Source: an uncultured Eggerthellaceae bacterium (GTDB lineage: Bacteria > Actinomycetota > Coriobacteriia > Coriobacteriales > Eggerthellaceae). Taken from it: a stretch of DNA of 64,000 nt. The position numbers and the translations under genes are program-made. The stretch's first letter is position 1; each line of letters starts with the position of its first letter. Of this stretch, positions 1 through 64,000 are shown in pieces. The stretch lies in NCBI GenBank assembly GCA_944320405.1, contig CALUHI010000002.1, forward strand, positions 1 to 64,000, given 5' to 3'. The notes below the pieces were generated by a model. The model was not told the DNA's origin. It worked only from the letters and a program-made list of their open reading frames with translations, and did no database searches.

Positions 1-135
1 TCGCGTAAACGAATCTTTCCGATAACGCATCGAAAAATCCGATTTGTCTCTCTCGCAGTATCCGGTTTTCAAGGTCCCGCCGTCTCCCCCGGAGGGGCTC
101 CGGCCGCTCCGCACTCCCGTGCGGCGCAAGAGATA
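1..135 (-). other. Probable rRNA-operon 5' leader running off the left edge
   Basis: On the minus strand this follows a near-consensus promoter and holds two GC-rich hairpins, one pairing CCGCAC with GTGCGG near 112-125 and one with CCCC/GGGG arms near 88-104. Then comes the phrase ACCTTGAAAACCGGATACTG at 62-81, which resembles the sequence often seen in 16S leaders or 16S-23S spacers. The 16S gene itself is not in the window, so this is inference from the promoter and leader. Between the promoter and the first gene (about 190-404) I see no other gene. Confidence 0.5.
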
Positions 136-190
136 ACTTTACTCGCATCTGCACCCCGTGTCAAGAACTTTTTTTAAAAAGTTTTGAAGC
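136..190 (-). promoter_or_regulatory. Strong sigma70-type promoter (rRNA P1 type)
   Basis: Read on the minus strand, a perfect -35 TTGACA (164-159) and a -10 TAAAGT (141-136) are separated by exactly 17 bp. An A/T-only stretch lies directly upstream (165-180), as in UP elements of stable-RNA promoters. Transcription runs off the left end of the window. Confidence 0.75.
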
Positions 191-404
191 TTTTCGCTTC
201 GGCTCTTTTTAAGAGGTTCTTGCCTGAAGTGAAGGCCACGCTCTCTTGGACGGGCCCGTCAAATGCGGCTTGCATATATTACGCGCTCTTTACGCTCAGC
301 GCACGAGAAATTCGCCCCTTCATAAAGCGCGCACATTAGCACAATTCTTCGCGCGCAAACCCACTAAGTATTGTTCGTATCGATGGGTGCGCACACGGTG
401 CAGC

Positions 405-1322
405 TCACTCATCTGAACCGTGGTGCCCATGTGACCCTGCTCCTGCATTCGTGCCACCGGCCTCTTTTCCGGCCCCCTGCCCTGCGCCCGAATGCGCTCC
501 GTGCTCCCCGCGCCCGCTCTCCGCACCATCCGCGCATGCATCTATGCGGTCGTGAAGCTCTCGCATCGTCATGCCGGCACAGTCGTCAAGGGTTACCGAA
601 TCGTCCAATTCCATTAGTTGTTGTGCCGCGCGGTACTTCCCTACGCCCATGCCTGCATAATGCGCGTCCTCGCGCGCTTCCGCATCTGCACGATGGCACG
701 ATCCTTCGCAGCCCGACTGTCTCAGACAATCCTCGCTTGCTCCCTGGAGGCGGGCGGCAAGGGCCTCATCGTCGGCTGTGACGCTTATCTCTATATAGGG
801 GTTGTTTTCCGCATACGCCGTGATGCCTTCGCTTGCCAGCAGTGCGGCCAAAGCGTCTTCGAAGCTTTCTCCTTCAAGGGACACCCCCTGCAAGACCACT
901 TGCCCGTCATCGTTGAGCGGCTGGGCGGCAAGCACCGTTCCGAACGCGTTGACAGAAAGCTCGAGAGACGGATTGATATCGACTCCCACGTAGGCTGCGG
1001 GCGTCGTCTGCAGCCGAACGCCCAGAACTCCTGCGGCAACCGCAAGAACGCACGCCGCTGCCGCAAGGACGCGACCGATGACCCTCCCCCATCGTTTCCG
1101 AGGCGCAGCGTTTTTAGCAGCCACGCCATCCTCATCGTCGAGCTGGGAAGCGCGGCGATCCTCGATTGCGGCGAGCGCGGCATCGCAAACGTCCTGCGGA
1201 GCATGCATTCCGTCGAAGGCATGCTTGAGCGCATCCTCCCACGGCTCGCGCTGCGGCGCCGTCGACCCAGATGGAGAAGTGGTAGTTGCCGGCGATTCTT
1301 TGATGTTTCGGATATCGGTCAT
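405..1322 (-). CDS. RsgI-like anti-sigma factor, single-pass membrane protein
   Basis: A 305-residue protein, probably the anti-sigma factor for the ECF sigma encoded just upstream, since the two reading frames overlap by 4 nt (ATGA). Residues 1-80 are cytoplasmic. Residues 81-103 form one hydrophobic segment. Residues 111-125 (YVGVDINPSLELSVN) carry the motif typical of the extracytoplasmic RsgI/anti-sigma domain. A central region holds several Cys (CLRQSGCEGSC), and the last 45 residues are a Gly/Ala/His-rich low-complexity tail. Family knowledge: RsgI-type proteins hold sigma at the membrane until an external signal acts. The signal here is unknown. The His-rich tail may bind metal (inference). 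Confidence 0.75.
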   Translation of the reverse strand: MTDIRNIKESPATTTSPSGSTAPQREPWEDALKHAFDGMHAPQDVCDAALAAIEDRRASQLDDEDGVAAKNAAPRKRWGRVIGRVLAAAACVLAVAAGVLGVRLQTTPAAYVGVDINPSLELSVNAFGTVLAAQPLNDDGQVVLQGVSLEGESFEDALAALLASEGITAYAENNPYIEISVTADDEALAARLQGASEDCLRQSGCEGSCHRADAEAREDAHYAGMGVGKYRAAQQLMELDDSVTLDDCAGMTMRELHDRIDACADGAESGRGEHGAHSGAGQGAGKEAGGTNAGAGSHGHHGSDE

Positions 1323-1810
1323 CGCAGCAACCCCCTTAGCGCAGCTTTGCCGCGTGAAATCCAGGTATAGACCGTGTTCACAGGCGCTTCCAGCAGATCG
1401 GCGATTTCGGGCGCGGTGTAGCCTTCATATACCGATAAGTAAAGCGGGGTCCGCGGTGGGTCGTCGAGGCTGCGGATGGCGTCGACAACTTCGCTTGCGA
1501 ACGAGCCCGGCTGAGATGACGGGTCGGCGGATGCCACGGCGGCCAGGCGATCGGCATCGGTTTGGCGCGCCGTGCGTCGAGCGGAAGCGCGCAGGATGTC
1601 TTTGCATGCATTGGATGCCGTGCGGACAAGCCAGGCCTTCCGATGCTCTTCGTTTTCGAAACGAGCGCCATCGGCCAGCGCGTATTTCAGAAACGTATTC
1701 TGGAAGGCATCTTGGGCGTCTTGCCGCTCAGAGAAATGCAGCATGCAGACGCGCCATACGGTGTCTGCGTGCCGTTCCATCGCAGTCTCGATGTCGTCTT
1801 TCGTCCGCAC
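1319..1810 (-). CDS. ECF-type RNA polymerase sigma factor
   Basis: A 163-residue sigma-70 family protein of ECF size. Region 2 spans about residues 18-75 (HFSERQDAQDAFQNTFLKY is the core). Region 4 is at 119-163 with the helix-turn-helix YTAPEIADLLEAPVNTVYTW. There is no region 3 and no large extension. Translation appears to start at GTG; an ATG 10 codons downstream is possible, and neither has a strong ribosome binding site. It lies 24 nt after the EF-hand-like gene and overlaps the anti-sigma gene by 4 nt, so the three genes form one minus-strand operon. It probably autoregulates this operon. Confidence 0.85.
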   Translation of the reverse strand: MRTKDDIETAMERHADTVWRVCMLHFSERQDAQDAFQNTFLKYALADGARFENEEHRKAWLVRTASNACKDILRASARRTARQTDADRLAAVASADPSSQPGSFASEVVDAIRSLDDPPRTPLYLSVYEGYTAPEIADLLEAPVNTVYTWISRGKAALRGLLR

Positions 1811-1834
1811 GATGCCGATTGCCCGTTCTGCCGC

Positions 1835-2275
1835 CTAACGGCAATGACCCATTCCGTGATGGGCGCCTACGCCGCTGCCCGTGCCAGAGCCCGTGCCGCA
1901 GCCGTATCCCATGCCGTGGCGAGCACCCCATCCTTGACGAGCTGCGCCGACGCAGTTGCCCTTCCCTGCTTCGCAGTGGTCGCACACGCCGTCACCGTTT
2001 GCATCAACGTAGTTGCCGCAACTTGGCACACCACCGCGCGCTGCACGGTTGTCGCAAATGCCGTCGCCATCGACGTCGACGTAGCAGGGGCACGAAGCCG
2101 CCATCTGGGCCACGCTTGCGATGGCATTGGAACCGCCCGCTGATGGTTGCGCGGCAGACGCGCTTGCCGCCCCCGCAAGAACAATGCCGGCAAACACCAG
2201 TGCAACAACCACCGCTGCCATGCCCGCCAGCGCAAGCGTGCGCTTTGAGTTCGAAGTCTTGCCATTCGCATTCAT
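1835..2275 (-). CDS. Secreted or membrane-anchored protein with two EF-hand-like DxDGDG loops
   Basis: A 146-residue protein. I chose the ATG at 2275 because GGGGAGG stands just upstream. An N-terminal hydrophobic segment (about residues 12-40) looks like a signal anchor. It is followed by two calcium-loop-like motifs, YVDVDGDGICD and YVDANGDGVCD, each ending in Cys-Asp, and then a Gly/Thr/Ser tail with several His and Cys. The loops match the dockerin/EF-hand Ca-binding pattern. As first gene of the ECF sigma operon it could be the target of, or the external partner for, the anti-sigma factor (inference). No enzymatic domain is visible. Confidence 0.7.
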   Translation of the reverse strand: MNANGKTSNSKRTLALAGMAAVVVALVFAGIVLAGAASASAAQPSAGGSNAIASVAQMAASCPCYVDVDGDGICDNRAARGGVPSCGNYVDANGDGVCDHCEAGKGNCVGAARQGWGARHGMGYGCGTGSGTGSGVGAHHGMGHCR

Positions 2276-2416
2276 GAGAGCCTCCCCTTGTCTTCCGCAA
2301 AGCGAGATGGCGTGCCGCACCGGCCGTCGCACCGCCTTGCTTTTTCGGATTCACCAAGAACACGTTTCGGAAGGCGGAATCCTTTCATCTTTTTTCATAG
2401 TAGTAGGAACTTTTTC

Positions 2417-2449
2417 CAAACAAAAGGGCATCGCGTCATGCGATGCCCT
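2417..2449 (-). terminator. Rho-independent terminator of the tgt-tyrS operon
   Basis: A perfect 10-bp stem (AGGGCATCGC / GCGATGCCCT, 2425-2434 and 2440-2449) with a 5-nt loop is followed on the minus strand by TTTTGTTT. It lies 27 nt past the tyrS stop. Confidence 0.85.
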
Positions 2450-2475
2450 TGCTGTCGTTTGCTTTTAACGAATGG

Positions 2476-3687
2476 CTAGACGAGCTTCACGAACTTGCGC
2501 TTGCCCACCTGAAGCGTGGCACCAGCCAGCAGGCCGGGATCCACGTTGTACTGCTTGGCAGCAACCGCCTCGCCGTTGATCTTGACGCCGCCGCCATCGA
2601 TCAGACGACGCGCCTCGCCGGTGCTGGGCGCCATGCCAGCGTCGTGCAGCAGCTTCGCCAGGTAGACCTTGCCTTCGTCGTTGGGCGTAAGGTCGGCAGC
2701 GAACTCGGGGATGCCCTCGGGCACCTCGTGCTGCTTGAACACGCGGTCGAACTGCTCCTCGGCTGCCTCGGCAGCGGCTTCGTCGTGGTAGAGCGTCACG
2801 ATGTTGCGCGCCAGCATGCGCTTGACCTTGTTGGGATGCAGCTCGTCGTTGGCCAAGCCGCGCTCGATCTCGTCAACTTCATCAACCGAAAGCGTGGACG
2901 CCAGGCGGAAGTAACGAGGCATGAGTTCGTCAGGAATGGACATGATCTTGCCGAACATGTCGGCAGGCTCGTCGGTGAGGCCCACGTAGTTGCCGTAGCT
3001 CTTCGACATCTTCTGCACGCCGTCAGTGCCCTCCAGAAGCGGCATGGTAAGCGCGATCTGGGGCTCCATGCCCATCTTCTCCATGAGCTCGCGGCCTGCC
3101 AGCAAGTTGAACAGCTGGTCGTTGCCGCCCATTTCCACATCGGCCTTGATGACTACCGAGTCGTAAGCCTGCATGACTGGGTACAGGAACTCGTGCAGGG
3201 CGATGGGCGTATGCGACTGGTAGCGCTTCGTGAAGTCGTCGCGTTCCAGGATGCGGGCCACGGTGAACTTCGAAGCGATCTCCAGCAGACCCTTCAGGTC
3301 GAGCGAAAGGATCCAGTCGGCGTTGTACACAACGGTGGTCTTTTCCGGATCAAGCACGTTGAACGCCTGCTCGACATAGGTCTTGGCATTGGCCTCGACC
3401 TCTTCCTGCGTGAGCTGGGGGCGCGTGGTGTTCTTGCCAGACGGATCGCCGATAAGAGCGGTGCCGTTGCCGATGATGAGCGTCACGCGATGACCGAGGT
3501 CCTGGAACTGGCGCATCTTGCGCAGCGGGACGGCATGGCCCAGGTGAAGGTCGGGGCTGGTGGGGTCAACGCCCAGCTTGATGTTGAGCGGCTCGCCACG
3601 CTTGAGCTTTTTCAGCAGGTCCGCCTCGGGGACGATGTTGGCGGCCCCGGATTTGATGATTCGAAGTTGTTCTTCTGCCGGAAGCAT
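2476..3687 (-). CDS. tyrS: Tyrosyl-tRNA synthetase
   Basis: Charges tRNA-Tyr with tyrosine in the cytoplasm. The 403-residue class I synthetase shows the HIGH-type signature HLGH (about residues 48-51) and a KMSKS loop in GVQKMSKSYGNYVG (near 228). The last 65 residues have the S4 RNA-binding domain pattern (GEARRLIDGGGVKINGE). The length is normal for bacterial TyrRS. AGAGGAACC precedes the ATG. It is the last gene of HAD-tgt-tyrS, 54 nt after tgt. No room exists for a T-box leader directly upstream, so it depends on the operon promoter or an unseen internal one. Confidence 0.97.
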   Translation of the reverse strand: MLPAEEQLRIIKSGAANIVPEADLLKKLKRGEPLNIKLGVDPTSPDLHLGHAVPLRKMRQFQDLGHRVTLIIGNGTALIGDPSGKNTTRPQLTQEEVEANAKTYVEQAFNVLDPEKTTVVYNADWILSLDLKGLLEIASKFTVARILERDDFTKRYQSHTPIALHEFLYPVMQAYDSVVIKADVEMGGNDQLFNLLAGRELMEKMGMEPQIALTMPLLEGTDGVQKMSKSYGNYVGLTDEPADMFGKIMSIPDELMPRYFRLASTLSVDEVDEIERGLANDELHPNKVKRMLARNIVTLYHDEAAAEAAEEQFDRVFKQHEVPEGIPEFAADLTPNDEGKVYLAKLLHDAGMAPSTGEARRLIDGGGVKINGEAVAAKQYNVDPGLLAGATLQVGKRKFVKLV

Positions 3688-3741
3688 CAGGTTCCTCTTT
3701 TCACATATATCAGTGCAACGGACGAGATTCTACCATAGGAA

Positions 3742-4890
<1,149 letters not shown>

Positions 4891-5832
4891 CTAGTTCTCC
4901 TTGCTGGTTCCGGGGCGGGTGGGCATTGAAGGTGCCGCGGGTTTCAGCGGCTTCATGGGTTTGTAAGCGCTTGCGGCGATGCGCTGCATTTCTTTCTCGT
5001 CGCGATAGAAGAGCACATTGGCCCCGTAGGCCTTCTCCACACGCGGCCATGAGACGGCGGTGGTCTCCACGCGATTCGCCGGATGCTCGCATGCGGGCAG
5101 GGTCTCAACCCACGCCGCGAACTCGGCCATGCTGCCATGCTTCACCTTGGAAAGGTCGTAGCCAACCGCATCGATCACGCAGTCGGTCACCAGATAGCCA
5201 TCGGTACCCATATCCAGCGCGGCGAGGTCTTCCACGGTGTTGTTGCCAACCATCAGCACGTCGGAGCCGCGCAAGCCGCAGGCTGCCAGGTTCTCGGCGA
5301 AGTAGGTCAGGTTCGGCTTGATGCTGGAGGAGTTCTCGAACGTGGTGATGCGGCTGAACAGGCTGGGGTCGACGCCCGCCCATGCAAGGCGCGCCTTCAC
5401 TGCCGCAAGCGGGAACATCGGCATAGTGGTAAGCAGCAGCGTGTAACCCTTTTCCGCCAGCGTCTTCACCGCCGTTGCCGCGGCGGGGTTGGGGGCAACG
5501 CCCTCCCCGATCGAGGGGAAATGATTCTCATAGAAATCCGCAAGCAGCGCCGGCCACTCGAGCGAATCTTTGCCCACGCAGTCGTAGAAGGCGTCGAAAA
5601 ACGCTTGCTCGTTGGTGATGTCGCCGCTGTGGCGCGCCATCGCCTTGATGCCCGCCTTCATGCCCGCGCCAAACGTCTGAGGGTCGGCGCCGTGCGCAGC
5701 GGCGAAACCTCCCAGCTTGGACATGTAGGCGCCCATGAACTCCTCGATGTCCATAGGCAGCAGCGTGCCGTCCAGATCGAAGAAAACCGCGCGATATTCA
5801 GGGGCTCGGTCGACGGTATTGTGTTGTTCCAT
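4891..5832 (-). CDS. HAD-superfamily hydrolase
   Basis: A 313-residue phosphatase-like protein starting at the ATG at 5832, which has GGAGGTG in front; longer in-frame starts lack this. HAD motif I is FFDLDGTLL with nucleophile D19 and acid D21. Motif II sits in LLLTTMP. Motif IV is MVGNNTVEDLAALDMG, which has NN where many members have GD before the second acidic group. The C-terminal part (about 260-313) is not typical of the fold, and its end is Pro/Lys-rich. The substrate is unknown. It is the first gene of the tgt-tyrS operon and could be a nucleotide or sugar phosphatase. Confidence 0.85.
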   Translation of the reverse strand: MEQHNTVDRAPEYRAVFFDLDGTLLPMDIEEFMGAYMSKLGGFAAAHGADPQTFGAGMKAGIKAMARHSGDITNEQAFFDAFYDCVGKDSLEWPALLADFYENHFPSIGEGVAPNPAAATAVKTLAEKGYTLLLTTMPMFPLAAVKARLAWAGVDPSLFSRITTFENSSSIKPNLTYFAENLAACGLRGSDVLMVGNNTVEDLAALDMGTDGYLVTDCVIDAVGYDLSKVKHGSMAEFAAWVETLPACEHPANRVETTAVSWPRVEKAYGANVLFYRDEKEMQRIAASAYKPMKPLKPAAPSMPTRPGTSKEN

Positions 5833-5848
5833 GCGTACGCACCTCCAG

Positions 5849-5876
5849 CTTGCACAATGACGCATGCCAGTATAAG
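5849..5876. promoter_or_regulatory. Overlapping divergent promoters for HAD-tgt-tyrS and queH
   Basis: On the plus strand CTTGCA (5849-5854) and TATAAG (5871-5876) are 16 bp apart and point to queH. On the minus strand TATACT (5874-5869) lies in the same bases and points to the HAD gene, with ATG about 37 nt downstream. The two -10 boxes overlap almost fully, so the two transcripts probably compete. Confidence 0.55.
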
Positions 5877-5941
5877 GTACAGGCGGAAGCCGGGGCGCTT
5901 TGCCCCCGGAATCAACACTCGCCGAAAGGAAATAGTCCGTT

Positions 5942-6808
5942 ATGAGAATGCTCCTGCACGCCTGCTGCGGTCCTTGCTCGCTCGAGCCCTCCCGCATCTT
6001 GAGCAGCCAGGGGCATGATCTGACCATCTTCTACGCGAACTCCAACATCGCGCCTGCCGCCGAATACGAGCACCGGCTGGAAACCCTGCGCACCTGGGCG
6101 GGTCAGGCGGGAATAGCCGTGCAGGAAGGCGAATACGATCAAGATGCCTGGGAGCGCACAGCAGGGCGCATCGGCAAAGCCGCAGTTTCCGAGGCGCGGA
6201 ACCGGTTGATGCAAGACGCTTCAAGCGGCGAGACGGCGCCTCGGCCGGACGACTGCGCCGACATTGAAGCAGAGCGTGGGTTCGGCGCATTCGGCGCGCT
6301 GACGCTCGACGAAGCCGCCGCGATTTCCGTGGATCCCGAGAAGCGCGCTGCCCGATGCCGGGCCTGCTACCGTCTGCGGCTGGAAGAGGCAGCCCGCTGT
6401 GCGGCAACACAAGGGTTCGAAGCGCTGAGCACCACGTTGGCCGTAAGCCCGTACCAGTATTCTGACATCATCCGCGAAGAGCTTGAGCGTGCCGCTGCGC
6501 AAGTGGGTGTGCAGGCGGTGTTTGAAGACTTCCGTCCGTTCTACCCGGAAGCCACGCGCCGCAGCCGCGAACTTGGGATGTATCGCCAAAACTACTGCGG
6601 CTGCCTGCTGTCCGACGCCGAGGCATCCGCCGAACGCGCCGAGCGCAAGGCGCAGCGGAAGGCTCAGCAGGCCGCCGAACGCGCCGCGCACGCCGACGAC
6701 CGCGCTGCCGAAGAGGCTCGCCTCGCAGCCAAAAAAGCCGAGCGCGCCGCCTACGACAAGAAACAAGCCCGAAAGCGCGCCATCCTAAAAGCCCTGCGCG
6801 AAAAATGA
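5942..6808 (+). CDS. queH: Epoxyqueuosine reductase QueH
   Basis: Catalyses the last step of queuosine synthesis, reduction of epoxyqueuosine in tRNA (QueH/DUF208 family, unrelated to QueG). The 288-residue protein starts LLHACCGPC (C8, C9, C12) and has RCRACYRLRLEEAA (C139, C142) and NYCGCLLSDAEA (C219, C221). These are the family's Cys ligands for its Fe-S cluster and redox pair. Two features are unusual: an insertion at about residues 75-130, and an Ala/Arg/Glu-rich helical tail (224-288) not needed by the family. AGGAAA precedes the start. It diverges from the tgt operon. Confidence 0.93.
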   Translation: MRMLLHACCGPCSLEPSRILSSQGHDLTIFYANSNIAPAAEYEHRLETLRTWAGQAGIAVQEGEYDQDAWERTAGRIGKAAVSEARNRLMQDASSGETAPRPDDCADIEAERGFGAFGALTLDEAAAISVDPEKRAARCRACYRLRLEEAARCAATQGFEALSTTLAVSPYQYSDIIREELERAAAQVGVQAVFEDFRPFYPEATRRSRELGMYRQNYCGCLLSDAEASAERAERKAQRKAQQAAERAAHADDRAAEEARLAAKKAERAAYDKKQARKRAILKALREK

Positions 6809-6823
6809 GAAAGGGGGCTGCCC

Positions 6824-6939
6824 GCTCGAAGGGCGGGCAGGATTCCGTGCTCAAACAGTCCTGAGCTCGCACGAAGCGCCCACAGGGCGTTTCGGCTCGT
6901 GCGGAACTGCGCGCGGAACCCCGCCCCCGCCCTTCGAGC
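6824..6939. repeat. Structured intergenic repeat, family 1 copy 1
   Basis: A 116-bp imperfect palindrome 15 nt after queH. Outer arms GCTCGAAGGGCGG (6824-6836) and CCGCCCTTCGAGC (6927-6939) pair. The inner part (about 6841-6918) is nearly identical, in opposite chromosomal orientation, to 26380-26466. Its stem-loop centres on AAGCGCCC / GGGCGTTT. Relative to the gene it follows, it has the same orientation as the other copy. Confidence 0.8.
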
Positions 6940-6977
6940 TGCGTTCTCGTTTTTGTCTAACAGGTTGAGCATGAGTA

Positions 6978-7125
6978 GCTGAAAAGGGCTGAGGTGCTTC
7001 GCATTCGTGGGATCGTCGGGGCGAAGCGTACTTCGGTACGTGAGCCCCGAGGATCGCACGAAGGCGGAGTGCCTCAGCCCTTTTCAGCGGACGAGTAGTT
7101 CCGCGGGTCGGCAGACCCGCGGAAC
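6978..7125. repeat. Structured intergenic repeat, family 2 copy 1 (two hairpins)
   Basis: A 111-nt hairpin (6978-7088), outer stem GCTGAAAAGGGCTGAGG with its complement and tip CGTACTTCGGTACG, is followed 9 nt later by a perfect 28-nt hairpin (7098-7125; GTTCCGCGGGTC, loop GGCA). The minus-strand end abuts the fabH stop codon. The copy at 41347-41494 has the same lengths and spacing but different, still complementary, stems. Confidence 0.85.
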
Positions 7126-7126
7126 G

Positions 7127-8239
7127 CTAAGCTTCGTACAAGATCGCGCCGCTGGTGAAGCCGCCGCCGAAGCCTACAAGAATTACTTTGTCGCCGCGCT
7201 TGATGCGGCCTTCTTCGTAAGCGTCGGAGAGGGTCATGGGGATGCAGGCAGACGACGAGTTGCCGCGGTGCGCGATGGAGATCTGGAAGCGATCCAGCGG
7301 AAGCTTCATCTTCTTCGCCGCGTACTTGATGATGCGTTCGTTGGCCTGATGGGGCACGATGAACGAGATATCGTCGATGGTGAGACCCGCGCGATCGAGC
7401 ACTTCCTGCACCGCATGATCAAGCGCCTCCACGGCGAACTTGAACACCTTCTGGCCGTGCATGTACAGCGTCTGGCGCGGACGGCCTTCGGCAACCGCCT
7501 CGGTCACGCCCATTTCCTCATCGATGCGCGGCAGACCGGGATCGATCTCCTTCGCAGCCTCGAGGTCGACGCCATTTTTGCTAAAGGGTTGCGGAGCGTC
7601 GAAGGACATGGGGCACGTGAGGGCGTTCGAGTCGTCATCGTCGTTGCGGATGAAGGTGCTCAGGATGCCCGCACGATCGGGATCCCACTCCACCACGGCG
7701 GCACCGGCGCCGTCGCCGAACAGAACGCAGGTGTTGCGATCTTTCCAGTTGGTGATGCGCGTCAGGCGCTCGCCGCCCACCACCAGCGCGCGACGGATGG
7801 GGTTGCGACGCCCCGCCTGGGGCACGCCTGCCGCAGATGCGGCCATCATGGATTCGGCGATGGTCAATCCGTAGATGAAACCCGTGCATGCAGCATTCAT
7901 ATCGAATGCCGCCGCGTTCACCAAACCCAAACGGCGGCGCAGCAGCGCAGCGCACGTGGGCACCATGACGTCGGGGGTTGCCGTAGAGTACACGATCAGG
8001 TCGATTTCCTCGGGGTCGATGCGGCGCTCGCTGTAGTCGGCGTCTTCCCAACCCAGCGCGCGGCGTGCGGCAGCTTCGGCGAGGTCGACGTTGGTCTCGT
8101 CGACGCAGATGCGGCGGGTCTTTATGCCCGTGCGCGTGGTGATCCACTCGTCACTGGTGTCCACCAGCGCCGTCAGATCGTCGTTGGAAACCTCAAGCGC
8201 GGGCAGCGCCTTCCCGCAACCGATGATCGCACAACCCAT
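7127..8239 (-). CDS. fabH: Beta-ketoacyl-ACP synthase III
   Basis: Starts fatty-acid synthesis by condensing an acyl-CoA primer with malonyl-ACP. The 370-residue thiolase-fold enzyme has catalytic Cys118 in NAACTGF, His in VPHQAN (about 300), and an Asn in AHRGNSSSA, a variant of the usual GNTSAA loop. The C-terminal glycine loop GFGGGFTSG is intact. It is slightly longer than E. coli FabH because of a short insertion around residue 140-150 and an acidic segment near 185-200. A promoter-like TATACT sits at 8311-8306, so it probably has its own transcript. No FapR- or FabT-type operator was recognised. Confidence 0.95.
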   Translation of the reverse strand: MGCAIIGCGKALPALEVSNDDLTALVDTSDEWITTRTGIKTRRICVDETNVDLAEAAARRALGWEDADYSERRIDPEEIDLIVYSTATPDVMVPTCAALLRRRLGLVNAAAFDMNAACTGFIYGLTIAESMMAASAAGVPQAGRRNPIRRALVVGGERLTRITNWKDRNTCVLFGDGAGAAVVEWDPDRAGILSTFIRNDDDDSNALTCPMSFDAPQPFSKNGVDLEAAKEIDPGLPRIDEEMGVTEAVAEGRPRQTLYMHGQKVFKFAVEALDHAVQEVLDRAGLTIDDISFIVPHQANERIIKYAAKKMKLPLDRFQISIAHRGNSSSACIPMTLSDAYEEGRIKRGDKVILVGFGGGFTSGAILYEA

Positions 8240-8340
8240 GTCGGCATCTTCCCTTCTTCAAGATTCAGCGGCGCTTAAGAAAAGCGCGCCTACACCAACC
8301 CATCCAGTATAGCGAATCACCGCGGCAATGGCGCAACGCG

Positions 8341-8910
8341 CTATCGTCGGGCAGATGCCTTCCGAAGGTTCGGCAGCGCCTTGCGCACCGCCCGGGCAAC
8401 CGCGACGGCAGCGGCAAGCTTTGCCAGATCGGGAACGATGAACGGGGCGATGGCAGCCAAGAACGCCGGCATGGGGCCCATGTTGGCCACAAACATCAGC
8501 TGCACCCAACCACATGCGTAGGAAACCGCAAGAAGCACCAAACAGGCAGCAAACTCGCGCGCGAACCCGCGCCCGCCTTCACGCGGCGGCACGGCTTTCA
8601 GCAGCACCAACGCCGCAACAGCGCCCAGCACGAAACCCCACAGAAAGCCGCCCGTACCACCCAGCAGCATGCCAATGCCGCCGCGCATGCCCGAGAACAC
8701 CGGCGCGCCTACAGCGCCTAAAAGCAGATAGGCGCCCAGGGCAGCAAAACACTCACTCGGACGCAGCGCCAAAACGGCGAATGCCAGCACGAACGTCTGC
8801 AAGGTGAACGGAACCGGGCCCAGCGGAACGGCAACCCACGCCGACACCGCCAGCAAAGCAACGGTCATCCCCACATACGCAACAGAGCGGGTGCGGTCTT
8901 TCCGATTCAT
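8341..8910 (-). CDS. bioY: Biotin transporter, ECF S component BioY
   Basis: A 189-residue, six-helix membrane protein of the BioY family, which captures biotin and works alone or with an ECF energizing module. Typical segments are VAVPLGPVPFTLQTFVL near residues 26-42, the GAYLLLGAVGAPVFSG loop (59-74), and GGTGGFLWGF (84-93). GGAAAGGA precedes the ATG. It begins 32 nt after the MATE exporter gene and probably shares its transcript. No energizing AAT subunits are in the window. No BirA site was recognised. Confidence 0.93.
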   Translation of the reverse strand: MNRKDRTRSVAYVGMTVALLAVSAWVAVPLGPVPFTLQTFVLAFAVLALRPSECFAALGAYLLLGAVGAPVFSGMRGGIGMLLGGTGGFLWGFVLGAVAALVLLKAVPPREGGRGFAREFAACLVLLAVSYACGWVQLMFVANMGPMPAFLAAIAPFIVPDLAKLAAAVAVARAVRKALPNLRKASARR

Positions 8911-8942
8911 GAAAGGCGTCCTTTCCCTCTGGCACGGTGCGG

Positions 8943-10478
8943 CTAGATGCGTACCTCGAGCTCGCCCGTCTCCAACTTATGCAGGCGCTTGCGCTCGATC
9001 AGGATGAACACCAGCGCGGTGAAGATGGCCAGGAAGTCCGCCACGGGCACGGCGAAGTACAGTGCGTCAAGCCCCGTGTACTGCGGGAACCACACCGGCA
9101 GTAGCATGGGCAGCACGATGTAGAGCGGAATAAGAAACAGGATCTGGCGCGTCAACGACAAGAAGATGGACTTGACGGGCTGGCCTGTTGCCTGGAAGTA
9201 GTTGGATACCACAATCTGGAAGCCCACGAACGGCAGCATCATCAGCTGGATCTGCAAGGCGAAGATGGTGAAGGCGCGCAGGTTGGGGTCGGTGATGCCG
9301 AAGAAACTGATGATCTGCACTGGGAAGAGGTGAACAAGAGCAAAGCCCAGAATCGCGATGGCGGTGGCGCCGATGACGCCGTCCCACAGCGTTTTGCGCA
9401 CGCGGTCGAACAGGCGCGCGCCGTAGTTGTAGCCCTCGAGCGGCTGGATGGCGATAGCCACGCCGATCAGCGGCAGCACCGTGAACATGGCGATGCGGCC
9501 GACCACGCCGATAGAGGCCTTCGCACCCTCGGCGCCGATAGGGGTCATCGCGCCGTACATGTTCAGCAGGTTGTTGAGCACCAGGTTCACCACCGCCATG
9601 CCGATCTGCATGACGAAGCTGGCGAAGCCGAGCGCCAGGATACGGCGGATGGTTTCGAAGTCGGGCTTCAACTCGCGCGCATGCAGGCGCATCGGGCAGC
9701 TCTTCGTGAAGATGAAGTACCACATCACGCACAAGCAAGAGGCGAACTGGCCGCACAGCGTGGCAAGCGCGCTACCGGCGACGCCCCAACCCAAAACCAT
9801 GACGAACAGGAAGTTGAAAATGGTGCAGAACACCGCGCCAACCACCATGGTGACAAGCGCGCGCGTGGGAGCGCCGGCGGTGCGGATGAAGTTGTTGACG
9901 CCTGCACCGATGACCTGGAAGATAAAGCCCGCACCCAGAATCTGGATGAACAGGCGTGAGTAATCCCAGTCGAGCGCCGTGGCGCCGGAAACAGCCAAAA
10001 CGGCATCCATCAGCGGCGGGATCTGCGTGAACACGAACACGATGATCGCCAGCACGATGCCCAGCGTGATGGTGTTGCCCAAGCAGCGTTGCGCAGCAGC
10101 GCGGTCGCCCTGGCCCATACGGAGCGCGGCAAGCGCGTTGCCGCCGTTGCCCACCAGCATGGCAAGCGCCATGAACAGCGTCATAAGCGGCATGGCCGTG
10201 GTCGCGGTGGAAAGGCCGATCTCGCCAACCGCCTGACCCATGAAGATGGAGTCGATGATGTTGTAGGCGCCATTGACCAGCATGCCCAAGATGGAGGGGA
10301 TGGCAAACTCCACGATGAGCTTGGGGATAGACCCCGTGCCCATACGGTCAACCTTGTCGCCCCCCTTGCGCGCAGCACGCGGGCTGGCCGTCTTTGGCGC
10401 AGCGCCGTTGCCTACGCCATGGCTTTCGCCTGCCGTGTTGCGCTGTTCGATATCCTGAGATTCGCTGTGCTGTTCCAT
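8943..10478 (-). CDS. MATE-family multidrug efflux protein
   Basis: A 511-residue, 12-helix inner-membrane antiporter that probably exports drugs or metabolites using an ion gradient. Residues 1-45 are hydrophilic. The first MATE repeat begins at GSIPKLIVEFAIPSILG and the second near residue 280. The family hallmark NPxF is not obvious, but IFMGQAVGEIGLSTATTAMP and GFQIVVSNYFQATGQPVKS are typical of the bacterial NorM/DinF-related branch. I chose the ATG at 10478; an ATG 12 codons upstream is possible, and neither has a strong ribosome binding site. It precedes bioY in one transcript. Confidence 0.9.
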   Translation of the reverse strand: MEQHSESQDIEQRNTAGESHGVGNGAAPKTASPRAARKGGDKVDRMGTGSIPKLIVEFAIPSILGMLVNGAYNIIDSIFMGQAVGEIGLSTATTAMPLMTLFMALAMLVGNGGNALAALRMGQGDRAAAQRCLGNTITLGIVLAIIVFVFTQIPPLMDAVLAVSGATALDWDYSRLFIQILGAGFIFQVIGAGVNNFIRTAGAPTRALVTMVVGAVFCTIFNFLFVMVLGWGVAGSALATLCGQFASCLCVMWYFIFTKSCPMRLHARELKPDFETIRRILALGFASFVMQIGMAVVNLVLNNLLNMYGAMTPIGAEGAKASIGVVGRIAMFTVLPLIGVAIAIQPLEGYNYGARLFDRVRKTLWDGVIGATAIAILGFALVHLFPVQIISFFGITDPNLRAFTIFALQIQLMMLPFVGFQIVVSNYFQATGQPVKSIFLSLTRQILFLIPLYIVLPMLLPVWFPQYTGLDALYFAVPVADFLAIFTALVFILIERKRLHKLETGELEVRI

Positions 10479-10580
10479 GAGTGCCCCGAAAAAAATCCGA
10501 TCGACAAAAAACACTTAATGATACCAACGCCGCCTGCAGCCAAACATGCTGTTTAAGGAAGAAAGCATTCCAACATGGAA

Positions 10581-10603
10581 GAAGCGCCGGCAAGCGGCGC
10601 TTC
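10581..10603 (-). terminator. Possible terminator after folP-folK
   Basis: GAAGCGCCG and CGGCGCTTC pair around a 5-nt loop about 90 nt past the folP-folK stop. The following minus-strand tract (TTCCATGTT) is only weakly U-rich. Confidence 0.35.
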
Positions 10604-10654
10604 AGCATGATACTGGCATGATCATTATTCCGCTCGACCTCGGAGGGGTCCAGG

Positions 10655-10680
10655 GTGACAGGGGACGGGGCAAGTGTCAC
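10655..10680. repeat. REP-like palindrome, GTGACA type
   Basis: Perfect 6-bp arms GTGACA / TGTCAC enclose GGGGACGGGGCAAG. It lies 15 nt past the folP-folK stop. The GGGACGG core is shared with the TGAGAAAA-type repeats elsewhere in the window, and the arms match the doublet at 25230-25311. Confidence 0.75.
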
Positions 10681-10695
10681 CGGAAGCGAGATAGA

Positions 10696-11999
10696 CTACA
10701 GGCGCACGGCCTTTCCCACGCTAACGTTCTCGTCAGTCACAACGGTTCCGTCGGCCAGCACGAACCCCGGGCGCAGCTCGAGCAGCGGTTTCACCACGAA
10801 ATCACGCTCGAGGGCGCGCGGATGCGGCAGAGTGAGCACATCGTTGTCGATGACGTACAGCTGATAATCCACGATATCCAGATCGCACGTGCGCGGGCCG
10901 TTCTCGATCTCCCTCACGCGGCCCAGGCTGTTCTCGATGGCGTGCAGGTAGTCCAGCAGCTCCTTGGGAGGAACGCCGGTGCGCAGAATGGCAACGGCGT
11001 TGATGAACGAATCCTGGTCTTCGTAGTAAGCAGGTTCGCTTTCGTAGAAGCCCGAGATGTCGACGATCTGCGTGTCGGGGAGCGTACACAGCATGCTGAT
11101 GGCTTGGTTCACAAGCGCGATCTTGCCCTCGCGCTCCTCGCCTTCCGAAGCGACCAGCGGCACGTTGCAGCCCAAGCTCAGCACTACCTCGGGACGCAGG
11201 TCGCGCAACGCTTTGGCGGCTTCTTCCACGTTGTGCGTGCGAACCACGCTCGCGCCCAGCTCGCATGCCATGAGCGCTTCTACAGCCGACGCATGGTCGC
11301 GATCAGCAGGGTTTTCGATTCTGTACGCAAAGCCGATGAAGCTCTTGCGGGACAGCGCCGCCATGACCGGGTAGCCCAGATGCACGATCTCCTGGAAGTT
11401 GCGCACCAGCTCCAGCGTCTGCTGCGGCGTCTTGCCGAACCCCGGACCGGGGTCTACGCAGATGCGGTCGCGATCCACGCCCGCCGCCTCCAGCGCCTGC
11501 GCGCGATCGCGCAGCCAATCGCGCACTTCTGTCACAACGTCGGTGTAGGTGGGTGCGTCCTGCATCGTCTGAGGCTCGCCTTGCATGTGCATGACCACCA
11601 GGCCGCAGTCCGAATCTGCAACGACATCCACCATCTGCGGATCGGTGAAACCCGAAACGTCGTTCACGATAGCCGCACCCGCATCCAGGCACGCGCGCGC
11701 CACTTCGGCATGGCGCGTATCGATGCTCACGCACAGGCCCTCGCCGGCAAGCGTGCGCACCACATCGATGACGCGCGCGAGCTCTTCTTCGGAAGATACG
11801 GGCTGGGCGCCCGGTCGCGTGGACTCGCCGCCCACGTCGATGATTGCCGCACCCTCCTGCACCATGCGGCGGGCATGGGCCAGCGCGTCATCGACGGTGA
11901 CGTACAGGCCGCCATCCGAAAACGAATCCGGCGTAACGTTCAAGATGCCCATCAACGTGGGCATCTTGGTGTCGAAGCTAAATTGGGAGCAACGCCACA

Positions 12000-12003
<4 letters not shown>
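10696..12003 (-). CDS. folP-folK: Bifunctional dihydropteroate synthase / HPPK (folP-folK fusion)
   Basis: Joins two successive folate steps in one 435-residue protein. Residues 14-265 are dihydropteroate synthase: GILNVTPDSFSDGG, the pterin site DVGGESTRPGA, and the sulfonamide-region loop SRKSFIG. Residues about 277-435 are HPPK: LGCNVPLVASEGE at its start and GPRTCDLDIVDYQLY with LPHPRALERDFVVKPL as the catalytic Asp pair and substrate loop. The natural biosynthetic order is reversed in the fusion. Its ATG overlaps the ftsH stop by 4 nt (ATGA), so translation is coupled to ftsH. This type of hpt-ftsH-fol grouping is known in Actinobacteria. Confidence 0.95.
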
Positions 12004-14414
<2,411 letters not shown>

Positions 14415-14519
14415 ATAGCTTGGTCTTTTCCTTTCCATCGACCCGGCAAAGGCGGCCCGGGTCACGCCGCAGCGGGATACATCGCGCCCGCCGCGCGCCG
14501 TCTGAGCAAGACGGAAACG

Positions 14520-15065
14520 CTACGAATACAACTCCGGTTTCAAAATGCCGATGTAAGGCAGGTTGCGATACCGTTCGGCATAGTCGAGACCGTACCCCAC
14601 GATAAACTCGTCGGGGCATTCGAACCCCACGTACCTGCAGTCGATATCGGCTTGAACCTCGGTGTCCTTGCGCAGCAGCGTGGCAACCGCCAACGAGGCG
14701 GGCTTGCGCGACGCAAGGTTCTTCAGCAGGTACTTCAGGGTGAGGCCGGAATCCAGGATATCTTCGGCGACGATCACGTGGCGCCCTTCGATCTCGGAAG
14801 AGAGATCTTTCAGGATGCGCACGACGCCAGAGCTTTTCGCGCCGTTGCCGTACGACGAGATGGCCATGTAGTCCATCTCGACCGGCAGCTGGATGGCGCG
14901 CGCGAGGTCGGCCATGAAGATGGCAGCGCCGCGCAGAACCGACACGAGCACGATGCCTTCGTCGACTGCATCAGCGTAATCGCGCGTGATGGCGGCGCCG
15001 ATTTCGCCTACCCGGCGAGCCAGCTCCTCTTGCGTGTACAGCACCTCTTTGATGTCGTCGTGCAC
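14520..15065 (-). CDS. hpt: Hypoxanthine phosphoribosyltransferase
   Basis: Purine salvage enzyme making IMP or GMP from base plus PRPP. The 181-residue type I PRTase has the PRPP loop VIVAEDILDSGLT (about 98-110) and the flexible-loop region MDYMAISSYGNGAKSSG. I chose GTG at 15065 because AGGAAGG stands 9 nt upstream; an ATG start 14 codons earlier lacks this. It stands upstream of ftsH, the usual actinobacterial and firmicute neighbourhood, but tilS, normally adjacent, is 9 kb away here. A TACACT box near 15160 may be its -10 element. Confidence 0.94.
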   Translation of the reverse strand: MHDDIKEVLYTQEELARRVGEIGAAITRDYADAVDEGIVLVSVLRGAAIFMADLARAIQLPVEMDYMAISSYGNGAKSSGVVRILKDLSSEIEGRHVIVAEDILDSGLTLKYLLKNLASRKPASLAVATLLRKDTEVQADIDCRYVGFECPDEFIVGYGLDYAERYRNLPYIGILKPELYS

Positions 15066-15170
15066 GACGTTGCGCCTTCCTGCGAAACCACGGCCCGCAC
15101 CTGCCAAAAGGCATGCGGAACCGATCCGGGACTTGCCTCGAATTTGGCTAGTGTACCATTCGGTCGCCGG

Positions 15171-15396
15171 ATATTGCCTAACGAGACGGCAACGCCGCAG
15201 GAAGTGACACCGTTTTTACATTTCGTAAGCCAGTATTAAGCAGGCAATATGAGCGATGAGGCTGCACGGCAGGGCGCTTTCTGCGCTAAACCGTCATTTC
15301 GTGCAAAACGTCGCTAGCGCCCTGAACTGGGGCTATGTAGCATAACCCTAGGTCGGACGATTTGCGCAAAACAGCCGTTTAGGGCAAGTTCGCCCG
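15171..15396. other. Non-coding interval with diverged direct and inverted repeats
   Basis: Between hpt and maf (about 330 bp) I find no gene. ATATTGCCT (15171-15179) and AGGCAATAT (15242-15250) form a 9-bp inverted pair. Two related 30-bp stretches, around 15298-15328 and 15358-15388, share the pattern TGCAAAAC / GCGCAAAAC followed by an AGGGC-type end. The function is unknown. Confidence 0.4.
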
Positions 15397-16074
15397 CTAG
15401 ATGGCAGCGGAAAGGTCGGGGAACTCCCTCAGCAGGCGCGTGACGGGAAGACCAATGACGGTGTCGCGGTCGCCTTCGATGTGCTTGATGAGCTTGGCCC
15501 CTTCGCCTTGGGCGGCATAGGCACCCGCCTTGTCGAACGACTCGCCCCTGCGCAGATAGTCGGCGATCTGCTCGTCGGTGAGGTCGTGGAAGGTGACGTG
15601 CGCCGTGTCGGCGAGCGTGCGGAACCCAAGCGATACCTGGCCGTCGGCGTTGGCGGAGATCATCCACACCGACACCGCGGTGATCACCTGGTGGGTGTCG
15701 CCCGCAAGCGCCCGCAGCATGCGTGTGCCGTCGGAAAGGTTGCGCGGCTTGCCGAAGATCTCGCCCTCGTGCACCACCATGGTGTCGGCGCCCATGACAA
15801 TGAGCATGCCAGAAAAGGCCGGGTCGGCAAGGATCTCCTGCACGACGGCGCCCGCCTTGCGCTCGGCGAGCTTTTTGCACGCCTCGGGCGGATCGGCCAG
15901 AAGGTCGGGCTCGAGCGATTCGTCCACATCGGCGGCATGCACCGTAAACCTCACGCCGGCATCGGCGAGAAGCTGCTTGCGGCGGGGCGATCCGCTTGCC
16001 AGGATGACTTTGAATGCAGGCGCAGCCTGGGAGGCAGCCGCCTGGTTGCTGGGGGTGTTCTGTTCGTTTTCCAT
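15397..16074 (-). CDS. maf: Maf-family nucleoside triphosphate pyrophosphatase
   Basis: House-cleaning pyrophosphatase acting on non-canonical or free (d)NTPs such as dTTP/UTP. The 225-residue protein has the Maf opening LASGSPRRKQLL (about 24-35), AERKA, and MGADTMV with FGKPRN. The family Lys/Glu/Asp set is present. There is no Shine-Dalgarno sequence. TACAAT at 16086-16081 on the minus strand lies 7 nt before ATG 16074, which suggests a leaderless mRNA. The in-frame ATG at 16083 overlaps that -10 box and is less likely. Longer frames run into a repeat and are not real. Confidence 0.9.
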   Translation of the reverse strand: MENEQNTPSNQAAASQAAPAFKVILASGSPRRKQLLADAGVRFTVHAADVDESLEPDLLADPPEACKKLAERKAGAVVQEILADPAFSGMLIVMGADTMVVHEGEIFGKPRNLSDGTRMLRALAGDTHQVITAVSVWMISANADGQVSLGFRTLADTAHVTFHDLTDEQIADYLRRGESFDKAGAYAAQGEGAKLIKHIEGDRDTVIGLPVTRLLREFPDLSAAI

Positions 16075-16148
16075 GGGCGGCATTGTAGCGCGTTTCGCCC
16101 GATGCGGGGAGGTCGGACGGGGGAAGGCACCGACACCTCCCCCGCCGG

Positions 16149-16225
16149 ATGAGAAAAAGGGACGGAGGTTTTTTCTCATTTTCGTGTTCGCAAGGACGAG
16201 AAAAAGTGACCGTCCCTTTTTCTCA
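16149..16225. repeat. REPIN-like doublet, TGAGAAAA type
   Basis: A 31-bp palindrome (16149-16179; arms ATGAGAAAA / TTTTCTCAT) is followed in inverted orientation by a second copy ending at 16225. The outer halves TGAGAAAAAGGGACGG (16150-16165) and CCGTCCCTTTTTCTCA (16210-16225) are perfect complements, so the doublet can fold as one hairpin. It lies between the ABC permease and maf. Confidence 0.85.
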
Positions 16226-16236
16226 CTCCCACCTTG

Positions 16237-19200
16237 CTACGCCGCGTCGGAGCGGAGGGCCTCCACGACGTTGGCGGCGTGGCCCTTTCGCAGGGCGAAG
16301 GCAACGCCGATGGCCAGCACAACAAGGACGAGCGCAACCGCCGCGCCGATGTAGGCCCACGGCAACGTGAACCCAACGCCTTCGAACGCGATGCCGAGCG
16401 CCTGGTAGAGCGCCCATGCCACCAGCACCGACGCCACTAGGCCAACAACCAAGCCGCGCAACGCATAGCTGGCGCATTCGCACACCAGCATCCGGGCGAA
16501 CGCACGGTCGCCCATGCCCACCGATTTCAGCACCGCGAACTCACGCGTGCGCAGAAGGATGCTGTTGGTGAGCGTGTTGAACACGTTGGCAACCGCAATG
16601 AGCGCCATGATGACCGTGAAGCATAGGATGAACACCTGGATGGTTTGGACGACAAGGCGGGAAGATTCAACATCCACCACGAGATCCGCCACGTTCACCG
16701 TAAGGCCCGAGAAGTCGCTTGCCATCTCCTGCAGCTGCTCGGTTGCCGCTGCGTGATCGTCGGCCTGAAGGGCCACCGTCGCAAATGAGTACGTAAACGG
16801 CGTCGCCTGCTCGATGTAGGCGGCGCCCACTGCGCTGCCATCTTCCGGAAGATTGGCCGCAGCCGCCTTCGATAGATCGTCCGAGAAGAACAGCACCGGG
16901 ATGCAGCGGGACGACGACACCAGATTGGCGATTGCCGGCTCATCGGCAGCGAGCGCCGTCACCTCCACCGAGACGCTGCGGGCAGCCTCGTCGATGGGAA
17001 TGCGTTCGATGTCGGCGGAGTCCGCCTCCGCCGAATTCTGGTTGAGCAACCCGAGCGCCGGTTCGCCGTCAAAACCTTCGACCACGCCCATATTGGAGTA
17101 CCCATCGGGAATAGTCGCGCCACAATACGCTTGCAGCACCCCCGTCTGAGCGAACGGCTGTACCTGCAGATACTCAGCGTTCTCCGTTACGCCCTGGTAG
17201 GCGTTCAGGGCGATGGCGCGAGGATGCGCAGGATCGGCATAATCGAGGCCACCCACGCCCAGAGCATCCGCCATCTGGGAGAACGACTCCGCATCCAGGT
17301 AGAACGCGTCCACGCGTCCGTAGTATGCGCCGTCTTCGCCAAACGGCTCGGGCACCCAGTCCGACGACCCGAGGTCGTGGATACGCTGGATGGCGTCGCG
17401 CCCCGCCTCGGAAATCATGCCGGCCGGCAGCGCAACTTCGATAGTCCCCTGCCGCACAACACCGTCGATGTGCACACCGTCAAGCGTTGCAGCGTCGGCG
17501 ATCAGCTGGTCGAGCTGGTCGCCATATGCGCTGAGGTCAGCGTTTTGTGAATCGGACGAGCTCGCCATAAGCGTCACATCGGCGTCCGACAACGCGCCCG
17601 CTGCGCTCCCGGCACGACTAGCGAACGGATCCATCACCTGCGCCACAGCACCTGCTGCCACCACCAGCACCACGCTTACCGCAAGCGACGCCACCACGAT
17701 GCGGCCACGTGCGCTCTGCCGCGAAAGGTTGCGATGGGCGATGACGCCCGGCACGCCCGCGAGCGTGCCCCACAACCCGCCATCGGATCGCTTGGCAAAC
17801 GGCTCGGCGGTAGGCGCGGTCGCAGCGCGTTCAGCTTTGCGGCGCGCGCGGCGCGATAGACGGACGTCCTGCGTTTGCCGGATGGCGTCCACCGCCGACA
17901 CGCGACCGGCGCGCAATGCGGGGATCCATGCGCTCACCAGCAAAGTTGCCAGAGAAAGCACCACCGACACAACAATCGCGCGCGGCTCGACGGCAAGCGA
18001 GAGGCCCTCGCCTACGCCCAGCATCGCCGAGAATCCGGCGCCAGTGAGCTTGAGCACCACGGCCGTGCCTCCGATGCCCAGCAGAATGCCACACGGAATG
18101 CCTACCGCGCCCAGCATCAACGCTTCCACCAGCACCGACCGGCGCAGCTGACGCTTCGAGGCGCCCAGCGAGGCCAGCAGCCCAAACTGGCGCGTGCGTT
18201 CGGCGACCGAAATGGAGAACGAGTTGTAAATGAGCGAGACCGAGGCAACTGCCACCACCAGCGCCAACACACCCGCCATCGCCGTGAGCGAGTCTTGCAG
18301 GAGGCTGTCGCTGGAAATGCCCTGGTAGCGCATCAGGGTGTTATGCGTGTACACGGCCATCCCGTCCACGGGGATTCCCCGATAGCCCTCGGAGGTTCCG
18401 TTGGCGAACGCCGCAATTTCGTCCACAGTGGAAAAACCTTGGGTCGACGCCCACACATCCAGATGGACACCCGAAGCCACCCCTTCGGCACCTTCGCCTG
18501 AAGCCGCACCAACCGCTTCTGCGCTGCCCGGCGCCGTGATGGCCACGGCCTCGCCATTGCCCGCCGCAAGGAAATCACTGCCAAAATAGTGCGCGCCCGT
18601 GCCGTCGTAGAAGCCGACCACGGTGTACGTCAGCCGCTCGCGGCCCGCAAGCTGCACGGCAACCCTGTCATAATCCCCTGCTTCACTTGGGTTTTCGTCT
18701 GAAGCAAGCATTCCGCCGTAGCCCTGCACTGGGTTGCCCTCGGTATCGACCACTTCGCCGCCAGCAAGAATCTGCTGCACGGCATCGGTGCTGGAAACGA
18801 TTGCGTACTCGGCAGAATCGGGAACAACGTAGCGGCAGACGTCCAGGGTGATCTCATCTTCCAGCGCCACAACGCTCTCGACCGACGCCCCGCCGCCATC
18901 GACGCCGAGCGCCGCCCCGCGCAGACGCTCGGGAAGCATAACCTCGCCGGGCGCTTCGGGAGCACGGCCTTCAACAATCGTCGGCATACGGGTGATGGTC
19001 ATGTTGCCGCGCTCTTCTTGCCCCTTCACCGTCTGAGGAGCCGATTTCACGATGACGCCCGCACCGAGCGTCTCGCGCTCCGTCTCCGAAAAGAACGCGA
19101 TGCCGCCGTCATATGACGTCGCGATGTCGGTTGCATGGTCGCTTTGCTCGAACTCGTCCACGACCTGCTCGGTTGCGCCTTGCGCGTACAGCTGCCACCA

Positions 19201-19368
19201 GCCCTCGGTGGCCACGGTGCGCTGGTAAAGGCCCTGCTGCAAGCTTGCCACCGTCGTCCAGATAGCGGTGATCAGCGCAACCGAAAGCGCGATGCCCACA
19301 ATGGACACCACGGTGCGCATGCGGTTTTTCGCCAGCGAGCGCCGGGTGAAAGAGGTCATGACGCTCAT
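16237..19368 (-). CDS. Large FtsX-type ABC transporter permease
   Basis: A 1043-residue inner-membrane protein with the two-FtsX-domain layout of MacB/BceB-like permeases. Helix 1 is at about 20-42. A long extracytoplasmic region (43-350) precedes a first helix group at about 360-490, followed by a cytoplasmic Arg-rich linker. A second extracytoplasmic domain (about 600-900) leads to the last three helices (905-1035). AVLKSVGMGDRAFARM near the end is the usual FtsX coupling helix. It overlaps the ATPase gene by 4 nt. With the adjacent two-component system it suggests detection and removal of antimicrobial peptides or lipid-linked compounds (inference). Confidence 0.9.
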   Translation of the reverse strand: MSVMTSFTRRSLAKNRMRTVVSIVGIALSVALITAIWTTVASLQQGLYQRTVATEGWWQLYAQGATEQVVDEFEQSDHATDIATSYDGGIAFFSETERETLGAGVIVKSAPQTVKGQEERGNMTITRMPTIVEGRAPEAPGEVMLPERLRGAALGVDGGGASVESVVALEDEITLDVCRYVVPDSAEYAIVSSTDAVQQILAGGEVVDTEGNPVQGYGGMLASDENPSEAGDYDRVAVQLAGRERLTYTVVGFYDGTGAHYFGSDFLAAGNGEAVAITAPGSAEAVGAASGEGAEGVASGVHLDVWASTQGFSTVDEIAAFANGTSEGYRGIPVDGMAVYTHNTLMRYQGISSDSLLQDSLTAMAGVLALVVAVASVSLIYNSFSISVAERTRQFGLLASLGASKRQLRRSVLVEALMLGAVGIPCGILLGIGGTAVVLKLTGAGFSAMLGVGEGLSLAVEPRAIVVSVVLSLATLLVSAWIPALRAGRVSAVDAIRQTQDVRLSRRARRKAERAATAPTAEPFAKRSDGGLWGTLAGVPGVIAHRNLSRQSARGRIVVASLAVSVVLVVAAGAVAQVMDPFASRAGSAAGALSDADVTLMASSSDSQNADLSAYGDQLDQLIADAATLDGVHIDGVVRQGTIEVALPAGMISEAGRDAIQRIHDLGSSDWVPEPFGEDGAYYGRVDAFYLDAESFSQMADALGVGGLDYADPAHPRAIALNAYQGVTENAEYLQVQPFAQTGVLQAYCGATIPDGYSNMGVVEGFDGEPALGLLNQNSAEADSADIERIPIDEAARSVSVEVTALAADEPAIANLVSSSRCIPVLFFSDDLSKAAAANLPEDGSAVGAAYIEQATPFTYSFATVALQADDHAAATEQLQEMASDFSGLTVNVADLVVDVESSRLVVQTIQVFILCFTVIMALIAVANVFNTLTNSILLRTREFAVLKSVGMGDRAFARMLVCECASYALRGLVVGLVASVLVAWALYQALGIAFEGVGFTLPWAYIGAAVALVLVVLAIGVAFALRKGHAANVVEALRSDAA

Positions 19369-20048
19369 CGACGGATCCTCTCATCGCGGGCGATGCGGCC
19401 GTCCTCGATGGCGATGACGCGGTCGGCGGTGGCGGCGATGTCCTCGTCGTGGGTGATCACCACCAGCGTCTGGCCCATTTCCTTGTTAGACGCGCGCAGA
19501 AGCGCCATGATCTCACTGCTGTTGCGCGAGTCGAGGTTGCCCGTGGGCTCGTCTGCGAGCACCACCGACGGCGCGTTCATGAGCGCGCGCCCGATGGCAA
19601 CACGCTGCTGCTGGCCGCCCGAAAGCTGATTGGGAAGCGCGTTTTCGCGACCTTCCAGCCCCAACGTGCGCAGCAGTGCCGCCAAGCGCTCGCGATTCAC
19701 CGGACGTCCGTCAAGCGCAACCGGAAGCGTGATGTTCTCCACCACGTTGAGCACGGGAATCAGGTTGTAGAACTGGTACACCAGCCCCACCTCGCGGCGG
19801 CGGAACACCGCCAGCTGTTCGTCGGAGCGTGCATAGATGTCTTCCCCGTTCAGGCGCACGGTGCCCGAAGTGGGGCGATCCACGCCGCCCATCAGGTGCA
19901 ACAGCGTCGACTTGCCTGAACCAGACGAACCGACGATAGCGCAGAACTCGCCTTCTGCGATGGAGAACGACACGTCGTCGAGCGCGCGCGTGGCCGCCTC
20001 GCCCTGGCCGTACACTTTGCTGAGATTCTCCACGGTAAGGATGTCCAT
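19365..20048 (-). CDS. ABC transporter ATP-binding protein (MacB/LolD-like)
   Basis: A 227-residue ATPase energising the adjacent FtsX-type permease. Walker A is GSSGSGKST (about 38-46), the Q-loop lies in YQFYNLIPVLNVVENI, the signature is LSGGQQQRV, Walker B is VVLADEPTGNLD, and the H-loop is VITHDED. The GNLDS sequence after Walker B is typical of the MacB/LolD/FtsE group. AAAGGTAG precedes the ATG. A separate promoter and operator lie upstream, in the 192-bp gap after the kinase gene. Confidence 0.95.
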   Translation of the reverse strand: MDILTVENLSKVYGQGEAATRALDDVSFSIAEGEFCAIVGSSGSGKSTLLHLMGGVDRPTSGTVRLNGEDIYARSDEQLAVFRRREVGLVYQFYNLIPVLNVVENITLPVALDGRPVNRERLAALLRTLGLEGRENALPNQLSGGQQQRVAIGRALMNAPSVVLADEPTGNLDSRNSSEIMALLRASNKEMGQTLVVITHDEDIAATADRVIAIEDGRIARDERIRR

Positions 20049-20119
20049 AGCGTGCTACCTTTCCGAATCGATGCCCACTGTCAAAGTGGCACCAGACAGG
20101 GGCAAAACCGTACGCGTTC

Positions 20120-20172
20120 AGTATGGCAGGCCGTCGTTACCGCCCCCTGCCGCACACCTTACAAACCTGTAA
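20120..20172 (-). promoter_or_regulatory. Promoter and response-regulator operator of the ABC transporter
   Basis: The palindrome TTACAAACCTGTAA (20159-20172) resembles TTACGGTTTCGTAA in front of the response-regulator gene (11 of 14 positions match on the minus strand). A -10 CATACT lies at 20125-20120. The 33-bp operator-to-box gap is about one helical turn longer than the 24 bp at the other promoter. Confidence 0.55.
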
Positions 20173-20243
20173 TGAGAAAAAGGGACGGAGGTTTTTTCTC
20201 ATTTTCGACGCGTGATGAGAAAAGCGACTGCCCCTTTTTCTCA
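20172..20243. repeat. REPIN-like doublet, TGAGAAAA type, degenerate second half
   Basis: One full 31-bp copy (20172-20202) is followed by an inverted, more diverged copy (about 20215-20243, ending CCCCTTTTTCTCA). Its last bases TCA give the TGA stop of the histidine kinase gene on the minus strand. Confidence 0.8.
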
Positions 20244-21350
20244 CACGTTCATCTTGGGAAACGTGATTTCGAAGCAGGCACCGCCCTCGGGCAGGTTGCG
20301 AGCACGAAGGGAGCCGCCTTGTGCGCTGATGAGTGACTGGGCGAGCGAAAGCCCGATGCCGAACCCTTTTGGATTGGTGGGATCGTCGTGCGACGCCGTT
20401 GCGTCTGTACGCGCCGTTTCCGCATCCGCCCTTCCGCGGTAGAAGCGCTCAAACACATGGGGAAGGTCTTCTTCGGCGATGCCGGGGCCGTCATCGCTTA
20501 TGCGGATGCGCGTGGCAAGGGCATCCTCGACGGCATCGATGCGCACCGTGCCGCCAGGGCCCGTCGCTTCGGCGCAGTTCTTCACGATGTTCTCGAGCGC
20601 CTCGGCCGTCCATGCTGGATCGCCCTCGAACCCGGCATCGCCTACGTTCACGGAATGGGAAAGGCCGCGCACGTCCAGCATCAGGTCAACGGGTGCAAGC
20701 GCGCGGGAAACCACATCGGCCACGCGCACGGGGCGTTTCTCGAACGACATCACGCCGGCGTCAAGCCGCGCGAGCTTCAACAGTGCCGTCACCAGCCACG
20801 ACACGCGTTCAACCATGCCTTCGAGCTCGCGCAGCACGTGCCGGCGGGAGCCTTCGTCGGTTGCACGCTCGGCAACGGGAACCAACAGCGACATCGCGGT
20901 CAGTGGCGTGCGGATCTGATGCGAAATGTCGGCAAGGGCATCGGCAAGAGCGGTTTTCTCGGCTTGGAGCTGGTCAGACGTCCGCGCCAAACGAGCGACC
21001 ATCTTAGACACTTCGCTGCGCAGGATGGCTACGTCGCCCTCACGGCAATCCGAAAACGACACGCGGCGTCCGCTGTGCAGCACCTCGTCCATCTCGGAAG
21101 CCAGGCGCGCGATTTCGCGGTAACGTCGACGTGAGAACAAGGTGAACAGGACGCAGCACGAAGCCCCGGCAACAGCCGCCCAAGCAGCTTCGCCAACACC
21201 TCCAGCGAACGCAGCCGCCGCGGCAAATGCCGCAACTACTACGATCATGACCGCCAGCTGACGAACGAACACGCGGTTTCGCCATAAGCCGCCATTTTCC
21301 GGAAGCTGCAGGGAAGATGGCGCGAACGCAGAAGCGGAATCGGTTGCCAT
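20241..21350 (-). CDS. Sensor histidine kinase, two membrane helices
   Basis: A 369-residue kinase beginning at ATG 21350, with AAAGGA upstream. Two helices at about 32-52 and 55-73 are joined by only a few residues, so there is no sizeable external sensor domain, as in intramembrane-sensing kinases. The dimerisation helix carries the phospho-acceptor His in ADISHQIRTPLTAM. The ATPase domain has ENIVKNCAEA (N box), DDGPGIAEEDLPHVFERFYRG (split here as the G1/F boxes) and GFGIGLSLAQSLI (G2). It follows the response regulator and precedes the ABC genes. The stop codon is part of a repeat. Confidence 0.93.
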   Translation of the reverse strand: MATDSASAFAPSSLQLPENGGLWRNRVFVRQLAVMIVVVAAFAAAAAFAGGVGEAAWAAVAGASCCVLFTLFSRRRYREIARLASEMDEVLHSGRRVSFSDCREGDVAILRSEVSKMVARLARTSDQLQAEKTALADALADISHQIRTPLTAMSLLVPVAERATDEGSRRHVLRELEGMVERVSWLVTALLKLARLDAGVMSFEKRPVRVADVVSRALAPVDLMLDVRGLSHSVNVGDAGFEGDPAWTAEALENIVKNCAEATGPGGTVRIDAVEDALATRIRISDDGPGIAEEDLPHVFERFYRGRADAETARTDATASHDDPTNPKGFGIGLSLAQSLISAQGGSLRARNLPEGGACFEITFPKMNV

Positions 21351-21365
21351 ATGCATCCTTTCAGA

Positions 21366-21396
21366 ATGAGAAAAAGGGACGGAGGTTTTTTCTCAT
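21366..21396. repeat. REP-like palindrome, TGAGAAAA type
   Basis: A single 31-bp copy (arms ATGAGAAAA / TTTTCTCAT) in the gap between response regulator and kinase. Bases 21393-21395 give the TGA stop of the response regulator. Confidence 0.85.
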
Positions 21397-22061
21397 TGCG
21401 CTTTGTAGCCCATGCCGCGCACCGTGGTGATGATGGTCGGGGCAGATGGGTCGTCTTCGATCTTCTCGCGCAGGCGGCGGATGTACACGTTCAGGGCGTT
21501 GTCGCTCACGTATTCGCCCGCGTCGTCCCAGATGACGTTTCGCAGCGCATCGCGCGTGACCAGCTTGCCCGCATGCTGCGCAAAATACAGAAGCAGGCGG
21601 TATTCCAACGCAGAAAGATCCAGTTCAACGCCGCCCTTCCGCGCAACCGCAGCGCCCAGATCAACCTCGATCGGCCCCAGCGCCAGCACCTGAGCAGACG
21701 CGCCCGTCCGGCGCAATGCCGCCTTGATGCGCGAAAGCAGCTCACGCACGCGGAACGGCTTGGCCACGTAGTCGACCGCGCCCATGTCGAGCCCCATGAC
21801 CGTGCTGTACTCGTCGTCCGAAGCGGTAAGGAAGATGACGGGCATCCCCGGAGCCGCATCGCGCGCAGCCGCGCACACGGCGAACCCCGTACCCTGGGCA
21901 AGCGTCACATCCAGCAGCGCCAGGTCGAACCGTTTGCGTTTCAGCAGGTCAATCGCGTCGTCTTGTCGCGCGGCATCAGCGACCTCGTACCCCTCGGCGC
22001 GCAGCAGCTCCGAAAGCGCGCGCACGATGGCAGCGTCGTCTTCCACAAGCAGAATGCGCAT
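21393..22061 (-). CDS. OmpR-family response regulator
   Basis: A 222-residue regulator: receiver domain at 1-115 with acidic pair ED (8-9), phospho-acceptor Asp in LALLDVTL (about 51) and Lys in YVAKPFRVREL. The winged-helix DNA-binding domain is at 125-222 (LSALEYRLLLYFAQHAGKLV and VYIRRLREKIEDDP). It is the first gene of the regulator-kinase-ATPase-permease cluster. A palindrome 82 bp upstream recurs before the ATPase gene and is the likely binding site. Confidence 0.95.
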   Translation of the reverse strand: MRILLVEDDAAIVRALSELLRAEGYEVADAARQDDAIDLLKRKRFDLALLDVTLAQGTGFAVCAAARDAAPGMPVIFLTASDDEYSTVMGLDMGAVDYVAKPFRVRELLSRIKAALRRTGASAQVLALGPIEVDLGAAVARKGGVELDLSALEYRLLLYFAQHAGKLVTRDALRNVIWDDAGEYVSDNALNVYIRRLREKIEDDPSAPTIITTVRGMGYKAQ

Positions 22062-22112
22062 GGGGCCCCCTTTTTTCCAGCCAGACGGCACTCCGCCGCC
22101 CATTTATCATCC

Positions 22113-22156
22113 AGTATATGACAGCCCACCTTGCCACCTGTCTTACGGTTTCGTAA
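22113..22156 (-). promoter_or_regulatory. Promoter and probable operator of the response-regulator operon
   Basis: A -10 TATACT (22118-22113) lies 24 bp downstream of the palindrome TTACGGTTTCGTAA (22143-22156, 5-bp arms). The same palindrome type occurs upstream of the ABC ATPase gene, with about one more helical turn of spacing. Confidence 0.55.
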
Positions 22157-22185
22157 TATCGAACGGCAGCCGCCATCAGCGAAAA

Positions 22186-22521
22186 TCACCCAACGGCTCC
22201 AAGCCCCCAATCTATCACCTGGCGGCTCGCGAGCTGAGACTGATGCAGAAGGCGCAAAAAGAGCACCGTACCCTCTGCCTCAACCCGATAGATAAGCTCA
22301 TATCCCCCAACAAGATGCTCGCGGCATCCGCGCTCCCGCAATCCCGCTTTGTTGGATACAGAATGCACGAACGGAACCTCGGCAATCAGCTCCTTCGCCC
22401 GATCGACTTCTTCCATGAAGCGGCGAGCCTCAGTAGGCATGCCGAGTTCGTCGCAGTAGTAGTTGAGAATTGAGTGAAGGTCGGCCTCGAACGCCTCGGA
22501 AATTCAGACGTTAGAAACCAT
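22186..22521 (-). pseudogene. RelE/ParE-type toxin gene with an in-frame TGA at codon 6
   Basis: From ATG 22521 (AAGGA upstream, overlapping the antitoxin stop by 11 nt as usual in toxin-antitoxin pairs) the frame reads MVSNV, then TGA at 22506-22504, then an uninterrupted toxin-like sequence of about 105 codons. The downstream part has FEADLHSILNYYCDELG, a helical segment, then GCREHLVGGYELIYRVE and VLFLRLLHQSQ, a RelE/ParE fold pattern. A shorter protein could start at ATG 22440 but would lack the first helix. Probably an inactivated toxin; sequencing error is the alternative. Confidence 0.65.
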
Positions 22522-22876
22522 AGGATTCCTTGACCCGCGCCCTCATATTGTCGTAGGAATCCACTCGCCCCGCCGCAATATCCTCTTCGGCATCTTCAAT
22601 GGCGCGGCGGACGGAGACGATCTTGGGTTGCATCTTGCGGTACTGCTCGACGAGATCGTCGCCCTCGTACCCTTGAGCGATAAGGTGGCGGAGGATGTCC
22701 ACCGACACATCTTCGTCGCGCACTTCGAGCGGCTGGATGAGGATGCCATCCTCAGTCCAGGTAGCAAGGGCGTACTCGCCGAATTCCATCTCGCGATACC
22801 ATTTCGACGGAATGGTGATTTGGCGCTTGCTGGAAATCTTGATGGTCTGGGGCTCTGCCAATGCGACGGCTTCCAT
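22511..22876 (-). CDS. AbrB/SpoVT-type antitoxin
   Basis: A 121-residue protein starting at ATG 22876 with GAGGAG upstream. Residues 10-50 (TIKISSKRQITIPSKWYREM) match the swapped-hairpin AbrB DNA-binding fold. The acidic, helical C-terminal half (60-121) is expected to wrap the toxin. It should repress its own promoter and neutralise the adjacent RelE/ParE-type toxin. The toxin frame is broken, while this gene is intact. Confidence 0.82.
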   Translation of the reverse strand: MEAVALAEPQTIKISSKRQITIPSKWYREMEFGEYALATWTEDGILIQPLEVRDEDVSVDILRHLIAQGYEGDDLVEQYRKMQPKIVSVRRAIEDAEEDIAAGRVDSYDNMRARVKESYGF

Positions 22877-23069
22877 ATTCAGTCTCCTCATGCTTGGTGC
22901 TTGGCGCTTGGCATGAGTATAGCATGAAAAGGAAGCGATTGCTCTTGTCTCCCTACGACTCGGTGCGCCGCTAAATCCCCGCCCACTGCCCCTCTGCCTG
23001 CCAACCACCCTATGCTATTCTGAGGGGAATCCGCCACCGTCTCGTGCGCGCCGCGAGAAAGGAGACACC

Positions 23070-24053
23070 ATGAAACTGCTCGTCGTCGGAAGCAAGGCTC
23101 GCACCGAGAAGTACCTCCCGGACCTTCCCATTGCACGCGAGGTGGAGATCGTTGTTGTAGAGCGAGGCGCCTCCGACGACGAGATTCTGGATGCCGCCGC
23201 CGATGCCGACTTCATCATGGCCGACGCGATTTCGCCTGTCAGCGCCCGCCTGATTGACAGCATGCCGAACCTCAAGCTTGTCCATTCAGAAGGGGTCGCA
23301 TACAACGCCATCGACGTGAACGCCGCACGCGCCCGGAACGTTTACGTGTGCAACAACGCCGGAGCGAACGCCGTCGGCGTGGCAGAGCAGACCGTCCTGC
23401 TCATGCTTGCCTGCCTACGCGATGCGATCAACGGAGATGCAGCGGTACGCGCCGGACAGCAAATCCAAACCAAAGAGCGCATGATGCTGGAAGGCATTCG
23501 CGAGCTAGGTGACTGCCGCATCGGCTTCGTCGGATTCGGGGCTATCGCACAGGAAACGGCACGCCATCTGGCAGGATGGGGCTGCGAGATGCTCTACAAC
23601 AAACGGCATCAGCTTGCGGAAGAAGATGAGCTCGCGCTGGATGTGCGCTTCGCCACCGTGGACGAGATCGCTACGAGCTGCGACATCGTGAGCGTCCATG
23701 TGCCGGTGACCAACGACACGCGCAACATGGTAGACGCCGCGTTCCTCGCGCGCATGAAGCCCGGCGCCATCCTGATCAACACTGCGCGCGGCGAAATCGT
23801 CGACACCCAGGCGCTCGCTGACGCGCTCGAGGCAGGCACGCTTGGGGCGGCAGGCCTGGACACCGTGGCGCCCGAACCCGTGCAGCTTGACAACCCCCTG
23901 CTGAACCTGAGCGATCAGGCAGCGCGGCGCGTGGTACTCTCGCCGCATATCGGCGGCACGACCGTCGGCTTCTTCCGCCGCGCGCACCGCACCATCTGGG
24001 AAAACATCGCCCGCGTGGCAGCCGGCGATGTGCCCATTAACATCGTTTCGTAG
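23070..24053 (+). CDS. D-isomer-specific 2-hydroxyacid dehydrogenase
   Basis: A 327-residue NAD-dependent oxidoreductase that reduces 2-keto acids or oxidises D-2-hydroxy acids; D-3-phosphoglycerate dehydrogenase is possible but not shown. The Rossmann motif is GFVGFGAIAQETARHL (about 149). Catalytic residues are Arg in INTARGEIV (near 240), Glu in the APEPV segment, and His in LSPHIGGTT (about 298). It lacks the long C-terminal ACT-type extension of many SerA proteins. GAAAGGAGA precedes the ATG, and TATTCT near 23015 may be its -10 box. It is transcribed alone, away from the toxin-antitoxin pair. Confidence 0.9.
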   Translation: MKLLVVGSKARTEKYLPDLPIAREVEIVVVERGASDDEILDAAADADFIMADAISPVSARLIDSMPNLKLVHSEGVAYNAIDVNAARARNVYVCNNAGANAVGVAEQTVLLMLACLRDAINGDAAVRAGQQIQTKERMMLEGIRELGDCRIGFVGFGAIAQETARHLAGWGCEMLYNKRHQLAEEDELALDVRFATVDEIATSCDIVSVHVPVTNDTRNMVDAAFLARMKPGAILINTARGEIVDTQALADALEAGTLGAAGLDTVAPEPVQLDNPLLNLSDQAARRVVLSPHIGGTTVGFFRRAHRTIWENIARVAAGDVPINIVS

Positions 24054-24091
24054 CAGAAAGGGACCCAGTCTCGCCCTCTCAGCACGCTGGA

Positions 24092-24122
24092 ATGAGAAAA
24101 AGGGACGGAGGTTTTTTCTCAT
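24092..24122. repeat. REP-like palindrome, TGAGAAAA type
   Basis: A full 31-bp copy between two convergent genes. Bases 24119-24121 give the TGA stop of tilS on the minus strand. Confidence 0.85.
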
Positions 24123-25213
24123 CCTCGTTTGCGGCGGGCACGGAACGCGGTCATTGGCTCGATGCGCACGCCGTGCTTGTTGGCGCTGACGGCAAGGTTT
24201 CCCTGGATGTTCGTCACGTAGCCGCCGTTCGGGATGCCCGGCGCGCGGTATCCGGCAAGGACGGCCTCGACCGACGCCGCTTCAATGCGGGCGTCAACGC
24301 CCAGTATGCCTTGAAGGATCGAAGCGACCGCGCGGCGCAGCAAGGGAGCGGGACTCTCTCCGAACGACGGCAGCAGCACGCATCCTTCGGCAGGCGCATC
24401 GGGGGCAATCCATTCCACTTCCGCTTCGATCAGCGCGTCCGCTTGCGCTTGGAGCATGTCGTCTTCGTCGGCAATAAGGTTCATCGTCCGCGTAAGCGTT
24501 GCCAATAAATGCGGGTTGCGTTCCTTCGCGCGCGGAACGATCTCGTGGCGCACGAATGCACGGAACCGGTCGGTATGTGCGTTGGTGGCATCTTCGCGCC
24601 AGAGGGCGCCGGCATCGTCGCGCACGACAGGAAGCCCAACTTCGGCGCGTTCGCGCAGGTAGTCGCGCAATTCGCCCCGCCCCGCATCAAGCAGAGGCCG
24701 ACATACGCGCCCGTTGTGATAGCGCATCGCGCGAAACCCGCCGGGGCCGGTGCCCACGATGGATCGCATGTAGAAGCTCTCGACGCGGTCATCGGCGGTA
24801 TGGGCTGTGAAAATGCGTCCCTCGGCAACGGGCGCGGCAGCGCGGCGGCACAGCTCGGAAAGCGCTTCGTCGGCCGCGCGGTAACGCTCGCGGCGCGCAA
24901 CCGCCTCGACATTGCCACCTTCCTCTGCCGCAAGAGCGCCCACATCGATGGAACGCGCAAACAGCGGGATGCCCAGAAGCGCGGCAAGCTGACGCACAAA
25001 CGCCTCGTCGGCGTCGGCGTCGGCACCGCGGAGAAGATGGTTGACATGCAGGATTCCCAAGGGCCCCAACACACCAGACTCACGCAGGTCGGCCGCAAGA
25101 TACGCCAACGCTGTGGAGTCGGACCCTCCCGACACCATCAACAGCACCGGCGTCTGCGAGCCCGCAAGCTCCCGCTCGGCAATGCAGCGTTCCATGTTTT
25201 CCAGAATCGTCAT
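24119..25213 (-). CDS. tilS: tRNA(Ile)-lysidine synthase
   Basis: Modifies C34 of the CAU-anticodon tRNA-Ile to lysidine so that it reads AUA. The 364-residue enzyme starts at ATG 25213 (GGAAAGAG upstream). It has the PP-loop ATP motif SGGSDSTALA (about 29-38), GILHVNHLLRG, and the FTAHTADDRVESFYMRSIVGTG region for tRNA and ATP binding, split over residues 130-155. The C-terminal part is shorter than in E. coli TilS. The stop codon comes from a repeat. It is usually beside hpt and ftsH, but here it is 9 kb from them. Confidence 0.94.
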   Translation of the reverse strand: MTILENMERCIAERELAGSQTPVLLMVSGGSDSTALAYLAADLRESGVLGPLGILHVNHLLRGADADADEAFVRQLAALLGIPLFARSIDVGALAAEEGGNVEAVARRERYRAADEALSELCRRAAAPVAEGRIFTAHTADDRVESFYMRSIVGTGPGGFRAMRYHNGRVCRPLLDAGRGELRDYLRERAEVGLPVVRDDAGALWREDATNAHTDRFRAFVRHEIVPRAKERNPHLLATLTRTMNLIADEDDMLQAQADALIEAEVEWIAPDAPAEGCVLLPSFGESPAPLLRRAVASILQGILGVDARIEAASVEAVLAGYRAPGIPNGGYVTNIQGNLAVSANKHGVRIEPMTAFRARRKRG

Positions 25214-25229
25214 GCGCGCTCTTTCCACG

Positions 25230-25311
25230 ATGTGACAGGGGGCGGTCCTTCTGTCACATCGCAATCCATTCCCTATTATCCAAATGTGACAGACGGGACG
25301 TCCCCTGTCAC
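25230..25311. repeat. REPIN-like doublet, GTGACA type
   Basis: Copy one (25230-25259; ATGTGACAG ... CTGTCACAT) and an inverted copy two (25286-25311; GTGACAG ... CCTGTCAC) lie between cysK and tilS. The outer halves GTGACAGGGGGCG and CGTCCCCTGTCAC are nearly complementary. The GTGACA arms match 10655-10680. Confidence 0.75.
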
Positions 25312-25325
25312 CTTACCCTGTCACC

Positions 25326-26267
25326 TTACGCGAACAGCGGGGTCGACAGGTAGCGCTCACCGGTGTCGACGGCGAAGGTGACGATGGTTGCACCCTGCGC
25401 TTCGGGATGCTCGGCAACCAGCTTGCGCACGCCTGCGACGTTGGCGCCCGATGAGATGCCCACCAGCAGCCCTTCGCGCTGCGCCATCAGGCGCGCTTCC
25501 GCGTAAGCGTCCTCGGTAGGAATGGCGAGCGCCCCGTCAAGAATGTCGAGGTCGAGCGCCTTCGGCACGAAGTTCGCGCCGATGCCCTGGATGCCGTGGG
25601 AAGACGGCGTGATCGCCTGGCCCGCCAGCGTTTGCCCGATGATGGGGCTTTCCGCCGGCTCAACTGCATAGAAGCGCGTGGGGGCTCCGGCCTTGCGCAG
25701 ATAATGCGCCGTGCCAGAAATGGTGCCGCCTGTCCCCGCGCCGGCGATCACGAAATCAGGGAAACGCCCCAACTGCTCAGCGATCTCGGGCCCGGTGGTA
25801 AGCTCGTGCGCAAGCGGATTGTCAGGGTTGCCGAACTGGTCGGGGATCCACGCGGATTCCGACTCCGCCGCAATGCGCTCAGCCGCGGCAACCGCACCCG
25901 CCATGCCTTCAACCGCCGGCGTCAACACCAACCGCGCTCCATAGGCCGCAAGAAGCATGCGACGCTCGCGGCTCATCGACTCGGGCATCGTCAAAACAAC
26001 CTCGTACCCCCGAGCCGCCCCGATCATCGCCAGCGCAACGCCAGTGTTTCCGCTGGTAGGCTCCACAATGACCGTCTTGCCGGGGGTGATGTCGCCGCGC
26101 TCTTCAGCCCGATCAACCATGCACCGAGCCGCCCGATCCTTAATCGACCCCCCAGGATTGCCCGCCTCATACTTAACGAAAACTTCCGCCCCGATCTCCT
26201 CCGACAGCGCAGCAAGCCTCACCAAAGGCGAACCCCCCACAATCCGAGAAACCTCATCAGTCGCCAT
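25326..26267 (-). CDS. cysK: Cysteine synthase family PLP enzyme
   Basis: A 313-residue fold-type II PLP enzyme that most likely makes cysteine from O-acetylserine and sulfide. The Schiff-base Lys43 is in NPGGSIKDRAA. The substrate loop is PTSGNTGVAL (about 72), and the phosphate-binding glycine loop is GAGTGGTISGTAHYL (about 175). The C-terminal Ser/Thr region ISSGANV is present. CysM-type or other beta-replacement activity cannot be excluded. ATG 26267 follows GTGGTGGAA; an ATG 5 codons earlier is also possible. No cysE is next to it. Confidence 0.9.
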   Translation of the reverse strand: MATDEVSRIVGGSPLVRLAALSEEIGAEVFVKYEAGNPGGSIKDRAARCMVDRAEERGDITPGKTVIVEPTSGNTGVALAMIGAARGYEVVLTMPESMSRERRMLLAAYGARLVLTPAVEGMAGAVAAAERIAAESESAWIPDQFGNPDNPLAHELTTGPEIAEQLGRFPDFVIAGAGTGGTISGTAHYLRKAGAPTRFYAVEPAESPIIGQTLAGQAITPSSHGIQGIGANFVPKALDLDILDGALAIPTEDAYAEARLMAQREGLLVGISSGANVAGVRKLVAEHPEAQGATIVTFAVDTGERYLSTPLFA

Positions 26268-26368
26268 TTCCACCACTCCCATCAGTTTCCGCATACGCCC
26301 AACCCGAGACCGCGTCTCAGCACCCGCCACACAGCAAGGCGATCATTCTCGACAAAGTTAGACACGCC

Positions 26369-26482
26369 GGCGGGTTTTGGGGAGGGGGTCCGCGCGCAGT
26401 TCCGCACGAGCCGGAACGCCCAGTGGGCGTTCCGTGCGAGCTCAGGACTGTTTGAGCACGGACCCCCTCCCCAAAACCCGCC
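26369..26482. repeat. Structured intergenic repeat, family 1 copy 2
   Basis: A 114-bp palindrome with perfect 24-bp arms (26369-26392 and 26459-26482, beginning GGCGGGTTTTGGGGAGGGGG). The inner 75 bp match 6841-6918 in reverse orientation, but the outer arms are different from that copy. It starts 15 nt past the stop of the rRNA methyltransferase gene. Confidence 0.85.
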
Positions 26483-26496
26483 GAACAACCTCACAC

Positions 26497-27732
26497 CTAT
26501 TCCCGAGTCAGCAAAGCAACCGTCTCCACATGATCAGTATGCGGAAACATGTCAACCGCCTGCACGGCCTTCACCCGATACCCCCGATCGCGCAACAACC
26601 GGCAATCCCGCACCTGCGTCTCCGGATTGCACGATATGTACACCACGCGCGACGGCGCCAACCCCGCCAGCGCATCAATGAACTCCACGCTCGACCCCGC
26701 ACGCGGCGGATCCATCAGCACGACGTCGGCCCGTTCCCCATCGGCCGCCAGCTGCCGCATGAACGCACCCGCATCCGCTGCGACGAACTGTGCGTTCTCG
26801 ATACCGTTGTGCCGGGCGTTCTGCCGAGCATCGCGGATGGCGCTTTCCACGCTGTCGACGCCGATGACCTCGCCCGCACCGCGCGATGCCGCCACCAGGC
26901 CAATCGTGCCCGTTCCGCAATACGCATCGATGGCGCGCTCGCCACCCGCAACCGCCGCGAGGTCGACAGCGGTGTTGTACAGCACCTCGGTCTGCACGGC
27001 GTTCACCTGGTAAAACGACTGTGACGAAATGCGGAAGCTCAGCCCGCACAGCTTGTCCAAAATGAACCCCGGACCGTACAGACGCTGCTCCCGCTCGCCC
27101 AAAATGACGTTGGTCTGGCGCGTGTTCACGTTCTGCACCACCGTCGTGATGAAGGGGCAGCGTTTGACGAGCTCGCGGCAGAACGCACGCGACGCGGGAA
27201 ACTCCGCGCCGTTGGTCACAAGCGTCACCAGCACTTCGCCGCTGGTGTGCCCCACGCGCACGACGGCATGACGCAGAAAGCCCGCGCCAGTGTCTTCGTT
27301 GTAGGGCTGGATGGAGAACTTGGGCATGAGCTGGCGAATCGTCAGGATGACGCGCTTGGCCTGCTCGTTTTCCACCAGGCATTCGTCGGTCGGGATGATG
27401 CGATGCGTTCCGGCGGCGTACATGCCGCAAAGGATCTCGTAACGTGGCGCGTCTTTGCGCTGGCGCGCCCTCGCGCCCTTACCGGGACGGCTTCCTTTGC
27501 CGCGCGGTGCGTCGCCAAGCCGCTTGCCCTGAGCATAGGGAGAAATCACCTTGTTGCGGTAGTAATAGGGGTGCTCCATCCCCAAAATCGAGCGGATCTC
27601 GACGCCGTCGAACTCCGCGAACAGCTCCCGCATGCGCTCGTCTTTGCGCGCAAGCTGGGCCTCGTAGGGCTCGTTCACGTGTTGGCAGGCGCCGCATTCG
27701 CGTGCATGGGGGCAGTGCAATACCGATGGCAT
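26497..27732 (-). CDS. 23S rRNA (uracil-5-)-methyltransferase, RumA/RlmCD family
   Basis: SAM-dependent methylation of a uridine in 23S rRNA (or tRNA). The 411-residue protein begins with a Cys-rich Fe-S site (CPHARECGACQH, C7, C13, C16) and lacks the N-terminal TRAM domain of RlmD. SAM motif I is DAYCGTGTIGLVAA (about 264). Motif IV is MDPPRAGSS. The catalytic nucleophile is in VYISCNPETQVRD, and a C-terminal Glu follows in HVETVALL. A basic insertion (about 90-110, Arg/Lys/Gly-rich) may bind RNA. It is transcribed alone on the minus strand, followed by a structured repeat. Confidence 0.9.
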   Translation of the reverse strand: MPSVLHCPHARECGACQHVNEPYEAQLARKDERMRELFAEFDGVEIRSILGMEHPYYYRNKVISPYAQGKRLGDAPRGKGSRPGKGARARQRKDAPRYEILCGMYAAGTHRIIPTDECLVENEQAKRVILTIRQLMPKFSIQPYNEDTGAGFLRHAVVRVGHTSGEVLVTLVTNGAEFPASRAFCRELVKRCPFITTVVQNVNTRQTNVILGEREQRLYGPGFILDKLCGLSFRISSQSFYQVNAVQTEVLYNTAVDLAAVAGGERAIDAYCGTGTIGLVAASRGAGEVIGVDSVESAIRDARQNARHNGIENAQFVAADAGAFMRQLAADGERADVVLMDPPRAGSSVEFIDALAGLAPSRVVYISCNPETQVRDCRLLRDRGYRVKAVQAVDMFPHTDHVETVALLTRE

Positions 27733-27889
27733 CTCTCACCAATCTTTCCGAGATTCGTTCGACCATCAGTATAAACGCACGCGCGGCCCGACGGCAGCGC
27801 TCCACACTTTGGAAACAATGCGGCAGCGCTTTCAAGCGACAGCTGTCGCGCATGGTAGAGTTTTCCCGAACTTCAGGAAAGGATTCTCA

Positions 27890-28264
27890 ATGGACTTCAT
27901 CCTCCGCTGGCTCATCACCGCCATCGCCGTGGGCGCCGCTGTTTGGATCGTGCCGGGCATCGACGTGGTTGGCACAGAAGCGTGGATCGCCGTGGGTTTG
28001 GTGGGATTGATCCTCTCGCTCATCAACATCAGCATCAAACCCATCGCGCAAACGCTCAGCCTGCCCCTCACCTGCCTGACGCTGGGTATTTTCTACCTGG
28101 TGGTGAACACGGCCATGCTCTACCTTGCCGCATGGGTTGCTGAAGGCGTTTTCGACGTCTACCTGCATATCGCAAGCTTCGGCAGCGCGTTCGTTGCCGC
28201 CATCGTCGTGAGCATTGTATCGGCACTGGTCAACTCCCTCATCGGCAACGAGAACACACGATAG
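27890..28264 (+). CDS. Phage-holin-4-family (PF04020) membrane protein
   Basis: A 124-residue, four-helix protein. Despite the family name, members are common chromosomal proteins of unknown role, not phage lysis genes. Helices are at about 5-24, 29-48, 58-82 and 92-115. GLVGLILSLINISIKPI (36-52) is the conserved family stretch. AGGAAAGGA precedes the ATG. It is a single plus-strand gene between two minus-strand genes and ends at a strong terminator. There are no other phage genes nearby. Confidence 0.85.
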   Translation: MDFILRWLITAIAVGAAVWIVPGIDVVGTEAWIAVGLVGLILSLINISIKPIAQTLSLPLTCLTLGIFYLVVNTAMLYLAAWVAEGVFDVYLHIASFGSAFVAAIVVSIVSALVNSLIGNENTR

Positions 28265-28284
28265 AGCGCACCACCCTTCCCAAA

Positions 28285-28340
28285 CAAAAACCTCCCCGGC
28301 CGCCGCACCGAGTGCGAAGCGGACCGGGGAGGTTTCGTTT
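28285..28340. terminator. Bidirectional terminator
   Basis: AAACCTCCCCGG and CCGGGGAGGTTT form a 12-bp stem, with A-rich and T-rich flanks on the two sides, between convergent genes (the holin-family gene and the Fe-alcohol dehydrogenase). Confidence 0.85.
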
Positions 28341-28353
28341 GCGGTGCGTTTTC

Positions 28354-29526
28354 CTACAGCGCCAAGCGGTAGATCGCGCGGGCGTCGTCCATCGTGAGCT
28401 TCTTGAAGCTGCCGAACACCTCGCCCTTGTTGGCGCGCAGCGTGGGGATCATCTTCTCGATGTCGTCCTCGTGAACGCCGAGCTCCTCAAGCGTAGTGGG
28501 CATGCCAAGCGATGCGAAGAATGCGCGCGTCTCGTCGATCGCCGAAAGCGCGTCGTCTTCCACATCGCCCGTGGTGGCCAGTCCGAACACCTCGCGGCCG
28601 TACTGGGCGAAGCGCGCGGAGCTCGCGTCATAAACATATTCCATCCAAGCCGGGAACATGACGGCCAGACCGGCACCGTGCGTGATGGCGGGGTTGAGCG
28701 CGGAAAGCTCGTGCTCAAGCGCGTGGGTGGCCCAATCCTCGTGGCGCCCGACGCCCGCAAGGCCCTGGTGGCACAGCATGCCCGCCCACATGATGTTGGC
28801 GCGCGCGTCGTAGTTTTCGGGATCGACCAGCACGCGCGGAGCTTCAGCGCGCACGGTGCGCATGAGCGACAGGTTCAGATTGTCGGTGACGGGAACCGCG
28901 CCCATGTCGTCAAAGAAGCGCTCCAGCAGATGCGCGAACATGTCGGTGATGCCGGCTGCCGTCTGGTATTCAGGGAGCGTGAACGTGAGCTCGGGGTTCA
29001 TGAAGGCAAGTTTCGGACGTTGGAAGTCGTTGCCGTAGCCGGATTTGCGCTGAAGCTCATCGTTGCTGATGACGGTGTTCTTCGACGCTTCGCTGCCGGC
29101 AGCGGGAATGGTCAGCACCACGGCGATGGGCAGCACATGGGGGTTCGGACGCTTGGTTTCGAACAGCTCCCACACGTCTTCATCGATGCAGGCGCCGTTG
29201 GCGATGGCTTTGGCGGAATCGATGACGCTGCCGCCACCCACCGCCAAGATCCAGTCCACACCCTCACGCTTGCACAGCGCCACGCCTTCGCGCACCAGCG
29301 TGATTTCGGGGTTGGGGCGCACGCCGCCCAGCTCCACGCAGACGATGCCCGCTTCGGCAAGCGATGCCTTCACGCGGTCGATCAGGCCGCTTTTAACCGC
29401 GCTGCTCCCGCCATAGTGCAGCAGCACGCGCGTGGCGCCGCGCTCGGCCAGCTTGGCTCCCACCTTCTGCTCGGCATCACGTCCGAACACAAAATGCGTG
29501 GGTGAGACGAACTCGAAGTTTTCCAT
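28354..29526 (-). CDS. Iron-containing alcohol dehydrogenase (BdhA/YqhD-like)
   Basis: A 390-residue type III alcohol dehydrogenase, probably NAD(P)H-dependent aldehyde reduction. The start ATG 29526 has GGAAAGGG in front. The Rossmann-like half has LHYGGSSAVKSG (about 35-46) and GGGSVIDSAKAIA (about 95-107). The metal site is built from Asp and three His in the helical half, visible in THALEHELSA and HGAGLAVMFPAW (about 257-285). The sequence opening FEFVSPTHFVFG is typical of the butanol-dehydrogenase branch. Its substrate is not determined. It is monocistronic. Confidence 0.93.
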   Translation of the reverse strand: MENFEFVSPTHFVFGRDAEQKVGAKLAERGATRVLLHYGGSSAVKSGLIDRVKASLAEAGIVCVELGGVRPNPEITLVREGVALCKREGVDWILAVGGGSVIDSAKAIANGACIDEDVWELFETKRPNPHVLPIAVVLTIPAAGSEASKNTVISNDELQRKSGYGNDFQRPKLAFMNPELTFTLPEYQTAAGITDMFAHLLERFFDDMGAVPVTDNLNLSLMRTVRAEAPRVLVDPENYDARANIMWAGMLCHQGLAGVGRHEDWATHALEHELSALNPAITHGAGLAVMFPAWMEYVYDASSARFAQYGREVFGLATTGDVEDDALSAIDETRAFFASLGMPTTLEELGVHEDDIEKMIPTLRANKGEVFGSFKKLTMDDARAIYRLAL

Positions 29527-29710
29527 GTGCAGCCCTTTCCGTAGCTTTCGCTTGATGGGAAACAGTATATCGGCAACAGAAGCAAACGCACGCACCCGCC
29601 GCGTACTCCCGAATGCCATGCCGTTAGAGGGGATTGCCCCGGCGCACGCATGCGAGCGGATGCGCTGTAGTAAAATGGAGAGGTTGAGACCTTCTACGAA
29701 AGGAAGCGAA

Positions 29711-30361
29711 ATGCAGAATTCGCACGCTGGAACCATCCGCGGCCTGAGCATTGCGGTGATCATCCTGTCGATCCTCACCATCCTCGGCCTGATTGCCTCT
29801 CTCCTGTTCCTGGGAGCCGGCGGCGTTGCGCTGAACGACCCCGAGCTTCGCGACGCGGCAAGCTACTCCCTGAGCATGGACCCCGATTCCACCTACACCA
29901 TGGAGCAGCTCGGCATCACTGAAGACGATGCGTTCGGCATGCTGGGCATCCTGCTTGGCTTGGGTGCCGTGTACGTCTTCTGGGGCATCATCTGCTGCAT
30001 CGTGTCGCTGGTCGCCGGCATCATCGGCCTGCGCAACTGCAAGAACACCGCCAAGCTGGGCGGCGTGTTCGGTTGGGCAATCGCCGGTGCCGTCATGTCG
30101 TTCCTCTACGGCAACATCATCATCATGGTTCTGCTGATCATCTCCGCTGTGTGCGCGAGCAAGGACCGCAAGGCTGCGACTGCCATCCCCTACGGCCAGC
30201 CCGCCGCCTACTACGGTGCGCCGCAGCAGCCCTACGGCATGCCGCAGCAGCCTTACGGCGCTCCCCAGCAGCCCTATGCCGCTCCGCAGCAGCCGCAGGC
30301 ACAGCCCCAGCAGCCTCAGCAGCCTGTTGACGCCGGCACGCAGAACGGCCAGCAGCAGTAA
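29711..30361 (+). CDS. Membrane protein with Gln/Pro-rich repeat tail
   Basis: A 216-residue protein with three hydrophobic segments (about 12-38, 80-105 and 113-142) and a cytoplasmic or surface tail (158-216). The tail has four copies of a YGxPQQP-type repeat followed by PQQPQ-rich sequence. The helical part resembles the DUF4190-like group of actinobacterial and firmicute membrane proteins. The function is unknown. GAAAGGAAG precedes the ATG, with TAGTAAAAT near 29668 as a possible -10. A strong terminator follows. Confidence 0.75.
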   Translation: MQNSHAGTIRGLSIAVIILSILTILGLIASLLFLGAGGVALNDPELRDAASYSLSMDPDSTYTMEQLGITEDDAFGMLGILLGLGAVYVFWGIICCIVSLVAGIIGLRNCKNTAKLGGVFGWAIAGAVMSFLYGNIIIMVLLIISAVCASKDRKAATAIPYGQPAAYYGAPQQPYGMPQQPYGAPQQPYAAPQQPQAQPQQPQQPVDAGTQNGQQQ

Positions 30362-30380
30362 GACGCTCCGCTGTTAAACG

Positions 30381-30429
30381 AAGCCCCGCTTTCGAGCCCT
30401 GAATGGGAGCTCGAAAGCGGGGCTTTTTT
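30381..30429 (+). terminator. Rho-independent terminator
   Basis: A 17-bp stem (AAGCCCCGCTTTCGAGC and its complement, 30381-30397 and 30409-30425) is followed by TTTTTT on the plus strand. Confidence 0.9.
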
Positions 30430-30492
30430 CGTTGGGGCGTTTGGCAGCAACATGCTGTCTCGGAACCAGTCCAGCCTATTCAGCAGTCCGTC

Positions 30493-31839
30493 CTATTCGG
30501 CCTGAAGCAGCTCGTGCGCCATGGTTTCCTGGCGCGACACGCCGTCCTTCATGAGCAGCGTCACGCGGGTGCCGTGGCCCAGCTGGCTTTCCACATCCAT
30601 GCGCGACCCTTGCCCGAAATACCCGATCACGCGGTCGTGCACGTTCTTCACGGCGATGCCCATGCCCTGACCGGAAGCCGGATGCAGGATGTTCTCGCGC
30701 GCTTCCTCGGTCATGCCCACGCCGTCGTCGGCAACGCCAATGACGATGTCGTCGCCCTCGATGCGGGCGAACACGGTGATGACCAGCTTACCTTCTGCCG
30801 GCATGGCGTGGCGAACCGCGTTCTCAACGAGCGGCTGGATGAGGAACGGCGGCACGAGCATCCTGCCCACGCGCTCGTCGATGTCTTCGCGCAGCTCCAC
30901 GCGGTCGGCGCCGAAGCGCGCGATCTCGAACGTGAAGTAGCGGCGCGTCTGCTCCATCTCGCGCTCGAACTCAATGAGGTCGGCGGAGTCTTCCAGCGTG
31001 CGGCGGTAGAACACCGCGAACTCGCGCAGCAGCACGCGTGCGCGGGCGGGGTCGGTGCGCACGAGCGAGGCAATGGTGTTGATGGTGTTGAACAGGAAGT
31101 GCGGGTTGATCTGGCTTTGCAGGGCTTTGAGCTCCATGCTTGCCGCCAGCTTCTTTTGCTCTTCCAGTGCGGCGGCTGCCATCTGCGTGGACAGCAGGCG
31201 GCCGAAGCCCTCGGCGATGGACTTCTGCGTTTCGCTGATGTCGCGCGCGTGGCGGTAGTAGAACTTCAGCGTGCCCTGGATCTCGTCGCCCACCACCAGC
31301 GGCACGATGATGGCGCCCTGGATGGTGGAGCCAGGCTGGAAGCCGATGTCTTCGGGCGTGCGCAGGATGCGCAGCTGGCCGTCGGCGATGGAGGCGTGGG
31401 TAGCATGCGTGCGGATGATGCTGCCCGAGGGGTTTTCGGCCTCCAGGAAGCCCGAATAGCCCAAGATGAACTCACGGTCGGTGATGGCAACCGCGATGCC
31501 CGCCGTCGAAGGCAGCAGCAGCGTGCAGATGCTCTGCGCGGCTTCGCGGGTCATGCCGTCTTTCATGCAGTCGAGGGTTTGGCTGGCCAGGCGCAGCATC
31601 GAGTCGGACTGGCGTGCACGAACGGAATCGGGGTCCATCACCAGGCGGATGACCATCACCAGCGAAAGCGTGAACACAACGCCGCACACAGCGAGCAGCG
31701 CGATGTTGTACTGCGGCATTGCCAGCGTCCACACCAGCACCATGCCCGAAAGCACGACCAAGGTGAACATGAGCATTTCCAGATTGAAGAAACGCGGCAT
31801 CGCCGAGCCTTCGCGGCCCGATTTGGCTTCGACTTCCAT
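30493..31839 (-). CDS. LytS/YehU-type sensor histidine kinase
   Basis: A 448-residue kinase starting at ATG 31839. Two helices are at about 20-38 and 44-66. A GAF-like sensor domain spans about 80-235. The His_kinase family motif ALQSQINPHFLFNTINTIAS (phospho-acceptor His in NPHFLFN) is at about 255. The ATPase domain has QPLVENAVRHAM and DDGVGM, with GMGIAVKNVHDR as the G2 box. Such kinases normally pair with a LytTR response regulator, but none lies beside this gene, so it is an orphan here. It follows nothing on the minus strand closely and precedes no partner. Confidence 0.9.
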   Translation of the reverse strand: MEVEAKSGREGSAMPRFFNLEMLMFTLVVLSGMVLVWTLAMPQYNIALLAVCGVVFTLSLVMVIRLVMDPDSVRARQSDSMLRLASQTLDCMKDGMTREAAQSICTLLLPSTAGIAVAITDREFILGYSGFLEAENPSGSIIRTHATHASIADGQLRILRTPEDIGFQPGSTIQGAIIVPLVVGDEIQGTLKFYYRHARDISETQKSIAEGFGRLLSTQMAAAALEEQKKLAASMELKALQSQINPHFLFNTINTIASLVRTDPARARVLLREFAVFYRRTLEDSADLIEFEREMEQTRRYFTFEIARFGADRVELREDIDERVGRMLVPPFLIQPLVENAVRHAMPAEGKLVITVFARIEGDDIVIGVADDGVGMTEEARENILHPASGQGMGIAVKNVHDRVIGYFGQGSRMDVESQLGHGTRVTLLMKDGVSRQETMAHELLQAE

Positions 31840-31929
31840 GGGATCCCCTTCCCCTTTGCGCCCCGCGCTTACCGATGTTCGCAAGCGCCTGCGGGCGTGC
31901 CCGTTCGGGCTGTAAGGATGTAGGCGATT

Positions 31930-32805
31930 TTACCCCAGAATGCCGAACTCGTTAAGGAACAGCACAATGGCAGCAATGATGAGGAACCCGCCGAATATGA
32001 AGCGCAGCGTGCGTTCGGGAACCTTCTTCACCAGACGGGCGCCCAGCACCGCACCGGGGATGGACCCTACCGCCACCATGAGACCCGTGACATAGTCGAT
32101 GTTGCCGACGATGCCGTTTTCGATGGTGCCCGGGATGGCCAAGATCAGAATGGCGATGAGGGAGGTGCCCGATGCCAGCTTCATAGGGATGTTGATGAGC
32201 GTGAGCATGAGCGGCACCATGATGAAGCCGCCGCCAACCCCAACGTAGCCAGACATGAGGCCAGCCCCCAGTCCAATGGCGATGCCAATAAGCAGCTGTT
32301 TGCGAGAAAGCTTGGGAGCGGGCGGGACGTCGGAGGCGCTTGCGGGGCCGGATGCCGTGGCGGCGCTTTCCGCGCTTGCCGTGGTCGCAACGTCTGCAGC
32401 GGCGGCGGGCTTCCCCTTCCCCTTCGCTGGGGTCTTCAGCGCTTTGAGAAGCATGTTGACGGCCGAATAGCCAATGATGAGCGCTGCCGCCAGCATCACC
32501 AGCCATGCCGGGGAAAGGCTCGCAAGCCATACGCCCACCGGCGAGGTAAGCGCCCCGCCAATGCCCATCGCCAAACCCAGCACGGGCACGCAGGTCTTGC
32601 CTTTCAGGTGCGAGACGGCGCCAGAAATGGATGTGGGGATGATGGTGAACAGCGAGGTCGCCGTGGACATGAGTGGGCTCAGGCCGAACGCCAGGCGGAA
32701 CACCGGCACCATGATAGTGCCGCCACCAATGCCCAACAGCCCCGAGAGCACTCCGATGAACACCCCGACGACGATCGGCAATCCGAGCATCAGCAGCATA
32801 TCCAT
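31930..32805 (-). CDS. TauE/SafE-family sulfite/anion permease
   Basis: A 291-residue, eight-helix transporter of the TauE/SafE (TSUP) family, which moves sulfonates, sulfite or related organic anions. The two repeat halves each show the glycine hallmark: LSGLLGIGGGTIMVPV (about 20-35) and MSGYVGVGGGFIMVPL (about 185-200). Between them residues 128-163 form an Ala/Ser/Lys-rich cytoplasmic linker longer than usual. The substrate cannot be assigned, since no sulfur-metabolism gene is adjacent. Confidence 0.9.
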   Translation of the reverse strand: MDMLLMLGLPIVVGVFIGVLSGLLGIGGGTIMVPVFRLAFGLSPLMSTATSLFTIIPTSISGAVSHLKGKTCVPVLGLAMGIGGALTSPVGVWLASLSPAWLVMLAAALIIGYSAVNMLLKALKTPAKGKGKPAAAADVATTASAESAATASGPASASDVPPAPKLSRKQLLIGIAIGLGAGLMSGYVGVGGGFIMVPLMLTLINIPMKLASGTSLIAILILAIPGTIENGIVGNIDYVTGLMVAVGSIPGAVLGARLVKKVPERTLRFIFGGFLIIAAIVLFLNEFGILG

Positions 32806-32962
32806 TCCCGCGTTTCCCGTTCCCTTCCCTGTAAGATCGATTTGTTCTGCAGTTCAATGTAGCAGAGGCCGGCGTCGATTTTTAGCGAACGCGCAGGCGG
32901 CTCCAAGCCGGCGTTAGGCGGCACGAAAGAACCGGCGGCCCGCAAGCCGCCGGATGTTTCCC

Positions 32963-34264
32963 CTACTCAGCCAAGTTCAAGTGGATCTCGCCGGTGGCAC
33001 CCGGGTCGATGCCGGCGCCCTGAGCGGCGGCGATGCGGCCTGCGCGGCGCGGCTCCTCGGCTTCCTGGTAACGGCGCGTCACCGATTCCACCAGTGCGGC
33101 GCGGAGCGTCTGGTCGTTTTCCAGACGGCCCATGAGCTCGGGCCAGACGAACTGGAACTCGAAATACTTCGCGCAGTTGCGTTCGGCGTAAGTGGACGCC
33201 TCGCCCGTTGCCGCCTTCGCGGCCTTGCGGTAGCCCTTCTTGTCGGGGCGGCCAAAGCTGCGCAGGATAGCCGTCAGACGGATGCGGCGGCGGATGCCCG
33301 GCTGCAGGAACGGACCGGGGTAGGGCTCGAGCGAGGCGGGCTTCACCTGCAGCAGGTCAATCTGCGTGCGGCTGTATTCCATCTTGCGGTACTCGTAGAG
33401 CCAACGGAAGATGTCCTGGCGGAAGCGCGTGCCTTCGCTTTCGGTCTCGGGCGGAAGATGCTTGAGGTTCCACTGGTTGTCAAACCAGATGTCCGAGCCG
33501 TACATGCGCAGGTTCAGCAGGTAATCGAGGTCTTCGCCGCGCGCGATCCACGGGTCGAACGAGCAGCGCTTGAACGCTTCTTTGTGCACTGCCAGCGCGC
33601 CGCCGCACACGTGGTTGCTGCGCGAGAGGCGCGGGCCGCGCATGGCGGCGGTGATCCATGCGTTGAAGGCTTTCCCCTGCTGCCAGAAGCGGTTGTACCA
33701 CTTGTCCTGGCTCTTTGAGAGGAACGAGCCCTCCGAGTTGAAGTAGTAACCCGTCTTCACCAGGATGGGGATGCCTTTCTTGGTGAGTTTGCCCAGGCCG
33801 TACATGGCCTTGCGCAGGAAGGCGGGGTCTTCCACGATCTCGTCGTCATCCAAGAACACCACGGAGTCGAAGCCCAGCACGTTGGCGATGACCAAGCCGA
33901 AGTTGCGGATGGCGCCGTAGCCGGTGAGGCAGACTTCCTTGGTGAGCTTGCCCAGACCCAGCTGCTCGATGCGCTGGTGCACCAGCGCCTGTTCCGGAGC
34001 GCCCATCACGGCGATGGAAAGCTGAGGGAACTGCGCGGCGATCTGCTGGACTTTCTCGGCGGCTTGCGATTCGATGGACGGCTCGCTCACCACCAACACC
34101 ACGATCTGGCCAACGCCCTGCACGCCCGTCAGCGAGCGCAGCAGACGCGGCAGCTCGCCCGGCTGGGACAGCGGGGTCATGTGGTCGTAGGTGGAAAGGA
34201 CGCTGCCACCTTCGCGGCGGCGGCGGGCGGAAACGTAAGTGGGCACGATTATGACGGGATTCAT
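32963..34264 (-). CDS. Glycosyltransferase family 2-like protein
   Basis: A 433-residue GT-A-fold enzyme. It starts MNPVIIVPTYVSARRR (the nucleotide-sugar-binding first strand) and has VVFLDDDEIVEDPAFLRKA, the DXD-type metal motif, at about 140-150, and an acceptor segment ARGEDLDYLLNLRMYGS near 250. The last 120 residues are Arg/Lys/Glu-rich and helical. No membrane helix is seen. AGAAGGAAG precedes the ATG at 34264. It lies alone between TauE and queT on the minus strand. Donor and acceptor are unknown; it may act in envelope glycan synthesis. Confidence 0.85.
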   Translation of the reverse strand: MNPVIIVPTYVSARRRREGGSVLSTYDHMTPLSQPGELPRLLRSLTGVQGVGQIVVLVVSEPSIESQAAEKVQQIAAQFPQLSIAVMGAPEQALVHQRIEQLGLGKLTKEVCLTGYGAIRNFGLVIANVLGFDSVVFLDDDEIVEDPAFLRKAMYGLGKLTKKGIPILVKTGYYFNSEGSFLSKSQDKWYNRFWQQGKAFNAWITAAMRGPRLSRSNHVCGGALAVHKEAFKRCSFDPWIARGEDLDYLLNLRMYGSDIWFDNQWNLKHLPPETESEGTRFRQDIFRWLYEYRKMEYSRTQIDLLQVKPASLEPYPGPFLQPGIRRRIRLTAILRSFGRPDKKGYRKAAKAATGEASTYAERNCAKYFEFQFVWPELMGRLENDQTLRAALVESVTRRYQEAEEPRRAGRIAAAQGAGIDPGATGEIHLNLAE

Positions 34265-34484
34265 GCGCTTCCTTCTATCGGGGACACGGGTCCGAAAGCG
34301 GCAAGCGCGAGGCTCCGGCGCAGCGAGCGGCCCCAAAGGAAAGGGGCTGCCCTCTTCGGACAACCCCTAATTGTAATCAACCTGTCAACTTTTCGGGATG
34401 CCCGCCACCGAAAGAACAGGAGCTGAGTGCTGCGTTCAAGCCCAGGTTAAGCCCGAATTCAACGCGGCTGGTCGTGGCGTGACG

Positions 34485-35090
34485 CTAGCGGGACAGAATC
34501 TTTGCAGCGCCGGATTTCTTGAGCGCCGCCAGCAGCGGGAGGCCGAGCACATACATCACGATTGTTTCACCGATGCCCGTTGCTACCAATCCGAACAAGT
34601 ACATGGGAATGTACGCGCCGTCGAGCGCAATGGTGGTGAAGGGAATGGTGTAGAAGCCCATGCCCTGCAGCAGAAGCGGCAGGTACGCCGGAACGATGAG
34701 CGCGTTGGCGATGACGGGGCCAAGCACTGCCACGGCGGGGCGCTCGCGCATCTTCCAGCACCACAACGCACCGAGGCAGGTGGCCAGGCTGCCGAACACG
34801 ACGTCCAGCATGCCAAGCGCACCGGTGCCGTTGATGGCCAGCGCGATGAGGTTCGCTAGCGCGCAGCCAATGGTGAGGCCCGGGATGGCGTTGGGCGTGA
34901 GCAGCGCTAACACGCACACCGCTTCCGAAATGCGGAACTGCACCGGCCCCCATGCCAGACCCTGCAGCAGGAGCAGGGCGACGAGCGTGGCGGCCGCGTA
35001 GACGGCTGCGATCATGCCCGTGCGCGCGATGGAAGTCGTACGCGAGGCAGTTGGCGCCGATGGGCGCGACGCGGCAAGATTCTTTTCCAT
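34485..35090 (-). CDS. queT: QueT-family ECF transporter S component
   Basis: A 201-residue membrane protein of the QueT family (PF06177), predicted to take up queuosine precursors with an ECF module. The typical stretch FRISEAVCVLALLTPNAIPG (about 50-69) and LTIGCALANLI are followed by four more helices. I chose ATG 35090, which has AGGAGGAG upstream; the frame stays open for 97 more codons, but that part is not protein-like. It is 30 kb from tgt and queH, and the three together suggest salvage of preQ1 or queuine. It has a long leader. Confidence 0.85.
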   Translation of the reverse strand: MEKNLAASRPSAPTASRTTSIARTGMIAAVYAAATLVALLLLQGLAWGPVQFRISEAVCVLALLTPNAIPGLTIGCALANLIALAINGTGALGMLDVVFGSLATCLGALWCWKMRERPAVAVLGPVIANALIVPAYLPLLLQGMGFYTIPFTTIALDGAYIPMYLFGLVATGIGETIVMYVLGLPLLAALKKSGAAKILSR

Positions 35091-35358
35091 GATGGCTCCT
35101 CCTCTCCGCGCAACAGGGCAGGCGGAGCCGAAGGACGAGGCGAGACCGAGCGCAGGCTTGGACGGGTGCAAGCCGGGGCGTCCGGCATCTGGCATCCGGG
35201 CGCAAACGCAAAGCTCGCCTTCAAGGCGGATCCGCACGACGCTGTCGCGGGCTATGGGCAACTGGTATTCCGCGAGTGCAGGGCCCAACGATGCAAACGC
35301 GGGGCGCGCACCTGCAGCCTCAAAGACGGCCGCCGATACAACGCCGCAAGGAAGTATA
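35091..35358 (-). promoter_or_regulatory. queT promoter and long structured leader
   Basis: An extended -10 (TGCTATACT; box 35358-35353) implies a start near 35346 and a leader of about 255 nt. The leader holds several hairpins, for example TCGCGG/CCGCGA and GCCTT/AAGGC. No known preQ1 riboswitch class could be recognised. Gene control through the leader is inference. Confidence 0.4.
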
Positions 35359-35426
35359 GCAACATCCCGAAGGAAAAACACCCCTCAAACCAGAAGGTCA
35401 CGCAGCAAGATAGCTTCGCTTCGGCA

Positions 35427-35578
35427 GCCTCGGAGCAGTGCGCGTGCGGGGCGCCGCGCAAGTCACCACGCCGCAGGAACGCCAGCCTCAAAACAGTGCG
35501 TCGTGCGAGAGGACGCGCTACCAGAGCGCCAGCCTCGGAGCAGTGCGTCGTGCGGGGCACTCCGCTATCAGAGCGTTA
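35427..35578. repeat. Three tandem direct repeats of 47-58 bp
   Basis: Copies begin at 35427, 35485 and 35532 with GCCTCGGAGCAGTGCG, GCCTCAAAACAGTGCGTCG and GCCTCGGAGCAGTGCGTCG. Copies two and three are each 47 bp and end AGAGCGCCA or AGAGCGTTA; copy one is longer. They lie in a non-coding interval of about 670 bp between queT and the nuclease-like gene. Confidence 0.75.
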
Positions 35579-35650
35579 ACCTCACCCGCACAGCCGCCGG
35601 CTCCAGCAGGACGACTACGCGCTCAGGTTCGCATGCTTTTCGAAATAATT

Positions 35651-35821
35651 GCCCGTTTTCAGCCGAAGTGCGCTGAAAACGCTGCAGCAGAAGATGCTAA
35701 ACGCACCGATCTTCTTCCGCACATCCCTTTCGCCATATTCTGAACTGGGAAAACGCAATTTCACCAGGCACGCTGCCGTTATTGCATGGGTAAAACCCGC
35801 GCACTTCGGCAAAAAACGGGC
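35651..35821. repeat. Inverted pair of a small palindromic repeat, left flank of the nuclease-like gene
   Basis: Copy 1 (35651-35681) reads GCCCGTTTTCAGCCGAAGTG and on to GCTGAAAACG, a perfect 10-bp stem. Copy 2 (35791-35821) is in inverted orientation with the same GCCCGTTTT and GCCGAAGTGCGC parts. Two more copies occur at 37196-37220 and 37369-37397. The rest of 35682-36053 shows no gene. Confidence 0.7.
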
Positions 35822-36053
35822 ATCGGTGGCGAAAAGCCTGTCGAGCCGCCAAGAAGATGACCTTTATTTTAAACAGAACTTAAACGTTATCTCCAATCGT
35901 GCAATTTTCACGATAAGATAAGCCAAATTCGAGCCAATGCGAGCGCTTCTCTTTGCAATCGCCACCGAGTTGCCCATCGCGAAACGCACTCCCTCGTTTC
36001 GCTTCACAACGCTCGCAAGATCCTCGCCATCCAAGGGATCACAGGAGTGCACT

Positions 36054-37154
36054 ATGGGCTCGAGCAGCAAACATTCAGCTTTTTCTTCAGAGAACACCAC
36101 GCGCAGCGTCTCGAATGTGAAGGTCGTATTCGGATTTCGCACGGCCCTGCAAATACATCGCTCGATGCACGATCCAAGAATGAGGGCCCTATGCGACGCG
36201 ACCGCCCCGCCGAAACTTCTCGAGCAACCCGCTTTCGGCCTCAGCACATGCAGCGCGAGCATCCCTCAAGCCGCGCCTTCCGATGCAGATTTGAAGAACA
36301 TGCTCGAACGCATGCGGGAAAGAAACCCCCACCTCGCATTCGATCGCCCCGTTCATCTGCTGGTTAAAAGCGGACGCAAGCATCCGACGCCACGAGCGGC
36401 TTTTCATTCCTGCGCATCAAAGATCCCCAGCCGGGCTCTGTTGAGGCTGGATGAGAAAATCGCAATAGCCTCACCTAATCTTGCGTTATGCCAGATTGCA
36501 TCGACGCAGATGGATTTCGTGAGCCTGCTGCTTATCTTATGGGAGGCGTGCGGCACGTATTGCACGAGCATAACGGGCGTGCACAGCGGCGGAAGCGGCC
36601 TGTTCGACACGAAACCTCTCACCAACACGCGCTCGCTCAAAGCCTTTTGCTCCAAGAACAGCCATCTAAGAGGGAGTCTGAAAATCGCGCGATGCTTGCG
36701 ATACGTCGCCGATGGCTCCGCCTCGCCAAGGGAGACAGAGCTTGCGCTGTATTTTGGACTGCCTGAACGATATGGCGGATGGAATCTGGGAATACCACGC
36801 ATGAACGAGAAGGTGATCGCCAGCGAAAAGGCATTCGCCATCGCGGGGAGGCGTTCATTCCGTTGCGACCTTTGCTGGCGGGAGGCGCGTTTGGACGTCG
36901 AGTACCAAAGCAATCAGGAGCATCAGGGTGAAGCCATGCGCATCAGCGACTCGCGGCGTGCCAACGCTCTCGCCGCAATGGGCTGGACCGTAATCGGAAT
37001 AACGAACAACGAAGCCAGCAGCCTCTCCGCTCTGGGAACCATTGCGAACGCGATTCGAAAGCAGCTGGGAAAGCGCGCTCGGAGAAACGTCGGCAACCTG
37101 GGCGACCGCAGATTGGAGCTGTGCCGCAAACTCGGGTTGATCCCTTTCTGGTAA
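36054..37154 (+). CDS. DUF559/AbiEi-like protein with a restriction-endonuclease-type fold
   Basis: I chose ATG 36054 because AGGAG stands 9 nt upstream; a 39-codon longer form lacks a binding site. The 366-residue product has an AbiEi-like middle (PVHLLVKSGRK ... FHSC). Its C-terminal PD-(D/E)XK-type pattern is SPRETELAL, RRSFRCDLCW, LDVEYQSNQEH and RRANALAAMGWTVIGI, in that order, from about residue 215 to 315. The putative acidic residues are present. Function is unknown: nuclease, toxin or defence role is possible. It sits in an otherwise gene-free, lower-GC, repeat-flanked stretch, which suggests an accessory gene. Confidence 0.65.
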   Translation: MGSSSKHSAFSSENTTRSVSNVKVVFGFRTALQIHRSMHDPRMRALCDATAPPKLLEQPAFGLSTCSASIPQAAPSDADLKNMLERMRERNPHLAFDRPVHLLVKSGRKHPTPRAAFHSCASKIPSRALLRLDEKIAIASPNLALCQIASTQMDFVSLLLILWEACGTYCTSITGVHSGGSGLFDTKPLTNTRSLKAFCSKNSHLRGSLKIARCLRYVADGSASPRETELALYFGLPERYGGWNLGIPRMNEKVIASEKAFAIAGRRSFRCDLCWREARLDVEYQSNQEHQGEAMRISDSRRANALAAMGWTVIGITNNEASSLSALGTIANAIRKQLGKRARRNVGNLGDRRLELCRKLGLIPFW

Positions 37155-37195
37155 GGGGCTCAGACCGCAGAGCGGCAGTCTTTTCAGTATTGATC

Positions 37196-37397
37196 CCCGT
37201 TTTCCCGCGAAGTGCGCGCCTCCCTCACGACGCGAGAATGCGATGCATCTGGGAGATGTTCCCGGATAGCATGTTTTCCCTGATCAACGGGTTATCTCAG
37301 AGCACGGAAGAAGCTGCGGAACAGTCTCGGATGACAACGGGAAGTTCAAGTACTCCCAAAACCAGAAGTTTTTAGCGCAGTTCGGCGCAAAACGGGC
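37196..37397. repeat. Inverted pair of the small palindromic repeat, right flank
   Basis: Copy 3 (37196-37220; CCCGTTTTCCCGCGAAGTGC then GCGCC) and inverted copy 4 (37369-37397; complement of GCCCGTTTTGCGCCGAACTG then CGC) mirror the pair on the left side of the nuclease-like gene. No gene is seen in 37155-37762. Confidence 0.65.
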
Positions 37398-37498
37398 AAA
37401 AAGTTTGAAAAGCCTGCTGCCGCGATGCGTGGTGGAGGCATTTTGCGAAAGAGAGCGTTGGAGGACGAGCGGCTTGACGGTCGCGATTCTGCGAGAGG

Positions 37499-37635
37499 CT
37501 TGGCAGCCGCGCTGGTTGCGGGCGGTTTGGTGGCTGCTCTGGCTGCAAAAGATTCGGTGGCCGCGCTGGTTGGGGGGCAGTTTGGCGGCTACGTTGTGCG
37601 ACAGGCGGCTTGGCAACCGCGCGGGCTGCACGTGG
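37499..37635. repeat. Degenerate tandem repeat, five units of 23-32 bp
   Basis: Units start at 37499, 37526, 37558, 37581 and 37609 with (C/T)TTGGC(A/G)(G/A)C(C/T) and continue GCGCTGGTTGCGGGCGG or variants. Open frames across it give only Pro/Arg/Gln low-complexity sequence and are not genes. Confidence 0.6.
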
Positions 37636-37762
37636 CTTGTCAGCCCGGCCCACGCCCATATGCTACGCACGCGATGCTTGGCAGCTGCGCTGGCTACACG
37701 TAGCTGGGCAGCGCTGGCGAGCTTGTGGGTGGCTTAGTGGCGCTCGCGGGCGTGCGGGCGGG

Positions 37763-38791
37763 TTAGCGGCGTTTGCGGTTGGCCTTGCGGGGGGTGCGGT
37801 GGGACGCGCGTGCGTTCGACGATGTGCGGGACGGGCGGCGGGTGGATGCTTTTTCGCCGCGGGCACGGCGCGCTTCTTCGCGGCGACGCTCGACTTCGCG
37901 CGCTTCCTGCCGCAGCGCCTGGTAGGATTCGAACCGCTCGGGTGCGACCTCGCCTGCTTCCACGGCCGCGCGCACAGCGCAACCGGGCTCGTCCTCGTGC
38001 TTGCAGTCGCGGAAGCGGCAACGAGCGGCAAGGTCTTCGATATCGGGAAACGCCGCACCGATGCCGGCTTCGGCGTCCCAAAGGCCCAGCCCGCGGACGC
38101 CAGGCATGTCCACGATGCAGCCCCCTCCGGGGATCTCGACGATCTCGCGGCTCACCGTGGTGTGGCGGCCCTTCCCGTCGCCTTCACGCACGTCTCCGAT
38201 TTCAAGGACGTCCTCGCCCACCAAAAGGTTCACCAGACTCGATTTGCCAACGCCGCTCTTCCCGATGAGCACGGCAGTGGTTCCGCTCGGGATAAGCTCC
38301 CGCACGGCCTCCACACTCTCGGGCGCGGCGGACGATATCGTCAAAACCCCCACGTCGCCGGCGATGGCGCGCACGGCGGCGCGCACGGCTTCCACCTGGC
38401 GTTCGTCCTCGGCAAGGTCGGCCTTCGTGAGCACCACCGTCACCTCGGCGCCGGTCTCGTGCGCCAGCACAAGCTCACGCTCCAAGCGCTTCAGGTTGAC
38501 GTCCGCTAGGGGCTGCGCAACCAGCACGCGGTCGAAGTTCGCCGCCAGCACCTGCGGGACGGCGCGTTCGGTTGGGTCCTTGCGAACGAACTCGCGCGAA
38601 CGGGGGGCGATGTCTTCGATGATGCCCTTGTCATGCCCCTCGGGAATGGAAACGTCCACGTAATCCCCGATGACGGCACGCGAGTAAGCGGTCTTCACCA
38701 GCGCTGTGGCGTGCTCGCAGCGCACCATGGCACCACCTTCGCAGCGCACGAGCGGAAAGCCGCGATCCAGCTTGACGACCTGCCCCCTCAT
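37763..38791 (-). CDS. rsgA: Small-ribosomal-subunit biogenesis GTPase RsgA
   Basis: Circularly permuted GTPase that checks late 30S maturation. The 342-residue protein starts with an OB-fold (1-75). G4 is LTKADL (about 141), then G1 GKSGVGKSSL (about 197), then G3 DMPGVRGLG. The C-terminal zinc knuckle uses CRFRDCKHEDEPGC (about 268-281). The last 60 residues are very Arg-rich, beyond the usual family end, and may bind rRNA. Its ATG follows AGGGGGCG, 43 nt after the OB-fold-like membrane protein gene, so it may be co-transcribed with trkH. Confidence 0.95.
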   Translation of the reverse strand: MRGQVVKLDRGFPLVRCEGGAMVRCEHATALVKTAYSRAVIGDYVDVSIPEGHDKGIIEDIAPRSREFVRKDPTERAVPQVLAANFDRVLVAQPLADVNLKRLERELVLAHETGAEVTVVLTKADLAEDERQVEAVRAAVRAIAGDVGVLTISSAAPESVEAVRELIPSGTTAVLIGKSGVGKSSLVNLLVGEDVLEIGDVREGDGKGRHTTVSREIVEIPGGGCIVDMPGVRGLGLWDAEAGIGAAFPDIEDLAARCRFRDCKHEDEPGCAVRAAVEAGEVAPERFESYQALRQEAREVERRREEARRARGEKASTRRPSRTSSNARASHRTPRKANRKRR

Positions 38792-38834
38792 CGGAGCGCC
38801 CCCTGCGCGAAATGGCGCGCGCCCGCGGTACGGC

Positions 38835-39503
38835 TCATCGCTGGCGCTCCCTCAGGCGGTAGAAAACGAACATCAAAACGAAGCCAATGGCCACGGCAAT
38901 CGCACCGGGAATGAAGCCCTCCCACGAAAATTCGTCGGGATGTTGCGTGCCGGGATCCACTACCGAAACAACATCGGCATGGATGTCGGTCACGCCATCA
39001 TGGTCTGGGCACACCAAATGGAAGGTTCCGCGCACTTGCAACGTGGTTCCTACCGTGCTGTAACCGCCCAACGTGTCGATGCGATCGGCAGCGTTGTCGG
39101 TCATGTGCACAGCGACGCTGTAGACCACGCCCTGCTCTTCCGAAGAAAGATTCACCCAGCGGTAGCTACCGTCGATCTCGACGTTGATGATGTCGCCTAC
39201 GGCCTCGCCCACCACCTGGACCGTCTGTCCATCGTAGTAGGTGTCGGCGCTGTTCAGGGCCGAGATCTCGGTATCGTAAATGAAGGAGCTGTCGGGGCGT
39301 TGCTGCGGGTTCACCAGATTGTCGTCGGCGGCCCATGCACTCGACGGCAGCGCCACCAAGCACGCAATAGCAAGCATAGCGCCCGCAACCGCTGCAGCCA
39401 GCGACCGCACAAGCCATCTGCCGCGCGCATGGTTGCCGCACACGCACCCGTCGCACTTGGGCGCCGCAGCCGAACGTTTCCAGCCCCCCGTGAGCGCGCT
39501 CAT
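38835..39503 (-). CDS. Membrane-anchored extracytoplasmic protein, OB-fold-like
   Basis: A 222-residue protein whose ATG overlaps the trkH stop by 4 nt. A short cytoplasmic, Cys-containing N-terminus (CDGCVCGNH) is followed by a signal-like segment at about 34-58 ending SAWA. An external domain (60-190) has strand-rich sequence such as GQTVQVVGEAVGDIINVEI and TVGTTLQVRGTF, as in OB-fold/tRNA-anti-like domains. A C-terminal helix is at 196-214. The coupling to trkH suggests a role with the potassium channel protein (inference). No named family could be assigned. Confidence 0.65.
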   Translation of the reverse strand: MSALTGGWKRSAAAPKCDGCVCGNHARGRWLVRSLAAAVAGAMLAIACLVALPSSAWAADDNLVNPQQRPDSSFIYDTEISALNSADTYYDGQTVQVVGEAVGDIINVEIDGSYRWVNLSSEEQGVVYSVAVHMTDNAADRIDTLGGYSTVGTTLQVRGTFHLVCPDHDGVTDIHADVVSVVDPGTQHPDEFSWEGFIPGAIAVAIGFVLMFVFYRLRERQR

Positions 39504-41041
39504 CGTCTCACCCCCTGGGCTTGCGTGCGATGGCGCAGCCTGCGCGGCACGATGGAGACCACGACCTCAACCAAGATGGCGAGCAGCGTGACGAACTCAA
39601 GACGGCCAGCCCACATCTCGAAGATGTAGAACAGCTCAAGCGTGATGGGCATGTCCGGCGCCACCAGGCCCGACACAATGCCGCCGTTCGACGCCATGGC
39701 AACGGACTCAAAAATGGCCTGCATAGCATCGTATCCATGCGCGATACCCACCAGCGCGCCGATGGTGTAGGTGGAAACGTACAGCACGAACACCGTCATC
39801 GCTTCCTTCACGATGTCGGGCGTCACGCGGCGGCGGCCCAGGCGGTAGTACGTCACAGCCACGCGCGCGGAGTCGGGCGCCACCGCCTCTTTGATGGTGG
39901 ACACGATGGACTTCGCCATGATGCCCATGCGCAGCAGCTTCAAACCACCCGTGGTGGACCCGGCGCTGCCGCCGACCGCCATGCACACTGCCAGCGCGAT
40001 GAAGGCACCCGACGAGAACACGCCGGCAAGCTGGTTGGTGGTGATGTTCTGGAAGCCAGTGGTGGAAAACGACGAGATCACCATGAACACGCCGCGGCGC
40101 AGCATAGTGGGAAGGTCGTTGAACGAAAGGCTGACCGAAAGCGACGCCGCCATAACGCAGGTAGCCACCGCAAGCCAGATGACGAGCGTGCGCACCTCGA
40201 TGTCGCGGAAGAACGCGCCGATGCGGCCTTTGCGCAGCTCGGCGTGGAGCGTGAAGCTGATGGAGCCCGCCAGCATCAGCAGCATGAGGATGAATTCCAG
40301 CGGGAAGGAATGGTAGTACAGCACGCTTTGCGCCATGGGCGTGAAGCCGCCGGTCATGAACGCCGAAATGGAAAGACAGACCGAGTGGAACGCCGCGCGC
40401 ACCGGCTCGATGCCGGCAAACGTCAGCACCACCGTCAGAATCACGGTTGCCGCCAGGATAAACAGCAGCGCGAATTTCGCAATGAACTGGGTAGTTTGCA
40501 CCACATTGGGCACCAGGTGGTCGCTGCGGCCTTCAGAAGAATACAGCGAAGCGCCCGAACGCTTTCCGAACAGGCCAAGAGCCAGCGCCACAACGATCAA
40601 TCCCAAACCACCAAGGAGGATCATCATGAAGCGCCAGGTGTTGTCGGCCATGGACATGTGGTCGAGGTCGACAACCAGGCTCGCACCGGTGGTGGTCAAA
40701 CCCGACACACCCTCGAACAGAGCGTCGACGAATCGGTTGAAGTGACCGGACATGTACAGCGGAATAGCGGCGATAAACGCCAGCACGATCCACGCGAAGC
40801 CCGTGACCGCTAGCGCCTGGCGTCGCGACAGGCGCGCCGGTGCCACGCGCAAAAGACGCAGGCCCGACCCCAGAATGAGGGAAATACCGATTGCAAGCAG
40901 GTAATGCGTGGCAGGTTTCCACTCCTGGAACGCAAGCGCCACGACGAACGGCACCGCCATGGATGCCGCCAAGAACAGGATGAGCACACCCAGGTAGTGC
41001 CCGATGGTGCGTACGTCGTCAAGGGTGAATCGCTGCCACAT
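39500..41041 (-). CDS. trkH: Potassium transporter membrane subunit TrkH/KtrB family
   Basis: A 513-residue K+ uptake protein built from four M1-P-M2 repeats. Selectivity-loop segments are visible as GVSGLTTTGASL (about 113), MTGGFTPMAQSV (about 240), SSFSTTGFQNIT (about 330) and AMASNGGIVSG (about 460), each with the key Gly. Ten or more helices are predicted. The cytoplasmic RCK partner (trkA/ktrA) is not in the window. It follows the 48-residue membrane protein gene by 51 nt and is coupled to the OB-fold-like gene. Confidence 0.93.
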   Translation of the reverse strand: MWQRFTLDDVRTIGHYLGVLILFLAASMAVPFVVALAFQEWKPATHYLLAIGISLILGSGLRLLRVAPARLSRRQALAVTGFAWIVLAFIAAIPLYMSGHFNRFVDALFEGVSGLTTTGASLVVDLDHMSMADNTWRFMMILLGGLGLIVVALALGLFGKRSGASLYSSEGRSDHLVPNVVQTTQFIAKFALLFILAATVILTVVLTFAGIEPVRAAFHSVCLSISAFMTGGFTPMAQSVLYYHSFPLEFILMLLMLAGSISFTLHAELRKGRIGAFFRDIEVRTLVIWLAVATCVMAASLSVSLSFNDLPTMLRRGVFMVISSFSTTGFQNITTNQLAGVFSSGAFIALAVCMAVGGSAGSTTGGLKLLRMGIMAKSIVSTIKEAVAPDSARVAVTYYRLGRRRVTPDIVKEAMTVFVLYVSTYTIGALVGIAHGYDAMQAIFESVAMASNGGIVSGLVAPDMPITLELFYIFEMWAGRLEFVTLLAILVEVVVSIVPRRLRHRTQAQGVRR

Positions 41042-41092
41042 GGTACAGCCCCGCCCTACGCCGTTTTCCTGGCAACGGCCGCGGTCGCGATG

Positions 41093-41239
41093 CTACCCAA
41101 CGATGAACCTCGTTCCCACGACGACCACCCAAAGAAAGATGAGGAAGCAGATGAAGAACAGCAGCACGATAACGTACGCCATCACCGGCGACTCGGCGTT
41201 CTGCATGTTGCGACGTATGTCTACCCTCTTCTTTCGCAT
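41093..41239 (-). CDS. 48-residue single-pass membrane protein upstream of trkH
   Basis: Translation from ATG 41239 gives MRKKRVDIRRNMQN..., a basic N-terminus, then one 25-residue hydrophobic helix from about residue 20 (MAYVIVLLFFICFLIFLWVV) and a short tail ending RFIVG. No Shine-Dalgarno is seen; TAGACT 7 nt before the ATG would fit a leaderless start. It is 51 nt upstream of trkH. Small hydrophobic subunits accompany some K+ transporters (KdpF is one), but no homology was recognised, so the link is inference. Confidence 0.6.
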   Translation of the reverse strand: MRKKRVDIRRNMQNAESPVMAYVIVLLFFICFLIFLWVVVVGTRFIVG

Positions 41240-41346
41240 GGCGTAAAGTCTACTACACAAACGCGCCCACGTCGGCAGTCAAGCCGGCGCAGGCGCGTTG
41301 TGGCAAACACCGCAATAACGAAAACTTTACAGGTCGAACATAAGTA

Positions 41347-41494
41347 GCTGAGGGTTTCTGTGGTGCCGGAGATTCGCGGGATCGCAAGGGCGCCGCGTGC
41401 TTCGGTACGCAAGCCCTTGGGATCGCGCGAAAATTCGGTGCCACAGGAAGCCTCAGCGGACGAGCGGTTCCGGCGGTCGGCAGACCGCCGGAAC
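41347..41494. repeat. Structured intergenic repeat, family 2 copy 2 (two hairpins)
   Basis: A 111-nt hairpin (41347-41457) and a perfect 28-nt hairpin (41467-41494; GTTCCGGCGGTC, loop GGCA) 9 nt later. Lengths, spacing and position next to a minus-strand stop codon (clpB) equal those at 6978-7125. Stem bases differ in both strands so that pairing is kept, for example GAGGGTTTCTGTG / CACAGGAAGCCTC here. Confidence 0.85.
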
Positions 41495-41497
41495 CCC

Positions 41498-44218
<2,721 letters not shown>

Positions 44219-44271
44219 AGTTAGTTCCTCCTCAATGCTGGAAGAATCACATTTCGTTTCAACACCGCCAA

Positions 44272-44334
44272 GGGCGGTTCGGTACGGCGGAGCGGACGGT
44301 CGCAGATAGGGAGCGTAGCCGTGCCGAACCGCCC
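44272..44334. repeat. Long inverted repeat between hspR and clpB
   Basis: Arms GGGCGGTTCGGTACGGC (44272-44288) and GCCGTGCCGAACCGCCC (44318-44334) pair over 17 bp with one non-Watson-Crick position, enclosing 29 nt. Without a U-tract it is not a normal terminator; it could attenuate or process the hspR-clpB transcript. Confidence 0.7.
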
Positions 44335-44360
44335 AGGAACTTGCAAATGAGCCTTTCTCG

Positions 44361-44747
44361 TTACATCAGACGAGGGATATCGGACACGCGAACCAGAGCG
44401 GTCACGTCGGCGCGGGTTTCCAATTCGTGCACGCGGTCGGCGAGGCGTCGGACGCGCTTGTGAAGGTCGTCGATCTCGGAGTCGCGCTCGTCGAGGCGGC
44501 CCTTGAGGTCAAGGATGCGGATGACGCCCGCCAGGTTGATGCCCTCGTTAGTAAGCTCGTTGATGAGCTCGAGCCGCTCGATGTCGGCCTGCGAGTACAT
44601 GCGCGTGTTGCCGCTGGTGCGCTGAGGCGTCACCAGGCCCTTCTGCTCGTAAGCGCGCAGCGTTTGCGGATGCACGCCCGCCAGCTGAGCAGCTACGCTG
44701 ATCATGTAGAGCGGTCGGTTCCTATCGGTGCGGTCGTCTTTCACCAT
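44361..44747 (-). CDS. hspR: MerR-family heat-shock repressor HspR
   Basis: A 128-residue repressor of the dnaK operon that binds HAIR inverted repeats with DnaK as co-repressor (known for Actinobacteria). The winged helix-turn-helix is at about 13-70: [20 protein letters not shown] then [21 protein letters not shown] coiled coil follows (80-115). Its ATG lies inside the dnaJ tail (7-nt overlap), so it is translated with dnaJ. Confidence 0.94.
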
Positions 44748-45688
44748 GACCTCACTTCCTCAGTCGTCGCGGCCAGGAAATCTTCCATGGCCTGGCGCTG
44801 CTTCTCGTTCATCGTGCGCGGAACGGAAACCTTCACGACGATGCGCAAATCTCCGTTCCCTTGGCCTTTCACATTCGGGGCACCCTTGCCGCGGATGGTC
44901 AGCTTGGCGCCAGCCTGCGTTCCGGCGGGAATCTTCACCCTTACCTTGGTGCCATCGGGCGCGGGCACCACCACGCTGGCTCCCAACGCGGCTTCGGCGA
45001 TGCTCACCGGCACGTCCATAACGACGTCGGCGCCGTCACGGGTGTAGTACGGATGCGGGTCGATGCGCGTGGTGATGAGCAAGTCGCCCGCTTCGCCACC
45101 CGCCTGACCTGCGCCGCCCTTGCCGCGGAAGCGCAAACGTCCACCGTCGACGGCACCTGCGGGAATCTTCACGTCAAGCGTTTCCGATTCCGACTTGCCC
45201 GGCACGCGCACGGTGACTCGCTTCTGGGCGCCATGGAACGCCTCATCGAACGACACGTTCAGGGTGACGTTCATGTCCTGGCCCTTCTGCGGGCGCGGAC
45301 CGCGGTTTCCCCCGAAGCCCGAGAAGTTGCCGAAGTCCCAGTTGGTCCCGAACGCGCCTTCGCCGCGGCGGATGCTTTCCAGGATCTCGGCCCAGCTGCC
45401 GAACCCGGCACCGCCGTTTCCGAAGATGTCATCAACGTTCACCGAGCCGCCGCCCCACCCGTGGGGAATCTGGTTCGGATTGCCGGTGCCGTACTGGTCG
45501 TATATCTTGCGCTTCTTCTCGTCGGAGAGGACCTCGTAGGCCTCGTTGATCTCCTTGAACTTGGCTTCATCGCCGCCGGCGTCGGGATGATGCTTGCGCG
45601 CCAGCTTGCGAAACGCCTTCTTGATCTCGTCGGCCGTGGCAGTACGTGGCACGCCGAGCGTCTTGTAATAATCCGGAGTAGCCGCCAT
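44741..45688 (-). CDS. dnaJ: DnaJ-type J-domain co-chaperone without zinc finger (CbpA-like)
   Basis: Stimulates the DnaK ATPase and delivers substrates. The 315-residue protein has a J-domain (1-70) with HPD at 34-36, a Gly/Phe-rich region (75-135), and two beta-sandwich substrate domains (140-300). The CxxCxGxG zinc-binding repeats of class I DnaJ are absent, so it is a class II type although it sits in the dnaK operon. ATG 45688 follows GGTGGAGGG. It is placed after grpE and overlaps hspR. Confidence 0.93.
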
Positions 45689-45780
45689 ACCCTCCACCAC
45701 CTTTCTCTTGCATCCCGTTCTAAAGCGAAGGCGGACCGAAACGCCCGCCTTCGTCTGTCAGCTCTATCTACGCTGCCGGG

Positions 45781-46539
45781 TTATTCCTCCTCGGAGGTTT
45801 CTTCCTTCGGGCGCTTGGGACCGCCCGTGGTGACGGTCACCATTGCAGGGCGAAGAACCTTCTCGCCCAGCTTGTAGCCCTTCTGGTACACCTCGTGCAC
45901 CGTTTCGTCAAAGGCCTCGTCGTCGGGCACCGTGGCAACCGCCTGATGCTGCAAGGCGTCGAATGCCTCGCCAGCCGGGTCGATCACCTGCACGCCGTCT
46001 TTCAGGAGCACGTCAACGAGCTTCGTGTGCACGGCGCGGACGCCGTCCAAAAGGCCCGTCTCGCCGTTGTCGGTGGCGTACTTGATCGTGCGCTCGAAGT
46101 CGTCGATCACCGGCAACAGACCCGTGACCAGCTTCTCGGACGCGCGCGCCTTCTCGGCCTCGCGCTGCTCGGCAGTGCGGCGGCGGTAAGTGTCCCATTC
46201 GGCATGCAGGCGCATGAACTTGTCCTGCCACTCCTTCGCCTCCGCCTTGGCCTTGTCGACTTCCTCCTGGAGCTTCGACGCAGCGTCTTCTGCAGGGTCA
46301 GCTTCCTGCGCAGGCTCGGCCTCGGCCTCTGCCGCCTCGTCGGAGGCGGCTTCGGCTGCGGCTTCCTCGGCGGCGGGCTCTTCGACCTGCGTCGCTTCGG
46401 CAGCCTTCGTTTCCTCGGCGGTTTCGTCGGCCTTCTTGGCCTGGACGTCGCCGTCTTCAATCTCGATGGTCATTTCTTCCCTTTCGGCCTCATCGGACGC
46501 ACCGCGCTCGGTGGGAGCCGCATTCGGCTCGGCAGGCAT
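45781..46539 (-). CDS. grpE: Nucleotide exchange factor GrpE
   Basis: Releases ADP from DnaK. The 252-residue protein has an unusually long acidic Glu/Ala-rich N-terminus (about 1-90), then a coiled coil (90-130), and the GrpE head with LLPVIDDFERTIKYA (about 145) and GVQVIDPAGEAFD near 198, ending VVHEVYQKGYKLGEKVLRPA-like sequence. It begins 2 nt after the dnaK stop, so translation is probably coupled. Confidence 0.95.
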   Translation of the reverse strand: MPAEPNAAPTERGASDEAEREEMTIEIEDGDVQAKKADETAEETKAAEATQVEEPAAEEAAAEAASDEAAEAEAEPAQEADPAEDAASKLQEEVDKAKAEAKEWQDKFMRLHAEWDTYRRRTAEQREAEKARASEKLVTGLLPVIDDFERTIKYATDNGETGLLDGVRAVHTKLVDVLLKDGVQVIDPAGEAFDALQHQAVATVPDDEAFDETVHEVYQKGYKLGEKVLRPAMVTVTTGGPKRPKEETSEEE

Positions 46540-46541
46540 GA

Positions 46542-48458
46542 TTACTTGCCTTCCTTGTCGTCGTCGACGACCTCGTAGTCGGCCTCGATGGTGTCGTCGT
46601 TGGCGTTGTTCACACCGCTTGCCGCACCGCCAGGCTGCTGAGCGCCAGCCGCGCCCTGCTGCGTGGAGTACACGACCTCGGCCAGCTTGTATCCAGCCTG
46701 CTGCAGCTTCTCGGTGGCAGCCTTGATGGCCTCGATGTCGGTGCCCTGAAGCGCGGTCTTGGCCTCGCTGATGGCGGCCTCGGCCTGGCTCTTCACGTCG
46801 CCGGACACCTTGTCGCCCAGCTCGGAGAGCGTCTGCTCGGTGGCGTTGACCAGCGAGTCGCAGTTGTTGCGCGCCTCGATCTCGGCCTTGCGTGCCTCGT
46901 CCTCGGCGGCGTGCGCCTCGGCGTCCTTCACCATGCGATCGACTTCGTCGTCGGACAGGGCGGTGGAGCCGCTGATGGTGATCTGCTGCTGCTTGCCGGT
47001 GCCCAGGTCCTTAGCGGACACGTTCACGATGCCGTTGGCGTCGATGTCGAAGGTAACCTCGATCTGCGGCACACCGCGGCGGGCAGCCGGGATGCCGGTC
47101 AGCTGGAAGCGGCCCAGCGTCTTGTTGTCGGCAGCCATCTGGCGCTCGCCCTGCAGGACGTGGATCTCAACAGACGTCTGGTTGTCGGACGCCGTGGAGT
47201 AGATCTCGGTCTTGCGGGTGGGGATGGTGGTGTTGCGGTCGATCATCTTGGTCATCACGCCGCCCATGGTCTCCACGCCCAGGGAAAGGGGCGTGACGTC
47301 CAGCAGCAGGATGCCCTCGACGTCGCCGGCAAGCACGCCGCCCTGGACAGCTGCGCCCATCGCCACGACCTCGTCGGGGTTCACCGACATGTTCGGGGTC
47401 TTGCCGGTCAGCTGCTTCACGAGCTCCTGAACGGCGGGCATACGGGTGGAGCCGCCAACCAGGATGACCTCGTCGATGCTGCCCAGCGACAGGCCAGCGT
47501 CATGCAGCGCCTGCTCGACGGGCTTCTTGCAGCGGTCCAGCAGGTCCTTGGTGATGCGCTCGAACTCGGCGCGGGTCAGCGTGTAGTCCAGGTGCTTCGG
47601 GCCGGAGGCGTCAGCCGTGATGAACGGCAGGTTGATGTTGGCCTGCGTGGTGGAGGACAGCTCCATCTTGGCCTTTTCCGCAGCTTCCTTCAGGCGCTGC
47701 AGGGCCATCTTGTCGGTGCGCAGGTCGATGCCGTTGTCGGACTGGAACTTGTCGGCCAGCCAATCGATGACGCGCTGGTCCCAGTCGTCGCCGCCCAGGT
47801 GGTTGTCGCCAGCGGTGGAGGCAACCTCGAACACGCCGTCACCGAGCTCCAGGATAGACACGTCGAAGGTGCCGCCGCCCAGGTCGAAGACGAGGATCTT
47901 CTCGTCCTTGTTGGTCTTGTCAAGGCCGTAGGCCAGCGCCGCGGCCGTGGGTTCGTTGATGATGCGCAGAACCTCAAGGCCAGCGATCTTGCCAGCGTCC
48001 TTGGTGGCCTGGCGCTGTGCGTCGTTGAAGTACGCAGGGACGGTGATGACCGCCTGGGTCACCGGGGCGCCCAGCTGCTTTTCAGCGTCGGCCTTCATCT
48101 TCTGCAGGACCATTGCCGAGATCTCCTCGGGGGTGTAGTCCTTGCCGTCGATGTCGACGACCGCGCGGCCGTCCTTGCCCTTCTGGACGTTGTAGCTGAT
48201 GGTCTTGCGCTCTTCGGCAGTCTCGTCATAAGAGCGGCCGATGAAGCGCTTCACGGACGACACGGTGTTCTCGGGGTTGGTGACGGCCTGGTTCTTTGCC
48301 GCCTTGCCGACCACGCGCTCGCCGTCCTTGCGGAAGCCTTCCACAGACGGGGTGGTGCGGTCGCCTTCGGCGTTCACCAGGATTTCGGGCTCGCTGCCCT
48401 CCATGACCGCCATAGCCGAGTTCGTCGTGCCAAGGTCGATACCAAGAATCTTAGCCAT
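46542..48458 (-). CDS. dnaK: Hsp70 chaperone DnaK
   Basis: Central ATP-dependent chaperone. The 638-residue protein opens [18 protein letters not shown] (phosphate loop 1), has [15 protein letters not shown] (about 180) and the adenosine motif [13 protein letters not shown] (about 320). The linker [11 protein letters not shown] leads to the substrate domain (about 380-500) and the helical lid, ending in a Gly/Ala/Asp-rich tail. It is first in the dnaK-grpE-dnaJ-hspR order and is preceded by a strong promoter with a HAIR-like site. Confidence 0.97.
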
Positions 48459-48584
48459 TTCCTGCTTCCTCTCCTTTTCCAGGGTTCCCGCTTCGCGGCA
48501 GCAGTTCCATGTGCTCGCTAAGGGGGGAGCCGCGCCCGCCTTTCCATTGCGTGAGCGCGGCTCAATCCGTTTTCAACGATTCGA

Positions 48585-48614
48585 AATATATAATCTAAGT
48601 CTCTGGCTGTCAAG
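48585..48614 (-). promoter_or_regulatory. dnaK promoter with HAIR-like operator
   Basis: -35 TTGACA (48613-48608) and -10 TATATT (48590-48585) are 17 bp apart. CTTGACA-N7-ACTTAGA (48614-48594) has the exact spacing of the HspR site CTTGAGT-N7-ACTCAAG and matches it at 9 of 14 positions. It overlaps the -35 box and spacer, fitting repression by HspR. Confidence 0.6.
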
Positions 48615-48676
48615 TTAGTTACCATTTTGTCATATAACTTTTTTGAACCGTTGATTAATAGGGGTTTCAGGGCATG

Positions 48677-48710
48677 AAAAAAGCCCCACGGCCGAGCCGC
48701 AGGGCTTTTT
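48677..48710. terminator. Terminator after the ferredoxin gene (bidirectional form)
   Basis: AAGCCC, then CGGC / GCCG, then GGGCTT form a stem with A- and T-runs on both sides. On the minus strand it ends the ferredoxin transcript before the dnaK promoter region. Confidence 0.8.
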
Positions 48711-48736
48711 GGAAGCAAGTTTTCCTTGGTCTCGAG

Positions 48737-48925
48737 TTAGTCCTCGACGACCTCGGTGATGGCGCCCATCGGGCACTCCTCGACGCAATCGCCGCAGGCG
48801 ACGCAGGCTTCCTCGTTCACGACCTCGACGGTGCCGCCGACGACTTCGAGGACTTCCTGCGGGCAGGCGTCAACGCAGATGCCGCAACCGATGCACTCAT
48901 CAGCTTCGATAATAGGATGGGACAT
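48737..48925 (-). CDS. 2[4Fe-4S] ferredoxin
   Basis: A 62-residue electron carrier with two classic cluster motifs, CIGCGICVDACP (about 11-22) and CVACGDCVEECP (about 41-52). The four Cys of each plus the crossed fourth ligand are intact. It is small and acidic, typical of anaerobes. AAGGAG precedes the ATG. It has its own terminator. Neighbouring hypE is on the same strand upstream, but a 268-bp gap without a gene separates them. Confidence 0.95.
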   Translation of the reverse strand: MSHPIIEADECIGCGICVDACPQEVLEVVGGTVEVVNEEACVACGDCVEECPMGAITEVVED

Positions 48926-49193
48926 GATCGTTCTCCTTCTCGTCTATTGAGCCCGCCGCCATGCGCCGGGATACCCCCAAAACTGCATGGACGCAAGATA
49001 CCACGTTTCCGCCGGCGCGCAAGTAGAAATAGGGGGCTGTGCGGCAACGTTCGGGTAACGTGCGCGATGCGAAGGCGGGCGCGTTGGCGGCGCCTTCGTC
49101 ATACATATATAGGTAAAGGATGGGTGAAGGCGAAGTGCAGCACGGAAGCATTGTGCGCTGCGCCAGACGACGCAGCGCGACTGTTGCGGCTTT

Positions 49194-50216
49194 CTAGCAG
49201 ATACGCGGGAGCTGCTCGCCCACCAGCATGTCCAGGATGCGCGTGCCACCGAACGCGGTGCGCAAAAACACCTTCGAGCCGCGCTCGGGCTGGGCTTCGG
49301 CGACCTCGCCGATGATGGCGGCATCAACGCCGTAGGGGCTCGCTTTCATGGCGGCTAGCGCCGCTTCGGCTTCGTCAGCGGCAACGACGCACACCATCTT
49401 GCCTTCGTTGGCAACCTGCAGCACGTCGTAGCCCAGCATGTCGCAGGCACCCTGGACGGCAGGCTTCACGGGGACAGCGTCTTCATCGATGTACATGTCG
49501 ACTCCCGCCTGACCGGCCAGCTCGTTGAGGGTGGAGGCGAGGCCGCCGCGCGTGGGATCGCGGAAGCAGCGCGTGTTCGGTGCCGCTGCGAGCACGTCGG
49601 CAATCAGGTGATTCAGCGGCGCGGCGTCGCTTTGCAGGTCGGCGGAAAAGCCCAGGCCCTCGCGGCAGCTCATGATGGTGATGCCGTGGTCGCCCAGCGT
49701 GCCAGACACCAGCACGGCATCGCCCGGGCGGCACTTCGCGCCGCCAAGCTCCACGCCAGGCGCCAGCACACCCACACCGCTGGTGTTGATGTAGACGCCG
49801 TCACCGTGCCCGCGGTTTACCACCTTGGTGTCACCGGTGACCAGCGCCACGCCCGCCTCCTTCGCGCATTCGGCCATGGAAGCGCAGATGCGCTTGAGAT
49901 CCTCGATGGGGAATCCCTCTTCCAAGATGAATCCACAGCTGAGGTAACGGGGAACGGCACCGCTGGTGGCCACGTCGTTGACCGTTCCGCACACGGCCAA
50001 GCGGCCGATGTCGCCACCAGGGAAGAAGTGCGGGGTCACCACGAAGCTGTCGGTGGAGAACGCCAGGCGCTCGCCCTCCTTCAGCGAAGGCAGCACCGCC
50101 GCGTCGTCGCCGCGCAAAAGCTCCTCGCCGGCGTACGCCGCGAAGAACACCTCATCGATGATGCGCTTCATCATGGTGCCGCCGCTTCCGTGGCCCAGCA
50201 TCACCGTGGTATCCAT
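49194..50216 (-). CDS. hypE: Hydrogenase maturation protein HypE
   Basis: Dehydrates the carbamoyl group carried from HypF to make the cyanide ligand of NiFe-hydrogenase. The 340-residue PurM-like protein starts at ATG 50216 (GGAGGAAC upstream). It has GHGSGGTMM (about 8-16), the ATP-binding segment RGDDAAVLP, and FRDPTRGGLASTLNELA (about 215). It ends in PRIC, the C-terminal Cys that is thiocarbamoylated. hypABCDF are not in the window. It is followed upstream by nikR. Confidence 0.94.
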   Translation of the reverse strand: MDTTVMLGHGSGGTMMKRIIDEVFFAAYAGEELLRGDDAAVLPSLKEGERLAFSTDSFVVTPHFFPGGDIGRLAVCGTVNDVATSGAVPRYLSCGFILEEGFPIEDLKRICASMAECAKEAGVALVTGDTKVVNRGHGDGVYINTSGVGVLAPGVELGGAKCRPGDAVLVSGTLGDHGITIMSCREGLGFSADLQSDAAPLNHLIADVLAAAPNTRCFRDPTRGGLASTLNELAGQAGVDMYIDEDAVPVKPAVQGACDMLGYDVLQVANEGKMVCVVAADEAEAALAAMKASPYGVDAAIIGEVAEAQPERGSKVFLRTAFGGTRILDMLVGEQLPRIC

Positions 50217-50351
50217 GTCCGTTCCTCCTTTTCCGCGCACGGGCGCGGGTCTTATTTCGGTTCGTCTTGGCTTTCGGGGGCGGGGTTTCCGCCAATGACC
50301 GCCCTTCCCTGCCGCATAGCAGGCCACGGCGGTCGAGACGCGCAAGCGCGC

Positions 50352-50774
50352 TTACGGCTGCGGGTTGGCCGTGGTCGTGACCAGGCGGCCGTTGCGCACG
50401 CCCTTCGTTCCCAAGATAAGGTTGGCGATTTCCTGCACGATGCCGGTCTCGCCGCGCAGCACGATGACCTCCAGGCAGTTGTGCTGGTCGAGGTGAATGT
50501 GCATCGACGAGATGATGTAGTCGAAGTAGCTGTGCTGGATGCTGTGGAGCTTTTCCTGCAGATCGCTCGCGTGGTGGTCGAACGCGATGGTGAGCGTTCC
50601 CACCACCTCGACGCCGGGCGTGGCGCACTCGTCTTCCACCAGCGCATCGCGCACGAGGTCACGCACGACTTCGCTGCGGTTTTTCGCCAAACCACGGCGG
50701 GCGACCAGCTGATCGAAGCGCATGAGCAGCTCTTCGGGCATCGCCACCGAGAAGCGCATCAGGTCCTGTGCCAT
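50352..50774 (-). CDS. nikR: Nickel-responsive regulator NikR
   Basis: A 140-residue ribbon-helix-helix repressor. DNA-binding residues 1-50 include MRFSVAMPEELLMRFDQLV and RSEVVRDLVRDALV. The C-terminal ACT-like domain has the nickel ligands: a His near the end of HSIQH (about 79-83), HIHLDQHNC with two His and the Cys at about 90-98. It should reduce nickel uptake when nickel is plentiful. Its position before hypE links nickel sensing with hydrogenase maturation. No operator could be identified in the 134-bp gap to hypE. Confidence 0.93.
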   Translation of the reverse strand: MAQDLMRFSVAMPEELLMRFDQLVARRGLAKNRSEVVRDLVRDALVEDECATPGVEVVGTLTIAFDHHASDLQEKLHSIQHSYFDYIISSMHIHLDQHNCLEVIVLRGETGIVQEIANLILGTKGVRNGRLVTTTANPQP

Positions 50775-50787
50775 ACGGCGGCCTTCG

Positions 50788-51042
50788 CTACACCAGGCTG
50801 ACGGTGACGTTTGCTGCCGTCTCGGCGTCGTCCTCCAGCGCGTCGCGCGCCTCGTCGAGCTTGGCGCGCACGTCGTCCAACAGAGCTTGCGCCTCGTGCA
50901 GCTTCTCGCTCACCGTAGAGAAACCGGCGTCGCCGGCGGTATGAGCCAGGTTGTGCGCCCAGCGACGCTCAAGTTTCACGTGGTCGTCGATCTGCTCGAT
51001 CATGGTCTCGAACTGGCCGGTGTTGACTCCGTTAGTGCACAT
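50788..51042 (-). CDS. Small helical protein upstream of nikR
   Basis: An 84-residue, highly charged, helical protein of unknown function. MIEQIDDHVKLERRWAHNLAH (split at residue 14-34) and SEKLHEAQALLDDVRAKLDEA suggest a two-helix bundle. One Cys and four His are present. AGGAGG precedes ATG 51042. It ends 13 nt before nikR and so belongs to its transcript. It could be a nickel-related accessory protein (inference from place only). Confidence 0.6.
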   Translation of the reverse strand: MCTNGVNTGQFETMIEQIDDHVKLERRWAHNLAHTAGDAGFSTVSEKLHEAQALLDDVRAKLDEARDALEDDAETAANVTVSLV

Positions 51043-51188
51043 GGCTTCCTCCTGTTCGCCACAGATCGTCGGCGCTGCGCCAGCGATCGCTTTGCTTGTC
51101 TGCGGGGCAACGCGTCGCGCCCCTTCGTTGGAATGTTGCTATCATAGGCGCATATTCAAGGCATGGCGGGACTATTACGGGAGTGCGT

Positions 51189-51653
51189 GTGAAAAATCCT
51201 GCAAAAGGTAACATGTACGAGGTCGCAGCGCAGGAAGTGCGCGACCTTTTCGCGGCGCACCTGGACGGCGCGGCACTACCTTTGGTGTGCGTTGTGAGCG
51301 GATCGGCGCTTGGCAACGAGGCGCAGACGGCGCTGGCGAGCTCGGCGCGATCGCTTGGTTACGGCGACGCCTGCACATTCGTGACGCTGGATGGGCCCGA
51401 CGGACGGCTGGATGCGAGTTCGCTGCTCCTGCTGATGGAGGGGCTCGACCCGCTGTGCGTGATCGCCGCCGACGGCGACGCTGCACACCTGCTGGCAGAC
51501 GCGTGGCGCTGCCCCGTTCCGGAAGGCGCGCTCTCCCGGCCTATGGGGCGCCCCACGGTAGCGTTTCGTTCGTTCGAAGGCATGCTGGGGGGCTCGCAGG
51601 ACAAGCAGAAAGCGTGGGCATTGCTGAAAAAGCTTCCGCGGCGCGAGGCGTAG
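51189..51653 (+). CDS. Hypothetical protein
   Basis: A 154-residue protein. GTG 51189 is chosen because GGGAG lies just upstream and TATCAT near 51138 gives a -10-like box; an ATG 31 codons earlier has no binding site. It has alternating strand and helix, with LPLVCVVSGSALGNEAQ (about 31-47), LLLLMEGLDPLCVIAADGDA (about 75-94), and an Arg/Lys tail. No family was recognised. It is the only plus-strand gene between nikR and the tRNA and ends near a T-arm-like sequence (51655-51676). Confidence 0.55.
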   Translation: MKNPAKGNMYEVAAQEVRDLFAAHLDGAALPLVCVVSGSALGNEAQTALASSARSLGYGDACTFVTLDGPDGRLDASSLLLLMEGLDPLCVIAADGDAAHLLADAWRCPVPEGALSRPMGRPTVAFRSFEGMLGGSQDKQKAWALLKKLPRREA

Positions 51654-51686
51654 AGCGCGGGTTCGAGTCCCTGTACAGGGCAGAAA

Positions 51687-51720
51687 CGAAAAACGGCAAT
51701 GGAAGATGTCCATTGCCGTT
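51687..51720 (-). terminator. Terminator of tRNA-Gly
   Basis: AACGGCAATGG and CCATTGCCGTT (51692-51702 and 51710-51720) make an 11-bp stem, followed on the minus strand by TTTTCGTTT. Confidence 0.85.
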
Positions 51721-51728
51721 GCTCTTTC

Positions 51729-51803
51729 TGGAGCGGGTGACGGGACTCGAACCCGCGAATATCAGCTTGGGAAGCTGAGGCCTTACCACTTGGCGACACC
51801 CGC
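51729..51803 (-). tRNA. tRNA-Gly (anticodon CCC)
   Basis: The minus-strand sequence folds as a tRNA: acceptor GCGGGTG / CACCCGC, D-stem GCC/GGC, anticodon stem TCAGC/GCTGA with loop TTCCCAA giving CCC, T-arm GCGGGTTCGAGTCCCGT. The CCA end is encoded (51731-51729). It reads GGG glycine codons, which are plausible in this GC-rich genome. Confidence 0.95.
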
Positions 51804-51883
51804 ATAGCGTGGGGGCTAGTATACCGCAACGCGCCCGCAGCGCATTGAGAAACCAGCTCTTTCAAACAATCCGCAGCTTGGAA

Positions 51884-51914
51884 ATGAGAAAAATCCTCCG
51901 TCCCTTTTTCTCAT
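51884..51914. repeat. REP-like palindrome, TGAGAAAA type (reverse orientation)
   Basis: A full 31-bp copy with arms ATGAGAAAA / TTTTCTCAT and core ATCCTCCGTCCCT. Bases 51911-51913 give the TGA stop of the NhaC-family gene. Confidence 0.85.
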
Positions 51915-53494
51915 TCGTCGATGGCTTGCGCTTGAGCGTGGCCTCGGGTGTCGGAGCCGATGGTCTTTTTCAGCACGAGCAGCGCCACGATGGTCAGCAC
52001 CACGCCAATGGCCAGGCAGATGGGCGCGTTGCGCACGAAGCCGGCGATGATGAAGCACACGAACGAAATCGACCCCACGGTGATGACGTAGGGCATCTGC
52101 GTGGACACGTGCTCGAGATGGTTGCAGTTCGCGCCGGCCGACGCCATGATCGTCGTGTCGGAAATGGGTGAACAGTGGTCGCCCGCAACCGCGCCCGCCA
52201 GGCAGGCGGAGATGCCGATGATCTGCAGGTCAGGAGCAGTGGCAAAGATGGGCAGCACGATGGGGATCAGGATGCCGAACGTGCCCCAGCTGGTGCCCGT
52301 GGCAAACGCCAGGCCCCACGCCACCAGGAAGATGATGGCGGGCAGCATGCTGTAAAGCCCCGCAGCCGTGCCTTCCATGACACCCGAAACGAACTCGGCG
52401 GCACCCAGCGCGCCGGTCAGGCCCTTCAGCGTGAGCGCGAACGTCAGGATGAGCATCGCCGGAATCATCGAGATGAAGCCGTTGGCCAGGCAATCCATGG
52501 ATTCCTTGAACGTCACCACGCCGCGCGCAAGCAGATAGATGTACGCGAACACCAGCGCGATGATGGCGCCCCACGGCAGTGCGGTGAACGCGTCGGTATC
52601 GCCGAATGCCAGCACCACGTTCATGTAGCCCTCGGTTTCGGGGTCCCAGAACCCGCCCACGTACAGCATGCCAATGATGCAGAACGCGATAAGCACCACA
52701 ATGGGAATGATCATGTCGAACAGGTGCGCGCGCGAATTCTCGACTTCTTTGTCGTTGCCCAGCGAGCCAAGCTCGCCTTCGCGGATGGCGGCCAGCTCGG
52801 ATTTGGCCATGGGGCCGTAGTCGAACCCAATAATCGTGATGGCAAGAACGAACACCAGCGTGAGCAGGGAATAGAAATTGAACGGAATAGCGCTGATGAA
52901 CAGCTGGATGCCATCGACGCCCAGGTCGCCCGCAACGCCGGAAACCGCTGCCGCCCACGACGACACGGGCGCGATCATGCAGACGGGTGCCGCCGTGGCA
53001 TCGATGAGGTAGGACAGCTTCGCGCGCGAAAGACGCTTGGCGTCGGTTACCGGACGCATGACAGAACCGACGGTGAGGCAGTTGAAGTAGTCGTCAACAA
53101 AGATGAGCACGCCCATCACGAACGTTGCCAACTGCGAGCCCAGACGGCTCTTCACGTGGCGCGCTGCCCAACGGCCAAACGCCGCAGACGCACCGCTGGA
53201 ATTGACGAGCGCCACGAACACGCCCAGCATCACCAGGAACACGAAGATGCCCGCGTTCTCCGAGAGCGCCGGCACCAGACCGGTGGTCAGCGCGTCTTCC
53301 TCGGTGCCTCCCGGAGGAACGAACGATCCGCTGATGATGGTGTTCACCGTCTCGACGGGGTCGAACCCCGCCAAAAGCAGCGCACCCACGACGATGCCGA
53401 TGAACAGCGAGCTGTAGGTTTCTTTGGTGATGAGCGCGAGCACGATGGCCACGATCGGCGGCACCAGCGCCCAGAATGTGTTGATGAACTCCAT
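51911..53494 (-). CDS. NhaC-family carrier, predicted lysine transporter (LysW type)
   Basis: A 527-residue, 12-helix protein of the NhaC Na+/H+ antiporter superfamily. It has LVALVNSSGASAAFG-like and VDDYFNCLTVG (about 125-135) and GAVAGDHCSPISDTTIMAS (about 450), the family signature with charged residues in the membrane. The branch alone would suggest Na+/H+ or malate/lactate exchange, but the leader is a lysine riboswitch. Earlier comparative work described riboswitch-controlled NhaC proteins as lysine transporters. Start ATG 53494 has GAAGGGG 8 nt upstream, the part hidden by the riboswitch. Confidence 0.85.
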   Translation of the reverse strand: MEFINTFWALVPPIVAIVLALITKETYSSLFIGIVVGALLLAGFDPVETVNTIISGSFVPPGGTEEDALTTGLVPALSENAGIFVFLVMLGVFVALVNSSGASAAFGRWAARHVKSRLGSQLATFVMGVLIFVDDYFNCLTVGSVMRPVTDAKRLSRAKLSYLIDATAAPVCMIAPVSSWAAAVSGVAGDLGVDGIQLFISAIPFNFYSLLTLVFVLAITIIGFDYGPMAKSELAAIREGELGSLGNDKEVENSRAHLFDMIIPIVVLIAFCIIGMLYVGGFWDPETEGYMNVVLAFGDTDAFTALPWGAIIALVFAYIYLLARGVVTFKESMDCLANGFISMIPAMLILTFALTLKGLTGALGAAEFVSGVMEGTAAGLYSMLPAIIFLVAWGLAFATGTSWGTFGILIPIVLPIFATAPDLQIIGISACLAGAVAGDHCSPISDTTIMASAGANCNHLEHVSTQMPYVITVGSISFVCFIIAGFVRNAPICLAIGVVLTIVALLVLKKTIGSDTRGHAQAQAIDE

Positions 53495-53502
53495 TGCGGC
53501 TT

Positions 53503-53724
53503 CCCCTTCACCCCGGAACTGCTGCCCATGGCGCCGGCCAGGAAGGGGATCCTCGCCTGCAACCATGGCAGCTCTCCGCTTTCGCGACAGTGCACCGGAT
53601 GTTCTCCAGAGCCCCAGGCCACATGTCGGCGGGAACCGACACGCGCCTTCGGCGGATTCCCCTTTCAGCCCGGCGCTTCCCGGCGCCTGAGCGGGCTTAC
53701 TGATGAAAACCGCGCCTCTGCCAT
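53503..53724 (-). ncRNA. Lysine riboswitch with Shine-Dalgarno-sequestering platform
   Basis: The aptamer is 53724-53564. P1 pairs ATGGCAG (53724-53718) with CTGCCAT (53570-53564). Consensus elements in order are GGCAGAGGCGCG, GGCTGAAAGGGGA then ATCCGCCGAAGG, and CTGTC ... GGAGAG. Downstream, CCCCTTC (53547-53541) can pair with GAAGGGG (53509-53503), the ribosome binding site. The 3' side of P1, GCTGCCATGG, can instead pair with CCATGGGCAGC between them. This predicts translation off with lysine bound. Confidence 0.88.
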
Positions 53725-54147
53725 TGTTTCAGTGAGGACACCATAAAAGCTTTTCGAAGAAAGGGAAAGACTTTCGCGGTCAATCGTGCGGAAGTTTCCG
53801 CGAACGTCGGCTTTTGCATTTGCCGACGAGCAAAGAGCCCGGTGATTTCGTCCTGGATCCTTTTCAGAAACAGCCCTTTGCGTATTGATTTCGATGTGCT
53901 CCACTTTCACTCAAATTATAATCTGACACCAATGTCATTGCGCCATCCTAATATTCGTGCAAATATGAATAGCAAAGATCCCCATCAAAGCGCCAACTTA
54001 AAGGCGGTAATGTTTTTGCGCGCTTAATCCAGCCGTGCCATTCACTACCGGAGCTTTTGACGTGTGCTTTCAAACTTTAATCACCGATATTTGGAGTTGT
54101 GCGCGTCATGAAAGACGAATACCACCGCTTTGAGAAAGCGAGCACTT
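53725..54147. other. Intergenic interval, no gene seen
   Basis: About 420 bp between the riboswitch and the LuxR-type gene. GC content falls toward the right side. Frames across it are short and not protein-like. No clear promoter for the riboswitch transcript was identified, apart from TTGACC near 53795 without a good -10. Confidence 0.5.
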
Positions 54148-54945
54148 ATGGAAGACAGGCTCTTTGAACGGGATTGGCAATTTTTGCTAGATACGGTCTA
54201 TCGCGTTAACTCAATAAAAGACGTCGATCTATTCGAAAAAGAAGCCTTGGAGTGCCTGATGGTTCTTATGCCCTGCACTCAGGGCACCTTTTTCATCCCC
54301 GCAGAGGAAGATGATCGAATCGTATACAAACGCCCTTGCGTTGTGGGTGAAAAAGCGCTGTTCATGGATGAGTTTTGCACGGGAGCTTACGAGAGAGATC
54401 CTTATTTTTTCGGCTTTGGGCGATTCCCGGAGACGAGAACATTTCGCGATTCGGATTTTCTTCCCGAGGAATACCGGATGAACACCCCTTTGTACAAAGA
54501 AATATACGAACCCCAAGGAATTCATTATGCATTGCGCTCATATCTCGTACATAACCAAAAGATAGTTGGCAACATATCGCTTTTCAACTCCAAAGATTCC
54601 GGCGATTTTTCCGATAAAAGCGTCTTGCTATTGAGCCAACTCGCTCCGCATTTTGCTTTAAAGTTGGGAGATCTTTTGGAGACGGAGAGAGCCGCCGCTC
54701 GCCAGGCAAAAAATATCGGAGCTTTTTTTGATCTCGTGCATAGGCAATGGCATCTAACTCCACGAGAGTGGGAGATCGCATCAAGCCTATTCACTGGAGA
54801 GAGCGATCAAGAGATTGCAAATCGACTATGCATCTCGCTTTCGACACTCAAGAAGCACATATACAACATCTACAAAAAAATCGATGTCAATAATCGAACT
54901 CAACTCTACGCATCCATTAACTCTCTCCTAGAGAAAACAATCTAG
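54148..54945 (+). CDS. LuxR-type transcriptional regulator
   Basis: A 265-residue regulator. The N-terminal 190 residues have the GAF/autoinducer-like mix of strands and aromatic residues (PYFFGFGRFPETRTF) but no recognisable named domain. The C-terminal helix-turn-helix is LTPREWEIASSLFTGESDQE then IANRLCISLSTLKKH (about 202-245). ATG 54148 is taken as the start; TTG 54130 is possible. GC content is clearly below the surroundings. It probably activates the permease-nitrilase operon 3.5 kb away or eamA (inference). Confidence 0.85.
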   Translation: MEDRLFERDWQFLLDTVYRVNSIKDVDLFEKEALECLMVLMPCTQGTFFIPAEEDDRIVYKRPCVVGEKALFMDEFCTGAYERDPYFFGFGRFPETRTFRDSDFLPEEYRMNTPLYKEIYEPQGIHYALRSYLVHNQKIVGNISLFNSKDSGDFSDKSVLLLSQLAPHFALKLGDLLETERAAARQAKNIGAFFDLVHRQWHLTPREWEIASSLFTGESDQEIANRLCISLSTLKKHIYNIYKKIDVNNRTQLYASINSLLEKTI

Positions 54946-54955
54946 TTTTGTCAAA

Positions 54956-55000
54956 TTGGAGGTGCCGGAGCACTATTGTGTAATGCAGCGGCACCTCCAA
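54956..55000. repeat. Perfect 12-bp inverted repeat between convergent genes
   Basis: TTGGAGGTGCCG (54956-54967) and CGGCACCTCCAA (54989-55000) enclose 21 nt. No T-run follows on either strand. It may end transcription of the LuxR gene and eamA, or be a mobile-element remnant. Confidence 0.65.
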
Positions 55001-55048
55001 CAGAATTCTATTAACAGGAAAAGAGTGGCGGGCGTCCTTTTCTGCTCG

Positions 55049-56017
55049 TCACAGCGATTCTGCATCGCAATGATCAAACTCCTCACCTCTGCAGCTAGCT
55101 GGACTCTCATCGATCGAACGTTCCGTTTTCAACGAAGGCAACTCAGACAAAACAATGGCTAAAAGAATAACTACGACGCCGAGAGCAACCAAAGGAGTTA
55201 CCGATTCTCCCAATATAACAGCACCGGAAACCACCGCCATTGGTAGCTCGGCGGAGGTAAGAATGGCGACAATACCTCCCGGCAGTCTCACTGCCGAGAT
55301 TGCAAGACACACACACGGGAGAACACTCATCACCAGGCCCATGGCGACACCTCCCGGAATGAGCGAAACCACATCGCAGGCACCAATATAGAAATCGGGA
55401 GCGATGGCTGAAGCCATAATCAGACCAGCCAACACCATAAAAAACGTTCTCGTCACTGGCGGCTGGTCTGTCACAACTTTGCCATTCAAGAAAATAAACA
55501 GACCATACACAACAGCGCATGCGACAGCATATATCAAGCCAACCGGATCTAGCACAAGACCGCCGCCAAGCATTTCATCAGCAACCCCACTCGCCAAAAT
55601 CGAACCCGCAATGATCATAACGGCGGAAAGAACCACCCATACGCTCGGCTTTTTTCTGTCTACAATGCTTGATATCAGAACAACAATCCACACATACTGA
55701 AATTGAATAGCAACCGCTGATCCCACCGTCATAAGATCGATCGCGTAATAATAGAAATACGACGAAGATACCGACATTGCGCCAACCAGCATCAATTTTA
55801 TGGCATCTAGTACGCGCATATGAGGGCGATATTTTATTAAAACAAGGGCACCCATGACGAGCGTAGCCGCCAAAAACTGACCAACAACAATATGGTTCAG
55901 ATCAAAACCCTGAGATTTCACAATCTGGCTAACCGTACCACCTATGCCGTACGCGCAGCCCGCCACCAGCGCCGCGGCTATACCTACAACGCTTGCCTTC
56001 GCCTTACCTGCAGCCAT
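55049..56017 (-). CDS. EamA/DMT-family transporter
   Basis: A 322-residue protein with ten predicted helices in two five-helix repeats, each ending in the DMT pattern (for example SAVAIQFQYVWIVVLISSIVD in two parts near 100-120, and SAELPMAVVSGAVILGESVTP, in two parts, near 255-275). Members export or import amino acids and metabolites. GC content is low. AGAGGTGAAAG precedes the ATG. It is separated from the nitrilase gene by a terminator, so it has its own transcript. Its link with the nitrilase module is positional only. Confidence 0.88.
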   Translation of the reverse strand: MAAGKAKASVVGIAAALVAGCAYGIGGTVSQIVKSQGFDLNHIVVGQFLAATLVMGALVLIKYRPHMRVLDAIKLMLVGAMSVSSSYFYYYAIDLMTVGSAVAIQFQYVWIVVLISSIVDRKKPSVWVVLSAVMIIAGSILASGVADEMLGGGLVLDPVGLIYAVACAVVYGLFIFLNGKVVTDQPPVTRTFFMVLAGLIMASAIAPDFYIGACDVVSLIPGGVAMGLVMSVLPCVCLAISAVRLPGGIVAILTSAELPMAVVSGAVILGESVTPLVALGVVVILLAIVLSELPSLKTERSIDESPASCRGEEFDHCDAESL

Positions 56018-56092
56018 CTACACTTTCACCTCTAGACTTCCATGTGCGCAACTATCGATTCGACAATCTCCAGTGGCTTTATTTCGAGAAAA

Positions 56093-56120
56093 AGCCCCGC
56101 CTGCGAGGGACAGGCGAGGC
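56093..56120 (-). terminator. Terminator of the permease-nitrilase operon
   Basis: On the minus strand GCCTCGCCTG and CAGGCGGGGC pair around a 7-nt loop and are followed by TTTTTCTCG. Confidence 0.75.
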
Positions 56121-56236
56121 AGGTCAATCGCATTGCCGAAAACGCCACATAATGGAGGGACAGCAGCGCTTATCGAGCAATGAGCGTCATCTGCAAAAGA
56201 TCGAAAGAGCTATCACTTCTTCCTTTGCAAAGAAAG

Positions 56237-57145
56237 CTAATCCGTGGCAATCACGCCGCCGTGGATAGGGTTATAGGGGGTAAATTTAGTAATTTCGCCA
56301 TAAGTTCCAGGCTTACGATCGCGAAGGAGATCTGAACCGCCCATCGAGACAACGCGAGCACGCTTGATTTCTTCTTCGAGGTCGAATTCAGCAACTGCCA
56401 TGCCTTCTTCGAACCCGGTAGTTGCAAAGACCTGCCCAGGATTCGGACCAACGATTTGGCTGTGCCCTTCCATGTACATTCCTGAATGGTTTGAATCAAC
56501 AAACACGACCATGTTCTCCCATGCTCGCGAACGGGCAAAAGTCACATGTGCGTAATGATCCGGATCGTCTTCGGTGCCCGAGATATTAGGCCAGCAAATG
56601 GGATTCAGAATGATCTGAGCGCCCTTAAGGGCCAAGCTTCGAGCAACCTCGGGGAAACACTTGTCGAAGCAAATCTCCAGACCAATTTTGCCAATCTCGG
56701 TATCGAACACCGGATAATCACCCAAACCAGGGTAATGAACTAAACGCTCGCAAAGCGGCAAATGAACTTTGCGGTATTTTCCGATGTAACCCTCCGGTCC
56801 AACCAGAACAGACGTGTTGTACGTTGCATCAAAGCGGTCGGGATCCTGCTCAGCCATGCTCCAATTGATGTAAATGTGATGCTTCTTGGCCGCCTCGATG
56901 AGAGCCTGAACCGATTCGCCCTCGGGAATAAGCTGGGCGTTTTTCATAAACGTAAGCTTATCATCCGGCTTGAATTGCTGCATACCGACGGTACCAACTC
57001 CCGTCAAGACCTCTTCCGGAAGAACCACGAGGTCGCACCCTTGAGCTGCAGCTTTTTCCACATAAGCGATCATACGCTCAAGATTCTGCTGTACATCGTA
57101 AGGGTCACAACCCATGCACACCGTTGCAATCTTCACTTTTGACAT
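56237..57145 (-). CDS. Nitrilase-superfamily carbon-nitrogen hydrolase
   Basis: A 302-residue amidase or related enzyme that hydrolyses C-N bonds. The catalytic triad is visible: Glu44 in VVLPEEV, Lys126 in KYRKVHLP, Cys159 in GLEICFDKCFPE. It has the usual length. The substrate (omega-amide, carbamoyl-amino acid, or other amide) is undetermined. AAAGGAG precedes the ATG. It follows the unknown permease gene by 84 nt in one operon, which suggests that the permease brings in the substrate. Confidence 0.93.
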   Translation of the reverse strand: MSKVKIATVCMGCDPYDVQQNLERMIAYVEKAAAQGCDLVVLPEEVLTGVGTVGMQQFKPDDKLTFMKNAQLIPEGESVQALIEAAKKHHIYINWSMAEQDPDRFDATYNTSVLVGPEGYIGKYRKVHLPLCERLVHYPGLGDYPVFDTEIGKIGLEICFDKCFPEVARSLALKGAQIILNPICWPNISGTEDDPDHYAHVTFARSRAWENMVVFVDSNHSGMYMEGHSQIVGPNPGQVFATTGFEEGMAVAEFDLEEEIKRARVVSMGGSDLLRDRKPGTYGEITKFTPYNPIHGGVIATD

Positions 57146-57229
57146 GTTGACTCCTTTATCGTTATGTTGAGATCATCTAAAGCTGGAAAGCCCATCAGGC
57201 GAAGTGCGCACAACAGACATAGCCTCCAA

Positions 57230-58495
57230 TTAGAAGAACAGGCCTGTTGCTATCAGACCGCTAGTTGCCAAGAAGCAAACCAGCACAGTTACACCGATGG
57301 ACGGAGCGTTCACCAAAACGGCTAGAACTGCCCCTTCGTAGCGCTTGGAGAGGCGCGGGCCCAGCCAGCCAGAACAGGCCGCACAAATCTGCGGAGCAAT
57401 AAAGGCCATGAATACTGCAGCTATCAGGATCAAAGGCAGACTGCTGCAAGCCTGAGGAGTGCCGTTCATGCCGTAGTACAAGAACGTAAGCAAGAAGGCA
57501 GACACGACGCAGAATGTGTTATAGAAACCTGCAGCCTTATACTTCGGGTAATAAACGAACAGGGCCAAGCTGCCGGCAAGCAGGGATCCAAAGACCATGC
57601 CCGGCATAACTCCAGCGGAGGCATACACCACACTCCAAGGATTCAGCCACCAGGACAGCACGAGCGCAGCGATCGTCGCCACACCGATCCACTCGTTGCC
57701 GAAAAACATGATCTCTGTCCAGTCGGCCATAGTTCGACGGAACAGCCATCCGCTTGTTGCGCGCGGAGCGCAATCAGTTTGAACATAGGGGGTCTGTTGA
57801 CGAGTCTCAGGCTCCTTGATGTACTTCTTAACCCAAGGGCAAAGCCTGAAAATCTCGACGCATATGATGCCGCCGACCATAACAACCACCGTGGTGAACA
57901 GAACCAGAGGCGGAATATGAAGCTGAGCTGCAAGGTTAAAGCAAACTTCCTCGAGTGGATACTGAAGCAACCCGCAAATAACACCTGCAGTAAGCCACAC
58001 TTTCCAGTTGTTTCCGTACGTCAAAGTGATACCAGCGGGAATCGCACAGCAGACGATAAATACCGCGAGATAAGTAACCCCGGCCTCAACATCGAAACGG
58101 AAGCCCCATACTAAGTTCGCCACAATCAAGCCGACGAAGCCCGCAGCAATCATGCCCAAATATCCACCACCAGGGCCTGCCGGGGGGTACATCTTAATTC
58201 CCTTTTTGTCTTTATTTTTCCGCAAATACCAGTGGACGATAAAGCCTGAGCCGATCATGACGACACCGGCAAGCCAGCACATCAGTCCATGGCACTCCGT
58301 CCAGTTTGCCAAGATGTACAGCAGCATACCCAAGGGCGTATCGTGATCACCGGCGAGCCAAATCTCGTATCCCGGAATGTACTGCGACGCCCTCGCCCAC
58401 AGCGATGGCTCAATTTGCCACATTGCCATCATTGCAACGATGCTTATCGCCCAAATGACGGCAAGTGCAGGGAGCATCTTAAGCCTATCCTTCAT
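57230..58495 (-). CDS. Multi-pass membrane protein of unknown family (putative permease)
   Basis: A 421-residue protein with about 11 hydrophobic segments. Helix 1 is at 9-25. A hydrophilic cytoplasmic stretch occurs at 95-107 (Lys-rich) and another at about 235-260. Gly-rich segments are PPAGPGGGYLGMIAAGFVG (about 107-125) and ASAGVMPGMVFGSLLAGS (about 297-314). GAGGAGGG precedes the ATG. I do not recognise the family. Its place in front of the nitrilase gene suggests uptake of an amide substrate, which is inference. Confidence 0.65.
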   Translation of the reverse strand: MKDRLKMLPALAVIWAISIVAMMAMWQIEPSLWARASQYIPGYEIWLAGDHDTPLGMLLYILANWTECHGLMCWLAGVVMIGSGFIVHWYLRKNKDKKGIKMYPPAGPGGGYLGMIAAGFVGLIVANLVWGFRFDVEAGVTYLAVFIVCCAIPAGITLTYGNNWKVWLTAGVICGLLQYPLEEVCFNLAAQLHIPPLVLFTTVVVMVGGIICVEIFRLCPWVKKYIKEPETRQQTPYVQTDCAPRATSGWLFRRTMADWTEIMFFGNEWIGVATIAALVLSWWLNPWSVVYASAGVMPGMVFGSLLAGSLALFVYYPKYKAAGFYNTFCVVSAFLLTFLYYGMNGTPQACSSLPLILIAAVFMAFIAPQICAACSGWLGPRLSKRYEGAVLAVLVNAPSIGVTVLVCFLATSGLIATGLFF

Positions 58496-58540
58496 GCTAT
58501 TTTTCCCTCCTCAATCCTCGTTGTTGCAAGTGATCAGACC

Positions 58541-58600
58541 TTTAGACCCCCATCAAAAGGCCTGGTCAAAAGGTATTGAGGAAGGAGTTCCTCTTTCAAT
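58541..58600 (-). promoter_or_regulatory. Promoter of permease-nitrilase operon with upstream dyad
   Basis: On the minus strand -35 TTGACC (58569-58564) and -10 TCTAAA (58546-58541) are 17 bp apart. Directly upstream is a dyad: GAGGAA and TTCCTC with a 4-nt centre (58578-58593), within TTGA ... TCAA at 58576-58600. The place fits an activator contacting RNA polymerase near -35 to -60. Confidence 0.6.
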
Positions 58601-58794
58601 TCAACTGTAGATGCGTTTTTTTGAGCACAGGTGCGCCTAGGTGATGCCAAATGGCGGTCTTATTACTAATTTGGCTGATTTAATAGAATTAAAAGAGTAG
58701 ATTTATACTTCTATTGGTTTAATGTGCTGCCTAGTTCAGAAACCGTAATCACAGAGCAATGCACGTTCGTCGCAAAAGGAACACCGGAAGTCTA

Positions 58795-59484
58795 ATGGAA
58801 TTCCCCGGACTAATCACTATCGACCCCGACCAAACCGACCTCGTTGATGCCGCAGCGCGCATCATCGGCGTAAGCTTTTTGGAAGAAGGTTGGACGAGCA
58901 CCTACCTTGCCGCACTCGGTGGCGATGAGGCGCTCGCCCGCAAGCGGGAAGTCTCACGTGCAATGATCCGCGAGGAAGTCGTCGAGAGCGCGCCCTATGG
59001 CTGCGCTTTCATCTTGCCCGATCAGGCGGGTGCCGCGATGGGCCTCCTCGGAAGCGAGATAGCGGCAGCGGGCACCACCTGGCCCGCCATCGAAGACGAA
59101 GCGCATGCGCGCGTGATTCAGATACTCACGTCGGATGAGCAAGCGAAGCTTGATGCACGCGCCACGCAGATGGAACCCATTTCGTACTTCGGCTGGGGCA
59201 GCGAAGAGGCCGCCGACATGGGCTATGGCGACTATATCTACTTTGCCGCATGGGCGGTGGACGCCAGCAAGCGCGGGTCGGGAGCGTTCCGCCGTCTGAC
59301 CTCGCCGTTTTTTGACTATGCCGATCAGCAGGGCATCCCGGTATTTCTGGAGTGCTACGCCGATCGTCTGGTAAGCCTGTACGAGCACGTGGGCTTCGAG
59401 GTGTTCCGCGTGTTCGAAGACCCGGCGTTCGATGTGAAGCAGGTCTGCATGGTGCGCCATCCGAAAGGCGGCAAAGCGAGCTAG
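58795..59484 (+). CDS. GNAT-family acetyltransferase
   Basis: A 229-residue protein with the GNAT C-terminal core: YFAAWAVDASKRGSGAFRRL (about 145-164) carries the acetyl-CoA pyrophosphate loop (R/Q-x-x-G-x-G/A type), and the LYEHVGFEVFRVFE motif B is at about 198-211. The N-terminal 120 residues are helical. GGAAG precedes ATG 58795. The substrate is unknown. It stands alone with its own terminator, at the right border of the low-GC segment, and its own GC content is normal. Confidence 0.85.
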   Translation: MEFPGLITIDPDQTDLVDAAARIIGVSFLEEGWTSTYLAALGGDEALARKREVSRAMIREEVVESAPYGCAFILPDQAGAAMGLLGSEIAAAGTTWPAIEDEAHARVIQILTSDEQAKLDARATQMEPISYFGWGSEEAADMGYGDYIYFAAWAVDASKRGSGAFRRLTSPFFDYADQQGIPVFLECYADRLVSLYEHVGFEVFRVFEDPAFDVKQVCMVRHPKGGKAS

Positions 59485-59518
59485 GCCAACCGCCAAAGCC
59501 AATCAGCCACCAAACGCG

Positions 59519-59566
59519 AAGCGCCTGCCTTTCCCGGAAAGCCGGGGGAGGCAGGCGCTTTTCTTT
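59519..59566 (+). terminator. Terminator of the GNAT gene
   Basis: AAGCGCCTGCCT and AGGCAGGCGCTT form a 12-bp stem with TTTCTTT after it on the plus strand. Confidence 0.85.
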
Positions 59567-59591
59567 GTGCCCATGGGCGCTTGGCGACGCC

Positions 59592-59966
59592 TTAGTGGTG
59601 GCAAGCCTCGTTCGCGGTCATGTGCGGCAGCTTGCCCTCGGCGGCGAGCTTGGCGACGTCACCCACGTTGGGGGTCACGTTGTCGAACAGCACGTCGATG
59701 CCCGCGTTGGCGAAGCCCATCATCGGGCGCATGCCCATGCCGGCAGCCACGATGGCGTCGGCGCCCGCATCGGACAGCAAGCCCACCGGGCGCAGGCAGC
59801 CGCCTTCCTCGTGCGGCGGGTTCTGAATGATGCTCACCTCGCCGATCTCACCATCGACGATGTCGATCAGCGTGAAGCAGTCGCAGTGACCGAAGTGGCC
59901 AGAACGCTCGGACTGCAGGCCGCCCTCGCCCATGGTGGGCACGGCCAATTTCATCGTTTCTGCCAT
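59592..59966 (-). CDS. NifX/NifB-C-terminal-like (dinitrogenase Fe-Mo cofactor) protein
   Basis: A 124-residue protein of PF02579 (DiNase_FeMo-co), a small cofactor- or metal-cluster-binding fold also found in organisms without nitrogenase. It has SGHFGHCDCFTLIDIVDG (about 22-39), then ADAIVAAGMGMRPMMGF (about 68-84). His and Cys residues are plentiful, ending EACHH. GCGAGGAATC precedes the ATG. It has its own promoter with a palindromic operator over the -35 box. Confidence 0.88.
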   Translation of the reverse strand: MAETMKLAVPTMGEGGLQSERSGHFGHCDCFTLIDIVDGEIGEVSIIQNPPHEEGGCLRPVGLLSDAGADAIVAAGMGMRPMMGFANAGIDVLFDNVTPNVGDVAKLAAEGKLPHMTANEACHH

Positions 59967-60038
59967 GATTCCTCGCTTTCCGCGCCGCGCGAACGGCGCT
60001 TCCGGTGCGGGCCGCTTGCCCGCTATATGTCGGTAACA

Positions 60039-60076
60039 TCTATACTCCCTTGGCTATGTGTTGTCAACACATAGCC
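60039..60076 (-). promoter_or_regulatory. Promoter and 25-bp palindromic operator of the NifX-like gene
   Basis: GGCTATGTGTTG-T-CAACACATAGCC (60052-60076; perfect 12-bp arms) covers the -35 TTGACA (60067-60062). The -10 is TATAGA (60044-60039), 17 bp further. The position fits a repressor that responds to the protein's cofactor or metal. Confidence 0.8.
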
Positions 60077-60175
60077 GCACGAACGGCTTGGCTTCTGGCA
60101 AGGAAAAGGGGCAAGAAAAGAGAGAGGGATGGGGATGGGCCCGACCCCCTTTTCTCACCCCCAGCCCACGGACAC

Positions 60176-60214
60176 GCCGATGGGAAAAAGTGACTGTCCC
60201 TTTTTCTCATCGGC
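60176..60214. repeat. REP-like palindrome, TGAGAAAA type, extended arms
   Basis: GCCGATGGGAAAAAG and CCCTTTTTCTCATCGGC bracket TGACTGT. A more degenerate half (CCCTTTTCTCACCC) lies at 60147-60160, so this may be a decayed doublet. Confidence 0.7.
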
Positions 60215-60257
60215 GTGGGACAATGAGGGGCGCAACCTTCCGAGATTGGAGCCTCGC

Positions 60258-60968
60258 ATGACCGACTGCGCTTCGGGCGACCGCGCCCAGGGTATTCTCA
60301 CTCCCGGCGACCATGCCTTCGACGCCTTTGTGTTCGACCTTGATGGCACGCTGCTGGACACGCTGCCCGATTTGGTGGAGCTCACCAACGCCACGCTGCG
60401 CGCATGCGGCTACCCCGAGCACACCCACGACGAGATCCTCGGCTTTGTGGGCAGCGGCGTCAAAGCGCTCATCCGTATGGCGGTTCCACCCGAGGCCTCC
60501 GATGCCGACGTTGAGCGCGCCGCACAACAATGGAAAGACCTCTACCCCGAATACGGCTACCGCCTCACGAAGCCCTACGAGGGAATCGAAGCGGCACTCG
60601 CGCAGCTTTCGGATGCCGGCATGAAGCTGGCGGTGCTTTCCAACAAGTTCGACGGAGCCGTGCATGAGGTTATCGACGCCTTCCTTCCCGGCATCTTCCT
60701 GACCGTTCATGGAGAATCCCCCGAATTCCCGCGTAAGCCCGATCCCACCGGGCTGAACAAGCTGCTAGCCGAGCTCGGCACGTGCGCTAAACGTTGCGCG
60801 TTCGTAGGCGATTCGCCGAACGACATCCGCGTCGCACGAGCCGCCGGTGCCTATGCGGTAGGTGTTACCTGGGGGTATGGCGCAAACGAAACGCTTGTTG
60901 CTGACGGCGCGGACGTGTTGATCGACCATCCCTCCCAGCTGTTGGATGTCCTGCGCGCGCATCGCTAA
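60258..60968 (+). CDS. HAD hydrolase, phosphoglycolate phosphatase-like
   Basis: A 236-residue enzyme of the Gph/PGMB group. Motif I is FVFDLDGTLLDT (D27, D29). The cap domain begins LVELTNATLRACG. Motif II is LAVLSNK, Lys of motif III is in FPRKPDPTGL, and motif IV is FVGDSPNDIRVARAAGA. A phosphoglycolate or related sugar-phosphate substrate is likely. GGAG precedes ATG 60258; longer in-frame starts fall within the repeat just upstream. Confidence 0.9.
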   Translation: MTDCASGDRAQGILTPGDHAFDAFVFDLDGTLLDTLPDLVELTNATLRACGYPEHTHDEILGFVGSGVKALIRMAVPPEASDADVERAAQQWKDLYPEYGYRLTKPYEGIEAALAQLSDAGMKLAVLSNKFDGAVHEVIDAFLPGIFLTVHGESPEFPRKPDPTGLNKLLAELGTCAKRCAFVGDSPNDIRVARAAGAYAVGVTWGYGANETLVADGADVLIDHPSQLLDVLRAHR

Positions 60969-61045
60969 GCGCCGCAGCTAACGCCAAAATCGCGATTTCG
61001 CCATGTGTGCAAGGCGTTCGCGCCGTGTGGCAGTTTTCTGATGAA

Positions 61046-61093
61046 TCATTCGTGAAACACTGCGATGCTACAATGGGGCTTCATTCGTGAAAC
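61046..61093 (+). promoter_or_regulatory. LCP gene promoter with flanking direct repeats
   Basis: TACAAT (61069-61074) is a good -10. Identical 13-bp repeats TCATTCGTGAAAC lie at 61046-61058 and 61081-61093, 35 bp apart, on both sides of it. No good -35 is seen. The repeats look like operator sites. Confidence 0.55.
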
Positions 61094-61143
61094 CCGTGTG
61101 CGGCGGTGCCGCCGCCCGCGCTCTCGATAGACGAGGAGAAATC

Positions 61144-62370
61144 ATGCCACCCCGCAATCCGCGATCGGACCGGCCCTCGCGCTCTGCCGGCAATCCGACT
61201 GGCAATCCGCGCGTGCGCAGCGCGCTTGACGCTGCAAGCAAGTCGTCTCGCAACGAAGCAGGACGCTACTCCCGCTACTCAACGTCGGCGCGCTCCTACC
61301 CCAGCGACAAACGCGGCCCCGGACAGCGCCCGGCAAGCAGCGCATCGGACGCGCAGCAGTATTCACGTTCCAGCGCCAACTATTCGCACGCTGCCAAGAA
61401 GAAGAAAGGCCGCGGCAAGAAAATCGGCGTCGCCATTGCGGCGGTTCTGGTGGTCGCCCTCATCGGGGCGGGCACGGCGCTTGCGCTCTACATCGGCGGC
61501 ATCAACGACACGCTGCGCGGCGACCTCACCGACGAGCAGCTCCAGGCGATCGACTCCCAGCTGAAGAAATCCGAGCTCACCGAGCCGTTCTACATGATGC
61601 TGTTGGGCTCCGACATCCGCGAGGGCCAAAGCCAGGCGGAGTCGCGCTCCGACACCAACATCCTGGTGCGCGTCGACGGCAGTAAGAACCAGGTGACGAT
61701 GCTTTCCATTCTTCGCGACACAGCTATCGAGCTTGACGGGCATGGCATCGTGAAGTTCAACGCCGCGTATTCGTATGGCGGCATCGCTGGCATCATCGAA
61801 GAGGCAAGCGACCTGTGCGGCGTGGAGATTTCCCACTACGCCGAGGTCAACTTCAACAACCTGGTGGCGCTTGTGGATGCCATTGGCGGCGTCGACATCG
61901 AGGTTGAGGACCGCATCGACGACCCGAAGGCGGGCAACGTGGTCATCGAAGAGGGCATGCAGCACCTGAACGGCGAAGCCGCCCTCGTATACGCACGCAC
62001 GCGTCAGTACGCCGACGGCGACTACACCCGCACCCAGCATCAGCGCAACCTGGTGCAGGCAATCGTCAACAAGGTGCTCTCGCTGCCTCCCACCGAGCTG
62101 CCCGGCGTCATCCAGGCGGCCGCACAGTGCGTGACCACCGACCTTACGGTGACCGACATCATCAGCCTGGCGCAGCAGTTCCAAGACAACGACAGCGCCG
62201 ACGGCATGACCGTGTACTCAGCGGTGATCCCCTCGACGGCCGAATACGTGAACGGCATTTCGTACGTGTTCGCCGACATCGACAAGCTGGCCGACATGAT
62301 GGAAACCATCGACTCCGGCGGCAATCCCGACCCCAATGCGGAAGAGGAATCGGACAGCTCTGAGTCGTAG
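61144..62370 (+). CDS. LytR-CpsA-Psr (LCP) family protein
   Basis: Membrane-attached phosphotransferase thought to link cell-wall glycopolymers to peptidoglycan. The 408-residue protein has a Ser/Arg/Pro-rich cytoplasmic N-terminus (1-90), one helix at 93-117, and the LCP domain at about 150-320. The domain has MLLGSDIREGQSQ, RSDTNILVRVD, MLSILRDT (pyrophosphate-binding Arg/Asp), VKFNAAYSYGG and YARTRQY, with DGDYTRTQHQRNLVQAI. The acidic tail (EEESDSSES) is extracellular. AGGAGAAATC precedes ATG 61144. Confidence 0.93.
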   Translation: MPPRNPRSDRPSRSAGNPTGNPRVRSALDAASKSSRNEAGRYSRYSTSARSYPSDKRGPGQRPASSASDAQQYSRSSANYSHAAKKKKGRGKKIGVAIAAVLVVALIGAGTALALYIGGINDTLRGDLTDEQLQAIDSQLKKSELTEPFYMMLLGSDIREGQSQAESRSDTNILVRVDGSKNQVTMLSILRDTAIELDGHGIVKFNAAYSYGGIAGIIEEASDLCGVEISHYAEVNFNNLVALVDAIGGVDIEVEDRIDDPKAGNVVIEEGMQHLNGEAALVYARTRQYADGDYTRTQHQRNLVQAIVNKVLSLPPTELPGVIQAAAQCVTTDLTVTDIISLAQQFQDNDSADGMTVYSAVIPSTAEYVNGISYVFADIDKLADMMETIDSGGNPDPNAEEESDSSES

Positions 62371-62392
62371 CACGGTTCTAAGCCGCACGGAG

Positions 62393-62436
62393 ATGAGAAA
62401 AATCCTCCGTCCCTTTTTCTCGTCCCTTTTTCTCGT
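62393..62436. repeat. REP-like palindrome, TGAGAAAA type, with partial duplication
   Basis: ATGAGAAAAATCCTCCGTCC continues CTTTTTCTCG (62393-62422), then TCCCTTTTTCTCG is repeated in tandem (62424-62436). It lies between the LCP gene and the shared terminator. Confidence 0.75.
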
Positions 62437-62439
62437 CCA

Positions 62440-62472
62440 AAACGAAAAGCCCCTTGATGGGGCTTTTCGTTT
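62440..62472. terminator. Bidirectional terminator between LCP gene and galE
   Basis: AAACGAAAAGCCCC and GGGGCTTTTCGTTT form a perfect 14-bp stem with a 5-nt loop between two convergent genes. Confidence 0.9.
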
Positions 62473-62508
62473 GAGTTGTGTTTTCCGCGTTGTCGGATCG
62501 GCGCGAAG

Positions 62509-63645
62509 CTATGCAGTGGCATAGCCGTCGGGGTTGCCGGATTGCCAGCGCCAGCTGTCGGCGCACATGCGATCCAGATCGTATTCCGCAACCCAACCGA
62601 GCTCGTCGCGCGCTTTGTCGCAAGCCGCGTAGTTTTCCGCGACGTCGCCTGCACGGCGGGGCTTGATCTCGTAGGGGATGCTATGGCCGCACGCGCGCTC
62701 GAACGCGTGGATGACATCCAAAACGCTGGAGCCCGTGCCGGTGCCCAGGTTGAAGATGCCCACACCGCGGCGCGTGCCGTCAGGTTCGGGCGTGCCCTCG
62801 ATGGAGCCCAGGCCGATGGCCTTGCCGGTGCCCACCTTGCCGCCCATCCAATCGAGCGCCGCCACATGACCGCGCGCAAGGTCGACCACGTGGATGTAGT
62901 CGCGCACGCCAGTGCCGTCGGGGGTGGGGTAATCGTCGCCAAACACGCCCACGCAAGCCAGCTTGCCCACCGCCACCTGCGCCACGTAGGGCAGCAGGTT
63001 GTTGGGAATGCCCTTCGGATCCTCGCCGATCAGGCCGCTTTCATGCGCACCGATGGGGTTGAAGTAGCGCAGCAGCACGACGTTCCACTCGGCGTCGCCA
63101 CGGTACAGGTCGGTGAGCACGCGCTCCAGCATGCTCTTGGTCTCGCCGTAGGGGTTGGTGGCCTCGTGCTTGGGGCAGCTTTCGGTGATGGGAATGAAGT
63201 CGGGCTCGCCGTAGACGGTGGCGCTCGACGAGAACACGATGTTCTTCACATCGTGCGCACGCGCCACGTCGCAGAGCACCAGCGTGCCCGCCACGTTGTT
63301 CCAATAGTACTCCAGCGGCTTCTGCACGCTTTCGCCTACTGCCTTGAAGCCGGCGAAGTGGATGATGGTGTCGATGTCGTTTTCCTGGAAGATGCGCTCG
63401 AGGGCGTCGCGGTCCAGGATGTTGTCCTGGTAGAACGACAGACGGCTGTCGTCGGGCGCGAGGCCAGCAATCTGGCGAACGCGGTCGAGCGCCACCTTGC
63501 TGGAGTTGCTCAGGTCGTCGACCACCACCACGCGGTAGCCCTGTTCCAGAAGCTCGACGCAGGTGTGGCTGCCGATGAATCCGGCGCCGCCCGTCACCAG
63601 CACGCAAGTCTGATCGTGCGGTTTCGCAAGGCTTTTGTTGGCCAT
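62509..63645 (-). CDS. galE: UDP-glucose 4-epimerase
   Basis: Interconverts UDP-glucose and UDP-galactose with tightly bound NAD. The 378-residue SDR protein starts at ATG 63645 (GGAAAGGA upstream). The NAD motif is TGGAGFIGSHTCVELL (about 18-33). The catalytic Ser/Thr is in VFSSSATVYGEP (about 137-148), and YGETK gives the Tyr-Lys pair (about 164-168). The C-terminal ending matches the GalE pattern EIKPRRAGD and WQSGNPDGY. The product feeds envelope glycans or LCP-linked polymers. Confidence 0.95.
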   Translation of the reverse strand: MANKSLAKPHDQTCVLVTGGAGFIGSHTCVELLEQGYRVVVVDDLSNSSKVALDRVRQIAGLAPDDSRLSFYQDNILDRDALERIFQENDIDTIIHFAGFKAVGESVQKPLEYYWNNVAGTLVLCDVARAHDVKNIVFSSSATVYGEPDFIPITESCPKHEATNPYGETKSMLERVLTDLYRGDAEWNVVLLRYFNPIGAHESGLIGEDPKGIPNNLLPYVAQVAVGKLACVGVFGDDYPTPDGTGVRDYIHVVDLARGHVAALDWMGGKVGTGKAIGLGSIEGTPEPDGTRRGVGIFNLGTGTGSSVLDVIHAFERACGHSIPYEIKPRRAGDVAENYAACDKARDELGWVAEYDLDRMCADSWRWQSGNPDGYATA

Positions 63646-63777
63646 GTCAGTCCTTTCCTCAAGCGATGCGGGAGCTTCCCGGCGCTGCGGCACGCTACTT
63701 GGCGCGCTTTGTCGAGCACCGCATCGGCTTTCGATTCGGCATGGGGCGCGGAATTCGCACCCAACCTTTATTTTACG

Positions 63778-64000
63778 CTAGTTGCCAGCCAAGGTGCGAA
63801 CGTTGGCGCTGGACGACTCCAGCTGGGCGATTGCCGCACGCAATGCCGTTACATCGGCTTCGGTCACCTTGTCCACCTTCTTCGCCAGAAGGCGCTGAAG
63901 CGCGGCGAGGTCGGCTTTCACCTGCTTTTTCTCTGCCTTGTCGATCCGCTTGCCGGCGGTGGCCAACGCGCGGTTGGCGGCATCGGCAAGCTTGCGGCCC
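63778..64000 (-). CDS. C-terminal end of a probable Hsp70-family protein (partial)
   Basis: The reading frame enters from the right edge and ends at 63778. The visible 73 residues (ADAANRALATAGKRIDKAEK then KQVKADLAALQRLL, AALRAAIAQLESSSANV) are alternating charged helices like the lid of DnaK-type proteins. If so, it is a second Hsp70 besides the dnaK at 46.5 kb. The upstream part is outside the window, so the assignment is tentative. Confidence 0.5.
   Translation of the reverse strand, partial: GRKLADAANRALATAGKRIDKAEKKQVKADLAALQRLLAKKVDKVTEADVTALRAAIAQLESSSANVRTLAGN

Follow-up and report, generated by a model that had tools for sequence, protein, structure and literature searches.

A 165-nt two-hairpin repeat family located at gene 3' ends in Coriobacteriales

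Two structured elements were examined in a 64,000-nt stretch of DNA from an uncultured Eggerthellaceae bacterium (the window). We concluded, with an estimated probability of about 60%, that both belong to a Coriobacteriales family of non-autonomous, mosaic, REP/BIME-like hairpin repeats of ∼165 nt that behave according to the following proposed mechanism. The long hairpin would be the recognition structure for single-strand DNA transfer by a putative enzyme supplied in trans; the unit would be placed at gene 3' ends exposed in replication or transcription, and it would be tolerated or kept there since it lies between genes. Within the mRNA, the long duplex, together with the small hairpin located at the stop codon, may influence how ribosomes are released, how translation is coupled or how the upstream cistron decays from its 3' end, without transcription being terminated. 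The parts of this reading differ in strength: a mobile repeat of the REP/BIME type is quite probable, a useful effect on the upstream mRNA has about even odds, and movement as single-stranded DNA with the + strand folded falls a little short of even. As far as could be checked, the 165-nt repeat was apparently undescribed before, and it occurs across an order of gut bacteria at tens of copies per genome.

Anatomy and distribution of the repeat

The earlier note had described each copy as a hairpin of 111 nt and one of 28 nt, separated by 9 nt and following the stop codon of a minus-strand gene, fabH or clpB, and we found both copies at the same coordinates with this arrangement. The unit is 165 nt long and not confined to the hairpins, because a conserved 17-nt 5' tail (CAGGTTGAGCATRAGYA) stands before the long hairpin. 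Copy A, a complete unit at 6961..7125 on the + (folded) strand, matched the covariance model R1 with 184.1 bits over positions 1-165 of 165. Its 5' tail CAGGTTGAGCATGAGTA (6961..6977, +; family form CAGGTTG... in a 34-copy alignment and in the 108-copy consensus) is followed by the long hairpin at 6978..7088 (+), an inverted repeat with arms 87% complementary and the predicted apex CGTAC TTCG GTACG, and by the small hairpin at 7098..7125 (+), for which sequence and predicted fold give a 12-bp stem and a GGCA loop. The fabH gene (beta-ketoacyl-ACP synthase III; NCBIfam TIGR00747 and NF006829) occupies 7127..8239 on the - strand, and its stop codon starts 1 nt past the end of copy A. Copy B is likewise a complete unit (41330..41494, +; CM R1 180.1 bits), with the long hairpin at 41347..41457 (+) and the small hairpin, loop GGCA, at 41467..41494 (+); the stop codon of clpB (ATP-dependent chaperone ClpB; NCBIfam TIGR03346; 41498..44218, -) starts 3 nt past its end.

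Copies from the same genome share this layout: a 17-nt tail starting with CAGGTTG, then the long hairpin of 111 nt, whose apex is CGTAC-TTCG-GTACG, then a spacer of 7-10 nt and finally the small hairpin of 28 nt (GTTCCGNCGG..CCGNCGGAAC). The stems measure 12 bp in the small hairpin and about 45 bp in the long one. The GGCA loop, taken to be fixed when only the two window copies were compared, varies across the family (GGCA, GGAA, GTCA, GTTA and others).

A blastn search with copy A detected at least 34 copies in the genome of origin (2.0 Mb, 43 contigs). The covariance model search in related genomes, which the earlier note had proposed as a check, returned many further copies, so the refuting outcome named there, a search that finds none, did not occur. 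The family was present in at least 89 of the 119 sampled genomes of Eggerthellaceae (at least 34 of 48 genera) and, class-wide, in at least 98 of 298 sampled genomes from four families, all in one order; these counts are lower bounds because few candidates were scored per genome. The element had no match in the plasmid collection, and Rfam at gathering and permissive thresholds gave nothing meaningful matching it. Neither Rfam nor the open-access papers that were searched contained a description of these Coriobacteriia repeats.

Other repeats and an RNA element were noted in the window. A second repeat family (16150-16225, 20173-20243 and 60173-60217) consists of inverted repeats built on TGAGAAAAAGGGACGG / CCGTCCCTTTTTCTCA, a motif that also adjoins several copies of the 165-nt element (loci L009, L011 and L014). 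There is a palindrome GTGACAGGGGGCGGTCCTTCTGTCAC at 25232-25311, and inverted repeats unrelated to the element lie at 35632-35840 (42-nt arms 125 nt apart) and 26368-26483 (31-nt arms, 94% complementary). A minus-strand lysine riboswitch (Rfam RF00168, 93.7 bits) was identified at 53561-53728.

Compensatory pairing and the folding strand

Next, we examined whether the element is conserved by structure over sequence, as had been claimed from the two window copies, using 108 copies gathered with model R1 for the pairing statistics. Paired stem cells amounted to 97.0%, compared with 78.2% in shuffles and 31-46% with slid partners; as the alignment was fitted to the model, the pairing counts lean to structure, and the margin over the controls is very large. 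Taken with the copy number and the model scores of the two window copies, this pairing lies well outside what chance would produce. Changes on both sides were present in 45 of the 53 pairs (32 of 53 in a smaller set of 32 copies), and the covariation score of the 108 copies was 0.537, against 0.182 after shuffling and at most 0.102 with slid partners. The structure-over-sequence claim therefore passed the statistical covariation check, and it survived the objection, raised in advance by the earlier note, that the stem differences might prove non-compensatory. In the particular stems compared in that note, however, not every difference is compensatory, as the stem of copy B contains a G.G as well as a T.G.

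Covariation by itself is not proof of RNA selection, because template switching corrects imperfect palindromes in E. coli and likewise makes the arms match (PMC7202029). Selection is argued for since a strand asymmetry is present in the long hairpin and absent in the small one. On the + strand of the long hairpin, G.T cells outnumber A.C cells by 371 to 43 (an A.C on the + strand would read as G.U on the opposite strand), whereas the small hairpin, which serves as an internal control, has 19 G.T and 16 A.C. With RNA parameters, the + strand also gives the more stable long hairpin in 108/108 copies (mean -86.8 vs. -67.4 kcal/mol), DNA parameters agree in all 108, and tandem UG/GU positions are retained. 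The G.T excess and the stability together indicate that the long hairpin is constrained on the strand that is antisense to the adjacent gene. The favoured fold of the long hairpin is that of the + strand, and the data fit RNA and single-stranded DNA equally. The minus-strand location of the two genes, as first noticed, was correct, but the better-folding strand is the plus strand, antisense to those genes. Template-switch correction may contribute to the covariation but does not explain the strand bias.

Gene 3' ends, orthologous sites and replichore orientation

To describe the position of the element, we analyzed 40 loci of two complete genomes (G070 and G075), in which genes were called with a simple script based on codon usage. 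In 49 of 51 copies, an antisense gene has its stop codon at the 3' side of the element, and the start of a co-directional gene lies at the opposite side in 39 of 51. Among 129 oriented copies, 87 have the stop -1 to 7 nt from the element and 15 have it exactly at -15, inside the loop of the small hairpin. The stop falls within 5 nt in 29 of the 33 copies with measurable gaps, compared with 4.5 predicted for random placement in the gap. Some copies adjoin the 3' ends of tRNA or SRP RNA genes, 7-13 nt away. A general habit of post-stop hairpins was rejected as the source of this pattern (39/541 other genes vs. 36/37 element-bearing genes), and so was a special choice of stop codon beside the element, the usage being the same as in the rest of the genome.

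More than 20 clusters were found in which the same gene carries copies in different species or genera, among them SecY, GreA, HtpG, RplX, EF-P, Tsf and GAPDH (names beyond those assigned by NCBIfam profiles were recognised from sequence). Element identity at these shared genes is mostly at the level of random pairs (mean 0.69) and sometimes 0.84-0.94; the rplX site is kept in three genera with an element identity of 0.87-0.94. As is expected of MITEs, orthologous sites were found both filled and empty. The moeA/mog site is filled in four species of genus g41 (G075, G111, G104 and G094) and carries a mosaic version with a hybrid hairpin in a fifth, G042; the two genes abut and the site is empty in G070 (TAA G ATG) and G103 (TAG ATG). 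A second element at this locus is absent from G111 and G104. Among named genomes, the closest ones that have a homologous fabH belong to Candidatus Aphodovivens (Coriobacteriia), and copy A is absent behind fabH in the sister species Ca. Aphodovivens excrementavium and avistercoris. Duplication of the target was not visible, the moeA/mog site included; no autonomous copy was found, nor was a parent transposon in a non-exhaustive search.

Mosaic structure is apparent in the hybrid hairpin of G042 and in one copy (L025, 2052-2293) that has a 77-nt insert with two more hairpins in its apical loop region and a tRNA gene adjacent. In genus g41, tandem hairpin modules often precede the element (left flanks of L104, L106 and L107 in G075); each module begins with CAGGTTG and ends with ...GCGCATAAC or ...GCGCGAAAAC, forming a mosaic hairpin array.

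These data bear on whether the element could be a vertically inherited 3'-end or intercistronic RNA element of the host, one whose small hairpin and long duplex in the mRNA would protect the upstream message, be a target of RNase III or uncouple the translation of neighbouring genes, with rare duplication and loss sufficient to account for its distribution. The anchoring at stop codons and at tRNA and SRP RNA 3' ends, the predominance of sites between co-directional genes (39/51), and the presence at the same housekeeping genes in different genera, above all the rplX site, are in keeping with such an element. The sense RNA, on the other hand, folds the long hairpin more weakly in every one of the 108 copies, with wobbles favouring the antisense strand by 371:43, most elements at orthologous sites are no more similar than random pairs, and the sites of close relatives are empty. 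We regard this explanation as unlikely, though one to be taken seriously. The REP/BIME-like reading has its own weak points in the same observations: recurrence across genera at the same genes, with a few elements 0.87-0.94 identical, could mean vertical descent with losses, and neither a target-site duplication nor an autonomous copy was found.

The copies with the stop at -15 are of interest for the origin of the arms. The C-terminus of the gene is then usually VPSA, VPTA or similar and is encoded by the element arm. In three of these copies (L114, L075 and L116), one arm equals the final codons of the gene and the other is an inverted copy thereof; judged from the sequences of these three cases only, the arms look like the result of hairpin-templated copying. 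The GAPDH C-terminus VKDLVKILL also occurs in G053, whose element has the usual arms and stands 10 nt after the stop. It is rather unlikely that the unit is a replication-oriented, strand-specific DNA element that targets gene 3' ends (stop codons and RNA ends), rebuilds its small hairpin from the last codons of the gene and is moved by a single-strand mechanism. Alternatively, the covariation as a whole might be a by-product of DNA repair, in which template switching copies arm onto arm and pairing persists without selection. The three copies above, with VKDLVKILL the same in G053, and the established palindrome correction in E. coli (PMC7202029) speak for this possibility. Such repair would not yield a G.T excess over A.C restricted to the long hairpin, nor would it yield the retained tandem UG/GU, the fixed spacing and the fixed place, and we consider it improbable as the full explanation.

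In the complete genomes G042, G070 and G075, the 5' to 3' direction of 122 of the 128 copies points toward dnaA, with the terminus of G042 placed to fit; partial lists for G103, G066 and G005 have the same origin-ward polarity. The polarity surpasses gene bias, as only 73-78% of genes are on the leading strand (binomial p about 5e-8 or less). From this orientation, the folded strand is the leading-strand template (nascent lagging-strand sequence). The bias could point to a replication-polarity signal that is recognised in single-stranded DNA, for example a site for chromosome segregation or one related to the replication fork. Two of the three anti-polar copies examined still follow the gene-stop rule, so the orientation to the gene is primary, and the remaining excess may come from a preference for housekeeping genes, which are mostly on the leading strand. 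We regard a polarity signal as very unlikely. The better folding of + strand RNA would suit an antisense or trans-acting RNA made from that strand, but the left flanks are unrelated, so that no common upstream promoter was visible in the flank comparison, and there was no Rfam match; we find this alternative very doubtful indeed.

An intrinsic transcription terminator, one of the options first offered for the two window copies, has little to recommend it: a GC-rich hairpin stands right after stop codons, and between both genes in convergent pairs, but the sense strand has no U-tract after either hairpin, two copies (L011 and L012) come after a U-tract terminator that the upstream gene has of its own, and copies lie within rplX-rplE, secY-adk and moeA-mog, the operon-internal ones at rplX-rplE and secY-adk arguing against a strong terminator. 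A role in mRNA stability, another of the options first offered, may apply.

Comparison with known repeat systems

The family is a large one, found in an order of bacteria common in the gut. It unites stop-codon anchoring, a single orientation relative to the gene, polarity with respect to the replichore and a one-strand fold, an unusual combination. This combination makes it possible to test how REP-like elements lacking a RAYT are mobilized and what causes palindromic repeats to accumulate at stop codons, and a covariance model is now supplied for the family. For annotation, it should be kept in mind that the element may encode C-termini such as VPSA or VPTA.

A RAYT (TnpA-REP, PF01797) was considered as the mobilizing partner and ruled out, since its distribution does not track the element. 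There was no PF01797 match in the element-rich genomes G042, G066, G070 and G103, and the single RAYT-like gene of the genome of origin is on contig C11, which has no copies. The lack of a detected transposase, and of PF01797 in several element-rich genomes, weighs against the REP/BIME-like reading. Around that RAYT-like gene (locus L038, around 1459-2214), a VTEGPSPVT-encoding repeat recurs several times, which is perhaps the true REP partner of the transposase. The ends of IS200/IS605 elements fold the lagging-strand template, whereas here, judged by orientation only, it is the leading-strand template that folds, a further point against the preferred reading. An attC-like cassette site was also considered and dropped, as copies are scattered singly at housekeeping genes and inspection by eye showed no core-site consensus.

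REP sequences of the GTAG and CGTC super-families are high-copy intergenic palindromes, often <20 bp from a gene 3' end; their ends may supply the stop codon, they are grouped in mosaics, and CGTC REPs have no known transposase (PMC3733652). The element shares with them a high copy number and a location mainly downstream of genes. It differs in being a 165-nt composite of two dissimilar hairpins in fixed order and in a single orientation to the gene, in its 12-bp and ∼45-bp stems (8-9 bp in REPs), in its strand-biased fold and in its Coriobacteriales-wide spread. The defining REP form, a 20-40 bp palindrome with an unpaired terminal GTAG/CGTC tag, was not observed: the bases before the small hairpin are variable, and GCGTCG sits in the spacer and not at the foot of the small hairpin, with CGGACGAG in its place in most copies of the genome of origin. 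A GNAG before each hairpin was considered as a REP tag and rejected, being restricted to the genus of the window. Certain REPs of E. coli close to stop codons, within 15 nt, stall ribosomes according to work cited in PMC12306157; a proximity of -1 to 7 nt is the rule here, and the stop is sometimes in the loop. As for the suggestion of a mobile REPIN-like unit, the mobile character and the REP-like location and copy number agree with it, and so do the non-autonomous, structured nature and the dozens of copies per genome, but the unit is not a REPIN: it has two different hairpins in fixed order instead of two inverted REPs, and neither GTAG nor PF01797 goes with it.

Bacterial MITEs that fold as RNA (Correia/NEMIS, ERIC, BOX and RUP) are 100-170 nt long, contain a long near-perfect hairpin, are intergenic and are likely co-transcribed with their neighbours. 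The element is similar to them in size, long hairpin, intergenic location and likely co-transcription, and differs by its two hairpins, its anchoring at stop codons in one orientation and the absence of a visible target-site duplication. We concluded that, judged by tag, size, inverted pair and RAYT, the repeat is by definition neither a REP nor a REPIN, yet functionally it resembles REP/BIME sequences and hairpin MITEs.
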